From Phlyctochytrium arcticum (taxonomy: Eukaryota > Chytridiomycota > Chytridiomycetes > Chytridiales > Chytridiaceae), in assembly GCA_025602905.1 (NCBI GenBank), contig JAHLKI010000029.1, positions 186,001-250,000 on the forward strand: a DNA stretch of 64,000 nt, in the 5' to 3' direction. Position numbers and translations under genes: made by a program. The notes below the pieces were generated by a model. That model made no database searches. It was not told the DNA's origin and worked only from the letters and a program-made list of their open reading frames with translations. Of this stretch, positions 1-64,000 are shown piece by piece. Each line of letters starts with the position of its first letter. Within the stretch, counting starts at the first letter, position 1.

Positions 1-1681
1 TCATCTCGGTTGCCACACTTTGAATGTTGCCTCATGTACAGAACGTACCATGCTAATGGTTTTGCATCAGAAATGATTACCGAGAAATATCCCGATATTG
101 TAGCAAACCTCCCATCAGCTTATGCATCCACAACCACGTCATTTATTCTCGATTCAGAGGTTGTTGCTGTGGACGACTCGGGGAGCATCCAGCCTTTCCA
201 GACACTTAGCAACAGAGGTCGCAAAAATGTGGACATTGGCGACATTACCGTCAAAATAAAAGTGTTTGCTTTTGATTTGATGTTTCTGAACGGAAAGGTA
301 GGCCGCGCCAATTTTTTTTTCAAGACGACCTACTCATCAACTTTGAAGAGTCTTCTCAAAGAGCCCTTCCGAGTGAGGCGAGATGCCATGAGATTGGCCT
401 TCAAGCCGATAGATGGACTTTTTGACTTTGTACCACAGGTATGACTGCGCACAAATGTGTTTGGATCGAAACCATCAGCTACTTACGTGAATATGTCCAG
501 CTGGAAAGTAGCGATGCTGAAGAGGTTTGAAAAAACTCTACGTTATCCCTATCCTGTTCTCATTGTCCCGCGCGGAGAGAAGGTGCAGGAATTTTTGAAT
601 CAAGCCCTTCAAGCTAGCTGTGAGGGTTTAATGGTCAAGCTCTTGGATCCCCCCGCAATTGAGAAAAACGAGTCTTCTTTACTTTCCACTTATGAGCCAG
701 GTGGGTTTGCGTATTCATCAAGCACAGACTTAGGATCACGCGCTCACAAAGATCCTATCAATTTCCCTAGATAAGAGGTCAGAATCTTGGCTGAAAGTGA
801 AAAAGGACTATTTGAGCACGCTTGCAGATAGTTTTGACTTGGTTCCGATTGGAGCATGGTACGGCACTGGCCGGAAGGCGACATGGTATTCACCGTACCT
901 TATGGCGGCTTGGAACCCACAACAAGAATGTTGGGAGTCTGTGTGTAAATGTATGAGTGGTACGTTGTCATTTTGTTCGCGTTGACAGGGCTGCTACGCT
1001 TTGCTGGTGTGTTTCTAAAGGAGCATGATAGGATTTTCCGACGCGTTTTATAAATCTATGAAGGAAAAATACGCCAAAGGTTCCGAGAATGTCCTCACCA
1101 GCCGACCATCCGATTACTCGGTAAGCGACGCCCTCACTCCTAGTGTGTGGTTTCGCCCTATGGAGGTACTGTATATTTGAATCCATTTCAGGCGCGTGTG
1201 CAGATTTAAATAAGTGGGATTAGGTCTGGGAAATTCGGGGCGCGGATCTCACTGTATCACCCGTGCATCGAGCCGGAGTGGAATTGATGCCGGAAGGAAA
1301 GGGGATTAGGTATATATGACTTAGCAAAGTGATCAAGAGTACGGCATACTAAACGGTACTCTGAATCAGTTTAAGATTTCCCAGGTAGGCGCTTCCATTG
1401 AAAAGATACTTGGCAAGACTTGTTTTAATGCGCAGTCCTAGATTCATGAGGATTCGCGATGATAAAGGAATAGATGATGCGACCACTTCTGATCAAGTAT
1501 GCATTATTACCGCCTGACGCTGAATTGTATGCTCATTTTTCCATGGCAGATTGTAGATATGTTCTACAAACAGCGACAAAGAGGAGGAGGGCAATCAACA
1601 GACGCAGTAGTAACGGAGTTGACAGACGAAGCTGACGAGGCAGTTGCTGGCGACGTGTATGACGAACCAGCAAGTCCGTAA
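1..1681 (+). CDS. LIG1: DNA ligase I (ATP-dependent), 3' part
   Basis: Replicative ATP-dependent DNA ligase (Cdc9/LIG1), which seals Okazaki-fragment nicks in the nucleus. The gene enters from the left edge, so the N-terminus and the active-site lysine are missing. Exons inferred from frame and splice sites: <1-297, 349-438, 501-524, 583-700, 771-959, 1032-1165, 1224-1309, 1370-1384, 1442-1496, 1550-1681. Family motifs seen in order: TEKYPDI, FILDSEVVAVD, FAFDLMFLNGK, SCEGLMVKLL, ESWLKVKKDYL (nucleotidyl-transferase motifs) and WEIRGADLTVSPVHRAG, SLRFPRFMRIRDDKG, DATTSDQIVDMFYKQ (OB-fold end). The SLRFPR motif is recovered only by using a 15-nt exon, and a second exon is 24 nt. The first exon may begin after an acceptor near base 41. 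No disabling lesion seen. Identification is secure; individual splice sites less so. Confidence 0.93.
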
Positions 1682-2011
1682 GGCCTTATACCCCGATACA
1701 TGGTCAGTGCACATACCGCACATACCGTCAACCAACCCAAAACATCGGGATAGAGAAGCCCGCTTCATTGGCGGCCCAAAAATTACTAACGGGTTAGAAA
1801 CGGCGAATATGTTATTTATTTCAAGTCTATGAGGCAAATGCACCGGAATATTCATACAGAACAGTTCCTGTCTCCCGTTTATCGCAAGTGAAAATGAATC
1901 GAATGTAGCAGCTACCGCTCACAGCCACTCTGAGAAAGGTCTACGCATTCGCGAGTAAGCTGCAGCCAGCACGCAGTCATAATCAGGCAAAAGTCTTACT
2001 TGCAATGGGGA
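1682..2011. other. intergenic, convergent 3' ends
   Basis: Short spacer between the convergent ligase and PKA regulatory subunit genes. I see no ORF or repeat that I can support. Confidence 0.6.
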
Positions 2012-3385
2012 TCAATCAAGATGAATTCTCTCCGAATATGTCAGATAATTGCTAGCATTTCGTTTGATAATGTCTACTACGGGTCCCAAAAGGCGGACGA
2101 AAGGCTTCTTCCCCAGCGTTGCGCACTTCAAGCGACCCTGTGCAATGACAGTGGCTCTTCGAGGTTTTTCACTTAGTAAAGCAAGTTCTGCATGGAAATG
2201 TAAGGATTAGTAGTCCCGCTTTTCATATGCAGCGATTACGCACCTCCGAAGTAGTCGCCCTTCTTCAGGCCCGGCATTTCATGCTCAATGCCATTCTCAT
2301 CCGTGGTAACGACACGAGCTTCACCACTCTCAATAATATAAAATGCATCCCCTACATCCCCTTGTCTGATAACGACCTCTCCGTCATTATATGTTACGCT
2401 CTCAAGCGCGTCGGCAATTTTGTGTCGCTCGTATGCTTCAAGAGAAACGAGCAGAGGTACTTCCTCCAGGAAAGACTCGTACATGCGGCGTTTACGGGAT
2501 GTGTTCTCCATTAGAATTCGACGGAATGTGACACGATCCAGTGCCCAAAGAACACACTCCTGGGTTGCGACAACCGTTGCTGCACGAGGGGCATTGTACA
2601 TCAACGCAAGCTCTCCAAATGAGCCATTTGGTCCATAATCTGCGACTTTGACAGGGGCTTGCCCACCTCGAGAGACATAAACGTCTAATGCACCGGTCTC
2701 CACTACGTAAAAGTAATCCCCAATACCGCCTTGCTTGATAACCTCCTCCCCGGACCCCACGCGTTTTTCTGCCATTGCATTGACCACGTCTTGATATTGG
2801 TCATCGTCCAATGCACGGAAAAGGAAGTTCCCCCGAATCGAGATTTCGATGCGTTGCTTTTGTTCATCAGACTTTGGAATGACCAACTTGACGTAATCCT
2901 TATCTAGTGTCGGGGCCATGGATTCCGCACTTACTGAAGTGCGACGGCCACGGTTGTGATTGACAGGAACAGGCGGGGCCGCAATAACTTCAAGATCATC
3001 GTCCTCATCCTCATCATCATCGTCGTCGTCATCATCATGCTGTTCCGAGTCTTGCTGATCCATTGGAGTTGGTTGTTCCTGTCGTGGTTGCTGCTGGTCA
3101 GAGAAAGAATGCTGGCGCCCCATAATCTCGGTATTTTGAGGTCCGGATGCTAATGAACGACGGGTAAATCGCTGCTGCTCAAGAAAAGCGCAACGTGGTA
3201 GCATATTACATACCAATTTTGACCAATTTTGTTCGTTGATCCTCCAATTTCTTGTGGAAGTAATTGGCACAAAACTGATATATATCCTTGGGCTGCGACC
3301 TTAATAATTCGCGATTCAGGTCCTTCAAGATTTCTGGGAAGTCGGCTGGGACCGTGAATTGGTCCATGTTGGAACGCTCGCCCAT
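2012..3385 (-). CDS. BCY1: cAMP-dependent protein kinase regulatory subunit
   Basis: Regulatory subunit that holds PKA catalytic subunits inactive until cAMP binds. Exons on the minus strand: 3385-3214, 3149-2244, 2187-2012 (417 aa). Visible: an RII-alpha-like dimerisation/docking segment (DFPEILKDLNRELLRSQP, QFCANYF), an acidic linker rich in Asp, the pseudosubstrate/autophosphorylation site RRTSVSAE typical of type II subunits, then two cyclic-nucleotide-binding domains with phosphate-binding cassettes FGELALMYNAPRAATV and (G)ELALLSEKPRRATV. The second cassette is only complete after removing the 56-nt intron at 2188-2243. The C-terminus RLLGPVVDIIKRNASNY matches the family. The open frame extends upstream to 3484 but begins there at a TTG; the first ATG is at 3385, which gives a normal N-terminus, so I chose it. 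Confidence 0.92.
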
Positions 3386-3652
3386 GGTATTTGAGCTTGA
3401 GAAGGAATGCGTTTGAACTTTGGAAGGCAGATTTGAGCCGTTGTAGTGGTAGCAAACTACGTTCTTCTTTGGATCGACAGACAATCAAATGCTTTGTCGA
3501 GGACGCACAGTTCGCCCTTCAACCCTGCTTGAAAGGTAACTTGCAATTCTAAGAGAGATGGAATATGATTTTATGAGATTGAGTATCCTGCACAAGCTCC
3601 AACACTTTTGTGACGGAGACAGTTTCGTACCTTGTCGGCTGTTATAAATTGC

Positions 3653-4126
3653 TCAACGTGAAGAACCAAAGCTGCACAAACTGCCACAGAGGCTAGAAAG
3701 GCCCTGGAGCTTTGAAAGACTAATTTTTATGTTTGCCTTCGGATTCAAGCTGTTCGAAATTTGTTCGTGCGTAGCTTCGCGGATAAAGTAAGCGCGGTCA
3801 GGCGAAATACGGGTCGTTACTCGCGGGTCCGACCCTATCCGGTTGAAAGCCGTATAGATGGTATCACCTATTGGAATGGGAGGCACCACAGTCCCTGGTA
3901 CCGTTCTGCGCACGCGAAGTATGTTGGGAGAAGAGCGAAAGAAGTCAATCACGATGAGACTGTCATTGAGACGTTTGCTGGCAACTTGGCGGAGTAGCAG
4001 GTCGTTGAATCGCTGATGAAGCTGGTGATATCGGAGCGCCACGGCTGATAAGAGGCAATAAAATCGGTGGCTGGCCGCAGCACGTGACTGTCCGAGCCCC
4101 GGCGCGCAAAGCAGATTTGGTAGCAT
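3653..4126 (-). CDS. uncharacterised protein divergent from RPL27
   Basis: A 157-residue open frame from ATG 4126. I do not recognise the family. The N-terminus is short, basic and hydrophobic (MLPNLLCAPGLGQSRAAASH), compatible with a mitochondrial presequence; the middle has NDSLIVIDFFRSSPN and VPPIPIGDTIYTAFNRIGSDP, which look like genuine folded-protein sequence. The ORF continues upstream without an ATG. Its start lies only 62 bp from the RPL27 start on the other strand, a typical bidirectional promoter arrangement. An intron near the 3' end cannot be excluded. Confidence 0.45.
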   Translation of the reverse strand: MLPNLLCAPGLGQSRAAASHRFYCLLSAVALRYHQLHQRFNDLLLRQVASKRLNDSLIVIDFFRSSPNILRVRRTVPGTVVPPIPIGDTIYTAFNRIGSDPRVTTRISPDRAYFIREATHEQISNSLNPKANIKISLSKLQGLSSLCGSLCSFGSSR

Positions 4127-4188
4127 CGGCAAATCGACCTTTCCCTCTACGACGTCGTAACGGTTGACATTCGCACAGCCTCGACAAC
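4127..4188. promoter_or_regulatory. short bidirectional promoter region
   Basis: 62 bp separate the RPL27 ATG (4189) from the ATG of the divergent minus-strand ORF (4126). The promoter role is inferred from geometry; no specific motif is claimed. Regulatory sequence may extend into RPL27 intron 1. Confidence 0.35.
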
Positions 4189-5084
4189 ATGAAGTTCTTG
4201 AAGACCGGAAAGGTACGATGCCGGGAAGACCTAACGAACGACGGAACGAATGAGCGGACGAATCAAACAAATCGAATGGATGGATGGATGGATGGATGGT
4301 TGAGGGACGACCGAATTGCTTGGAGGACACATTTGCCGAGATTTGCGAATGCAGAGATTTCAAGAAAGAGGATTATGAATGAGGAGGCTAGGCCGGCTGC
4401 CAAGCTCTTCTTACTGTACCCGCCACGTCAAACAAGCGTCTCAGAAGGCTTGCAGTGCTCAAGTTCGAAGCTCTATTTACGTTTGGATATGGACCGAGCA
4501 AAGTTGTGCGGGATCTAGCGTGAAGCGGGAATGACGAGTCACGACGTCTCTCAGCATTCAAGAAGCTGACCTGTCTGTTTCTTTTACCAGGTTGTGATCA
4601 TCCTTCAGGGACGTTACGCTGGTAAGAAGGCGGTCATCGTCAAGGCCATCGATGACTCCAGCAACAAGGAGCACTCCTTCCCCCACGCCATTGTTGCCGG
4701 TATCGAGCGTTACCCATTGAAGATCACCAAGGGTATGGGCCAGAAGCGTGTTGCCAAGCGCTCGCGCGTCAAGCCTTTCGTCAAGGTCGTTAACTACAAC
4801 CACCTGATGCCCACCCGGTATGGACACTTTCGGGATATAGCGCCTCTGAATTCCTTACTTACCAGATATACAGTTACAACTTGGACATTGACCTTAAGTC
4901 CGTCGTCACTGCCGAAACCTTCAAAGAACCCACCCAGCGCATCCAATCCCGTAAGGCCATCAAGAAGCTGTTCGAGGAGCGATACAACTCGGGCAAAAAC
5001 CGTTGGTTCTTCCAGAAGCTCCGTAAGTCGAAATTGTCTCGACTACAATAATCTTGTATTTACTCTTCATTTTTAGGATTCTAA
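4189..5084 (+). CDS. RPL27: 60S ribosomal protein eL27
   Basis: Large-subunit ribosomal protein eL27. Exons 4189-4212, 4591-4817, 4874-5022, 5077-5084 give 135 residues, close to the 136 of human RPL27. Conserved blocks: [59 protein letters not shown], and the C-terminus RWFFQKLRF. Exon 1 holds just eight codons and is followed by a 378-nt intron, far longer than the usual 50-65 nt here. The last exon supplies only two bases of an Arg codon, Phe and the stop. Confidence 0.97.
4277..4299 (+). repeat. GGAT microsatellite in RPL27 intron 1
   Basis: Five tandem TGGA units within the long first intron of RPL27. A related GGAT-rich tract occurs in intron 1 of RPS18 (30687-30729). Confidence 0.7.
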
Positions 5085-5546
5085 ACGATCGCATCGTCGT
5101 TGTGAATTGTTTATTTGGGGCATGGGGCATTTGTGTACATTTATTGTTTTTCGACGCAAATTTATTATCAATATGACCTGTTGTTGAAGGAATTCTGGAT
5201 CTATCTCGATGAGTTTAAGGGATTAACATTAAGGGGAAAGCGATCTCGTCGTAGGGCATCGGGTCATTGCTGGCTTTGCGCCGAAGTGTCTGCTCTGGCG
5301 GAAGCTATCGCCATTTTATTTTGCAGACGTTTAACGAAGGCGGCCTAGAGTGATGAAAATGTATGGTAGTCCCATATGCCCAGTCCAATACAACAGCATA
5401 GAGTGATCGTGAGTTTAAACCAATTCCTGGGAATCAGATGGGGCCTAGGCAAGAAAATGTCTATCAAGAAGGGTACCCGTATTCGAATGATTGTGATTAA
5501 GAAATGTGTTGAAAAACACATAACATTTATCATCAACACAGAGGTC
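5085..5546. other. intergenic, RPL27 3' side
   Basis: RPL27 3' flank followed, from about 5480, by sequence resembling the 3' flank of the true BDP1 gene (compare 12715-12775; both have the AAATGTGTTGAAAAACACA stretch). No gene supported. Confidence 0.5.
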
Positions 5547-6060
5547 TCATTTTCCAATTCCAATGGTTGGGACAGCCCGCTTCCGATTAACGCGGGGTAG
5601 CGTTGCTGTCGGAGCACTTTCTGGGGTTGGTTCTGCTGTTGATGATGATGCTGTTGGTGCTGCCTCCGCCGGACCGCCGGGTTGGTTGATGGCGTGGATG
5701 GGGTTACTGGGGTTGCTGGGGTGGCCGGGTTTTTCTCCTTCGGCCCCCTTTCGGGACGATCACCGCTTTGGGTTTGATACCCTTGTTCATTGTGGATGAA
5801 GGCCGCGTGGGCAGTTAAGTGCTATATCGACACTTGTGGGAGCCCACATCTTCTCCGCTTGGTCCTCCTCTGTTTCTGGTGGGACCCAATTGGATGCCTC
5901 ATCCTGGGTATCCATGTCTTCTTCCATAGCATCTTCATCCGCCTTGGCCACATCCGGCCGCTTGTTGCGGGCCTGATCGGCCGCTTCGGCGTTCGCTATT
6001 CGCGGCTGCAGTGGTGCCGGCAACCACGGCAGCACACGCCACAATCGTAACGATTGTCTT
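5547..6060 (-). pseudogene. BDP1 C-terminal pseudogene fragment
   Basis: Diverged partial copy of the 3' end of the BDP1 gene at 12.8-15.2 kb, same strand. Matching segments: SNWVPPETEEDQAEKMWAPT here against STWIPPQTEEDEAERMWAPT in BDP1, and the identical C-terminus PTIGIGK followed by TGA (5549-5547). An alanine-rich stretch near 6000-6050 also aligns. The frame breaks just after VDIAL and the region between is not open in one frame, so it cannot encode the BDP1 C-terminus. Upstream on the minus strand (6050-6140) there is a plausible GTAAGT..CAG intron, but no SANT domain follows. It is interpreted as a truncated, decayed segmental duplicate. Confidence 0.85.
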
Positions 6061-6185
6061 GTTCGAGGGGGACCTGAGAAGATGAAATACATCAGCTTCT
6101 AGCAATCAATTGATATCACTGGGTTGACTTACGTTGGCGTGACTTTCGCCAGCAGCGCACAGGCAGCGCAATCTCCTCCTATACA

Positions 6186-6330
6186 TTGAGACATGAGCCG
6201 GCTGCAGGGTGCAGGGTGCAAGGCAGGTAACGGAATGGTGAAAGTGTTGCTAGATTGAGACATGTTGCACGTTCAGATGAATCTCGGCAGTAAGCCGGGT
6301 GCGGGGCAGGAAACGGAATGGTGAAAGTGT
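6186..6330 (+). repeat. two imperfect direct repeats (~83-bp unit)
   Basis: The motif ATTGAGACATG...GGCAGG(T/A)AACGGAATGGTGAAAGTGT occurs at about 6186-6247 and again about 6252-6330. It lies between the BDP1 pseudogene and the transposase gene. Confidence 0.6.
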
Positions 6331-6355
6331 GCTCGGGGGGAGGGAAGCCTCCCAG

Positions 6356-6453
6356 CACTCAGCGTTTTCCTGTCAGCTACTTTGTGTTGGAAGGACAATC
6401 AATAGAACATACACCTGGAGATTGTGAAATGAAACAGCAAATTTACTTCCCCA
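6356..6453 (-). repeat. dispersed repeat, copy 1
   Basis: About 100 bp whose reverse complement closely matches 39204-39302. Shared landmarks are GTAAATTTGCTGTTTCATTT, CTATTGATTGTC and CAAAGTAGCTGACAGGAAAA. Weaker similarity continues to about 6510. It looks like the end of a transposon or a MITE relic; the family is not identified. Confidence 0.75.
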
Positions 6454-6794
6454 GAATCTTCTGCCGCTCCCCTTAGACCACATCCGAGTGACTGTGCCCC
6501 GACCCATAAGCGCCATTTTCCCACACCAGCCGCGGGGCATGTCATTCTCATATATATATACATCTCCTTCATGTATATGATCCGATTTTCACACAACAGA
6601 ATAAGTCGCAGCGCCTTTGTTCTGAAAAAAAGACCCACACAATCTGTACCATCAGCGCCGTGGTCAAAGGGGTGCGTATAGCGACTCAAAGAGGCTCGAG
6701 ATCGGAGACCGGAGTGTCATCACCCACGTGACCGGCGGTGAATTTGGCCGGGGATTTGGCCCGGAATTTGGCAGTTGCGCGACTGGCGGACCAG

Positions 6795-6862
6795 CTTAAG
6801 TCTAATTGTTAGGTCTGACTCATTTTTCCTTAAGTCTAACTGATAGGTCTGAGTCAGGTTTC
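6795..6862 (+). repeat. 34-bp tandem subterminal repeat
   Basis: Two copies of CTTAAGTCTAA(T/C)TG(T/A)TAGGTCTGA spaced 34 bp apart, about 180 bp upstream of the transposase ATG. Just before them (6748-6775) GATTTGGC/GAATTTGGC recurs three times, and the same GAATTTGGC is seen once beyond the other end of the gene (about 12353). Such clusters often serve as transposase-binding sites; that role is inferred. Confidence 0.6.
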
Positions 6863-7037
6863 GGACTTTTCGGACAAACAAACAGCTGAACAAACAGTGC
6901 CCAAATACAAATAAAAAGTAAAAATAAATCAGGCTGTACTGCTATGTACTGAACTGAACACCTTCTCCTTCCTGAGTTCATAGCCTATATCTGATTGCAT
7001 AACCTAGTGTCCAAATCTTGTCCGCGTAACTATAATC

Positions 7038-10000
7038 ATGACTGCCAAACGAGGCCGTCCCAAGGGCTCCAAGAACAAGTCCAATCATCGCGCAGGAAGA
7101 CCTTGGACAATCAGAAACCGAGGGGGTAGACGTGCCCAAACTTCCGAGCCTGAAACGAACGCTATTCTTCATGCCAGTGCTAGTAATCTAAACAATGAAA
7201 TGCAAGGGGGGAGCATGTCCGTCTCCAAAAGTGCGAATACATCATTATTTCCGATCTTTACAGCGCGTGGGAACGCGGCTGCTAAGCCTGCTGTACAAGA
7301 AGGAGCTGATGATACTAATCAAGGAGCTCATAATAGCAATGGTACAATATTGGAAAAAGACATCATCCAGACTGTCTCAAGCCAATGCACGGGTTCTCAT
7401 GTTTCCTTTCCATTCATAGAGCCTGCATCGCCAAGTAGCCCCTCACACAGAGCGCCTACTAGCCCCTCCCGCAGCGCCGAGCAAGAACCCGCAGCTCAGC
7501 CCTTCACGCAGTCGACTGATGAACAACCACAAGACCCAGAACAAATGCAACCGGCTACGGAAAGCTCTGCGGAGACTATCAAGCCTGCAGAATTGACTAC
7601 TGATGTTGTGGGGGAAATGTTGGACGGGGGTGCGCGGACCTTTCAGCCGGATATGATAGGTGAGCTCTCAAACTGATGGATTGTACCAGGCAGTGCTTAA
7701 CGCCTTCCCATCCATCTAGTAGATAGCCCTGAAGAGCCGGAGATACAAGAAGAAGAACTGGGGGATGATGAGACTACAGTGCCAGATAAGCGTGAGAATT
7801 GCCATTTGGCTTTTCTCACGTCTGTGAAAAAGAACTTGAATGACGAAATGGAGAAGCTGAACAAAAACGGAGGATCCTATCCTGACTTCATCACGCAACG
7901 CGATTGTTGGATCCGCCGTCCAGCAGTTCAAAACATCTTCCGGGGCCAGCATCATTTGGACCCTATGGAGCTGGCTTATCCAGATGTCTACATACATGTG
8001 CCGCACCTGTACGCCAACTTAAGATGTCATTGCGGCCACGAACTGACTACGAAGGGATGGAATGACGACTTTCGGAGAGTAGTGGATCTAGATCGAACGT
8101 GGTACCTGCTTTCGCGACGCTACCGCTGCGACAAGCGCGGGAAAAAGTCTGGATGTGGGAAGAGTTTCGTCGGGCATGCTCCATTCATTCTTGACCAATT
8201 GCCCGAAAGCTCGCGCATGTCCTTTCCAGCCGTCCTCACCCAACGAATGGGTATCTCGTCGCTGTTGATGAATCAGATGCGGCCCCTTTTCCACCACAGA
8301 ACAGGGCCGTCGCCTACAGCCAACCTCCTCCGAGAACTCCATACTAAGCAGTACGATATTCGACGGTTGGCCTATTTGGAAGAAGTTCGTCATCGAGTTA
8401 CCTACCCGCCGCCCTTTGACGCTCAGACAATCTTCCCCCCTTTCCCGGAGTTTGTTAAAGAGTATGAAGAGAAGCTTCCTCTTTCGAACTACCTGTTAGC
8501 TGTCTACAATACGGCGCAAAGGCGGTTCCAGAAACGACGTGATCAACAGATTGCTATGCTCCCAGCGGACATTCTTTCCAGCGATTTCAGTCACAAACTT
8601 CCGAAACGTGTTGCACGCGTTGACGGGTGCCCTGTGTATACGGCCGTCCACTCTTTTGGTAATCAATTTGGAGAGATCCGCGGGCACACGCTCACATTCA
8701 CGAAAAGCCTGAGGGAAATAGATCAGCCGATCAAAGGGATGTTGAATTCGTTGAAGCAGTTCGGTCATAAGCAACCACAACTCTTATTTGTTGACGACGT
8801 GCCGGGTAAAGTTCTTTGTGCTTCTCTTTCTGCCCATCATGCATTTTCTAATCGCTGGATTGATCAATAGGAGAACGAGGGTATTTCGAAAAGGCCATTC
8901 CATCCTTAACTCAAGATGTCAGGGCGACTATTATCGATGAATTTGCCAATCTTCCTGAGTTTTCACGTCCTCCAAACGTGGAGCAATTTCTGATCACTAC
9001 CTCGACTGCCTGCGATTTTATGCTCAATGTATGGGTCTTGCGAAACCTGAACGCCGGGGGTGAAGAGACAGGTGAAGAGACAGGTGAAGAGACAGGGGAC
9101 GAGACAGGTGCAGAAACAGGTGCAGAAACAGGTGCAGAAACAGGTGCAGAAACAGGTGCAGAGACGATCGCGGTTGGATTCGACTGCGAGTGGTCATATG
9201 ATCCCCGTACAGGTGTACAGGGTAAAGTCGCCACCATACAAATTGCGACCAGTGAAGTTGTCTTGATTGTTCACCTCTCTCGTATCGGAACGATCCCCTC
9301 AAGCATGAAGCGATTGATTGCGGAAGCGCGTGTTATCAAAGTAGGCAAAAATCTCGGTACTGACTTGGCAAAACTGGAAAGGGACTATGGCTTGCCTGTA
9401 AACCGTGGAACGTTGGAACTTGGTGCCTTTTGTAAACGTTTGAATGTAGTTTCGGATGGAAGGGTCGGCCTAGACGTACTTTGCGCAACGGTTCTGCGTC
9501 AAAGACTCCCCAAGCCAGATTCCATTCGAATAAGTGAGGATTGGGACAATGAGCAACTGTCCGAACAGCAACTAACGTACGCCGCGAACGACGCGTATGC
9601 CAGTCTAATGATCTATACCAACGTGGTGAATTTGCCCAACTTAAATGCGCAGCAGCTTCGTCCGGACCTAGCTGTTGATATTGTGGCCAAGGACAACAAG
9701 AAGATGGTCGTCGCAACTGGAATCGTGGGACCTGCCGATGTCACAAGATTACATGGAGTAAACCTAACCAAGACCCGCCAGGCTGTCGAGATCCATCAAA
9801 TTTTCGTTCCAGCTGCCTTCATACCCCAAAGTAAAGGTAAGCATGAGCCGTCTGCAATTAATGTTAGCGCGCGACATTCTATGGCGACCTTGACCTGCCA
9901 TCACGTATTGTTGTACCGACTACACAACTACGAGTCGCTGCGTCCCGCCCCATTGAGATCGTCCCTCCAACAAACATACCGGACCCGAGCGCTACCATGA

Positions 10001-12099
10001 CCGTGAATGCCGACAGCCAGCCGTCTTCTTTCGTTGAAGATAGCCTTGAAGATGCGTCAGCGGAAAATGTTTCGGAGATGACGAACTTGTCCGACCTACT
10101 TATGGGGGACGAGCAGTCGGAAACAGATGAGCACCACGATGAAGGCAATCCGTTGGAAGACGCCGTTCTTGACGCAACTATTCTAGAAGCTGCCACCCAG
10201 ATGCTGAGCGGGATGGAGACTGCTTCTGAACAATCCACACTCCCAACAAGAGTGCTCATGGATCCCTTCCATTTGATGAAAAGGATAGTCATTCCTAGAC
10301 GGCACGGAATTTTAACGAGATTCGTTCGAGCTTTGAGGGATGCAATGTTTGCGGTTGACGAAGATGACAAGCGTCATATGATAAGAGTTTATCTCGAACC
10401 ACGGAATCAAACGTGGGAACAGGTTCTGATCCAAAAACCTGCCTGGGTCTGGAAACGCGTCCGGCGGTACATTCCAAAGCCGGAAGTACTACTCCCACTA
10501 GTTAGGAAGGTTTTCTTGGCCTACGGTCCCATTCTCTGCGAAAAGCTGAAAAAGCCATTGTTCAACATGGAGGCATGGAAGAAGGCGAAGCTTGTCATCC
10601 GTGAAATCTTCCTTGGTCATGTCTCCGACCCCGTTGACGTACCACTATATTACAAAATGAAAATTGACAAGTTTCGTCTGACAAAGTATAGGTGCATCCG
10701 AGGGACGAACCTTTTGGAAGGCGGGGTTCATCAGAAAATGATTGCACGGTTCTCCGCATATCGGGCAAGTGTGCCATTTACGCATAGCCTAATGGCAGAA
10801 TACGTTTGTAGACACAATCAGAATGTAAGTCTCTCATTGGGGGGTCCACCTCTACCAATCTCTTTACCACACTAAACGCGACGCTTTCAGGTGGGAACTT
10901 TGAACAGATCGGGCAAGCCATGGAAGTGGCACTACGACCTGTGGCTGATTGATTCGATACATTCTCTTTACCTGGAGTTGGAACATGTTCTGAAATCGCC
11001 CTTGCCACCACTTCTTGACAATTGGTGTAATCCAAACTACTACAAGCCAAGTCAAGAAACCTTCCTCATTTGTCCGCTAGGAACAGAGATGGCTGAAGTT
11101 CACCAGATAGAACCTTTCCGTGAGCCAGAGTCAAACTCTTTCCGTCGATCTGAAGTGGCCCGCCTGCAAAACTCTCGTTTCGCAATTATTCCCATTAGCA
11201 CTAGAGAGGAAAAGAGGCGGTTCCTTGAATTCCTCAAGGAACGGGAGTGGGCAGAAATTCTCTCCCGACGTGCGTTGGCTAAAACTGGATTCTCGACCGC
11301 TCAGTGGACGAAAATGAGCACCCAATGGAACCGAGAGGCAAATGGAGTAACAATCTTTTATAAGATCGGTGTGCATTTGGAAGCCCACTTCAAAAACTGG
11401 GTGCAGTACCGGATTGAAGCGGCCACTGCATTGTCCAGCGCGGAGCAGCGGGAAGAAGTGGATCGGCTTTTGCGAGACCCCAACCGAACCATCCGCAACT
11501 TACCCACCGCAAACGTTTCTGACCTACCGCTCATTAACATTCCCGCAGATCCGACGCGTCTCCCCCTACCAATCCCCGCTCCCCAACTAATGCCCGACCC
11601 CGAACCAATGCCCGACCCCGAACCAACTCACGATCCCGAACCAACTCCTGATCCCGATCCAACTCCCGACCCCGAACCAACTCCCGACCTTCCCGACACT
11701 CAATCAACAGCTCCAACTGCTATCACCTCTTCCCAAGCAATCTCCGCTCCACAATCGACGGATAGTCTCCATTTGATGATCGCTCCGCAAATAACGCCCG
11801 CTACTCAGACGCCCAGACCTATCAATGCTATTCCTCCCATCTTACCGACCAATGCCCCCTTGGATGCGACAATGGACGAGTCATCAAAGCCCCGAGCAAA
11901 AAGGCAGAGGAGATTATGTCGTATCTGCAACGGAATATGTCCAGGTAGTGGCAATCGTGCTTTGTGTACAGGGGTTGGACCGGACACTGTTACTGTGGGT
12001 GCTTCGGGGCGATTGACGAAATCAAAGATCCGCAACTGTCGTAGCTGCCAGTCCGCAACATGTCCTGGGCGGTGGAAAGTGGAAAAGTGTGAAGGATGA
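7038..12099 (+). CDS. transposase with embedded DEDDy exonuclease
   Basis: Large five-exon gene (7038-7659, 7720-8805, 8871-9836, 9868-10824, 10891-12099; about 1613 codons). In order: AT-hook GRPKGSKNK at residue 6; low-complexity Ser/Pro/Glu region; zinc-ribbon-like CHCGHEL...CGKSF (8029-8170); RNase H-like core with first Asp in VDGCP (8622) and second in FVDDVPGER (8793-8798); (GEET)n linker; complete DEDDy exonuclease with FDCEW (9179), KVGKNLGTDLAKL (9338) and YAANDAYAS (9578); DPFHLMKRI (10261); catalytic-Glu motif RGTNLLEGGVHQ (10717); Pro/Asp-rich tail; zinc knuckles (11927-12090). The exonuclease therefore sits inside the transposase core. The exon 3/4 junction does not keep frame with consensus sites, so this copy may carry a frameshift. 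Transposase role is inferred from motifs; the exonuclease family is WRN-like. Confidence 0.8.
9060..9168 (+). repeat. 12-bp coding minisatellite
   Basis: Nine tandem 12-bp units encode Gly-(Glu/Asp/Ala)-Glu-Thr repeats, early units GGTGAAGAGACA, later GGTGCAGAAACA. They form an acidic linker directly before the exonuclease domain and are likely copy-number variable. Confidence 0.95.
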
Positions 12100-12396
12100 C
12101 GACTCGTGGATAACGGATTTATACATTACTATTAGCAACCATCAAGTCGTCATATAAAGACGCATTTTTTCCTTCAAATATCATTTATTACATTATAGAT
12201 TTCTTGACTTGATACACTCATGCATATTTATTGGCGCATTGACGCTCAGATTGACGCTCGCTTGCGCTCGCGCCAATATATCCTGTTCGAATTAATTAAT
12301 TCCGCTGACGCGGAATTAATTGTTTCTTGGTCCGGGAGTGAAATATAAGCCGAATTTGGCCTTTGGTACGGCAACTCTGGAGGCGAACCGTTGAGC
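12100..12396. other. 3' flank of transposase gene
   Basis: AT-rich 3' flank with the GC-stem hairpin at 12294-12321 and a GAATTTGGC motif near 12353. The element end is probably within or just after this stretch, but I could not find an inverted repeat matching the 6.1-7.0 kb side. Confidence 0.4.
12294..12321. repeat. perfect 12-bp hairpin
   Basis: Arms AATTAATTCCGC and GCGGAATTAATT separated by TGAC. It lies about 200 bp after the transposase stop and could mark the element end or act in transcript 3' processing. Confidence 0.85.
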
Positions 12397-12510
12397 AGAC
12401 ATTGCGAGAAGGCCAAAAAGCCTTGATGGAATAGGAACGCCTCTGGACATGGTCGAGATTACGCTTTCGCCTGTGGGTAAGTCCAAGTGCAAAATCTGAA
12501 GAGTCCTTAG
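12397..12510 (+). pseudogene. BDP1 5' fragment (promoter, exon 1, intron 1)
   Basis: Plus-strand copy of the BDP1 5' end, inverted relative to the functional gene next to it. Shared elements in order: GACATT, GCGAGAAGG, CCTTGATGG, ATGGTCGAG (12449; true gene 15245), ACGCTTTCG, and the donor GTGGGTAAGTCCAAGTGCAAA. Similarity fades inside intron 1. From here to 12770 I see no gene, only BDP1 3' flank from about 12700. Confidence 0.8.
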
Positions 12511-12770
12511 GCTAGTAAGTGTCTATCAAATGAGCTATTCGAATCGATGTGTGTTGCGAAATCGGGTCCTTTTGTAGTTGGCTACACGTAATGAGAGCCT
12601 TTACCATTTCCCTCATGTATGAGCTCCGAAATCTTTCTCCCTCTTCTGTAATCTTAACTCGTATACATCAGTATATCGAGCGAAATCTTTTAGTTCTCAA
12701 GAATGTGTAAGAATGATTATCATTACGAAATGTGTTGAAAAACACAAAACATTTTTAACACACAAATATC

Positions 12771-15245
12771 TCACTTCCCAATTCCGATGGTAGGGATCTC
12801 CCGCTTCCGGTTGATGCGGGTTGAGGTTGCTACGGGAACGCTTTCCGCAGCCATCGCTGTTTGTATGGCTGGTGCCGCCTCCAAGTTGGTTGAGGACGTG
12901 GATGGGGTTGCCGGCACTCTCCTCCTTCGGCCCCCTTTCGGCAGAATGCCCGCCTTGGGTTTGATACCTTTCTTTATTATGGACAAAGGCCGTAGGGGAA
13001 GCTCAAATGCGATGTCGACGTTTGTAGGAGCCCACATCCTTTCCGCTTCATCTTCCTCAGTTTGTGGTGGTATCCAGGTAGATGACTCGTCTTGGTCCAT
13101 GTTATCTTCCTCCTCCACCACATCCGACCGCCTACTGCCAGCCGCATTGGTCACCTCGCCGTTTGCAGCCGCAGTGGCGCCACCAACCACGGCAGCAGCG
13201 TCGTCCTTTGTTATGACGGCCTCCTCCTCTCCGCCGCTGCCATCCGCGGCCGCATCGCGCTTAGCAACACGATCCTTGACCCGCTCCTTCATATCCGCAA
13301 TAAGATCGCTCGCTGAGAGTGCTATTAGTACGCCGACGGGAATGATGAACTGATGTATCCTGAACTTACGGGCAGATTTCTTTGCAAGTAATGTGGAGGT
13401 AACCCTTGCGGCATTCACACGCTCCTCAACATTATATTTTGCCTTCAATTGCGCTCGCGTCAAACCGGGAAACATCAAACAAATCATACTAAAATCCGTT
13501 CCAAAGTAAGACAATCCCTGAAACCCAAATGATTCAATTAGATACATTTTTCAATGGGATAGATAAGGATCAGAGACGTACATCGTAGAATCGCTCGGTC
13601 CATTCAGCTGTCCATTTGACCCGTGCGCGTTGCTTTCTCATTCTGAACGATGCACTTGTGACAAGCCTTTGAGCACCCTCGTCAATTTGCTCGAGATCTT
13701 CATCTCCATTGTTTTGGTGTATCACCAGTGAATTCGTGTCCAGCTGCATTTGCCCATCAATCATGACCAAACGTGGTCCGGAAAAACTATGAAATAAATG
13801 TTTGTTAATACCCTTCTTGGTCGGGGCGGCAAGTAAATCTTACTTTTGAGTCCCTGACATATCCTGAACCTCTTCTGATGGAGCAGGGGAAGGACTGCAC
13901 CTTGACATGGCACTACTCTCCCGTTTGCTCCGCTTGTTTTCTTCCTGCTGTTGCAAACGCAACTGCTCCATTCGGGACAGTTTGCCTTTTGTGAATTTAT
14001 GGAAGATGAGCTCGGCAATCGTAAATTGCGGGATAGTTTCTTCATTGAGTTCGAGGGGTGGCTCTTCGTCATCATCATCTGGGGGAGTGCTTGCGGCTCT
14101 GAGTTCGCCGTGTTTACGCTTGGCTCCCCTTGCTGTCGTTGGAACCTGGATCTCAAGCGCTGATTTTTGTAGGGTGATATTTGCGGTGTCGGCTGGGGGG
14201 TGACTGGAAAGAACCGTTGGTGGAGCGTTTTTGGAGAAGATCTGTGAAACAAAGCATATAAGATATTTGCTGAACTTGGTGAAAAACAACAACAATGTCC
14301 TACTCTTGGTGGACCAGCAGCACGGGTTGGGACCTGAGTCTGAAGGATTTGAGGTGTATAATCGTGGTCGTTATTTGAATCAACAAATTCATCAAAACCG
14401 CCGGATACGGCGGATATTGCGGCAGCCTAAAAACATGATTTAAGAACGGTTCGCTGGGTGTGCTCTCAAATAAACGCATTGTGCGGGGATGCCATCAACT
14501 CGTACCTTTGCGGGTTGTGGATCAGGCGCGGACAGCTGTGCAGATGACGGAGTGGAAGATGGTAATTCGGGTGCTGCTGCTTGATTTCGCGGAACCACCT
14601 TTGGTCCTAGTGGTTTCCTGATTATTGGACCGACAGGATGTAGTGGATTCGCCGTAACAGGTTTTGTAACCTGAGACAGTACGAGACCAGTAGATGCCAG
14701 ATCTACATTGTTGGTAGCCGGTACACGAGTTGGTGGTGCACTGAGTGTTGAAGCTTGCGTGGCATTAGCTGAACTTATACTTGCGGCCAAGGAACTTGTC
14801 GCGGCTCCAGGATGTCCTGTTAGAGCATTTGTTGTGGAGTGGGGCTGGCTTGATATAGGTCCGAGCTGAGATACTGCAGGACTTAAAATAGCTTTCGATA
14901 GGTCATTTGATGTGTCTACAGAACCCGTCGGAGTAGTTTGCGTTGCGGGGGGTGTAAGGACCGGAAGGCCTGCGTGTTGGGTTGGATTTTGTTGTGATAA
15001 AGGATCCTGAGTTGCTGGCGGAGTATTGCTGTGTCCTTCCGTGGTAGGTACATTTGGCACCGGCGCTGTTGGAGGAGCACTCGTGGTTGGGCCTGCTGCT
15101 TTTGCTCTATTCCCTCTGGGCCGAGCTTTTGGGGCGGGGGCAAATTTACTGGCTCGAGCTGTTTGGGAAAATAGTCAGTACGCGAAAGAGACCTTCAGAC
15201 TTTGCACTTGGACTTACCCACAGACGAAAGCGTTAGCTCGACCAT
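12771..15245 (-). CDS. BDP1: TFIIIB subunit B'' (Bdp1)
   Basis: RNA polymerase III initiation factor TFIIIB component, nuclear, binds TBP-Brf1-DNA. Exons: 15245-15218, 15158-14506, 14426-14304, 14241-13844, 13786-13582, 13517-13370, 13312-12771 (698 aa). The diagnostic part is the SANT domain: WTAEWTERFYD, then GLSYFGTDFSMICLMFPG and TRAQLKAKYNVEER, split by a 64-nt intron. The preceding EETIPQFTIAELIFHKFTKG is also typical. The N-terminal third is Pro/Ala/Ser-rich and low complexity, as in other Bdp1 proteins. The start ATG lies in a nine-codon first exon. Parts of this gene recur at 5547-6060, 12397-12510 and 38732-38898, so its neighbourhood has been rearranged. Confidence 0.93.
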
Positions 15246-16137
15246 ATCTTCAGGTGCTCCTTCCCATCAAGGTTGTATTTGTGCTTCTTGTCCTTCTCGC
15301 TAATATAATGTCTGGTCAATGCTGGGGCAATTCAACGGTGCCCGGACTGTCAAAATGACAAATGGTTGGATTGGACTCATTGGAGGTTCGGGACAATGCA
15401 TAAAGTGTGGCTGCAACCGCGCTGGAACCAGAATTCGCGTTTCGCTTGATTTGCGCGCCAGACGTCACTGTACGGCACAGGATCTCTGCGTTGCCGAAAA
15501 GGCCCACCGCAAAACGACGGACGGGAAAAGACGGCGGAAGTCGTTGTGCACAACCCTGGACATTTCTCGCCAACTTTTCCTCGAAGAGCTATAGCCGACG
15601 ACCATTTACCAAGTGCTCCGGAAGCGCTATTCCTACTACCACCGGCTTCTCCACACCAGCACCAAAAAGTCCTGGTCGGCTGCCTCAGGGCTGCTCGTTG
15701 ATCGACGTAAGCAACCTTTTGCCCTTTTCGCTTTTGTTCCTGTCCTCAGACCTTTTTTCTGTTGAGCCAGCTGCCACGGCTTCCCCAACAACGGCGAGCA
15801 TCACAAGTACCGCCAGTGTTAATCTCGCTGCGAATTGCGCGGGGTCGGTTTTTCTTCCGGAACGTCTGGAGCGCGGCGACGTTCTTTTTTGGACTGGGCT
15901 TACTTTCGAGAATCGAGATAGCACATATAGTGTGGACAACGAAGCGCCCCACGCGCCATATTCAAAAACTGGGAGAGACTGACTGGAAAAACGGGTGTCT
16001 ACGAGAAAAATACCATCGTCGAAACATAGTCTAAAACACGCTGCCGATAATTCGAGCTTGTGACATTCCTCAAGGAAAAAGTTGCAACATCTGCGACAAC
16101 TACTCACTTATATTTGCTATTTGTGTACTCTTTCACA
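15246..16137. other. divergent spacer BDP1 / ceramide synthase
   Basis: About 890 bp between divergent starts. ORFs exist on both strands (15407-15982 plus, 191 aa; 15685-16107 minus, 140 aa with one hydrophobic stretch) but neither resembles a known protein and they overlap antisense. A short gene may hide here; I cannot support one. Confidence 0.4.
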
Positions 16138-17507
16138 ATGGCCAGTGAAATTCCACCACTGTCCTTTCACCCCGCCGGGGCATTCCCTCCACACTACCTT
16201 TCACTTCCAAATCCCGTACTTCGACTCCTCAACTACGACTCCAAAACTGGTCTGTGTAAAAAGGGATGGAATGATTTTCTGGTCGTGGCCATATTCACTG
16301 CGGCATTCTTCATCGCGCGAAAATATGCCGAAAGTTCGATACTACCGGGCCTGGCAAAGCGATTTAAAGTGGGAAAGGGCCGCATGCTGAAATTGAAATT
16401 TCTCGAGCAGTCATGGTTGTTGTTTTGTCACACCATTTTATGCACAACAGGAGTCATCTTGTTGATTGGCCGAGACTATGCGCCAGGCCTGTGGGGCAAT
16501 CATGAGGGACAAAAGAATTTATGGCGTGGATATCCCCATGCCCATCGCGATCTCGAGCCAATGTTTAAGGTAAGCAGGAAGCCCGCTTATAATTGATTCA
16601 GTTGATCTTACTCAAACACGCCTTTTCTAGCTGTACTACTTTGCTGTTCTGGGCTACTGGCTGCATTTGTGTGTTTCCTTGGCTTTAGAGGGTTACGATC
16701 GGGTGATTTATGAACGCGGGAGGTCGCGTGGTCAAAGAAAGCTGGCAGCAGCTCCGAAGCGATCTGACTTTGGCGCAATGTGTGTGCACCACTTTGTCAC
16801 AGTCTCCCTAGTGGCCTTGTCGCACTATATGAATTTTACCCATCTTGGTCATGTTGTCATGATCTTGCTGGATATCTCGGACATTTTGCTACCACTGGCA
16901 AAGGTGCGTTTTCCACCTCTTTTTGTTTGGCTTGCAGCGCTCGATGCTTACATTTTTCTTCTTTTCACAGATTTTGAAATATACTGGACATCAGCTTGTA
17001 TGCGATGTTGCTTTTGCCATCTTTACAGTATCTTGGATCGTTACTCGACATGGGTTTCTCTTATTGCTGAATGTTTCGATGTACCGGGATTCACTAAAGT
17101 ACCTCCCCGACGAATCGCGGTTTTGGGATCCCTGGGGCAAGGAATGCTTTTATTCCATGAAAGTTTACTGGATGTTCCTCGGACTTTTCGCCGCGCTCCA
17201 AATCTTGCTCCTCTACTGGCTCGCCATGATTCTCAAAGTTGTCATCAAAGTGATTCGAGGTGGCACGGCCGAAGATGTGCGTAGTGACGATGAAGAAGAT
17301 GAGGAAGAAGAACAGGAGACCCGCCTGGAGACTCGAGACTCGAAACCAATAGTTACCTCCATGCCAAAAAGCACGCTACTCGATGCAGCACCTGATGCCG
17401 GCCCTACCGTCGTCAAACGACTTGTTCGACCATCGGGAAACGGAGTTGATCTTCGTAGTGGGGATTGGGATGTTGTCAAAGAGAGTCAGTATCGGAGACG
17501 AAGGTGA
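16138..17507 (+). CDS. LAG1: ceramide synthase, Lag1/TLC family
   Basis: Acyl-CoA-dependent ceramide synthase of the ER membrane. Exons 16138-16569, 16631-16903, 16971-17507 give 413 residues. The TLC domain spans roughly residues 80-340 with several hydrophobic segments. The Lag1 motif is visible in HHFVTVSLVALSHYMNFTHLG and LLDISDILLPLAK, and keeps the paired His and both Asp. The Arg usual after MNFT is His here, and the His before the first Asp is Leu. Further family sequence: RHGFLLLLNVSMYRDS, FYSMKVYWMFLGLF. The C-terminus is a Glu-rich acidic tail (DDEEDEEEEQE) followed by Arg, as in yeast Lag1/Lac1, where such tails carry CK2 sites. The start ATG follows a clean leader. Confidence 0.93.
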
Positions 17508-17957
17508 TTTTGGACACCCCCCCCCCCCCCCCCCCATCTCGCCGCCAAGCATATCAAGCCGCCGCTTCTTTCCTCTGTGAATCTTGCCGTCCAAATTTGT
17601 TCCTAGATACATCTCCCGTGTGCTTCTTTTCCCCTCCCCCTCCCTTTTAAAGTCTACTACATACCGTGCAATTTGCATTGATTTTTATTATTAACACTGT
17701 CGTATCTACTCAGTTTTTGGTGTGCAATTCTACCATTTCTCACTATTGCCACCTTGTTATTCGTTACATGCATCATATACTCCTTGCCTCTTTGTTTCGG
17801 CGGCACCACGTGAGGAAACAAAGTTCTTGTCCGTTCTGGTGTGAAAATCTGGTGTGAAAACCATCAAAACGCCAAACGCGTGAAGGTCACTTGGAAGTTG
17901 GAATCGCTCAGGCGATCACCAGCCAAATCCTGAGAAGCAAGAGACCAAAACAGTTGA
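17508..17957. other. 3' flank with 18-bp poly-C tract
   Basis: Directly after the ceramide synthase stop lies an uninterrupted run of 18 C (17517-17534), then CT-rich 3' flank. No gene seen before the next ATG at 17958. Confidence 0.8.
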
Positions 17958-20063
17958 ATGCAAAGGCCACTCAGCACGTCCAGACGGACGCCTGATGGCC
18001 CCGTCGTCAATACCTCACGCGGCGGTCCCCGCCCTCGTTCCTCAAAGACGTCGGCAGTTTTTCCCGAAGGACCTTCCCCACTCAGTCTCGTCCCACCCCC
18101 GCGACCCATAGAGGTCACCAGTCTTGCCAGTCTCTCTGCAAGTTTTCCCAAACTGCCCCCCCAACAACGAGCCAACATCCTCCTAGCATTATTGAACCAA
18201 TGCGACCCCGAAGACATGAAATTCCTCTCGAGCGTGCTTCCCCGGCTACATCGGGACTTTGTGAACCTCCTACCCAAACCCATCACACACCAAATGATTC
18301 TATATGTCCATCCACGAGACTTGTGCACTATGGTCCGAATCAGCCCAGTGTGGAATAGTGTTGTGGGCGAGGATACATTATGGAAGAAGCTGTATGCGCA
18401 GATTGGATTGGGCCCTCTGTCGTCTCGATTGCACGATCCGCGCGCCTCGGTCAAAATCAATGCCAAGCGCCTTTACTCCCTGAAACAGTGGACTGAAGGC
18501 ATACTCAAATGCCGAACGGTCAAAGCTCATGAAGGGTCTAGCGTACGCGCGTTAATGTCGGATGGCAAGCATATTTTAACCGTAGGGGGCGACAACAGTG
18601 TCCGATTGCACGATTTGGAAGGGAAGCAGCTATTGAATATTGTTGGCCACGATTTCACTTGTGCTCAATTTGACGACATCCACGTTGTCACTGGAAGGTA
18701 GTTTTCAAAACATCCTCTTTGTTGGGAAATCATTTTCTCATCGGTAACATTAGTTTCCGTATGCTCTTCTCTCTTTCTCTCATCTGCATAGTGCGAGCGG
18801 CGTTGTACATGTTTGGATGATGAAGACTGGGAACGTTCAGTACGAACTCTTGGCTCACGAGGGACCAGTGACATGCCTTAAATTTGTCGCCCGCTCGCTC
18901 GTTACGGCTTCAGCGGATAAACACATCAAGTTATGGGACATGGGATCATTTGGAACACGGCCTAGTACGACGAGGGGCAAACCTCCTCTACATCAGTCAT
19001 CCAATAAGGGACTGGGTTCGCATGCTGCAGCGCCGGCCAAGATTAGCCTACTACGGACACTTGTAGGTCATGAAGCTGGAATCAAATGTGTGGACTTTAG
19101 CAAGCATTTGCTACTGAGTGGTGACTTGCATGGCTGCATTCGTGTCTGGCATTTTCAGAGGTAAGAATCGGGAGCTCTTCCATCTTTTACCCCCGCCAAT
19201 GTGTCTCACTGAACATTTATGTCACAGCGGTAACTGTCTATCCGTTGTTCGTGTGGGAGGATCCATATCAGTACCAAATTTTTGCCCCCAGCGCAAAATT
19301 CCCAAAAAAGATGCGGCGTCCGTCACCTCTGAACAGCAGCAACGCAGCCATGACCCCGTCTCCTGTATCTCCTACAACGGCCATTTCCTTCTCTTCAGTA
19401 CCTTCTCGGGCAAACTCTTTCTGTACAAAACCACGCTCCCCGAGCTGCTAAATGGGGTGGCACCTAATGCAGAATACCCCGTCATCCGGGAATGGATTAA
19501 CGGGTCTGATGCCTTTGTACTTAAGAGTGTTTATGGCATGAATACGGATGGGTCGGTCGAAACTTCACAGGGAGAGAGGAGTAGTCCGTCTTCCTCCCAG
19601 CCTTTATTGGCCCAAGATGAATCCAGCGTTACAAATCGACCAGGTAAAAAAAATCAACTTTTGAAAAATCTCGTGCTGGTCAAAGGGAAAATTCTAAATG
19701 TGTCCCCGTTGTATAGGCTCCGCCCGCCCTGCCCCAACCATCCCACACCAGTCCGTCCAATCATCATCATCATCTACAATAGGCCAGCACAACAATTGGT
19801 CGCTCAGCGCATCCGCCGACAAATGGCGGATAATTGGCGGCGGCAGCGACGGCCGATGTTTTGTCTGGAATCATTTAACCCAGCGCCGGTTATTCACACT
19901 GCGCAGCGACCAACTTGAGTTGGCTGGCAGTCTCACGGCCATGAAAGGTGCCACCAAAGGTGAGGGAAGAGCCGTCACGGGGATTGTTATTACGGATAAG
20001 GTGGTGCTTATTGGTAGTCTGGATGGAACTGTGAGGATATGGGATTGCAAATATATTAATTGA
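17958..20063 (+). CDS. F-box/WD40-repeat protein
   Basis: Probable substrate receptor of an SCF ubiquitin ligase. Exons 17958-18697, 18792-19160, 19228-19643, 19717-20063 give 623 residues. A basic, Pro-rich N-terminus is followed by an F-box at about residues 103-148 (NLLPKPITHQMILYVHPRDL...VWNSVVGEDTLWKKLY). WD repeats then follow: VRALMSDGKHILTVGGDNSV, LVTASADKHIKLWDM, LLLSGDLHGCIRVWHF, IIGGGSDGRCFVWN and GSLDGTVRIWD at the C-terminus, about six or seven blades with some degenerate. Similar in layout to Cdc4/Met30/Fbw7 proteins but I cannot assign an orthologue or substrate. Confidence 0.85.
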
Positions 20064-20480
20064 AATTTAATGCATTTTTGGCCTGCTTGATGTCAAAAGC
20101 CTGGCAAATGTTTCACTTGTGGCGACACACATGCCGAGTAATAATGGTTCTGCGGCGAAAAATGATGTACTTCTCCAATCAGTTGTTAAATGGTATCGAA
20201 GAAGGGCCCAGTCCTCATGAACATTTTGAACTAATGTTTTCCTTTGTTCTTGTATATGCCATATGTCTATTCTGCTTCCTGGAAATTTTCCCCAATGCAA
20301 ACCTCTACGCTGCGCAGATTATACTTTGTGGACCTGGAAATGTGTCTTTACCTTGTGAATTACTAAAAATTTAGTAAAAAAGTGTCCTTATTTTGTAAAG
20401 TTGGATCGAAAAGTGTCCTATATTGTATGTGATTTGTCTCACATAACGTGGGACACTTTTTACAATTATTAACGATGAAT
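20064..20480. other. intergenic, no gene seen
   Basis: AT-rich 3' flank of the F-box gene. Around 20380-20460 AAAGTGTCC / GTGGGACACTTTTT occur as short inverted repeats, perhaps a transcript end or small repeat relic. Confidence 0.4.
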
Positions 20481-20800
20481 CTTGTTCAAATTTTCCCGTA
20501 ATCCCTCCGTAAGTCCACCCAAATTGTTCTCGCAACTCCTTAGGGGCGTTCTTGAATCGAATCAACTCCCTGTTGCTGGGCAGCCTGGGCCACAATAAGC
20601 TTGGGTATACTCTTGAATAGGAATCAACCTCCCGTAGTCTGCGCCGCGAGAATCACGTCGATCTCGACCACTTTGGCCATCTCGCGAGTCACGGCCAGAG
20701 TCACGGCGTTGCCGTTTGGCCACTGGTGAGGGCGCCATCTTGCCGGGCTGCGTCGTCGATCGCGGCGGGGGGAGACGACAGATCCTGAGTTCGACTTGTG
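20481..20800 (-). pseudogene. shuffled CWC22 3' fragments
   Basis: Minus-strand sequence with four short blocks of the CWC22 3' coding region, each in sense orientation but in reverse order. Going down the minus strand: the Arg/Ser tail DNA (matches 26830-26990), then PKLIVAQAAQQQ, then LKNAPKELRE, then NLGGLTEGLRENL. In the intact gene (25024-27030) the order is the opposite. No continuous ORF exists. It lies head-to-head with CWC22 copy A, which lacks exactly this Arg/Ser tail. Confidence 0.8.
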
Positions 20801-21009
20801 ACGGCGATGGGGTGATGGTGGTGGGAGACGAGTTAAGTTATTGTCTCTGAAAGTTCTCAATTATTTCGTGTCTTGGACTGCTTTGACCCTTCGGTGTCTC
20901 CGAGTGTCTCTTTGATGTGTCTCAGAGTCTGACAACACAACGTCTAAATTATACCTTTCCCAACATTATGACCTTTGAAAACACAAAGGTTCTGTATAGC
21001 GAGCAAAAA

Positions 21010-22686
21010 ATGGCTACGGATGGAAACGAGGACGGAGTATCGAGCAGCACAACTACAGTGTCAAACACAATGAACACCGGTCTCGTAGGTCGAGCGGGGG
21101 GTGCATATATCCCGCCGGCTCGCCTACGGGCAATGCAGGCCGCATTCACGGACAAGTCAAGTGTCGAATACCAGCGCATCACTTGGGAGGCCCTCAAGAA
21201 GAGTATCAACGGTTTGATCAACAAAGTCAATACTGCGAATATCAAGAACATTGTGGTGGAGCTGTTTGGTCAGATCGGTGAACTACTGCTGACAAGGTTG
21301 ATTGTGCAGTTTCGCAAGGCATATAAGCGTAGTGACAAACAAGTGTGCCTATCATCATCCAAGTTCCTCGCTCATCTGGTCAATCAAAAGGTAGCCCACG
21401 AGATTGTCGCTCTACAGCTTCTGACCCTTTTGACGGAACGGCCCACGGACGATTCAGTAGAGGTGGCGGTTGGATTGATGCGAGAATGCGGTGCATATCT
21501 CTCGGATCCTCGCGTGTCTTTGCGTGCCGCCAATGGTGTTTTTGATCGTTTCCGAGCGATTTTGCACGAAGGAACCATCGACAAAAGAACGCAATACATG
21601 GTAGAGGTGCTCTTTCAAGTTCGCAAGGAGAAGTTCAAGGATAATCCACCGTACCCGGAGGAGCTAGATCTTGTGGATGAAGACGATCAATTAACTCATA
21701 TGGTCACATTGGATGACGAGTCCCTTGAAACATCCGAAGGATTGAATGTATTCAAAGCGGACCCCAGCTACTTGGAAGATGAAGAGCAGTATACCCAAAT
21801 GAAGATGGAGATCTTGGGCGAAGATTCGAGCGATGAAGATGGTAGTGAAGCCAGTAGTGATTCAGATGAAGACAACGATGAGGGGGAGGGGCAAAATACT
21901 GTAGAGGCAGCACAAAAGCGGCTGGAAATCCAAGACGAGACAAATACGAATCTGATCAATCTCAGGCGTGCCATTTATCTTACCATCATGTCAAGTCTGA
22001 ACTTTGAAGAGTGCGCACACAAGCTGATGAAACTCCATATTCAACCGGGACAAGAAATGGAGCTGGTCAACATGGTCATCGAATGTTGTGGGCAAGAACG
22101 AACATATGTGAACTTCTATGGGCTGCTGGGGGAACGTTTTTGCCAATTGAACAAGAACTGGGCCGACGCATTTTGCCAAGCATTTGAGGAAACTTACAAA
22201 ACAGTGCATCGGTTCGAAACAAATCGCCTGCGAAATATTGGCAAATTCTTTGCGCATCTCTTGGCGTCGGATGCTCTCACTTGGGAGGTCTTCTCGTTGA
22301 TTCGCCTGACGGAAGCCGACACTACCTCTTCGTCCCGTATTTTCATCAAAATCATATTCCAGGATCTGTGCGAAGCCTTTGGCCTGAAAACCTTGCGACA
22401 AAGACTCCTCGATCCAAACATGATTGTGCAGGTCCAGACTCCAAGTGGGGTCGTCACTCGCGGGGCATTCGACTGTTTGTTTCCAAAAGACAACCCGCGT
22501 AATACACGGTTTGCGATCAACTACTTCACCAGTATCAACTTGGGTGGACTCACGGAGGAACTACGAGACTATTTGAAGAATGCCCCCAAACTAATAATGG
22601 CCCAGCAGCAGCAGGATGACTTAGATTCATCATCTGAATCCTCATCTGATGACTCTTCATCGTCTGACTCTTCATCATCTGACTAG
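21010..22686 (+). CDS. CWC22: CWC22 copy A, internally deleted
   Basis: Intronless 558-residue paralogue of the splicing factor Cwc22, which binds the spliceosome and, in animals, delivers eIF4A3 for exon-junction complexes. Nearly identical to copy B at 25024, including the start context. It has the MIF4G region ([38 protein letters not shown]) and the MA3 region ([37 protein letters not shown]). Compared with copy B it lacks 40 residues inside MIF4G, an exact 120-bp in-frame deletion after ELFG (at about 21270). It also stops after a Ser/Asp tract, with no Arg/Ser tail. The deletion removes helices of the MIF4G fold, so function is doubtful although the frame is open. The ORF extends in frame to 20917, but 21010 matches the copy B start. 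Confidence 0.85.
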
Positions 22687-22689
22687 TAA

Positions 22690-23103
22690 GGCCTTGGAAT
22701 AATCATCATTACAGTGATTTCGTGCAAAGAAAAAAGGCTGGGAACTTGGGTCAGAAGTTGAAGGATCACGACTCATTAGCATAGCATTCCGCACATTTTA
22801 CATACAAAACACTCTGAAAACATACAACATCACTATACGAATGATGTAAAAGATAATGCTAAACATAAGTAAGAGTATGGTACTATGGATAAAAATGATG
22901 AGGCAGTTAGATAAAGAAGCTGCTAAGGAGGAAAGCTGTGTGGGAAAAATAGAAACTACGAGAGGAAAAGACCAAGACATTGTCAGATTTTCTGCGAGTT
23001 CAACGAGCTGTCTGAGCACTTCATCATTGCAGGCGTCAAGATGCTCGTCAAGCCCTCCCCCCCTTGAGCAAGTTCTTCGCGTTCGCGAAGATTGCAAATT
23101 TCT
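22690..23103. other. intergenic between CWC22 A and gag-like ORF
   Basis: AT-rich 3' flank of copy A, no ORF supported. Confidence 0.5.
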
Positions 23104-23813
23104 TCAAACTGTTCCTGGGTGAGTTATCGCCATCCGCTGGGTCGGCTTCGGAAGATGCGGAACCAGTGGCACTCTGATCAAAGCGGGCAAGGTCCGCAAC
23201 AACAAACGGTGTTCCGAGACATTCATCTGGAATCGTGTTATATCATCAGGATTGATCTCCAGGAATTGGAGAAATTGCTTGCTTGTCATTTTTTCGTGAG
23301 GTGAGTGAGTGGATGCTTGGGATGTGGCCGGTTTCCATAAGTCTGTGAGCTGGGGCTGATTGCTGGAGTGATCTTTCTCTGCGTGAGTTCCTCTGCAAGT
23401 AGAGCACAGGTGCTGGAACTTGCACTTGGAGCCATAATGACATGTTCCGGTGTCATTAAATGTGTTGCAGAATCCTCTTCGCCGTCCGGGACGGCCATCA
23501 GCGCCGCCATCACGATCAGAACCCCCTTGGTTCCTGTCACTGCGTGCGAGTCGCCCAATACTGAGATCTCCTTTGGACTCATGCGGCTCCACCACGGCGT
23601 TGCTCGCCAATAGGTACATTGTTGCCTGCGGGTCCAGTTCGGCGACGTCGTCGAGTGCCGCGGTAGGAGAGTTGTGGTACGCATACCGGTAAGCTTGATC
23701 CCACGAAAGGAAATGGAACAGTTGCTCTGCCGGATTAGGGTACAGGTTCTTGGCGATCTGGATTTTCTGGCGGCCCAGGGCATACCACCTTTTGTAAGCG
23801 TGGCGGACTGCAT
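23104..23813 (-). pseudogene. CCCH/CxxC zinc-finger gag-like fragment
   Basis: On the minus strand a frame continuing through 23104-23830 reads RQKIQIAKNLYPNPAEQLFH, SWDQAYRYAYHN, then an Arg/Gly/Asp-rich stretch and a zinc finger FCNTFNDTGTCHYGSKCKFQ-H-LCSTCRGTH. This C-x7-C-x5-C-x3-H plus CxxC-x3-H pattern is common in gag-like proteins of retroelements (DIRS and others), but a cellular RNA-binding protein is possible. No reverse transcriptase or recombinase is nearby and no clear start is visible, so I treat it as an element relic lying between the CWC22 copies. Confidence 0.45.
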
Positions 23814-25023
23814 CAGCCTTCCTGGGTTAAGGCTTCTAAATGTCCTGGGTTGAGTGGTGCCGGTTGAAAAATTGAGGTGAATGCAGTAAAATTGGAGCCC
23901 AAGTACGTTTATTCATCCATAGTTCGCACCGTGGGAATGTCGCCAAGGTTGCGAATTTTGGACAAGATCAACTGCACAAATCCCAGCTGTGGGGTGTGCG
24001 GAATACTGTTCCTGCACGCTATGGCCAGCGTAAATCAAGCTGGCGTGCCACAGCCTCGGTTTGCTACAATACAATGTTAGAACTAATATTGCACATAAAT
24101 GTATAGTGAATGCTGCATATCAGGCATACCCTTTGCAGAGAGGAAACAATGGCGTAGGTCCAATTTCCGAAAAGACCGGTCGGGAAACCATGTTTCTTCG
24201 AAAGAATGCATAGAAAGCGATTGATAAGGGAGACTCCGAGGAGGACCATAAACTCTTCACTGACAGTGTTAAAACGGGTCTTGACATCATCTCGCTTGGA
24301 AATACATGTGTATCCCATGTATAAAATCTGAACAGCAAACTTATGGTGTTCCGCTGCTCTGCTCAGATATTCTTTGACTATACTGGATATAAACAAATCA
24401 GTGCGGGAAAACGGAGAGCGTCAGTGAGGCTTGGGAACTTCCAGCTGTTCTCCCACAGACTCCCGGACGAGACAAAAGAAACTTACGATGCTTTAGGCAC
24501 ACATTGGCTGTCCTTGCCTATCCTTTTAAGAGCCCAAAATTAGATTCTTGCGATCATAACGAGCCCACCCAAAATCTACGCCTTGGCGGATCAATTGGCG
24601 CTGGACGTCTTTGATTACGCTTCCATTTAGGTTGATGGGCATGCGAGTGACCCATTGATATATGCGACATGGAACTTTCAGGCATCCAATGAAGACGCGA
24701 CGCGACGACTGAAATTCACTGAATAGGGTGATCAGGTTTTCGCTTAAGACTGTCTTCTAACTTTTGACAGGACTGCTCCGGCAAGCTGGTCTTGAGTTGA
24801 TGCTGGAGGATTTTGTAGCGGCCATCGTTAGACAGGGGCATTGCTTCCACGTTGACGTTGGGTGATCTCCAGATGTATCTGAGAATGCCTCTGGTCGAGG
24901 AGAGTTGCTGCGCAGGTCCGGCTTGGCGGATCACGTGAAAAGTTGGGACCCAGAAGACGAGAGCTGGCGAGAGCTCCAGGAGAGCTCGACAGGAGAGCAC
25001 AAAGCTTCTGTAACGAACAAACA
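23814..25023. other. region with unassigned minus-strand coding-like segments
   Basis: Minus-strand segments look protein-like but do not join into one clean gene: 24845-24716 (SNDGRYKILQHQLKTSLPEQ), 24740-24540 in another frame (SSRRVFIGCLKVPCRIYQWV), and after an acceptor near 24382 a segment with HHKFAVQILYMGYTCISKRD and LLGVSLINRFLCILSKKHGF. This may be an intron-rich gene divergent from CWC22 copy B, starting near 24845, or a decayed one. I do not recognise the family. Confidence 0.35.
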
Positions 25024-27030
25024 ATGGCTACGGATGGAAACGAGAATGGAGTATCGAGCAGCACAAGTACACCGTCAAACACAATGACCACTGGTCTCGT
25101 AGGTCGAGCGGGGGGTGCCTATATCCCGCCGGCTCGCCTACGGGCAATGCAGGCCGCGATCACGGATAAGTCAAGTGTCGAATACCAGCGGATCACTTGG
25201 GAGGCCCTCAAAAAGAGTATCAACGGTTTGATCAACAAAGTCAATACTGCCAATATCAAGAACATTGTGGTGGAGCTGTTTGGGGAGAATTTGGTCCGAG
25301 GTCGAGGACTGCTGTGTCGGAGTATCATGAAGGCTCAGGCCGCTTCCCTGCCCTTTACCCCAGTCTATGCGGCACTCGTTGCCGTCATCAACACAAAGTT
25401 TCCTCAGATCGGTGAACTACTGCTGACAAGGTTGATTGTCCAGTTTCGCAAGGCATATAAGCGTAGTGACAAACAAGTGTGCCTATCATCATCCAAGTTC
25501 CTCGCTCATCTGGTCAACCAAAAGGTAGCCCACGAGATTGTCGCTCTACAGCTTTTGACCCTGTTGACGGAACGGCCCACGGACGATTCAGTAGAGGTGG
25601 CGGTTGGATTGATGCGAGAATGTGGTGCATATCTCTCGGACCCGCGCGTGTCGTTGCGTGCCGCCAATGGCGTTTTTGATCGTTTCCGAGCGATTTTGCA
25701 CGAAGGGACCATCGACAAAAGAACGCAATACATGGTAGAGGTGCTCTTTCAAGTTCGCAAGGAAAAGTTCAAGGACAATCCACCGTACCCGGAGGAGCTA
25801 GATCTTGTGGATGAAGACGATCAATTAACTCATATGGTCACATTGGATGACGAGTCGCTTGAAACTTGCGAAGGGTTGAATGTATTCAAAACAGACTCTA
25901 GCTACCTGGAAAATGAAGAGCAATATACCCAAATGAAGAAGGAGATCTTGGGCGAAGATTCGAGCGATGAAGATGGTAGTGAAGCCAGTAGTGATTCAGA
26001 TGAAGACAACGATGAGGGGGAGGGGCAAAATACTGTAGAGGCAGCACAAAAGCGGCTGGAAATCCAAGACGAGACAAATACGAATCTGATCAATCTCAGG
26101 CGTGCCATTTATCTTACCATCATGTCAAGTCTGAACTTTGAAGAGTGCGCACACAAGCTGATGAAACTCCATATTCAACCGGGACAAGAAATGGAGCTGG
26201 TCAACATGGTCATCGAATGTTGTGGGCAAGAACGAACATATGTGAACTTCTATGGGCTGCTGGGGGAACGTTTTTGCCAATTGAACAAGAACTGGGCCGA
26301 CGCATTTTGCCAAGCATTTGAGGAAACTTACAAAACAGTGCATCGGTTCGAAACAAATCGCCTGCGAAATATTGGCAAATTCTTTGCGCATCTCTTGGCG
26401 TCGGATGCTCTCACTTGGGAGGTCTTCTCGTTGATTCGCCTGACGGAAGCCGACACTACCTCTTCTTCCCGTATTTTCATCAAAATCATATTCCAGGATT
26501 TGTGTGAAGCCTTTGGCCTGAAAACCCTGCGACAAAGACTCCTCGATCCAAACATGATTGTGCAGGTCCAAACGCCAAGTGGGGTCGTTACCCGCGGTGC
26601 ATTTGACGGCCTCTTTCCAAAAGACAACCCGCGTAATACACGGTTTGCGATCAACTACTTCACCAGTATCAATTTGGGTGGACTCACCGAGGAGTTGCGA
26701 GAATATCTGAAGAACGCCCCGAAGCTCATCATGGCTCAGCAGCAGGAAGTCGATTCAGATTCATCATCATCTGACTCGTCATCTTCGGATGACTCGAGCA
26801 GCGACAGCGAGTCCAGCTCGTCGGACTCAGGGTCTGACGTCTCCCCCCGCCGCGATCGACGACGCAGCCCTCCAAGAAGGCGCTCCCCGGAGCCCTCACC
26901 AGTGGCCAAACGGCAACGCCGTGACTCGCGTGACTCGCGAGATGGCCGAGATCGGCGCGACTCTCGCGACGACCGCGTCCATCCGGACCGGCGTAGACTG
27001 CAGGATGAGCGGGACCATCGTAGAAGATAG
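25024..27030 (+). CDS. CWC22: pre-mRNA splicing factor CWC22, copy B (intact)
   Basis: Intronless 668-residue Cwc22 with complete domain set: MIF4G domain (about residues 20-290, including [20 protein letters not shown] which copy A lacks), an acidic Ser/Asp/Glu linker ([20 protein letters not shown]), the MA3 domain (about 350-560, [40 protein letters not shown]), and a Ser/Asp tract leading into an Arg/Ser/Asp-rich tail ([35 protein letters not shown]). Acts in the spliceosome. The open frame reaches upstream to 24943, but the ATG at 25024 aligns with copy A and sits in a good context, so it is preferred. This is probably the functional gene and copy A the derivative. Confidence 0.93.
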
Positions 27031-27360
27031 TAATTGTGTATATATTTTTAAAAGAAATTGGTCCGCCCTCTACTGTAGTTGCAGGCCTTGGTTTTTTCTT
27101 ATGGTGGAGATCTTTGCAGAGCTGCACCCAATCTCAGACTTTTGGGTATTCTGTTCATCCCGTGTCACTCAAAAATCTGCCGGGTACTTTGAGCGTCAAA
27201 TCTATGTATGAGGGGCTCCAAAAAGAATACTATTTGGTGTTATGTATCTGAATTTACAAGTTTAGGCAACAATCTGTAGGAAATACAACGGCGTTTGATG
27301 TTTCGAGATAAAAATTAGATCAAGAGACTGGGGTATGTGTACGTGGGAGCATCGAACCAA
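27031..27360. other. convergent 3' spacer
   Basis: 3' ends of CWC22 copy B and the HAPSTR1-like gene meet here. No further feature seen. Confidence 0.6.
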
Positions 27361-28347
27361 TCATGTCATTTCGTCCTTCTTTCGGCGGCTGCGTTTGACA
27401 GTTGGTTCTCCGCTGAACGGATCAACATTCCAATTCAGTCTTCTAGCCAGCCCTGAAGTATCGAACGTAAGCTGTTGTGGTGGTTGAGAATGCTGCGGTT
27501 GCTGTTGGTGCTGGTGTTGCTGATGAAATTGCTGCTGTTGCGCATGTTGAAATCCGGGCATCGGACCTCCGCCCATATTGCTATTGCCCCAGCGTCGTTT
27601 TAACGATGAGATAGGACTGTCCTGTTGGTAAGCGTGTCCAGGGAAAACATCGGCAGGTGAAGTGGCTAGAGCACTGGGACTTAAAGACGGGACGGATGAG
27701 AAGGAATTTGAAGGTGCTTGCGAGATATGATCATGTGCGGGGTGGGCGGATATTGAGGGGGGACTTAGAGGCATGGAAAACGTGAAGTCCGAAGAGGGGA
27801 TGATGGAAGCAAAGGATGAGGGAGCTTGAAATCGAGGTGCTGTTGCTGTGGGTATATCCATCTCATGGTGATGTCGCTGCTGTTGCAGAGACTGTTGAGA
27901 TTGTTGATGGTGTTGCTCCTGTTGGTCAGGGAGAGGGTTCTGGTGATGTTGTTGCTGTTGCTGCTCCTGCTGCTGTGATATATTGTCCCCCGGGGGACCA
28001 TCCCGCCGACCCACATTAGAAGCTCCCAGCGCCCCTGCCTCAGTTGCATCCATGTCTTTCAGCTGCTCGTGTTTGCGCGACAGAAACCCAACCAGATCAT
28101 TCAAAGCTACAGCCCCATCCCTGCTATTTCCTCGGTTGGCAGAAATGAATTGCCAAAGATCCTGCAAACATTGGTCGTACCCGCTGCGAAACGCTCGACG
28201 CTCTTGTTTTACAGACTCCTTGTAGAGCTGTGTTACCGAAAAAGCAGCGGCTTTGAAACTAGCCATCAATGTTGGGTCTGATTCTGCAGTAGACATGCCA
28301 CCCAGCCCGCCTGAATCAGGCGTAGGCTGGTTGGAAGAAACGTCCAT
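27361..28347 (-). CDS. HAPSTR1-like (DUF4588) protein
   Basis: Single-exon 328-residue protein. The N-terminal segment ASFKAAAFSVTQLYKESVKQ, ERRAFRSGYDQCLQDLWQFI, LNDLVGFLSRKHEQL matches, from memory, the conserved domain of human HAPSTR1 (C16orf72), a HUWE1-binding stress-response protein also widespread in fungi as DUF4588. The remainder is Gln/His-rich (many CAG/CAC runs on the coding strand) and Ser/Pro-rich, ending in a basic KRSRRKKDE nuclear-localisation-like tail. The ATG at 28347 begins a clean ORF. The orthology is inferred from one short conserved stretch. Confidence 0.7.
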   Translation of the reverse strand: MDVSSNQPTPDSGGLGGMSTAESDPTLMASFKAAAFSVTQLYKESVKQERRAFRSGYDQCLQDLWQFISANRGNSRDGAVALNDLVGFLSRKHEQLKDMDATEAGALGASNVGRRDGPPGDNISQQQEQQQQQHHQNPLPDQQEQHHQQSQQSLQQQRHHHEMDIPTATAPRFQAPSSFASIIPSSDFTFSMPLSPPSISAHPAHDHISQAPSNSFSSVPSLSPSALATSPADVFPGHAYQQDSPISSLKRRWGNSNMGGGPMPGFQHAQQQQFHQQHQHQQQPQHSQPPQQLTFDTSGLARRLNWNVDPFSGEPTVKRSRRKKDEMT

Positions 28348-28859
28348 ACGCGAGAGGAGTGCTTGCCGGTCGTCAATGTAAAGTGTGAACTGACAACCAG
28401 TCCGTCTATTTCGAAATCCGTGTTTGGTCCGGGAAATGGCGGTACACCACAGGTTGATATGCGACGTGCTCGAAACAGAGTAGGCGTAGATTCGTAGTAA
28501 TAGCCGGGACAGTGCGGTAAAAAACTTGCTTAGGCCTCAAGCAGGGTCACAGGCTTCGAGGTCCAAAACTCCCAGCAAAACTCACCGTCGAAGACCCTCA
28601 GACCAGCTCAAGACCTCAAGACCCGATGCGGTCACGTGTGGAACTTGAGATGGCGCAGTTTGGGTCGGAGTTTCAGGGAGGCTCCTCCAGGCTCCAGGTT
28701 CTTGTTCCTTGCACAAACTTCAAGTGCTAATTATCCTTCATGAATGCGGACGTACTGGTCATCATCTTTCAAGGCTCATAAACAACACACAAATCTGACA
28801 GACACGGCAAAGATCTCGGATCGGCAAAAACGGTCAATTCTTCAAACTATGCAACAGCT
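28348..28859. other. spacer upstream of HAPSTR1-like gene
   Basis: 5' region of the HAPSTR1-like gene and 3' region of the LRR gene, both minus strand. No ORF or repeat supported. Confidence 0.5.
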
Positions 28860-30396
28860 TTATGGGGTATTTTGATACAAAGGGCCATCGGGAGGAAGTG
28901 TGGCGGCCGACTCCATATCTGGCTGCTCCGCCGTTGCTGAAAAATATTCCACAGGTGAAACGGCTTCCGACTCGGGGGCGCCGCCGTAGTAGGAACTGGG
29001 TGAGAAAAGCGACGACTCCGAAGTCGCCGAACCAGGCGCGTTCTCTACAGGCTCGTCCTCTCGACAAGCTTCAAGCTGCGGCTCGTGCTCTTCAGCAACG
29101 CTTTCTTTTGACAACGAGGCGGGGTCCTTCGTGGGTGGGTGCAAAAGTCCACTGGCAAATCCACCTGCCGAACGTACACAACTCTCCTCGGGGGGCACAG
29201 ATGTTCCTGAGCTAATTTGTGATTGGGGACGTTGTGACATGCGATTGGCGCCGAGTCCGCTACCCCCTCCGATTATGCTTGACCGAATCATCGACACTAA
29301 GTATCGTGTCAGTCGGGAGTAGTTAAAAATCTATAACTTGATATGACTTACCCGCTCGACTTTGTGACTTGTAAGATTCTTGATGTAATGACTCGTCACT
29401 CATAATGTCTAAGAGAAGACTTGTCAATTTTGTTATCACTTAATCGCGTCTCCTTCACAGATACTTACGGATGGCCGGTACATTGCCACTCAGCTTGACT
29501 ATCTCCCGCTGACTTTCCTCCGCATCAATCAACGGGTTGCCAGCCAGTGAAACACCTGATCCAAGAGGCAGAATCTGATCAGAAGAACGATATAGCGACT
29601 GAACAAATGTTTCTTATACCGCGCAGGGAAGGTAGCTGATGGAGAACACCATTGAAGGTAGTCAGCTTGTTGTTGCTGATCCCGAAAAATTGCTTCGGAT
29701 CCGGCGTTAACATGTGGGGTATGATTTGAGGATCTCAACTCACAAGGCTTTTTAGCTTTACGAAACCTGCGGGCATGCACTCAATCCGATTGTCCGTTAA
29801 ACTCAAATGCGTAAGGGTATCAATTTCGCATAACGATTCCGGCATATATGTCAGCTGATTCCGGCAGAGATTAAGTTGGCGTAGATTCTGAAGCTTGTCA
29901 AGCCCCGCTTGCTCCACAGCACTGGATGTTAGCAGGTTGGCGCCCAGACTTAACACCTCGAGGAAAAAAAGTTGATTGAAATGTGCTGGGAAAGAGCGGA
30001 GGTTGTTTGAGCTTGAAAAGATGGTGGGTAATATTAGATATTGAGGATCTCATATCTGTGTCCATTAAAGCAAACCTGAGGTGAAGGACCTTGAGGTTTT
30101 TCAGTCCAACAAATGTGCTCGGTAGAGAGGAAATCACATTGTTACTATCGCCTACACCGGTGAGTGATGTGGCTAAAAAGCTATTCAAGAATCTCTCTAC
30201 CTTAAATTCAGTGATACGAGCGTCTTTACACTGAGGACTTCTTGAGGAACAGAGTCCAGGTAGGAATTGGCCAAATGCATAACCTGCGGATTTTAGGTCA
30301 ACTCGAGCTACTCATAACCCCAAGCCAAGACGCGAGTCTTACAGATAGCTCATCCTCGCTTCTACTTTTCTCGTCCTCCTTCCATCTACTCTTCAT
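28860..30396 (-). CDS. leucine-rich repeat protein
   Basis: Eight exons, minus strand: 30396-30343, 30283-30201, 30144-30076, 29948-29744, 29692-29620, 29555-29469, 29408-29352, 29296-28860, giving 354 residues with consistent phase at every junction. About six LRRs of the typical kind: VLSVKTLVSLNLS-NNVISSLPSTFVGLK, NLKVLHLSLGANLL, LQNLRQLNLCRNQLTYMPES, DTLTHLSLTDNRIECMP, GISNNKLTTFNGVLHQLPSL, and a cap VSLAGNPLID. The C-terminal 150 residues are Ser/Pro/Glu-rich and probably disordered. Resembles small LRR adaptor proteins of the SHOC2/LRRC family; no catalytic domain, so partner and process are unknown. Diverges from RPS18 with 182 bp between start codons. Confidence 0.85.
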
Positions 30397-30578
30397 TATT
30401 GTGATTGTTTTGCCGCGATAAAATGCTGGCAAGAATGCTCGAAATCTGTCGTGAAATCGAAGTCCCGCTCGCTGACGTAAGCCAACCTGTAGACAGTCAC
30501 ATGACGCGTCTGCGAACGACAACAATGTTGCAATAGCCAAATCGCAAACTTCCCTTCCTCTCCGCCCCGATTGCCATC
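30397..30578. promoter_or_regulatory. bidirectional promoter LRR gene / RPS18
   Basis: 182 bp between the divergent ATGs at 30396 (minus) and 30579 (plus). Role inferred from geometry. Confidence 0.35.
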
Positions 30579-31523
<945 letters not shown>

Positions 31524-31876
31524 TAATTTCGAGCGCTTGTCGTCTCGATGTTTTTTTACAATTCCATCTTTATATGACTTGTTACATTTCCCGTCCGTTT
31601 TTCGAGGGCAAATGGGCCAGTTTGTACAGCCATATTTCCTATCTATTATGAAACACACATCGCCACTGGATTCACTCAAACCAGTCTTACTCAAGCGTAC
31701 ATTCATTGTCCGTTACGTTTCGCCCCAAGCCCCGAGTGACCCTCTGATTACAACAATGAACATAACTCTGTCTTGTACCCTGAGCGGCCCGGAGCGGGGG
31801 CCACGCAAACTAGTAAGAGAGATGAATGTGTATGAAAGAACAATTGAAACAAATGGTATCAGCAACTTATGAGAAT
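31524..31876. other. convergent 3' spacer RPS18 / ETF-QO
   Basis: 3' flanks of both genes. ORFs through here are extensions of coding frames, not separate genes. Confidence 0.6.
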
Positions 31877-33879
31877 CTATGTGAAGTAGTATTTTGGGCC
31901 TCCTCCTCCCTCGGGGACTAGAAGTGGAAAAAAAAAGATAAATACGGGAACACATGAAAGAATGTCAATCTCTTGGCTTTACCTGTCCAGTCAATGTTCT
32001 GACTAGGATCTTTGATGTCACAGGTTTTGCAATGAATGCAGTTCTGAGCGTTAATTTGGAACCGCTTCTTCCCTGGGTTAGCTTCATCATCGAGGTATTC
32101 GTACACGCCGGCTTCAAAATAGACGCGTTAATCGCGGGAGGGTAAAGATATGTAATGAAAATTACCTGGACAAAATTTCTGCTCCGGGCCGCCATAAATG
32201 GGATAGTTTGTCTCCAATTGATCCTTCTGTCCGCGCTGCAACCGTAAGTGCACTGGCTGATTTTCCTCGTGATTTGTTCCGGTTCGGCTGACATTTTCCA
32301 ACAGATCAAAACTAATCACACCATCCGGCTTTGGGTATTCAATTGGTGTCACGTCTTTGAGAGGTTTCAAGGTTGCATAATCGGGCTTGGGGTGCTTGAA
32401 CGTCCATGGCGTCTTGCCTCGCAAAAACAATGTATCAAGGCCAGAGTACATGATGCCACCGTAAAGACCGAGTGGGTTGTGGAAAGATGGACGGATGTTT
32501 CGGACTTGGTACAATTCCTTGTACACCCATGAGTTCTTGATATTAGTCTCGTAGTCAGTCAAAAGAAGCGGGCCGGCAGCTTCAGAGCCCTCCTTTGTTA
32601 TGGCTTCATATGATGCATCTGCGGCGAGCATGCCGCTCTTCATGGCCGTATGTGTGCCCTTGATCTTGGGCACATTGAGAAACCCAGCTGTACAGCCAAT
32701 CAAAGCACCACCCGGGAAAATAAGCTTTGGAATACTTTGGTATCCACCTTCATTCAGGGCACGGGCACCATAACTGATGATCTTTCCGCCTTCGAGATAT
32801 TTCCGGATAGAAGGGTGCTGTTTATACCGCTGAAATTCCTTATACGGGCTGAGTGTTGGGTTTTGGTAGTCAAGAGCTACAACGTAACCAATAGCACACT
32901 TGTTGTCCTCAAAGTGGTACATGAATGAACCACCATACGTATCCTTGTCCATTGGCCAACCAATCGAATGGAGTACCAAACCTGGCTCGAACTTCTCAGG
33001 AGCTAATTCCCAGACTTCCTTCAGACCGATACCGTATGATTGAGGTTGTGAGTCCTTTCGTAAATCATATTTGCGAGCAACACGCTTCGTCAGGTGCCCA
33101 TGACAGCCTTCGGCAAATAATGTAACTTTTGCGTGGATGGCCATACCACGCTCAAAATTGTCCTTCGCCTTGCCATCACGGCTGATTCCCACGTCGTTGG
33201 TAGCAATTCCCTTTACGGAACCATCTTCATTATATAAAACCTCGCTTGCGGCAAAGCTTGGGTAAATCTCAACTCCAAGTTCTTCAGCTTGTTCGCCGAG
33301 CCATCGGGTAAAGTTAGACAGGGAAACGATGTAGTTGCCTTTGTTGTTCATTTGGGGAGGGTGTGGCATGGGAATGGCATTGTTTTTAGTGAGGAACAGC
33401 ATCCGATCTTTGGTGGCAGGTGTGTTAAGAGGGGCACCCTTCTCCTTCCAATCTGGGATCAACTCATCCAGTGCGCGCGGTTCAAGAACAGCCCCGGAGA
33501 GAATATGTGCGCCGACTTCACTGCCCTTTTCCACAACAAAGACGCGCAACTCTTTTCCATCCGCATTCGCGCGCTGTTTCAGTCGGATAGCCGCACTGAG
33601 TCCGGCTGGTCCGGCTCCGACAATGCACACATCCACTTCATCTTCATATCTTTCAGCAGTTAACGGATTTTCTTCTCCCTCTCCCTCCTCTACTTCAGTC
33701 GCTTGTCTTAGAGGCGGGTTGGCGATGAACGAACGGGAAGGAGTCAGGCGAGCTACGCGCCCAAGAGTACTGGAGATGGCTTGACCGACCGAAATAGGTC
33801 CACGAACCACTAGCGAGGCAGATCCCACGCGAAGCAGGGATTCGGCAAAAGGAAGCTTTCTTGGAGCACGTCGCAGCAT
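31877..33879 (-). CDS. ETFDH: electron-transfer flavoprotein:ubiquinone oxidoreductase
   Basis: Mitochondrial inner-membrane FAD/4Fe-4S enzyme passing electrons from ETF (fatty-acid and amino-acid oxidation) to ubiquinone. Exons 33879-32166, 32111-31983, 31917-31877 give 627 residues. Visible: an N-terminal presequence rich in Arg/Ser ([20 protein letters not shown]); FAD Rossmann motif [31 protein letters not shown]; the ubiquinone-domain stretch [20 protein letters not shown]; and the 4Fe-4S cluster cysteines CPAGVYEY...[20 protein letters not shown]. The ferredoxin-like cysteines are restored only by splicing the 54-nt intron at 32112-32165. The C-terminus [15 protein letters not shown] is normal. 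Yeast homologue is Cir2. Confidence 0.97.
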
Positions 33880-35118
33880 TATATATTCCTACAGGCGCGA
33901 TGTGACTGTCAATGTCAGCCAACGTGGACGCTTCGAAGTTCAGAATTGCTTCCTACCTGAGACTATTGTATTTGTCACTCAAAAATAACAGATATCCGCC
34001 GTCCGTAAGTGCTGCGGGGGGCAAATGACTTTGGGGAAGACTGCAGCAGCTGGGGCGATGATCGCTTGCCGGCGACAACCGGGAGGGTGCGGTTTCTGGC
34101 CATCACGTGTTAGCCAGTCACATGACGTTGCGCTTTCTTTTTAATCTTTTCTTGAGCCTTGGGTTGCCCTCCAAATTCCTCAGATCCCGTCTTCCGCGAA
34201 CAAGATTTTCAGCAATACAACGTAGACCGCCTTCTATCTTAGTGGTATGTACTTGCTCTCGGTCGATCATACCAGCGGCGGTAGCGAAGGAGGCTCTAGT
34301 CTCTAGCAGGCGAAGGATGGAAAAGCATATCCTTATCTACATTGTCTGAACACATTGTGTCGAAAACATACCTGTGCGCTGACGTCTGCAAGACTTTGGG
34401 AACTCCTCACTCACCTCCCGCTGGCTTTGATGGTCCTTTCTCACGAGTTTCCTAAGGCACTTAACTTATATAACATTGCCTTTAGAACTGTTTGATGTTG
34501 CTGCCGCATCCGAATGGCCGCACGGATCTCTGTTTTCAGCAAGCCATTTGTTCTGCATGCTGAAACCACACATCTTTGCGGCAATCTTTTGCCTTCTGCC
34601 ACTTGGAAAAGCATGTCTAATTCCGCATCGTTCGTGCACCCACTCGTGGGATGGTGAGCGTCTGCTTAGTTCTGGCATGCTAGAGCAATCTGCTATCATA
34701 TACCGCGGCTCCGTGTTTCTCTCGGCGTCCGCGGAAGTTATTGCAGTACATTTCAGTCGATGTGCATCATGTGCCCTGCATAAGAGCTTAGGCACGCTTG
34801 GTATGCGTTCCTCGCGAGGCAGTTGCGCGACTGGTAGACAAGTTATGTCCTAGTCCTAGTTGCTCCGGTAGTCTCCCAGAAGTTGTCGCAGAGTGATACA
34901 CCGTTTACGGTATTTTGTGTCACTCACACTAATTCTGAACTCCCCCAAAATCCTGAAAAACTTCAAATAGTGTGTGTCCAAACCATAAGATAACCGAAGG
35001 AATCTCAAATGCAATCAAACACTATCACACACACTAAGTACAAGCCACAGACGCAGACGCACAACCGGCACAGCTCTATATATACAACCACTATACAACC
35101 GTATGACGGTAATATGCA
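33880..35118. other. intergenic with unassigned ORFs
   Basis: About 1.2 kb. A plus-strand ORF near 34107-34349 starts MTLRFLFNLFLSLG at ATG 34122 and has a donor at about 34246; downstream ORFs at 34466-34853 do not extend it into any recognisable protein. A short intron-containing gene may be present but I cannot support one. Confidence 0.35.
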
Positions 35119-36057
35119 ATGCTCCAAGAAGCTAAGATCTTTCATGGTCCCTTGCCCAAGCATGTTCAACAGCATAGCTGGGCCAGAGCTGGGGGTCGCC
35201 ATTACTTTGCAGACACTTTGAATCAGTCGTGCTCCTGGATAGATCCGCGCTCCGCCTTCTTGCGGCCAGACTTGACTTGCCGGGACCGCGTCAAAAGTGA
35301 AGACACCCCGACTTATGAAAACAAACTAGAAAATGGCGCTGGCGTCACCACAGCAGCGGTCGGAGAATGCATCATTGAGAGTGTGCTGGAAGGCGTCACA
35401 CCCATCGATGTCACTGCACAGGATTTACTAGGGGTGCCCGAGAACCATTTGCCCTACGGCTGGTCCGAGATCGTCGAACCAAGTAAGGGCATCCGATACT
35501 ATGCCGACCATCTAGATCGTGTAAATACCCGATTCGGGCCTTGGGCAAACCAGACAGTGGATCTAATCAAACGCGTGCGACAATCTGCTATTGAGGCGCG
35601 TCAGCAACAGAGGAACCAGTGCCTGGACAGTAAACGCAAGAAAGACGCGGTGATAGGTGAATTCCTATCAAATTACTCCCAGCTGGCAGACGAAGCCCTT
35701 GTCCTGAAAAAGCTGAAGCGTGACGGCCTTAAACATGAGCAACATACGTTGCAGCAAAAGATGGCTGCACAAGCTGCCGAAATGGACGCCAACAACCGTG
35801 ATGCATATTTCCTAGATAATGAAGCTCGTGAGAGTGAAAAATGCGGGCAGCAGCTGGAGCAGCTCATAGCTCTTCTTGAAATGCACGACACCAACTTGAT
35901 GAACGCAGCACAGGCAATGAATACTGAATTGTCGGAGATCAGGAACATGATTGAGATTGAGGCTGCGCAGAGAGCTGCGCTCGATGGTTACGTTCAGCAA
36001 CTAAGGGTGGAGGTAGAAGCTGAGGGGAGCAAAATGCTCGAGCGGTTGGTGAAGTAA
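35119..36057 (+). CDS. WW-domain coiled-coil protein
   Basis: 312-residue protein. Residues about 111-142 form a WW domain (LPYGWSEIVEPSKGIRYYAD...FGPW), where the second signature position is GPW. A degenerate first WW at about 12-43 (PLPKHVQQHSWARAGGRHYF...SWIDP) lacks the first Trp at the usual place, and its start may lie in an upstream exon. Residues 150-312 are strongly helical and charged, with heptad-like stretches (KLKRDGLKHEQHTLQQKMAA, EKCGQQLEQLIALLEMHDTN), a likely coiled coil. Layout recalls KIBRA/WWC adaptor proteins but lacks a C2 domain, so only an adaptor role is inferred. ATG 35119 is the first in frame. Confidence 0.7.
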   Translation: MLQEAKIFHGPLPKHVQQHSWARAGGRHYFADTLNQSCSWIDPRSAFLRPDLTCRDRVKSEDTPTYENKLENGAGVTTAAVGECIIESVLEGVTPIDVTAQDLLGVPENHLPYGWSEIVEPSKGIRYYADHLDRVNTRFGPWANQTVDLIKRVRQSAIEARQQQRNQCLDSKRKKDAVIGEFLSNYSQLADEALVLKKLKRDGLKHEQHTLQQKMAAQAAEMDANNRDAYFLDNEARESEKCGQQLEQLIALLEMHDTNLMNAAQAMNTELSEIRNMIEIEAAQRAALDGYVQQLRVEVEAEGSKMLERLVK

Positions 36058-36191
36058 GATATATTTGCTTTAGGGCCTTCCCAATACCCTATGCGTGACA
36101 AAATCGCGCGGCTACAGAATGCAAACCATATACATAAACACAATTTTACCTGTAAACATAGTGCCGCTCTTGTTGAATAGACACGCGTAGT

Positions 36192-38603
36192 TTACTTTGA
36201 CTCCCCATACTCGTGCTTGACTAGTGCCCCCTGAGCACCCCGCGGCCCGCACCAGGATGTTGACACCTACGGATAATTGTACATTTAGCCATGAGTCAAA
36301 TCACATGGTTGCTAGGAGCACTTACAATGCATGGGAGCTCAGGATGCCAACTGACATCTCGCGTAACCTAACGAAGACTTTCTTAGGCAATAAAGACGCG
36401 AACTGTATCAGACAAAGTACATACCGCAATACATTTTGAACGCCTGGGCCGCAAGTTCTCAAAGTAATGCTGATCCGCATCCTCGGGGACATCAAAGGTC
36501 ACTCCTGAGAGAGCATCGGAAGTGTCGAGGGACTGAACTAGTGTACCATCCAATGAAAATATGCGGACAATGCCATCTTCTGAGCCAGTATACACGTATC
36601 TTGACAACGAAAGTGAGATGATGGGTGGTCATCATATATCCCAAAGAGTTTGGGAAACGTACCGTTGTCCCGTGCTTGCGGGGGAGAAATGACATCGAAT
36701 TAGAGTCTTCAACACTAGAGCAAGATAAGGCATTGCGCGTGAAAGGGGCTCTGGGCATAGAATACCATTGTGACCCGTAAATGTCTGCACTGAGCAATCT
36801 TTCGGATGGCGAAATTTGGTAATTCCTGGATACTTCATGATCCGATAGTCCCATTCTTCTCTGGTTTGAGAAGGATGACTAAATGTGATGTAGATGGTGA
36901 TATCAAAATGATATGGACGCACCCATAATAGCCGGCTTTGAGAGTCGGATCCGCAGCGACGGCATTCGGTTCCATCATATATCGAATGTCCCTAAAGCGA
37001 CCCTCGTTTGAATTCTTCCCAGATGTAGAATGTGATGTTATATACGAACCACATTTTCATTTGCTGATCCTTGCCATTTGTCAAGAGGTACCGATTGTCA
37101 CCTTTTGAGGTTACGTATGTAATACCCTCGGTATGCCCAACAAGGACTCCAGCGGGTTGACACCGGCGCCCTAATGACCGTCTATCCCAGACCTAGCATG
37201 CTGGTGTCAGGGGGCACGCGCAACTTTATCTTTAAAAGGTCAGACCTCACCTTCACAAATGAATCATCGCTGGCTGAGAATATAACATGCGATGATTGAG
37301 GCTCTGCATAGCAAACGGCGTTGACATCGTCTGAGTGACCTGGAATTTCATGCAGAACTTGACGTCTTTCGATGTCGTAAACTAAGCGGGTAATCAGTAT
37401 CAATCCAGGGCGCTCTCTAACCCGTTTAGAACTGACCCAATATCATATTGTGACTTGTCCCTAGAGGTCTAATTGTGAGCAAAGAGGCGGTTTGCATGCG
37501 CTAGCAAAATGAGGGCTATTCACCAGCAACAATTTCCCTATCATCACCGGAGAAGCGAATAGCCCAGATCTACGAGAACATTGTCCATTAATATTGACTT
37601 GGAGAGCGAATGTTGGAGAAGGTGCCCTCACCCCAAACGCGCCATGAGAGGAGGATGCATGGTCAAAATTCAGCGCCGTCTGCTCCTGGTCAGGATCGTC
37701 TGCCTGTGCATTAGCCATATGAATAATGGGATTGATGGAAGAGTAGATCAGCTTTCTAAATAAGCATCAGAATGACTCGAAACCCCGATTTAGAAAGGCA
37801 TTCCTCACCGATTATCGGATGATAAGGCACAATCTATAAGATGATGAGGCCAGGCACGCGGTGTACAAAACTTAAATAAATCTACCTGTGATAGTCCACC
37901 GTCCAGCATCTGCTTGAATAGTGCGGTACTTTCTTATAGCTGATATGTCCGATGTATCATATAGATGGACACGGAAGTCTTGGGTACAGGAAAATAGAAA
38001 CTTGCCATCCCCTAGTGATACTATGTTATGAAACATGACAGTGGAAGTAGTTGCCCAGGAATCTGTCTGTTACCGGAGAATTCTCCTGAGTACGCTCGCG
38101 CTCCGTATTTGCTCAAAACCGAGGTAGTTTTGTTTGGTACGAAATGCTACTGCGCAATCAGATCTCTACTCATCGAATTACAGAGTTCCAGCACCAACCT
38201 TTGCGAGCGGCACCGTAGTCGGGTTTCCCATACAGCCTGCTTCCCGGCCCTTGAGAATTCGGTGAATGGAGCCGGGCATTCGGGCATCGATTTCTTCCAG
38301 GAACTGCGGAGACCGATCTACATCCATCGGCTTCATGTGCTCCAATTTCCGCTGATTACCCAACTCATTTCGACGACGGTACCCGCTAATAAAAATAAGT
38401 CGAGCCATGTGGCTCTCATTTTCGCTGGATTCGCTCCCATCGTCGTCCAAGTCTTCTTGCCCGTCACCTTCGTCTATAGGGAAGCGTGAGCATAAACAAA
38501 GCCAAGAAGTTGGGCTTTTCCTACCAGTATCATCAGGAGAGTCGGGATCATCTTCAGCGACATAGTCATGATCTGCTTCTTCGTCGTAGTTGTCCAAATC
38601 CAT
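36192..38603 (-). CDS. DCAF11: WD40 protein, DCAF11/LEC14B family
   Basis: Intron-rich minus-strand gene for a WD40 protein of the DCAF11/LEC14B family, a likely CUL4-DDB1 substrate receptor. Start ATG 38603. Reading the exons: acidic N-terminus (MDLDNYDEEADHDYVAEDD), MDVDRSPQFLEEIDARMPGS, then WD repeats GDGKFLFSCTQDFRVHLYDT, IWAIRFSGDDREIVAG, YDIERRQVLHEIPGHSDDVN, VIFSASDDSFVKVW, LVGHTEGITYVTSKGDNRYL, and EEWDYRIMKYPGITKFRHPK. The end YVYTGSEDGIVRIFSLDG, DVSWHPELPCI and, after a further short intron, VSTSW reaches a TAA at 36192-36194. About ten exons; not all junctions were resolved. Family call rests on the highly characteristic PGITKFRHPKDCSVQ and GHSDDVNAVC motifs. Confidence 0.85.
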
Positions 38604-38731
38604 GCCAGGTTATAGCGTCTTTGGTATTTGTGGAGACTGAATTCACTTCAATTGCACTGAACCAACGCGAGAGTGTCATCGTTCTGTGTCATCAACTTCA
38701 TCGAAGCCGAAGACACGTGATGCGACAATTT

Positions 38732-38898
38732 GGACATTCCACCATGAGCGGAGAAGGCCAAAAAGCACCAATACAACCTTGATGGAAAACGAGTGCCTGT
38801 AGGATGGTCGACCTAACGCTTACGTCTGTGGGTAGGTCCAAGTGCAAAGTCTGAATTGAAGGTTCCTTCGCGCACTCACTACTTTGCAACAGCTCGAG
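38732..38898 (+). pseudogene. BDP1 5' fragment interrupted by MULE
   Basis: Second detached copy of the BDP1 5' end: GACATT, GAGAAGGCCAAAAAGCACCA, ATACAACCTTGATGG, ATGGTCGAC (38804), GTGGGTAGGTCCAAGTGCAA, then intron 1 and the acceptor CAG followed by CTCGAG of exon 2. Similarity resumes on the far side of the MULE with CTCGAGCCAGTAAATTTGC (43414-43432), identical to BDP1 exon 2 start, then stops. It lies divergent to the DCAF11 gene. Confidence 0.88.
38890..38898 (+). repeat. 9-bp target-site duplication, left
   Basis: CAGCTCGAG, repeated at 43411-43419 on the other side of the element. It equals the intron 1/exon 2 junction of the BDP1 fragment. Confidence 0.88.
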
Positions 38899-38910
38899 GA
38901 GGGTGTAGAT

Positions 38911-38947
38911 AACCGGTACAGGTACAGGTTGGTACAGGTACAGGTAT
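38911..38947 (+). repeat. MULE inverted repeat, left
   Basis: 37 bp beginning AACCGGTACAGGTACAGG and ending GGTACAGGTAT, perfect inverted match to 43359-43395. It is built of a repeated GGTACA hexamer. Confidence 0.93.
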
Positions 38948-39203
38948 AGTCGCGCGGCGGTACTGACATGGCTGTGCCACTTGCAGTTGTCCCGGACTGT
39001 ACCTGCACCTCTGTATAGTCCAGTACTGCTGAAAATACCCATCGACTGCAGATGGGCACCCTCTCTGTACGAGTGGACCCCGATGCTTTAGGACATTGGA
39101 AAGATTTTCCCTCCTTTGCTAGTTCTGTATTATTTTATACTGTCCCGCACACACCTACATGTACAGTCATACTCGGCTCAGAGGGGATCCTCCTCTTTAC
39201 ACG

Positions 39204-39302
39204 GTATAAAGTAAATTTGCTGTTTCATTTCACAGTCTCCAGTTATATTTTCTATTGATTGTCGTTCTCACGCAAAGTAGCTGACAGGAAAACGCTGAGT
39301 GG
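39204..39302 (+). repeat. dispersed repeat, copy 2
   Basis: About 100 bp closely matching the reverse complement of 6356-6453. Located inside the MULE boundaries, so it is a nested insertion or captured fragment. Both copies end at the same CGCTGAGTG. Confidence 0.75.
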
Positions 39303-39360
39303 GTACAGTAAGGGGTCGCCTACATAAGGAGTCAGGTAACAACACGATATCTTTTTTAGG

Positions 39361-39457
39361 TTAACTTTTGCAGGAACCATTGACTTGGTAGTGCATCTGC
39401 ATAAGTCTTGCACCTTGGCCAGGATGAGCGTGGTTCAAGTCCCAGTTAAGCGTTTTT
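39361..39457 (+). ncRNA. possible tRNA-like / Pol III relic
   Basis: TTAACT (39361) can pair with AGTTAA (39443); in between lie TTGGTAGTGC, which is like an A box, TGCA-TAAGTCT-TGCA, which forms a 4-bp stem with 7-nt loop, and GGTTCAAGTCC, which fits the B-box consensus. A run of eight T follows. The D and T stems are poor and position 33 is not U,  so it is not a normal tRNA; a decayed tRNA or tRNA-derived SINE head is possible. Confidence 0.3.
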
Positions 39458-40016
39458 TTTATGTGATCTTTTACCTTTAGGTCATTTTTACCAATATATC
39501 ATGCGGCATACTCCATTGTAAAATAAACGTTTGATGTCCGAGACCAAGATAATTTTATTTTTACTGTACAGTTTCCATTATTGTTCAATTGGTATGGTAT
39601 TACTGGTATATTCATCATAATCTCGATGCGGTAGAAAAGTTTGTTCAATATGCATATTAATCATCACATATTTTCCGAGAATCACAGAATTGCCCAACAG
39701 TTGTGTTCTTGTATCTGCTTAAGGTAGCAGTAGAAAGGATGTCGTGTTAGACTATGCACGGGGTACATGCTCGGAGAGCGAATACTCTCTCCTAGTCAAC
39801 TGCCAGATGGAAATTTCATCATATTCTTGGAGAAAACGGATAGTAGGAAAAGCGGTCAAATATTAGAAAACAAAATATCAGGAAGTACAACAGATGACGA
39901 AAAAGTATATAATAAATGATGAACAAAGACGGGAAGTACGAGAAATAACGAAACAAATTGCAGAAGATATGAAAGGGGTACCCAAACGAAAAGAACTGTG
40001 GAAAAAAAAGAAGGAT

Positions 40017-43000
40017 TCAGTTCTCAAGATTTGCACGCCGCTCTACCAAGGCCTTCATCTTTTCCTCCTGGACCACGCGACGCTCCATGAGAGCGATCTT
40101 GGCGTCGACTGCCGCCAGCTCAAGTTCCTCAAGTTCGTTCTCATGGACCGTTGCTTGCAGTTTGGCCCAGCGGTCTCCCAGGGCGGGATCAGTCGCCAAA
40201 GGGAGAGAAAGAGTGGGGCTAGGGATAAGCGGAGTGTGAGCGGGGGCATTGGGAGTGAGAGTGGGGTCGGAGGGTGAAACGTTGGTGGTAGTTGGAGTAA
40301 GAGAAGCGACAGGACGTGCAGCTCTTCTGGTCGTCGGCTTGCGCTGTGCCGTTCTTTTCATAGTCCGTTTGATCTGTTGTGTGGTTTCCTGAAGGTCAGA
40401 CGTAGGGCGGCCATATGACACGCCAGTGTTCATCTGTGCTTCCGAAGACTTCCACCGGCGGACGTCATACGACTCCCGCCCTCGGATGCAATTAAGAATG
40501 GTGGTATTTTTCAGCTCACGGTTTTGGTCAGCATGAAGCGACTCGATCGTGTTGGTGTGATCAACCGCTGCGTTCCAAGCATCGAGGGGAATGTTGGAAA
40601 ACGCTTGGTTGAGCGAGCCGATGATATAGGGACGTTTGTAATATTCCACCCACCCCTGCATGTCCACGCCAATCTCTTCGCCCTCAGCTAGAATGTGGTC
40701 AAACAGATTCTGGGCAGTAGCTGGGGTGGTCTGTAGCAACTTTCGCATGAGGTCGCGGAGGGGCTTCCTGCTGTTGCCAGGAGCGTGCTTGACCACATTG
40801 CTACAAAAACTTTAACATGATTATGGAAGGAAATAGGGATCATGCCTACCGGTGGAAATGTACTTGGCAAGACTTGAACATATGGGTTAAGTGGGTTTCC
40901 CAGCCCATCTTCGTGGTGGTTCGGGTGGTTCTTTCTAGAAAAAGCCCAAGACCTTTCAGTTGGGCCTGATCTAGATCACCAATCAGCACTTTTATTGCAG
41001 GCTTATCTTCGCTGGATCCGTGAATGTGTGCGAATTGTAAGGGTGTTCCTGTATCTTCCTCGACCAGCTCATTCACCAGCGTAAACATCTTGTAGTAGGC
41101 CTGATGGTCTAGACCGTCAGTGTATGTTCGTACACAGGCCAGGGCTTAAAATCGACATTAGAGTCATCTCCCAAAAGAAATCCCTGAAACTTACTCATTT
41201 TGGTAACTGGATGCGCAATCGCGATTTCCCACTCATTGAAAGTACCCTTTATGCCTTACATAAGGGTAAGAGAATGAAGAATGCGGTGCTTGTTAGTATC
41301 TTTGTACCTTTGAATGACATGTCCATCTGAAGTACGGATGCTAAATGTGAACCAGCGGTTTGCCTCTTTTGGCCGCAAACGATGATGGGGTTATTGTTCT
41401 CAGAATAATCTGTAAATCAGTGAGCACGTGCAGCGCAAGACTTTTCGGCAGACTAAGAAATACTCACCATGCTTTCGGATGTATGCAGCATTCATAGTGT
41501 TGCCTTTCTCGTCCTTCTTCTCCTTCCTCTCTCTCTTTTTCTGCTGGTAAAGTTCATTTAGTACGCCCAGCATGTCCTCTCCGTACGGGCTCCTGTTACG
41601 GCGCTCCACGCTAAGTATGCGCGTCATAGTGTCAAGGCGATTAAGAGATGGATGAAACTCGGCGGCTGAAGTATCGGCCGTGACACTAAATAGACGTGAG
41701 CTCATCAAACCTCGTAATTAGCATTCAGAAACTTTTGCTTACTCGAACCAGGCCTGCAGGTGTTTGGAGGTGAGCAATTTTCTCGGCTGCAGTTCTTGGC
41801 CGGGGAGGGTCTTGAGGGATTCCGCAATTTGAGCCCTTATATTTGTCGGGACTTTTGTTGGGGGAGGAGGTGGATGATTATGCACTCCAACGGACAAAAC
41901 CATGACATAGGGGCAGTCAGGATTGAGCGGTGTGATATTGTAAATTTTGACCGGACATGGTTGCCGCTTCAAAACGCTTCGTTTATATTTGCCGTCGGCT
42001 CCTTTGTGGATCAACACTAGAGTGGAAAATTCAGCGATGCGAAACGTTGACAGCAAAATCGAGACTAACAGCAATGCTCACGGTGCGTTCCTGTGCTATG
42101 CACAATCCCGCAACCGTCCGCGACCTCGTCCACGACGGCAGTCTCGTCTCCGCGGATCAAATTTTCAAGATGATCGATATTCAGCTTTGAAGGGACCGCA
42201 ATATACATATGTCCCTCATTCGGGAGCCAGTTACTGCACCCAAGAAAGTGAGGCGACATTCCAAACTGCGTCTGTTGCAATCCACAATCAAAATTGATTT
42301 AGGAAGGAATCTTGTTGGAGGTCTTACTTCTGCATTTTGCCGCAGCACTGGGGTTCCTTTACACTCTTCGCCATCTTCAGCAACGTATGGACACGGGATA
42401 GCCGAAGCTGAAAAAAAGAGACTGAGGGAAAGTTAAGCGCATGGCCTTCAGATCATTGAAATAGCCACTTACACGTTCGTTTCATACAAAGGTCCGTGGT
42501 CTCCAGACCCCTCGAAATGAGGAAACGCGTTGGGATCGTTGGGGTCCACATGATCGTGGCTGGCCGTTCTCACAGCTTCGCTCGCATGCTCGCAAAGCTT
42601 AACTCCTTGGCAGGTCTTGCTTTCTCGTCTCACCTAGGACCACATCAATGGGATTCAATCTGTTTTGAGTAAGCTACACCCACCTTCTCGTCAAGGTAGT
42701 GGCAAATGACGACATTGCTGCCACCCGGATCCCCGCGAGAATACTGGATATCCTTAAAAGCCGCACTGGGGTATTTCCACCCAGCCGTATGGTATAGCAC
42801 CGCGGTGCCACCCTTCGACGTTGGCGGATATTCTAACGGCTCATTCGCCAGTATCAGCTTCTCCGCATGCAAACGCTGGAATATCTTATAATTGATCTGT
42901 TCAGGCTGATCTTCATCGGCAAGATTCTGAAAGAAAAAGTACACATCTGAGCATCTTTTGATTTCAAAAAGGACACACCGGACCGGCTATTTCGTACCTC

Positions 43001-43159
43001 ATTGGTCGTTAAATTAACCGTTGCTGCAGCCACATCGGGCGGTGGGGATTCTCGCACCTGGTCGGTCAACTGAAAAGTGAGATCACTCGGGGAAAAAAAA
43101 ATTCGAGTTACCTTATCTAAGGACTCAATGACCGTCGGGTTGCTGCTGTTGCTAGACAT
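40017..43159 (-). CDS. MULE transposase
   Basis: Multi-exon DDE transposase starting at ATG 43159 (MSSNSSNPTVIESLDK). The N-terminal half has FKDIQYSRGDPGGSN and a zinc-binding region of WRKY-GCM1 type: spaced Cys, CPVKIYNITPL, then GVHNHPPPPPTK. The catalytic core is complete after splicing: first Asp in MDMSFKG (about 41318), TFNEWEIAIAHP, second Asp in VLIGDLDQAQLKGLG (about 40960), CQVHFHR, and the Glu in DHTNTIESLHADQN (about 40540). The C-terminus is Thr/Pro-rich with a basic RRAARP stretch and a helical Glu/Arg end. Every stop in the raw frames falls in an intron with good GT..AG ends, so this copy could be functional. Confidence 0.85.
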
Positions 43160-43358
43160 GTTGCGTTCTTTGCGTACTCGAAGTTTGTTATAGCCGATCT
43201 GCGGTTTGGATTTGGCAAGATCTGGGGAATACCACAATAATCAGCAGCCGGTATACGAACTGGGAAGGGGGTGGCACAGCCAGGTAGAGTGGCGCGGTGT
43301 GGCAATAGGTACAGGTACAGTCGTTTCCTCCGTGACTGTACCTGTGAGGCTTATAACG

Positions 43359-43395
43359 ATACCTGTACCTGTACCAACCTGTACCTGTACCGGTT
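43359..43395 (-). repeat. MULE inverted repeat, right
   Basis: Inverted partner of 38911-38947, identical over 37 bp. It is followed by TATATATATATTCCAG and the target duplication at 43411-43419. Confidence 0.93.
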
Positions 43396-43533
43396 ATATA
43401 TATATTCCAGCAGCTCGAGCCAGTAAATTTGCGAGTCCGGGGGACTGTGCCACCCTGTGTGGTAAATTGATGTCCCAAAAGCTCACTTGAGAGTTGTTCA
43501 ATAGAGGAAGCCTCGTCGGGTCTGAAGGGGGCA

Positions 43534-43548
43534 GGTTTCGTAAGAAAC
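43534..43548 (+). repeat. 15-bp inverted repeat, left, bounding purine-rich block
   Basis: GGTTTCGTAAGAAAC; its exact reverse complement is at 45983-45997. The motif is itself a near-palindrome (GTTTC/GAAAC). Confidence 0.8.
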
Positions 43549-44511
43549 ATCTCAAGCAAGAAAAACAATAAAATGGAATACATGTTCTCAAGAGATGAGG
43601 AGAAGGGAGGATCCTTTTTTTGTATAAAATCCGGGTGGAAAAAATAGGTCAAGAAAAGTAGAAGGCAAACAAGAGTAGGTGCCAAGAGAAGAAGTCAGAA
43701 TCGGCAGAGGGGAATTGGTGAAGTACTCAGAGAAAGAGGCAAAAAAGAGTTGAAGAAAAAATGGCCCATAGGCAGGAGAAGAAAAGAAAGAAATAAGAGA
43801 CAGTGAGCACGTCAACTCTTGCAAAATGGTCTCAAATCTTGAATAGAAATAGAAGCTAAATGAGCGAGCGGTAGAAGGGAAGATACAAGAGACAATGGGG
43901 CGGGTATCTCAGTCCAACCAGCAACGAAAGAAAATTTCAAGGAAATCAATGAATATGGCGAAAATCAACCAATTTTAGGAACGCTTAAACGACATATTTT
44001 CGTACCGTATAAATCGGAAGTGGTCTCAAATATAGAAGCAAAATAGACGCTGAATGAGTCAAAGCGGTACGAGGGCAAGAATAAAGGAAAGAACAAAGCA
44101 AGAATGTGGAAGGAACACGGCAATTGCAGATAGTAAGAGCGGAGGTGATAAAGTTACGGCAAGCGAGGTTATGTTTAAACAGGGAAGCCTGGAAAAGACT
44201 GAACCGGAAAACATAGATTAGGAACGCCAAGAGGTTAAGAAGGACAAAACAAAACCAAATAGAAGACCTGAAAGCACATGGGTTATTCCCTCGACGAAAA
44301 AAAGTCGAGGAACCAGAGAATAGGGAATGTCAGAATAGACATAGATAGAGGAAAGAAAGAAAAAATCATCGCAGGAGCGGAAATAGAAGGGTATGGATGA
44401 AAGGTGAGAAAAAGAGAGTCAGAGGATCGTGATGAGGGGGGCGTAATGGGGATAAAATAACCCCGGGTACGTACATGCCCCTTGAGAGAGTAGTAATATA
44501 GCGCGGCTCGC

Positions 44512-44688
44512 CATCTTCCAGCAACGGATCAGCCCGATCCAGATTCGCTTGACTCTCCCTTCGGTCGAGCCAAGCTCGGTCTGGATCGGACTCATCCGTT
44601 GCTGGAAGATGACTCAAATCCGAGGTTGGCTTGACTCTCCCTTCGGTGGAGCCAAGCTCAATCCGGGCTTATCCATTGCTGGAAGATG
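44512..44688. repeat. double fold-back hairpin
   Basis: Arm CATCTTCCAGCAACGGAT (44512) pairs with ATCCGTTGCTGGAAGATG (ending 44611); pairing extends inward over about 44 nt with few mismatches around the loop CTCCCTTCGGTC. A second, shorter hairpin follows: TTGGCTTGACTC/GAGCCAAGCTCAA with the same loop core, ending in another CCATTGCTGGAAGATG (to 44688). The sequence is far GC-richer than the surrounding A/G-rich DNA. Confidence 0.88.
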
Positions 44689-44829
44689 GTTCAACAAGCA
44701 GCCAGTTTAGAAATGAAGTGGAAGCAACCTTGAGAGAAAGTGGTAAAAGATGTGATAAATAGTGAGGAATAGTGAGGAATAGTGAGGAAATAAAGGAAGG
44801 GTGGGCATCCGTTACATTAATCGCCTGGT

Positions 44830-45330
44830 GGTAACAGCAGGGAATTTCTTTCAAGGGGTATATGTGGTCCTGGACAAGACATTCAAAATGACCCAGAAAA
44901 ACAGTAATAGCGCACAAAGAGAAGAAGGGAAAACGGAATGACTTCTGATCTACTGGACCAAGACCCGTAGTTTATCGCAAACATCAAATAATAAAATTAT
45001 CAGCAGTGTGTGCCAAGAATGTATGATGAATAGAAAGGGCGGGAAGGAAGGGTGAACAGCAGAAAAATCCTATTCCTCCCGAGAAAACGGGTGGTAACAG
45101 CGGAGAATTTTTTTCGAGGAGTAAATGTGATACAGGACATACAGTACATATTCAAAATAACCCAGAAAAACAGTAACATGACAATGGAAGGTAGATTCAA
45201 AAGAAGTGATCTAAAAAAATTCGCGCATAAAGCGAAGAAGTGAGAGCGGAATGACATCGATGTAGTGGACTAAGGCCCGTAGATAATAGCAAAGATCAAA
45301 CAATAAAATTATTAGGCTGGAAAAGCATTG
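44830..45330 (+). repeat. two tandem copies of a ~270-310 bp unit
   Basis: Shared landmarks: GGTGGTAACAGC, CCCAGAAAAACAGTAA (44892 and 45161), GGAATGAC, CCCGTAG and AATAAAATTAT (44990 and 45302). Copies differ by small indels and about 20 percent substitutions as judged by eye. Confidence 0.65.
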
Positions 45331-46142
45331 TATGCCAGGAATGCATAAATGGCAGAAATAGAGAACATCCAGCGGCAGAAGACGGCAAAAATATAGTAAG
45401 TAAAGACAGAGCGAGGAATGTACAGTAGTGAAAGAAGAAGAGAGAAACGCCAGATTGGACCCAACTAGAATCCGTCCTAGGATAAACCGATATCAAGAGA
45501 TACGATTGAGAGCAAAAAGCAGCTAGGGTGAAAGGGAAGTGGAACATCCTCGAGACAAAGTGGAGCTGGAAATACAAGCACAAGAAAGAGAGAAAAAAAT
45601 ATCGAGCACCAGCCGAGACAAACAAATTTAAATTGGGATGGAAGTGAAAGTACGAGCGGAAGTCGGAAAAGGTCTGGTAAATTGAGCTGGGAATAAGTAT
45701 CATAGCGGGAAAGAGGGAATCCCAACACAAAGTTGGGCAGTGTAACAACAAACAAGATGCATTGAAAAGAAATAGATCATAGCAGGGCGCAAAATGAAGT
45801 GAGAAAGGGCTGGTAGGATCTGAGGGCCGAAATAATATGGAGACAGTAATACAGCAGAAGTAAAGGTTTAAATAAGGTTAGAAGACAGAGGATAATGGTA
45901 AATAAATGAAAGTACAGAATGGACTCTGGAAGGAAGGAGATAGGGTTGGGGAGGTGCACCGAGATTTTGCGCGGAGGAAAGAGTTTCTTACGAAACCACA
46001 AAGAAGAAATCGTGCATTTTGGGACGGCTTCATATCACACAAGTACTAGGATATTCCCAGACCAACCTCCGCTTGTCCGGTTAATCATCAGGCCACCACG
46101 CTCACATTACCCGGTTCTTTTGCTCGAGTCGGCAAATGGGCC

Positions 46143-49100
46143 ATGAGCAGACGACTGGTTCTTCCAACGATAGACTGGCTGATCAAGTTCAATCATATTG
46201 AGCAAGTTCAAGGTACATATCTCGGGATTCTTCAAGCATATACCTGGAGCTTTCCTGATATTACGGCTTTCAGCGTTTCTTGCCTCGCCGCATCAATGGA
46301 CTGCACTACGGACCGAACTGACGCATTGTCTCAATGCCGGAAGTACCGTTGATGACTTGGTACTTTTGGGTTTGCACATCTCCGTTATCAGGTCTTGCAT
46401 TGGGGATCTCCTAAATACGCCGCGCAACGTTCCTACGGATGGTAAGATGGCCCTATGAAATGGGACTTTCAAAAAGACTGATTTCCTTGTAGCGGACGAT
46501 GATGTCTCCATTATCTCTGAAGAAGACGATGTCGCACCCTTTAGGCAACTGAACTATACATGGCGCACTATGAAGGGTAAGCTTTGTCGGATCAAAGCTC
46601 GGGACTTTCACATGGCTCATTGTGCATTTTTACAGTGAACAGAGATACCCAGGAGGACAAGCCCGTCGCGGCTCCGCTACCTCCGTTTATCCGAGAACGC
46701 CCACTGCAGTATGTGATTGATTTGAGCGACGATTCTGAAGACGAGATCTCGCCCCAGACAAAGTCGCGCAGCAACAAAATGGATGGCTCAACTGTCGCCG
46801 AAACTCCGACCCCATATGACAGTGCTACTACAGCATTTTCAATGAAGATGAAAGAAATTGAGCACGCCAGAGATCTGTTGGAACAAAAGATGCGAATGAT
46901 TGCTCAGAAAAAGCGGGAACGGTCGGAAAAGACAACCAGCCACTCGCAAAGACCGATCAGCGCCCCTGCCAGTTCAAAGGTTATCCTGGCGCCTGCCGTT
47001 CGGTCGAAAACAGTGCTCGATACCAACAAGGTGCCAGTGGCAGTACCTGATTCATCTCCATCTACAAGACCGCAGCCGCAACCAGTCAATCTGCCATCGG
47101 AATTGTTGCCCATCAGGGCCGACACTGGCAAGGTAGGATTGATTGCAGGCTTGAACGAGCTTTATTTGGACTTACTACCCTTCAGATTCCCCTTGCAGAT
47201 GTTACAGAGCCAGACAGGGCGCATCAAAACGATTTCAACCCCCGGATACACCTTGTAGCGTACGGCATGGTCAATGCGCGCACAACAAGCAGCTGGTCAG
47301 CTATCATGGCATCCATCTTTCCTCCGCTGCAAAAAGATACCCATATTCAAACAACACCACAAAAACCACAATCCCAAAAATCCCTAGCTTACACCGCCGC
47401 GATCAAACGACCGCGTTCCCTTCATCCGTTCATACAAATTGACTCATCCTGGACAAATGAAAATTCCCTTGCATTGCCCTCCACACTAATGAAATCAATG
47501 AACACCCTTCCAACAAATATTCTGATGACTTCATTATCTATCGAAGCAAAGGTGCCATTTGTGTTGTGCAGATTGTCGTGACCGTTCCTAACGCCGAAAC
47601 CCCTAGAACCAGCTACATCTCAGTCCGAGGCGATTTCACCCCTACCGATCAGAGCTACAAGAGAATATGCATAGCCGCCGAACCACTGTATCCTTGAAAC
47701 TTAATCCCTTCCTACCGCTTTGTCGCTATGAATTGGAAGGTGGAAAATGTTTTGATGAGAGTTGTCGGGGCCAGCATCTGAACGGTTCGTTGGGCGCGGT
47801 CTAAGTATTTTGAGGCTTACATGCTGACTGGTGACCTCTCATGATTGCAAAAGGGAGCACATCAAGGAAACCGGTTCCCATTATCCCTTTCAAGGAATCG
47901 GACAAGTCCGACATTTCACTGCAACCTGTCAGTTCGATAAAGTTGCAAAGTGCCCTCCAAGCCGTGGCCAGCTATCAAGGCGCAGAGCGCGGCGAAGGCA
48001 AGACGCGAAAACCATCCACTGGAACTTTCAAGTTGCCCCCTCCTGTTCCTTTGTTTGTGAGAGGTTTATATGAACATTTTTCTGGCTTATCCATGCGTGC
48101 AACTCGCTACTTTGAGGAAGCCATTACGGAGCAGGGATGGAAACGAATTCTTTCTGAAAGTCCATCAGTCGAGCAGTGGATTGAGTATGCTGCTTCCTTG
48201 TTGCCCGACTTGACCTTCAACGAGTTGCAGCAGTCTACAGTTTCTCTTTCAAAGGCGATGCATGCTCTTTCCAGTGCACTGCCGGTGTTTCGAGATTCTG
48301 AATTGCTGTGGCTTTTCTATCTTGACCTCTATTGCTATCGGGCTAAAGTCGCCGAAGCACGCAAGACTTTCCAGCAAGCAAGTCTATTTCTTCCAAATTC
48401 ATCCAATATCTTATGGAAATGGTATCTTCATGAGAATGACCATTACCAAAAGATGCAAGTCCTCGAACTTATTTGTCGGTTGGGGCTGCGCTCCCATGAC
48501 AGTGGTAGCTACATCTGCTTATAACATTTTGCGTTAGATCATTATTCACACTCCCGGGTTTAGCCGCTGTCGTCGATTCCGTTGGGCAAGCAGTCATGCT
48601 GCTGTATAAGAAGGAAGGACCGCTTTCGGCTGCCTCATGCTTGTTGTTTGCGCTCACCGCCGTTTCCGAGGCCGCCTTTTTGAGCGTCGTATTTCCGGAG
48701 CCACAAGCAGCTAGTTCCTTCGAAACCGCACCATTTGGCAGCGCCTTTCTGCTGACAGCCCTCAAACCGGAACAATATACGCTATTGTGGACGATTTATC
48801 TGCACATCAAGTGGTTCAGCTGCCTGCCATCCAATATTTTTTACAGTTACCCCAATCATTATAGAATTGACAACCGGCTCTATGAGCTGGCTTGGGAAAG
48901 TGCCGATATTCCGGAATCCGAAAATTTGGCAGTTGTCTTGCATACCCTCGACATTTTGAATGGGCTATTGTTCTTATCAGATACCCAGCTTTCTGACCGT
49001 TGCCGGAAGGCACTGAGACTCAATGTGGACAGTCTCAAGTCATATGTCAAGAAAGGTCTTAGTAGTGCTCCGATAGATGAGAGACTCGTAGGGAACAACA

Positions 49101-50305
49101 TATACTTGTATGACAATCGATCAGACATTGACATCTTTCATCATAGAGTCTCGCCTCACTCAATTCATTCATTCAAAAGCCGATAGATGCTATAACATGG
49201 GGAAACCATGACGCCCTGAAACTTTTGCAAAAAGGGGATAAGCGGGAGATGTCAGATGCACTTACTAAATCTGTCTCATTGCTGTACGATGCTGTAAGTC
49301 ACATTATGACGGAAACCAGGTTTAACTTACCAAGGTGGGGCGAAAGGGGATGGGAAATTCAGTAGTAGATCCCAACATTGGTCTTCAGCTCTTCGAAAAT
49401 GCGCTGACCATTCAAGTCTACTCTGGGGAGAACTTCCAGCTCCTTCCCGACTTAAAAAGAAGCGACTTGCAGCAAAACGCTCTGCTGTGGATGAACTACA
49501 TTATGTACTGCGTGGTACACGAGAATGCTATGGATTTGGAGAACATTCATAAAGCATTCGAAAGTGCGTTGAAAACCGTAAAGTCGACGGACTCGCGTGT
49601 GCTAATCTGGGAAGAGTAAGTTGTGGTTTTGGTGGCCATTAGCTTCCTATGATGGTACTTATAGATGGCGCTAGATACCTTAAATTCACATCGTACTCTG
49701 CGGACAAATCCGTTAAGTACTCAACGATGACAGAGTTGTTTGTACGAGCGGCAACAGAGTTCTCTGTCATCCGACGCAACGCCACTTTTTCAAAGGAAGA
49801 TTACTTGAAGATCATTCGGCAAGATGTTGGAACAGTAGCATGCTTTTTGACTCGTGTTTTCCTCTACTAAATAGTGCGCTCTAGTCGTCACACGGCTTTG
49901 ATAAGATTCTGGTCACCATCTTTCGCGAGCTTCCGGAACATCGACACGAACTTTCTCAATTGTTGATTGACGGCGGCTTTCGAATTTCCATTAATGCTGA
50001 GAAAGTCTCCTGTCCGGACAACGCTCGACGATTTACTAACTTCCTGTCTTTTACAGGGTGATGGACATGCTGTGGGAGGCGAATGAATGGAAAGCTTTGC
50101 AAAGGTTATCCCTGTATTCATTGACGTGCGACCCAAAGAATGTGGAGGCTTGGCGAATGTAAAGTTACTAATGGGTGCGACGTTTTATTAGCCCATGAAT
50201 TTACCATTGGAACACAGGGCGATCGCCCTGGCGGCTATAAACGGAGAAATTGATCAGGCGCATGATCTGTACGAACAAGCGGTAAAGCATGTGGACTTCT
50301 TTTAA
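46143..50305 (+). CDS. ZFC3H1: ZFC3H1/Red1-type zinc-finger protein
   Basis: Long intron-rich gene. First exons: MSRRLVLPTIDWLIKFNHIE, then FLASPHQWTALRTELTHCLN and DDDVSIISEEDDVAPFRQLN. A helical segment follows (EIEHARDLLEQKMRMIAQKK), then a Ser/Pro-rich linker. The key motif is at about 47712-47775: LPLCRYELEGGKCFDESCRGQH, written here as C-x8-C-x4-C-x3-H, the zf-C3H1 finger of human ZFC3H1 and S. pombe Red1. After it come HAT/TPR-like helical repeats (ASLLPDLTFNELQQSTVSLS, ELLWLFYLDLYCYRAKVAEA, NILWKWYLHENDHYQ, ALAAINGEIDQAHDLYEQAV) to TAA 50303-50305. In known systems this protein links the MTR4 helicase to the nuclear exosome (PAXT/MTREC). Several exon junctions (47.2-47.7 and 49.2-50.2 kb) are not resolved. 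Confidence 0.8.
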
Positions 50306-50925
50306 AAACCCGGTACGTTTACGCCCCACAGCGTAACCAAATGCGCGAATGGTGGAGATTACATGGAGTTAGGGGTTTGCATTTAACTTGGGATTCTGGT
50401 ACAGAGGTTGTTATGTACAAAGTACAGGAAAAAAAAAAGATCTATGGAATCTATATACGCTAGTTTTTGCAGTCTCTTGTTCAAATCACCTTAATCGTGA
50501 CCAAGCTCCAATTGCAATGCTGTTCACGCCTTTGTCATGTACCTCCACGTACCAAGGTAGTCGTTCCGTATAGGTCGCAACCGGCGATTGATGCCGCGGG
50601 TAAAACAGGTCGCACTTGCAATCGTTCCCACGCCCAGTCGCGAATCAAACCTAAACTGAAAGAGTTCATACATAGTCAATGCCGCTGCTTTCTCTTTTCT
50701 TGCGGATACGAGGCCAATTCCGGGGTGGGCGAAAAATCTTTCGAGATGATTGCACAGTTCCCCTACTGCATAAGGTTGATCGATTTGAACATTCAGAGAG
50801 GCGTTGTATCAAGAGCTGCATACTCAGAAAACGAAAACTCAAGAACGTAGTCCTGTTTCATGATGCATGATGAGAGCGGTACCCAAGTGCGTAATATACG
50901 AACACAGAGCTTCAATTCATGCCTT
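50306..50925. other. convergent 3' spacer
   Basis: Between the ZFC3H1-like and WDR44-like stops. ORFs are short, without recognisable content. Confidence 0.55.
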
Positions 50926-53210
50926 TCACAGCCTGCCTTCATGCGAAATGTCCTTTGATGTGACCGTAGAGTCTCCACGCATCCGGAAAGCCTGGGACGA
51001 GCTTGGTGTTCCGGCTTCCGATTCTCCCCCCAAAATTTGAATTGTATTCAGCTCACTGTGTTGCATATACAATGTTTCCTCGAGGGAGATGTCGAGGCTG
51101 TTTTGAAATACGCGCAGTCGACCATTCAAATCGCCCGCCACAATAATCATCCCATCGGTAACCTGATTGCCATCCGTATTCGCCGTCCCATTGTCTCCGT
51201 GGTGCTCTTTTTGCAGAAGACTTGCCGCCAAATGCTCTTTAGTGCTTGTGGGGGCGAAGATGGCGCATGTTATAGCTTCTCCAGAGGCGACAAATTTCTC
51301 CCATGACGCAGATTTGGTTGTGTCATTTTGCCAGTGAATGAAATTGCTCAGTAACCCGGGATGGGCACCCGCATGCAGAGCCTGGCTGGCAGCCGTGTCG
51401 GCAGTTCCGTTACCGTATGGCGTCGTGGGTATTAGATTCCATAAATACACATTTCTATCTTCAGAGCCCGCAATGATGAATCTTCCATTATCCGAGAATG
51501 TCGCTTTGATCTGTGAAGCCCGGCACTCAAGTCCTTTGAACTTTCTCTGCAAGCTTTTATCTCGCACATTGTACAAACGAACTCGAGAATCATTCGCCGT
51601 TACTAGCAGCCGATCTTCGGCACCGCCAGCTTCTGGCATCGGTTCGATGCCAGTGATTTTTCGTCGCTTTCCATGACGTTCCCGGCTAGACTTCACTTCG
51701 ATCTGGGTGTTATACTTCATACCGTCAAACTCATAGAAGATACAATCTCCATCGAACGTCCCGGCAATACAGAGCGCGCCGTCTCGTGAGAAAGACACGG
51801 CGGTAATGTAACTACCATTCGGTGTTTCATTCCAAGCACATACTCTCTTCTCCTCCAAGGACCACACTCGGATTCTTGTGTCAAGAGAGCCGGTCAATAA
51901 ATATCGATCATCAATGGGGTGAAAACGCAAACTGGTCACACAACCCCTATGGGCGAGGCTACATAAGCACTCGTCGCGGTCCACATGCCATACACGGACG
52001 GTTTTGTCCATCGATGCGGTTGCCAAAAACCCATTTTTAGACCAGGTGACATCCAAAATGGGAGCAGTATGTCCTTTATAAATGCGGAAAGGCCGAGGCT
52101 CAAATATCTGCTCGTAAAACTTTCCCTCTTCATCAAAATCGCTGCGGTCGGATCCTTGTGAGTTGTCCTTAAAATGCCCTCGATGCGCCTGAGGTTCTGC
52201 AGCTGCTGAAGACTGGGATGACAAGCGGATTCCTGGAGATTGCGGTGATATGGCTACTCGCCACACTCTAACCAGGGAATCCTGTCCACCAGCTGCAAGA
52301 TATTTCCCGTCCTCGCTGAAACGAAGTGACCAGATTGGACCTTTAACTTCAACATCTTCGTCTAGCAGGTTCCGCATAAGCGGTCGGTCTCCTTTGGTAG
52401 CAAACTTCTCGTCCACACCTTCTGCAGTGCTCATGACATCAGCTCCAAGCACCTGTATCCTCGCGAGGTGATTCAGGTCGCGGCGCGGTTTGCGATTGAT
52501 TTTGACTTTGATCCTCTCGATGAACCCAGAGCGCGCTTCACCACCATCCTCGAAATTCTCATCGAGGTCACGCAAGGATAACTGACTTCCGAACTGCTCC
52601 TCGAATTCTGTTTTTTTCCCTTTTCGGAATCTTTGGAAGAATCCCTTCTGCTTCTTGCCTTTGAGATTGGAACCACTAGCTTGCGGCAACACCTTGTGCC
52701 GAGTCTGTTGATCCTTTTCGTAATCCTCTTCATCTGAGGATACATCAGGACTAGCAACCTCGGATGGTTGGAACGAGGACTGTCGGAAAGTGCTGCCCTC
52801 AAGGATGTTTTGAAGATGTTCGGCCAATGGGTCCATACATTGATGAACCCGAAACGAGCGGCTCTTTACTGATGGTGTGGGAGACGATCTATTTGAGCTA
52901 TGTCGAGAGGATCTATTGGATGCCACATCGTCAGAGCCGGGAGAACCGAGCCCTTTGGAGCCTGGAGGCTTGAGTAAGGTATTCTTCGCAGAGGTATTTT
53001 CATCATTGCGTGCATGGCTCGCCGCGTGTATCTCAGGACTAATAAGGCCATCAAAAGAATAATTGTTACTGGCTGCACGCAACGTCTCCTATATCGATGT
53101 CTATTATCTTACCCGACGATATTTCCTTTAGCAACACCAAGCCGGGAACCGTCAACGCCCTGGTCCTCGCCCACCAAGCGGTTGTGACGATCGCCGCGCA
53201 TGTTGGCCAT
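50926..53210 (-). CDS. WD40 protein, WDR44 family
   Basis: Probable exons 53210-53113 and 53068-50926, 746 residues. The main exon has no in-frame ATG near its start (it opens after a stop); a 44-nt intron restores frame to an ATG at 53210 (MANMRGDRHNRLVGEDQG). The N-terminal third is Ser-rich and disordered (SSRHSSNRSSPTPSVKSRSF). A conserved segment GFFQRFRKGKKTEFEEQ precedes seven WD repeats: GPIWSLRFSEDGKYLAAGGQ, SLVRVWRV, YKGHTAPILDVTWSKNGFLA, ASMDKTVRVWHV, LTGSLDTRIRVWSL, ITAVSFSRDGALCIAG, FIIAGSEDRNVYLWNL, IIVAGDLNGRLRVF. This matches WDR44-like proteins of fungi, plants and animals; animal WDR44 is a Rab11 effector. Membrane-traffic function here is inferred. Confidence 0.85.
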
Positions 53211-53736
53211 GGTGTAGGAAGCGTCTCAAATCGAACTTTTTATGGACTTTCGAACGGAAACGGCAGAAAGGGACACCGATCTCCTTTTTCCAAACCCGTC
53301 TGTTTGCTCTGAACCTATATGTACCAGTTCTGGACGGCTGCCGCTGGTCGCCGCGATTTGTTTACACTGGAGAGATCAGATGGTGCCAATCTACCAACAA
53401 CCTACAAGAGTACCAGGATCTGGGCTGCTGCTGCCGGTGCTACATTCATTTCTAGCAACGGAGATTTTCCGATGTTCGTTGTACAGCGCTGGTGGCCGTA
53501 AAAATAGTCTCTCAGACCCGCAAAAGCTACTGGCGAACAATTGACAGCTGAAAGGGCTGCTTACTCATGGTCGGGGCCTAGCGCGTCTCGGCCTGAGCGA
53601 GCGGAGAGTTTTTGCAGCCAAGACCCCTATAGCCCCCGGCCTGGCCTAATCGACAAGAATTTTTGACCCCAGCTTGCTTTTCCGCTTCATAATTTTTTGA
53701 TCGCTGCACCTGCTAGGTGCACACTCCTAGCTCCAC
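53211..53736. other. divergent spacer with one small ORF
   Basis: Upstream of the WDR44-like and coiled-coil genes. A 60-codon plus-strand ORF with ATG 53319 (MYQFWTAAAGRRDLFTLERS, ending FVVQRWWP at 53501) has one weakly hydrophobic Ala-rich stretch and could be a small protein, but nothing identifies it. Confidence 0.35.
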
Positions 53737-56700
53737 ATGTCCAGTCGAGGCGTTCGCCGTGATCAACGGTACTCGTCAGGATCGTACGGCGGAGGACCAA
53801 CTGATGATGGAACAGAACATAGTTACCAAAGCCGGTCTCATGACCAAGGGGACGATGAAGGCGACAATGAAAGCTATCTAGAGAGGTATTCTGAGCATAG
53901 CCCGGCACCATCAATATCAACGGCATCAAGGGCGTCGTCCTCTTGGGCCGGTCGTCGACGGGAGAGTCCACATCGGGGCAGATCCAGTTTCGCTTCCTCT
54001 GCTGGCCATCCTCTAGAGGGCCAGGAAGACGAACATGAATCCGCTGAAGACGAGCCGGAAAATAGTTTGAGCATGTACCGTAAAGTCCTTCTTCGCAGCC
54101 GGCAAACGTCTCCCTTGCCATCCCCTCATCCTGAAGCACAGCCGTATCAGCACCATCTTGAGATTCCTAGCGGAGACTCCCGTTCGCGTTCGCGTTCTCC
54201 CTCTCCTGGCGCATATTCTGCTCGCGGTGGACGGGCAGGTTCTTTACCTCCATCTGGCGGACGGACAGCATCATCTGGTGGTAGCCGATCGTACAGTCCG
54301 AGTCGCACCCCGATAACCACAAATACAACAGATGGCAGAGTGTCCCCATTGCCACCAATTCCGGGCAGTGGCATTTTGGATCCCTCTTACAGCCATGAGT
54401 CTCGTCGTTACCGTACACAATCTGAATCTAGTGCCTCCTTTCCACCACGGCTCTTACAGAGATCAGAGAGTTTTGATCAGTATTCAGATCAGTACACCGT
54501 AGACGATCAAGCAGCAGCTGATGCTGGAAACAGCACCCGTACTCGTACTCCTCTGAACGAGGCACTCAATTCGCCTCCATACGAGCTCCATCAGACCCCA
54601 TCCTCGGAGCGTATGGACGAAGTATTCAATGCTCTTGAGGAGCAGGCTGGAGCAATCCATTCTTTACAGAAAACTTTGCAGGATATTCAGGGTCAAAGTG
54701 AAGCAGACTGGGAAAGCTCAAATGGGGACAGGGATCTGGATTTAGATCAGACTATCACTCCCCGCCGTCTTCTAGAGAAGAAAGGTGGGCATCCGGACCA
54801 GCACGGCACCAAGGCTGCTCCGCGCTCTGAGTCTTTGCAACGCAAAACATTAAAAAGTCCTGGCCCTAGAGTCGAGGTTCTTCCCCCCATGCGGTCGACC
54901 CAACAAGATGGCAAGGATCTGGGCATGTCCAAGGTTACCGCATTCTCTGAGAAGGTCAAGCCTCCCATACCTTCCTCTAACGCCCCATCCTCGTTCGATC
55001 ATTCAAGTATGGAAGAGGTTATCATGGAAAGAGTTCGCAGATTGGTAAAGCAAGAAATGGCTCAAGCAATGCCTGCTGCTCGGGGAACGGTTGTCAACCA
55101 AGCATTCCCTCTTACGTCGTCATTCCAAGATGAGTTTTCGAGATTCCGAAGTCAAATGCATCGCGAGGTGTCGGATTTGGTTGCGCGATCCGTGCAAGGA
55201 ACCCCGCACAAAGGAAACGATGTGATGTGGCAGCAGCTTGAAGGCATTCAGCAGCAGCTGTCTGCCCTTACTGCGCGAATGGACGGAAAGGTTGATTCTC
55301 TTAGCGTGTCCGACTTTCAAGGAGTGATGGAAAGCAAGTTTTCCACTTTGAAGAAGGAGATTTCGTCCAAGTTAACCAACAAACACTTGGCACAAGCCCT
55401 GAAAGGAGTTGTTCGCGACGTGGACATGACCACTACTCTCAACCAAGTCAAGCGATCTGAGACCACCCGGCTGGACGATGTAGAAGCTACTATTTTTGAA
55501 CTCAAAACGCGGCTTGATGACGAAACTCGCACCCTGAACCTTGAAAAGGCCATTCGCGATGTCAACCTCAAGATTAGCGAGCTGAATAAACTCTCCCAGC
55601 GCAATGAGATTGCCCTTCGAGAAAATGGTGCCAAAGCGGTGGATGAAGGGCGAATAAATGAGATGGATGCCGTACTTCGCAATCTGACAGCCAAATTCGC
55701 TGATGGCGGCAAAGTCCGAGATCTGGAAATCACCATGAAGGATTTATTGAACAAGTTCGCAGATGATAGCCGCATCCGCTCTCTCGAAGCTACTCTGAAT
55801 GAGCTAGCTGGAAAGCTGCCCGACGGGAAGCGCGTACGTGATCTGGAGGCTCTTCTCAAAGAAGTTCATAACAGCCGACAAGCGGATAGTGTCATCCTTG
55901 CGGATGTAGAGAAAGCGATGAAGACAATTGACATCAAGCTTCTGGATGGTGCTCGCATTAAAGAACTGGAAGCCGAATTCCGCCAGAAATTCGCTATCCT
56001 CGCAGATGATACCAGAATCAAGAAGGCGGAGACAGAAATCAAGTCACTGAACGCCAGGTTCAACGAAGAGGTGAAGACCCGCGACATCAAGAACGTAGTC
56101 CGTGATATCACTGCCAAGCTAGAGGAGGTTGCAGAAGGTAGCAAGAGCCTGGAAGTCGATCTAAAGCGAAAGTTTACTGAGCAGCATAACCGCGTAACGG
56201 GCGTGGAGACATCTTGTAAAAAGGTCAACGCCGAGGTTGGCCGACTTTCTCGGGTCATGCAAGAGGCAACCGGTTCCGATGGTGTTCTGCTTGATAAAAC
56301 CACTTTACCTATCCATTATGAGCGTCAATCCAACTTGATTGCCATGAACAGGTTGGAGGGTCTCGAAACTCGAATGGTATCAACGGAACAGGCCGTTGCG
56401 ACTACGCGAGACCATGTGTTCCAAACGGTTGATGACTTATCTTCCTTGCGCACGGTCACTGACGATCACGCAAGGACCTTGAAGAAACATCACGAACACC
56501 AAGCCGAAATTGTTGAAGAAATGAGGTCCACCCGTGTTGAGATCGATGTTCACTACAAGGAGTTGCAAAAATCGTACGAGCGCATTGGCGAGATGGAGAC
56601 AAGAGCCCACGCAGTTGATAAAACTTTGGGCTCCTTGGACAATCGCACTTCGCGCATCAGTAAGGAGATTAAATACATCCAGAGCAATGTGGACGATGCT

Positions 56701-59388
56701 GGTCGCGGTATTCTAGACGTCAATAGTCGGTTGACCGCCAACGATACCCGCTTGGATGTTCTCGAAAATACTAAGAGCGGATTACATGACCAGCTGACGC
56801 ACTTGGTGGACGATTTCACCGCATTACAGCCTATTGTCGATGAAGCATATGCAGGCATGAAGCGCGCGCTCGAAAAGACAAACAACATTGAAGGCCATAT
56901 TGCCGAGATCAATGAATTCCGTGGCAATGTGAAGAATCAAGTTTTGCAGATGACCACTGGTATCACCTCGATTCAAACATCGAGCGAGGAGAACATTAGA
57001 GAGTTGCGGCGAACCAAGGACCGAGTCAGCATTGTAGAGACTCGCCTAGGAAGCGTGGAGAATGTTCCCCAGCTTGTACAGGACATTTCCATGATTCGAG
57101 GCTCGGGCGATGAGAATACCAGAGCAATCAGGAGGATTGTCGATCGGCTAGCAAGCATTGATGCGGTGCATCGTGGCATTGGTGATATGAAGGGTATCAA
57201 TATCAAGGCGTTGCGGGACAAAGTGGACGATCTATCCAGCTGGCGTCAAGTTGCCACGGAGAAGGTTCATGTGCTGGAAGGCGCTCAAAAGGACTTTACG
57301 CGTGTCATGCGTGAGCGTGACACCGCCGTGGCTCGCGCAGCTACAGACGAAGCATCATGGAAAAAGGCCGTCCTCGACCGCTTGAGTGGATCGGATGGTG
57401 CGCAGAAAGAGATTGTCAAGTCCCTTGCGGTTCTGAATAAGAACTACTCTGGTGTTGTCTTGCAGGATGGCAAATGGACGCTAAACACTTCTCAACGACT
57501 AAATGTTCTGGAGAAGAGCCAAGCGGATTTGGTCGCGGCTAGGAAGCAGTGGGATACCACCGCTGTACGCAAAGTCACTGAAAGCATGGAAAGACTCTCA
57601 TCCGAACTCAAAAGCAAAATGGAAAGTTTGGAGAAGGTGCAACGAGATCTGGCTACGAACATCACCCAAGTAGATGGTAGAACTGCGTACCGCTTAAACG
57701 AAGAGCATGGTAACTGGACAAAGGGTACCCTTGACCGAATTACCAGCCTGGAACAAATCAATCGCAACTTGGAAACTACAATTTCGACGTTGAACCGGGG
57801 ACATAAGGCGGTGAAAGACAAATTGGACGCTGTGAACCGAGATCTGGAATCAATTAGAGAAGAACGATGGAGAGAGCCATTGGACACGTACCCTGCTTAC
57901 AAGCAGCAGTCCCCTGCTCCAGAGTCTCCTCCAACGGCTGCTGTTCCTGTTTTTGAGGAACAGCTCTCCAGCATTGCAATCGACGAGTGTGCCTCTATTG
58001 GCGCTGCCAAAGACGGACGCCAGCAAAATTTCAACAAGTCCGCTCCCACTAAGAACAGATCTTCACCCAAACCTGATTATAGCGCTGAACTAAATGAACT
58101 ACGCAAGCATTTGGAACAGAAAGTGGATACCAGTGTTTTGGAAGAACTTCTTCGTCATGTTCCCACCCGTGATGAATTGAAGGAGGGAATCGAAACGCTT
58201 CAGCAGCAAGTCAATCAGAGTGAGAAAGATATTGTGTCCACCGTGCGCAAAATGAAGCCGCAGGTCAACCGGTCAGGATCTTCCTCAAATCTGGATAATA
58301 CTGAACCAATTCCTGAGAAGCTGAACTCTGAGATCCGGGCCCTCGTGACGGAACTCATTACAGACCAGGAAGCTGCTTTGACACACGATCTGGAGCTGAA
58401 AGTAATTCGCATACAGCGCGAACTTCTTGAAGCTGCTCCACTCGAGAGGAAAGCTAACAAAACGGATGCGCAGCAAATCCGTAAGGACGTGGAAAGCAAA
58501 GTCCGTAAGGACCTCAAGGCTTGGTTTGAGAAGCGGGTGAATTACATCCGCGAAGAGACCGTTGAGCGTATCAAGAAAACCACAGCGGAATTACGCGAAG
58601 AGGTTCAAACATTGGCACCCCGCAAGGCATCAATGGACTCGAATTACTATGAACCCGCATATCAATCTGGAGGTGCTTCGCCAGCTATGGCCCCCGGCGG
58701 TCCAGACGTGAGCGCCATTGATGAGATCGAACGTGTCTCGAAGCGTCTGACTCGCGAGTTTGACGAGAAATTGTTCATGATTTGCTCTGATCTGAGCATC
58801 TGTAAGGCTCAGTCAAGTAAGCAATTGGCCCAGCCTTTCCATCGCTGCGGTCAATGGTTGTGGAAATCGGGCTGCCTGAAGCTTGGAAGTGCCATTCCAT
58901 GGAATGTAGAGACTTGCAACACTGGTAGGATACGAAACCTTTTTCGACCAACGAATTATGTATCCTAACACTGGTATTTATGACATTAACAGATGCAGAA
59001 AACATGCTCTGGGAGAAAGACCACACCAACATCCGGGTTTCTGAACCCGGTCTCTATGAAATCACATTTGCTTTCTTCACCAAGGCTAAACCATCGATCC
59101 AACTCGTTGTAAATGGCGAATCGGTTCTATCGGCCATAAATTCACCTTCGTACGTTGTACATCACTCGTCGGGCTATGTTATGGATGGAGAAGGTCGTGT
59201 GGAGCAAGGTACTGTTACCGGGATTAGCTTGCTGGTAAGTTCAGTATCAGAGAACCGTCAAACATGTTGCTTAAACAATGTCATAGGACTTTTTGGCACT
59301 GCCCCCTAAGTCAACACTTTCCATTCACTACCATGGGGGAAAGAAGGGTATGCTTGGCCACGGATTTTTAGGGTTGCGAAAGCTTTAG
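53737..59388 (+). CDS. giant coiled-coil protein with C1q-like C-terminus
   Basis: Exons 53737-58924, 58993-59234, 59287-59388 give 1843 residues. The first ~430 residues are disordered and Ser/Arg/Pro-rich (YSEHSPAPSISTASRASSSW, RSRSRSPSPGAYSARGGRAG). Residues about 430-1640 form a near-continuous coiled coil with recurring ~30-residue units such as KFADGGKVRDLEITMKDLLN / KFADDSRIRSLEATLNELAG / KLPDGKRVRDLEALLKEV. After CGQWLWKSGCLKLGSAIPWN a compact beta-rich domain follows: YEITFAFFTKAKPSIQLVVN, SYVVHHSSGYVMDGEG, GTVTGISLLDFLALPPKSTL, SIHYHGGKKGMLGHGFLGLR. I judge this a C1q/TNF-like jelly roll by layout. No signal peptide or transmembrane segment is evident, so a cytoplasmic scaffold is more likely than a secreted collagen-like C1q protein. 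Function unknown; a cytoskeletal or ciliary role is speculation. Confidence 0.85.
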
Positions 59389-59455
59389 ATTGGTATAGTT
59401 CCATATTTAATATAATTATTATCGCATCTGATCATTAAAAAAGCGGTGCATGTCT

Positions 59456-61269
59456 CTAAAGCTTATGTGAGGGTGACGCAGCTTTGGCAGCAGTGGGTGT
59501 CACTCCTGCCTGCTGTAAGGATCGGACAAATGGTTGAAACATATGTTGCTTCATTCCGGCCTTGTTCAGATCCATATTTCTGAAGGGTTTTTCCAATCCA
59601 GCTGAATCGGCCCCGATTTCAGAGGCTTCTTTAGAGGAAGCACCTTCTGGCGCAAAATAAACTATCGTGGCGGTCATGTCATCCCTGTACCGTCGGCTAC
59701 GTGGGGCAGGGATCGCTAGTAGATGATTTACTCTGGAGACATCCCCTTCTGCAAGAGCATTCCGTATCAAATGAGTGGCTGGATTTTTGTCTGCCCATGA
59801 CCACGTTCCTTCCAAACTAGTTGGGATAACTTTTCCCGGAATTTTGCCGTGGTTTGACATATGCCCTGCAATTAAATCGACAGACTGTTCATTGTTGAGA
59901 CAGTCCCAAATACCGTCAGTCGCCATAATGAGGAACATGTCCGACTTGCGGTCCAAGGTGTAACAAGTCACTTCGGGGACGGCTGTCACATACGGTGGTG
60001 TCAAATAGTTGTTTCTTGGCCGCCGTATTTGCAAAGCCTCCTGATCGTCCGCTTTCCATTTGTAACGGGCGTCACCTAGTACGGACTTCTTTCAATTCGA
60101 GTCGCTTCTAATGATAAACAAATCGATATTTACCAAATGCACGGGTAGGCATCAATCCCCCCAGGATACGACCACGCACAAACACCGTCTCTTCCTCGCC
60201 CGGATGCTCTGCCAAAATCCTAGCATACTCTGCTGGATTACGAATTGTCTGATCTTCACTCAAGGGGATCGCCTCGAATGTGCCGTCGCCTCGGCTCCTT
60301 CCAATAACTGCCCGGCAGTCACCAGTACAGGCCACATAGATATTACTCCCTTCGAGATATGCTACTATAGCGCATGCTCCAGCCGCGGCGGCGCGTACTC
60401 GCGCCATCAACTCATCGCTGCTTGTTCCTTTTCCATTAACTGAGATGCCAGCGTTGATAATGTCATCATCTACTTTGGCGAACGCCTGCTTTAGAGCGTT
60501 CGAGACCTGCGCCTTCCTCGTAGAACTATTCTGGTCAGACAAAGGTGGTAACTTTGATATCTCTTGTGCAACATATGGTCCAAGGTATTCGGAAAGAATC
60601 TGTGCGCAAGCAGTGCCCGAATGACCGTCAAAGATGCTACCGCCGAGCAATAATTAGAATACTACTTTTCCGGGTGTTCGGGAAATGAACGTACCCAAAA
60701 ATGACTCCATTCTTGTAGCGATCCTCACTATGATAGTCCTCAATGGGATTGTTGCTGGCTATTTGATTCACATGGTACTCGACCACTGGAGGAAGGTTGG
60801 GATTGCCAGTGCTGGGCTCGTGCTTGGCTGTCGGTGTTTTAGCCCAGAACGTCCATTTCGAATGGGTTTCCTGGGAATCTAATCGAGAAAGGGCAGCCAT
60901 ATTGACCCCGTAAGATTTCTCATTTTTAGTCAGAAAAGCATTGACTTCTTCGTCCGTTGGGATCCTGGTAACGTCGGGGAGCTTGTTTAGCACCGGGGTG
61001 GAGCTCGCTTTTGCGCCAGCCGGTGTCAGCATATAGTACATGACGCCTGAAAGGGCTGCCAAGGCGCCCAACTTCCAGTACCCTTTGCCCGAAGGAGTTC
61101 CTTTTGAACCCGGTGTCGTCGAAGAATCCGTTGAGACAGTTGCATAACCCCGGCGCAATGGCCACGTCAGTATTCCGGAGGATCGAGTGAGCTTTGGTGT
61201 CGATCGGATGCCTCCGGTAGGGAAATAGGGCTGACAACGGCGGGCAAGTATGCACTGTCTGCAAATCAT
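59456..61269 (-). CDS. mitochondrial PP2C phosphatase, PDP type
   Basis: Exons 61269-60695, 60636-60134, 60075-59456 give 565 residues. An N-terminal presequence (MICRQCILARRCQPYFPTGG, Arg-rich) is followed by a hydrophobic segment at about 67-85 (WKLGALAALSGVMYYML). PPM/PP2C motifs in order: EDYHSEDRYKNG, AIFDGHSGTACA with the metal-binding DGH, ACTGDCRAVIGR, RGRILGGLMPTRAFGDARYKW, DMFLIMATDGIWDCLNNEQS with the metal-binding DG, and RDDMTATIVYF. RILGGLMPTRAFGDA... is characteristic of pyruvate dehydrogenase phosphatase (yeast Ptc5), so it likely activates the PDH complex in mitochondria. The AFGDARY motif is restored only by splicing the 58-nt intron at 60076-60133. Confidence 0.92.
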
Positions 61270-61427
61270 CTTGCTCTCTTGCTATCGTTTGAATTGACGA
61301 CCGAAGCTGAGTTCACGCGTTTCATTCGGACTTGCCTGACGGGCTGACGGGACTTTCTTCCCCGGCCGAGCGAAATTCACTCACAGTAAACAGACCTTTG
61401 CGCCCGGCACTGGAAATACACCAGCGA
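61270..61427. promoter_or_regulatory. bidirectional promoter PDP phosphatase / KXD1
   Basis: 158 bp between divergent ATGs at 61269 (minus) and 61428 (plus). Function inferred from geometry only. Confidence 0.3.
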
Positions 61428-61935
61428 ATGCGGCTCGACACCGCACTCACAAGATCTAACTCGACCGTTACTCGCCACAAAGTTTCGGACCAGTCGCCTC
61501 CTCTGGTGCGAGTGCTTGCCGAGACTGTCAGCGAAGAACGATTGGAAAATGTCCTTGGCTGCCAAGTGGCAACGTGAGTCAAGTGGAAAGGCTTGTAAAT
61601 GTACGAGCTTCTAATGGGTGTTTAGGATTCAAGCCGTGCAGGAGGCAACGTCAAGGTTGAACATTCATAATCAGATATCTATGAACAAGTTCATCGAATG
61701 CGAGAAACAATTAGAGCAGCATATCAAAGTTCTCAACGAGCTGCGTGCTGACCTGGAAGCGGTCTTTCGCAAAGTGCGGTGGGTTTTTGAACGATATTTG
61801 CATGCTCTGCAGGGTAAAGGAACTCAATGTTATGTGTAAAGGCCATTGCGGGCAAGAGTCGGCAACCTTTACCCTGCAGAATTTGCTCAGGTTGACAAGT
61901 CGCGGCGGCAGGAAGACGAGGACAGCGACGATTGA
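61428..61935 (+). CDS. KXD1: KxDL-family protein (BLOC-1/BORC related)
   Basis: Small coiled-coil subunit of lysosome/vacuole-related complexes (BLOC-1, BORC). Exons 61428-61573, 61626-61778, 61842-61935 give 130 residues. The family core is TIQAVQEATSRLNIHNQIS, FIECEKQLEQHIKVLNELRA-DLEAVFRKVR and, after the second intron, PLRARVGNLYPAEF, ending in an acidic SRRQEDEDSDD. The family's KxDL signature appears as RADL here. The frame is open upstream to 61332 but has no ATG there, so 61428 is the first usable start. Confidence 0.8.
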
Positions 61936-62620
61936 TTTAAGATCATTCTGTTGCCCATGTTATTTCGCAAAAAAAAATGTCTCCATAGTCTTTTTTGCTC
62001 AGTACCAGTTTGTTGTTGTCTGTCCCGGTCTGCCTCAGTTGTTGGGCTTCAAGTCATCTTTAGAAAAGTATCCCTACACACCAAAGTACATCACAAAGTC
62101 CTCCCCCTCTTTGCTTACTTTGTGGACCGGATTATTGCGGGGTGACGGGTGTTACAATATCCTCATGCAACGTCTTCAAAGCAACCCTGGCACCATTTCC
62201 AGTTAAGATGAGAAGCTGTGGGAGGGCAAGGCGACTCTCCTCGAACGTGAAGCCATAACGGATGCTTTGGGACGCTCGAAAGCCATGCATCGCCATCTGC
62301 AGCCGTTCTGCGCTGGTCTTGTCCTTTCCTTTGCTTCATGTCCATTTTGCACTTTTTGTATGGCAACACGGTGCAGGAGGTTGAGATCATAGCATGGATG
62401 GACGCTTTTATCCATACTCTCCATGGCCCGGTAAAACTCTCGGTCGTTAGTGAGAGTACAGATCATATTTGCATCGTCGTTCCCACGCTTCTGACAGTCG
62501 GAACGCGAATGACACTGTGTCGATTGTCATGGCAACAGGAAATGATCATTGAATTCCGGCGGATCTTGTTCACACTTCACAGCGACAATTTTGGCACACC
62601 TTGTCTCCATTACTCAAACA
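61936..62620. other. intergenic upstream of MAM33
   Basis: About 680 bp. A minus-strand 54-codon ORF at 62296-62132 (MAMHGFRASQSIRYGFTFEE, ending DIVTPVTPQ) reads like protein and may be the last exon of a small gene, but I do not recognise it and could not extend it upstream with confidence. Confidence 0.35.
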
Positions 62621-63553
62621 ATGCTTTTCCGTTCAGCACTCCGAACTGCCAGTCTTGCCCGATATGCCGCGCGGCCCCTTTTGGTCGCCAGGCCGGTTGC
62701 CCCTCTCCGAACGTTCACCGCTTCCGTCTTCCCGCGAATGAGCCACGGCTCTGTTGACCGAGACCTGGAGACGAAATTGTCGGAAGAATTGGCCTATGAG
62801 AAGGAGAACGTTCCAACCACAGAGACCCCTGAGTTCCTGAAGGAGTTGCAAGAGGCTGGAGTCTGGAAGATTGAGGATAAGTCGGGAGAAAAGGAAGTCG
62901 CACTTACCCGTCAGTTCGGCAACGAAAAGTAAGAATTCTTGGGGGGCGTCTTTGAGCAAATGAGACCGGCCGACTCATTTTGTGTTGGTTTCAGGATTAC
63001 TCTTCTTTTCAGTACCGATGCTTTGGTGGAAGCACAAGAAGAATTGGATGAAGAACAACCGGAGCAGGTGAGTAACGAAGAAATTGTGTACTCGGTACAT
63101 TTGACATTTTAATGACATACCTTTATTGCAGGATGAGTCCCTGCCCGTCAATCTGTCGGTCATTATTCAGAAACAGGTTCGTTTGCGGAATACGCAGTAA
63201 TATTTCCCGCTTCTCATCCATTTCAATTTGTGTTTCTACAGGATGCCGGTGCCCTAGACATCTCCGTCACTGCGCAAGAAGGTTCTTTCTTCATCGAAAG
63301 TGTAGCATACTCCCCTTCATCATCGTTGGTGGTGGACACATCTGCTGAAGGTGACTGGCAACGGCGTGGTCGCTTCGGCGGCCCCGTTTTCGCCGATTTG
63401 GATGAAAATCTTCAAGACCTCTTCCACAGCTACCTTGAGGAGCGTGGTTTGGATGCCAAACTTGCTACCTTCATCCCTCAGTATGTCGAACACAAGGAGC
63501 AAGTCGAGTACACCTCCTGGCTGTCTCAGGTCGCCAAATTCATCAAGAAGTAG
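62621..63553 (+). CDS. MAM33: mitochondrial matrix acidic protein MAM33/p32
   Basis: Exons 62621-62928, 62995-63067, 63132-63176, 63242-63553 give 245 residues. An N-terminal mitochondrial presequence (MLFRSALRTASLARYAARPL) precedes the acidic, doughnut-forming p32/C1QBP fold: LETKLSEELAYEKEN, TRQFGNEKITLLFSTDA, LPVNLSVIIQKQDAGALDIS, GPVFADLDENLQDLFHSYLE, and the C-terminal helix EQVEYTSWLSQVAKFIKK. This matches yeast Mam33 and human C1QBP in length and layout. Acts in the mitochondrial matrix, linked to mitochondrial translation and respiratory complex assembly. Confidence 0.94.
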
Positions 63554-63812
63554 AGTCAAATTAGTTTCCTGGCGCATTCTTTTTTTAATTATTTTCATCA
63601 CATTTTCATTCATAACAACATATCCACAATCACATCGTGTTTCCCACCCTTCGATATCATCACTGTTTGTGTCAGCGTTGGATCTGTCATCTGAAGTAGA
63701 GAAAGCCAGGATCGGGAAACATACAAAAATGGCATATAATGGCTGCTCAACATCACATGAAGGTAAACTAGTAAGCTGAACAGACGATAAAAAGTATGTG
63801 GTACTATAGCAT

Positions 63813-64000
63813 TCATATCAAAATCGCATCTGAAGTCAACCCATCTTCAGAGAGTGTTTCGGTCAAAGAAGACTTCTCCGTTCCAGAATTGGAGTCTGTA
63901 AACAGACCATCCACTATGACCAGCGTTCAGTTAGTTGTTCGCAACGCAAGTCATGTTGCATAGTCATCATACCTTCTTGAAGCAACTCTTGGTCATCTTC
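63813..64000 (-). CDS. 3' end of an unidentified gene (partial)
   Basis: Minus strand. Coding from the right edge to 63973 (EDDQELLQE), intron 63972-63896 with GTATGA donor and TTTACAG acceptor, then 63895-63813 encoding DSNSGTEKSSLTETLSEDGL and TSDAILI, stop TGA 63815-63813. Acidic Ser/Thr-rich tail; identity cannot be told from the part present. 63554-63812 is the convergent 3' spacer. Confidence 0.5.

Follow-up and report, generated by a model that had tools for sequence, protein, structure and literature searches.

The chytrid locus analysed here raises the question of whether one polypeptide can carry an exonuclease inside the catalytic core of a transposase and, if so, to what kind of genetic element such a protein belongs. 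The first-pass annotation of the window (the whole 64,000-nt stretch of Phlyctochytrium arcticum DNA that was analysed) described a transposase-like protein with a complete DEDDy exonuclease nested in its DDE core. We characterized the gene, its relatives and its genomic copies and compared the element with known transposon systems.

Gene structure and domain order

A single intron-containing open reading frame of five exons encodes 1,589 amino acids (about 1,590) and contains, within one spliced frame, the motifs that the first-pass annotation had named and in the order it gave: AT-hook, DUF6729 zinc domain, first and second catalytic Asp, exonuclease, DxxH, catalytic Glu and Cys knuckles (Table 1). 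In the intron 3 region the three other full copies of the element are longer by 29 bp; this extra sequence contains CTTTTAG, the likely acceptor of a 64-nt intron, with the reading frame tested in copy C8. Since these 29 bp are absent from the window copy, it has likely lost the intron 3 splice acceptor, and its exon 3/4 junction is uncertain.

Table 1 Features of the element in the window
Feature	Position	Strand	Details
Whole DNA transposon	6770..12351	+	5,582 bp in window copy C29; borders common to the C29, C11 and C44 alignments; ends also in C8
Candidate target-site duplication, left	6764..6769	+	GAATTT, 6 bp; may be a minisatellite unit (6740-6772)
Left end GGCAGTTGCGCGACTGGCGGACCA	6770..6793	+	14/24 complementary to right end; tip GGC; CGGACCA at offset 18-24
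Open reading frame	7038-12099		5 exons
Exon 1	7038..7659	+	AT-hook RGRPKGSKNK at 7050-7079
Exon 2	7723..8805	+	DUF6729, Asp1, Asp2; left boundary (7720 or 7723) is a choice
DUF6729 zinc domain	8016-8510	+	aa 306-470; Pfam E 6.6e-17
N-terminal four-Cys motif	codons 8025, 8031, 8127, 8154		C309, C311, C343, C352; upstream of Asp1
Putative catalytic Asp1	8583-8585	+	D495 in SSDFSHK; exon 2
Putative catalytic Asp2	8793-8795	+	D565; exon 2
Exon 3	8871..9836	+	Linker and DEDDy exonuclease
(GEET/GAET)n linker	9059-9165	+	Exon 3
DEDDy 3'-5' exonuclease	9158..9622	+	PF01612; aa 665-819; Pfam E 6.1e-17
Intron 3 region	9837..9934	+	98 nt as modelled in window copy
Exon 4	9935..10824	+	DxxH motif and Glu; start 9935 is modelled
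DxxH motif DPFH	10261-10272	+	aa 1000-1003; exon 4
Putative catalytic Glu	10717-10719	+	E1152 in RGTNLLEGG; exon 4
Exon 5	10891..12099	+	C-terminal part, two Cys clusters, stop
Two C-terminal Cys clusters	codons 11917-12090		C1530-C1587; all-Cys, no His within
Right end TGGTCCGGGAGTGAAATATAAGCC	12328..12351	+	Pairs with left end; tip GCC
Candidate target-site duplication, right	12352..12357	+	GAATTT, 6 bp

Conservation of the two active sites

A protein search returned 22 relatives at E ≤ 0.001, the best of which, from Mycena, shares 31% identity over 98% of the 1,101 residues searched, well beyond a chance match. Precomputed annotation of both domains was present for 14 of the 22, and a rescan at E ≤ 5 found DUF6729 and the exonuclease each in 20. 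Because the complete series of motifs recurs within single proteins of relatives, we rejected the reading that two separate genes had been joined. At the position of the N-terminal four-Cys motif, many relatives have CxxC...CxxC.

Conservation was counted in an alignment of 65 of 141 proteins, from mushrooms, Mucoromycota, diatoms and metagenomes, picked by length and coverage, with 76 left out. The columns of D495 and of Asp2 hold Asp in 65/65 proteins and that of the Glu is kept in 60/65 (four gaps, one Lys), so that the DDE triad is whole in 60; the DxxH motif retains its Asp in 63/65 and its His in 65/65. The Asp of VDGCP (D508), which the first-pass annotation took for the first catalytic residue, was rejected in this role: its column is Asp in 2 of the 22 relatives, against 21 of 22 (one gap) for D495. 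Matches of the outer core to known profiles remained sub-threshold: (i) ZSWIM1-3_RNaseH-like in protein P0017 (E 0.012, residues 536-612, from just after Asp1 through Asp2) and (ii) MULE in one of the 22 relatives (E 0.14). The PF21056 and MULE matches lie below the cut-off and were treated as weak leads that were not relied on. A profile of five relatives from which the exonuclease had been deleted gave no match to PDB chains at E ≤ 10.

The inner domain is a complete DEDDy exonuclease, with D673, E675, D733, Y805 and D809 all present, and the best match of the relatives' profile is a WRN exonuclease chain (E 1e-39). The domain had been placed between the second Asp and the Glu; it does follow Asp2, but it ends before DxxH, from where about 150 further residues lead to the Glu. 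All five exonuclease residues are kept in 59 of the 65 aligned relatives, while the mean p-distance of the domain is 0.61 (64 of the 65), and because the residues persist despite this divergence, they point to selection on exonuclease activity. The domain might instead be a passenger or a structural insertion without catalytic use, as would suit the six relatives with a changed or gapped residue and relative P0009, which looks degenerate at several of these positions; in view of the 59 intact sets we regard this as highly improbable, and it would in any case be compatible with the transposon reading given below.

Distances of the exonuclease and of the outer core are congruent (r 0.91; 0 of 999 permutations as high) in 64 of the 65 aligned proteins, compared with no cellular exonuclease as outgroup, and each part recovers the same three groups, named from the listing. 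This congruence suggests that the two parts share a common line of descent.

Copies, borders and insertion sites

The genome contains four copies with both ends (C29 in the window, C11, C44 and C8), which differ by substitutions of 0.29–0.61% and have identical ends in unrelated flanks. The ends carry CGGACCA as a 7-bp sub-terminal inverted repeat at the same offset, besides the GGC/GCC tips, which form a short terminal inverted repeat. Complementarity of 14/24 or better was seen in 8 of 20000 random pairs and a same-offset run of at least 7 in 16 of 20000. Since near-identical copies share their ends in different flanks and C8 is framed by an 8-bp duplication, the element is a recently mobile DNA transposon and not two fused genes.

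Anchored target-site duplications were found in two of the four full copies, a clean one of 8 bp at C8 and one of 6 bp at C29 that lies within a minisatellite; the C11 and C44 junctions have no anchored duplication of at least 4 bp, and TTAA occurs at the junctions of 0/4 copies. GGAATTTG is the site of two of the four insertions. Among eight flanks scored for hairpins, the best score was matched by 0.22% of 8000 random positions (only ~0.02 after correction, and post hoc).

Three further copies behave differently from these four: C80 matches C3 at 99.8% identity over 11.5 kb and C55 at 99.5% identity over 10 kb, and because the shared sequence extends beyond the gene, they spread via duplication of a larger block. 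Such blocks would be expected if the copies were a family of exonuclease-containing host genes that had multiplied by segmental duplication and not by transposition. For the family as a whole this explanation is scarcely credible: it is contradicted by the exact borders that C29, C11, C44 and C8 share in unrelated flanks and by the C8 duplication, and the frameshifts in C11 and C44 are unlike a needed host gene.

Searches for small RNA genes gave no matches within their scope: Rfam at the gathering score found none in the 64-kb window and none in 48.5 kb around C44, C11, C8 and C1, ARAGORN found no tRNA in the 64-kb window (split or intron-bearing genes may escape it), and about 200 bp at either flank of the window copy had no small RNA match at E ≤ 1.

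Relation to Dada and other transposons

While the first-pass annotation knew of no well-described transposon class with this arrangement, the arrangement is not new and has been in print for Dada since 2013: Kojima & Jurka reported a DEDDy exonuclease in Dada-1_LB and Dada-2_LB of Laccaria bicolor and Dada-1_ES of Ectocarpus siliculosus (PMC3706591). We consider it very probable that the element is a Dada-type DNA transposon, autonomous in type and moving by cut and paste, from the lineage that bears a DEDDy exonuclease, with membership assigned by architecture and not by sequence alignment to a named Dada. Like the Laccaria and Ectocarpus elements, it combines DDE and DxxH with a DEDDy exonuclease between Asp2 and DxxH in which DEDD is conserved, an N-terminal four-Cys motif, introns, a short duplication (in two of the four copies), a sub-terminal inverted repeat and a length within the 4.7–11 kb range (PMC3706591). 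With the animal and Perkinsus Dada it shares DDE and DxxH, as well as duplications (6–7 bp in Dada) that are not always formed (PMC3706591, PMC8869645); for Dada-U6 and Dada-U1 the inverted repeats are reported to be sub-terminal, in place of long terminal ones (PMC3706591). Agaricus bisporus, for which 15 Dada families are reported (PMC7473861), contributes proteins to the relatives found here.

By description, the element also differs from Dada in several respects. The GGC/GCC tips form an additional short terminal inverted repeat, and the spacing of the N-terminal Cys differs from that in Dada-U6_DR (CCCC: C389, C394, C429, C432) (PMC3706591). The C-terminal knuckles, which count against the assignment, are all-Cys here as opposed to the CCHC motif of Dada (PMC3706591). 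No small RNA gene was found at the insertion sites, whereas animal and Perkinsus Dada insert into U6, U1 and tRNA genes (PMC3706591, PMC8869645); such targeting is described for those Dada whose termini can be defined, no target being given for fungal families, and in section 5 of the 2013 paper the exonuclease is named for the Laccaria and Ectocarpus elements only (PMC3706591). The absence of a small RNA gene, the C11 and C44 junctions without duplication, the minisatellite setting of the C29 duplication, an outer core with only sub-threshold RNase H-like matches and the lack of a PDB match for the exonuclease-deleted profile likewise count against Dada.

The element could belong to a separate DDE superfamily whose WRN-like exonuclease was acquired in an event of its own, apart from Dada, its similar position being convergent. 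The knuckles and the lack of a small-RNA-gene target found here fit such an origin, the likeness to Dada rests on description and not on direct alignment to a named Dada, and nucleases, a DEDDh exonuclease among them, were also acquired by Kolobok (PMC9587614), so that captures recur. We nevertheless judge this origin decidedly unlikely, since the insertion point, the exonuclease type and the N-terminal four-Cys motif are the same as in Dada, fungi are a reported host group, and the C8 duplication and the 7-bp sub-terminal repeat are close to Dada reports. The name Dada was absent among the matches listed in three protein searches (for two of them the best 120 of 132 and the best 120 of 149). 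The search with exonuclease-deleted relatives, aimed at exonuclease-free animal Dada, returned no animal name among the best 120 of 149 matches, and 104 of those 120 were already known from earlier searches.

Two other identities were rejected on architecture and duplication. KolobokD is also a DDE transposon lineage with a DEDD-family exonuclease, which is however DEDDh and not DEDDy, and Kolobok duplications are TTAA (PMC9587614). KDZ (Kyakuja-Dileera-Zisupton) elements are mushroom transposons with similar duplications of 7–8 bp, but the word exonuclease is absent from the paper describing them (PMC12730594). In the open-licence literature, DUF6729 was not found, four papers name Dada transposons or use similar wording, and no paper matched at least four of five whole-word terms on Dada, transposons, Basidiomycota and exonuclease.

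Proposed mechanism and implications

For this probable Dada element, the conserved motifs suggest one RNase H-type fold nested in another. DNA binding would fall to the AT-hook and the DUF6729 zinc domain. A DDE site made up of D495, D565 and E1152, in a predicted RNase H-fold outer core, would cleave both ends of the element and link them to the target, leaving a short duplication of 6–8 bp. The exonuclease would act on 3' ends, trimming those that excision lays open or that are exposed at the vacated donor site. Processing of cleaved 3' ends by the exonuclease was already proposed by Kojima & Jurka (PMC3706591).

A further proposal, which we regard as improbable, is that the exonuclease-bearing fungal Dada lineage left small-RNA-gene targeting for other sites, such as the GGAATTTG of two of the four insertions, and that the nested exonuclease shapes the junctions, giving variable duplications as well as fold-back flanks from end trimming and repair in copies without a duplication.

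A single polypeptide with two nucleases of the RNase H superfamily, one to cut and join and one to trim, would constitute a compact test of transposon end processing. To the published arrangement the present analysis adds a well-bounded element, near-identical copies, active sites that are both conserved from fungi to diatoms, and the sign of common descent of exonuclease and transposase. The results further suggest that Pfam DUF6729, along with many mushroom proteins carrying the name '3'-5' exonuclease', belongs to such transposases and not to host DNA-repair enzymes.

Gene structure and putative active sites

We located two recognizable domains in the spliced protein, and a Pfam scan at E ≤ 1 returned no domain beyond these, DUF6729 and a 3'-5' exonuclease (see table). 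The RGRP motif of the AT-hook recurs in 32 of the 64 relatives of at least 1,300 aa found by similarity search, in 29 of those 32 inside the first 150 residues. The closest relative is a Mycena protein (31% identity across 98% of the region searched). One metagenome relative, P0015, is listed with an extra Ulp1 protease domain (PF02902).

Features of the transposase gene and its protein
Feature	Position	Strand	Basis
Gene	7038-12099 in window	+	one frame after splicing of four introns, 1,589 aa plus stop
AT-hook RGRPKGSKNK	aa 5-14		motif in protein
DUF6729 (PF20499)	aa 306-470		Pfam E 6.6e-17
3'-5' exonuclease (PF01612)	aa 665-819		Pfam E 6.1e-17

Both putative active sites are conserved in an alignment of 65 relatives out of the 141 found. 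The first and second Asp of the outer DDE triad (D1 and D2) and the His of the DxxH motif between D2 and the triad Glu are each kept in 65/65 sequences, the Glu in 60/65 (the rest being four gaps and one Lys), and all five exonuclease residues in 59/65. The first-pass annotation had placed the first catalytic Asp in VDGCP, a position that is Asp in only 2/22 relatives; D1 maps instead to D495 in SSDFSHK, Asp in 21/22 with one gap. A profile of these 22 relatives matched the WRN exonuclease chain 2e6l best in the PDB (E 1e-39). Along the protein, D2 (aa 565) is followed by the exonuclease, DxxH (aa 1000) and Glu (aa 1152). In DDE transposases the insertion domain typically follows the fifth strand, so the exonuclease would here be an extra insertion ahead of DxxH, and a further 150 or so residues lie between DxxH and Glu.

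Copies, borders and coding state

The window element is a genuine transposon with well-defined limits that has moved recently. Searching the genome (31.5 Mb, 91 contigs) with a 401-bp DNA query gave seven loci. The window copy (C29) and those on contigs C11, C44 and C8 have common borders equal to window 6770 and 12351, and their pairwise substitution differences of only 0.29-0.61% over about 5.6 kb show recent movement. Matches on C80, C3 and C55 cover window 7787-11244 only, sit within larger duplicated blocks and contain stops in their coding matches. The element ends, left GGCAGTTGCGCGACTGGCGGACCA and right, read inward, GGCTTATATTTCACTCCCGGACCA, match at 14/24 positions and carry CGGACCA at the same offset; random window pairs reached 14/24 in 8/20000 draws and a run of seven in 16/20000. 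Ends related to the right one were found at C1, C5 and C27, and one related to the left end at C31; the genome also contains more distant coding relatives, among them those at C3:1338114, C61, C4, C83, C24, C2, C7 and C27.

Introns 1, 2 and 4 of the window gene are 63, 65 and 66 nt long. The copies C11, C44 and C8 have 29 bp in the region of intron 3 that are missing from the window copy, and a 64-nt intron 3 ending at CTTTTAG is likely in these three. With this intron, C8 encodes 1,642 aa with zero internal stops and has a GC donor at intron 4; C11 and C44 contain frameshifts. The window copy must either use another intron 3 acceptor or be impaired, and the 98-nt intron 3 under which its frame stays open is a model only. 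C8 also carries, after the stop codon and before the right end, a 5.1-kb insertion that is perhaps another mobile element.

The outer core most likely performs cut-and-paste transposition, as suggested by its conserved triad and the existence of mobile copies; the intact DEDDy site makes 3'-end trimming the most likely role of the inner exonuclease.

Several other repeats lie in the window. Direct repeats at 5485-6034 and 12711-13197 (68% identical) flank the transposon and are apparently parts of two related minus-strand genes, the ORFs being judged by eye. Another direct repeat of about 1.7 kb (93-95% identity) occupies 20982-22655 and 24998-26795, and a 93-bp inverted repeat (91% identity) lies at 6356-6448, outside the element's left end, and 39209-39301. 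Short dispersed repeats in several orientations (12391-12501, 15153-15319, 38751-38950 and 43356-43400) are perhaps small non-autonomous elements.

Insertion junctions

C8 is flanked by an anchored 8-bp target-site duplication, AGGAATTT. The duplication at C29, GAATTT, is ambiguous because this copy was inserted in a small GAATTTGGCC minisatellite. No anchored duplication of at least 4 bp was found at the C11 and C44 junctions, which fits a report that Dada transposons may not always generate duplications (PMC8869645). At C44, AGTAATACA stands on both sides, 15 nt from the left end; among random pairs of 40-mers, 22/5000 share a 9-mer. The C11 right flank begins with a perfect hairpin of 8-bp stem. 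Of 8000 random positions, 0.22% score as high, and the remaining seven flanks score 6 or less; the hairpin is only suggestive, because eight flanks were examined. Fold-back sequences adjoin ends of both copies that lack an anchored duplication, in the C11 right flank and the C44 left flank. The target GGAATTTG is common to C29 and C8, and is absent at C11, C44 and the right flanks of C1, C5 and C27. Rfam and ARAGORN searches of the window, and Rfam searches around C44, C11, C8 and C1, found no small RNA genes at insertion sites.

Descent of the exonuclease and relation to Dada

Exonuclease and outer-core distances correlate across 64 sequences (r 0.91; 0/999 permutations as high). Three groups appear in both trees: 10 sequences that include two named diatoms (support 1.0 and 0.94), five that include three named Mucoromycota (0.97 and 0.96), and three unnamed sequences (1.0 and 1.0). 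This pattern across the sequences fits an exonuclease that travelled with the transposase since before the three groups split, rather than one captured repeatedly; with neither cellular exonucleases nor exonuclease-free Dada transposases in the trees, repeated capture may still have occurred.

Dada transposases are defined by introns, by DDE together with DxxH, and by a CCCC motif towards the N-terminus and a CCHC motif towards the C-terminus (Kojima & Jurka 2013, PMC3706591), and the same source gives elements of 4,666-10,979 bp with 6-7 bp duplications and sub-terminal inverted repeats. The window protein, likened to Dada by published description, differs in an all-Cys C-terminal knuckle, and the negative searches for small RNA genes at the insertion sites are a further point of difference. 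In Agaricus bisporus, 15 Dada families have been reported (PMC7473861), and proteins of this species are among the relatives listed. DEDDh exonucleases are described in KolobokD (PMC9587614). The nested nuclease proposed in the first-pass annotation is correct in outline but not novel, having been published in 2013 (PMC3706591). The window element most likely belongs, as a new member, to an already known kind of transposon.
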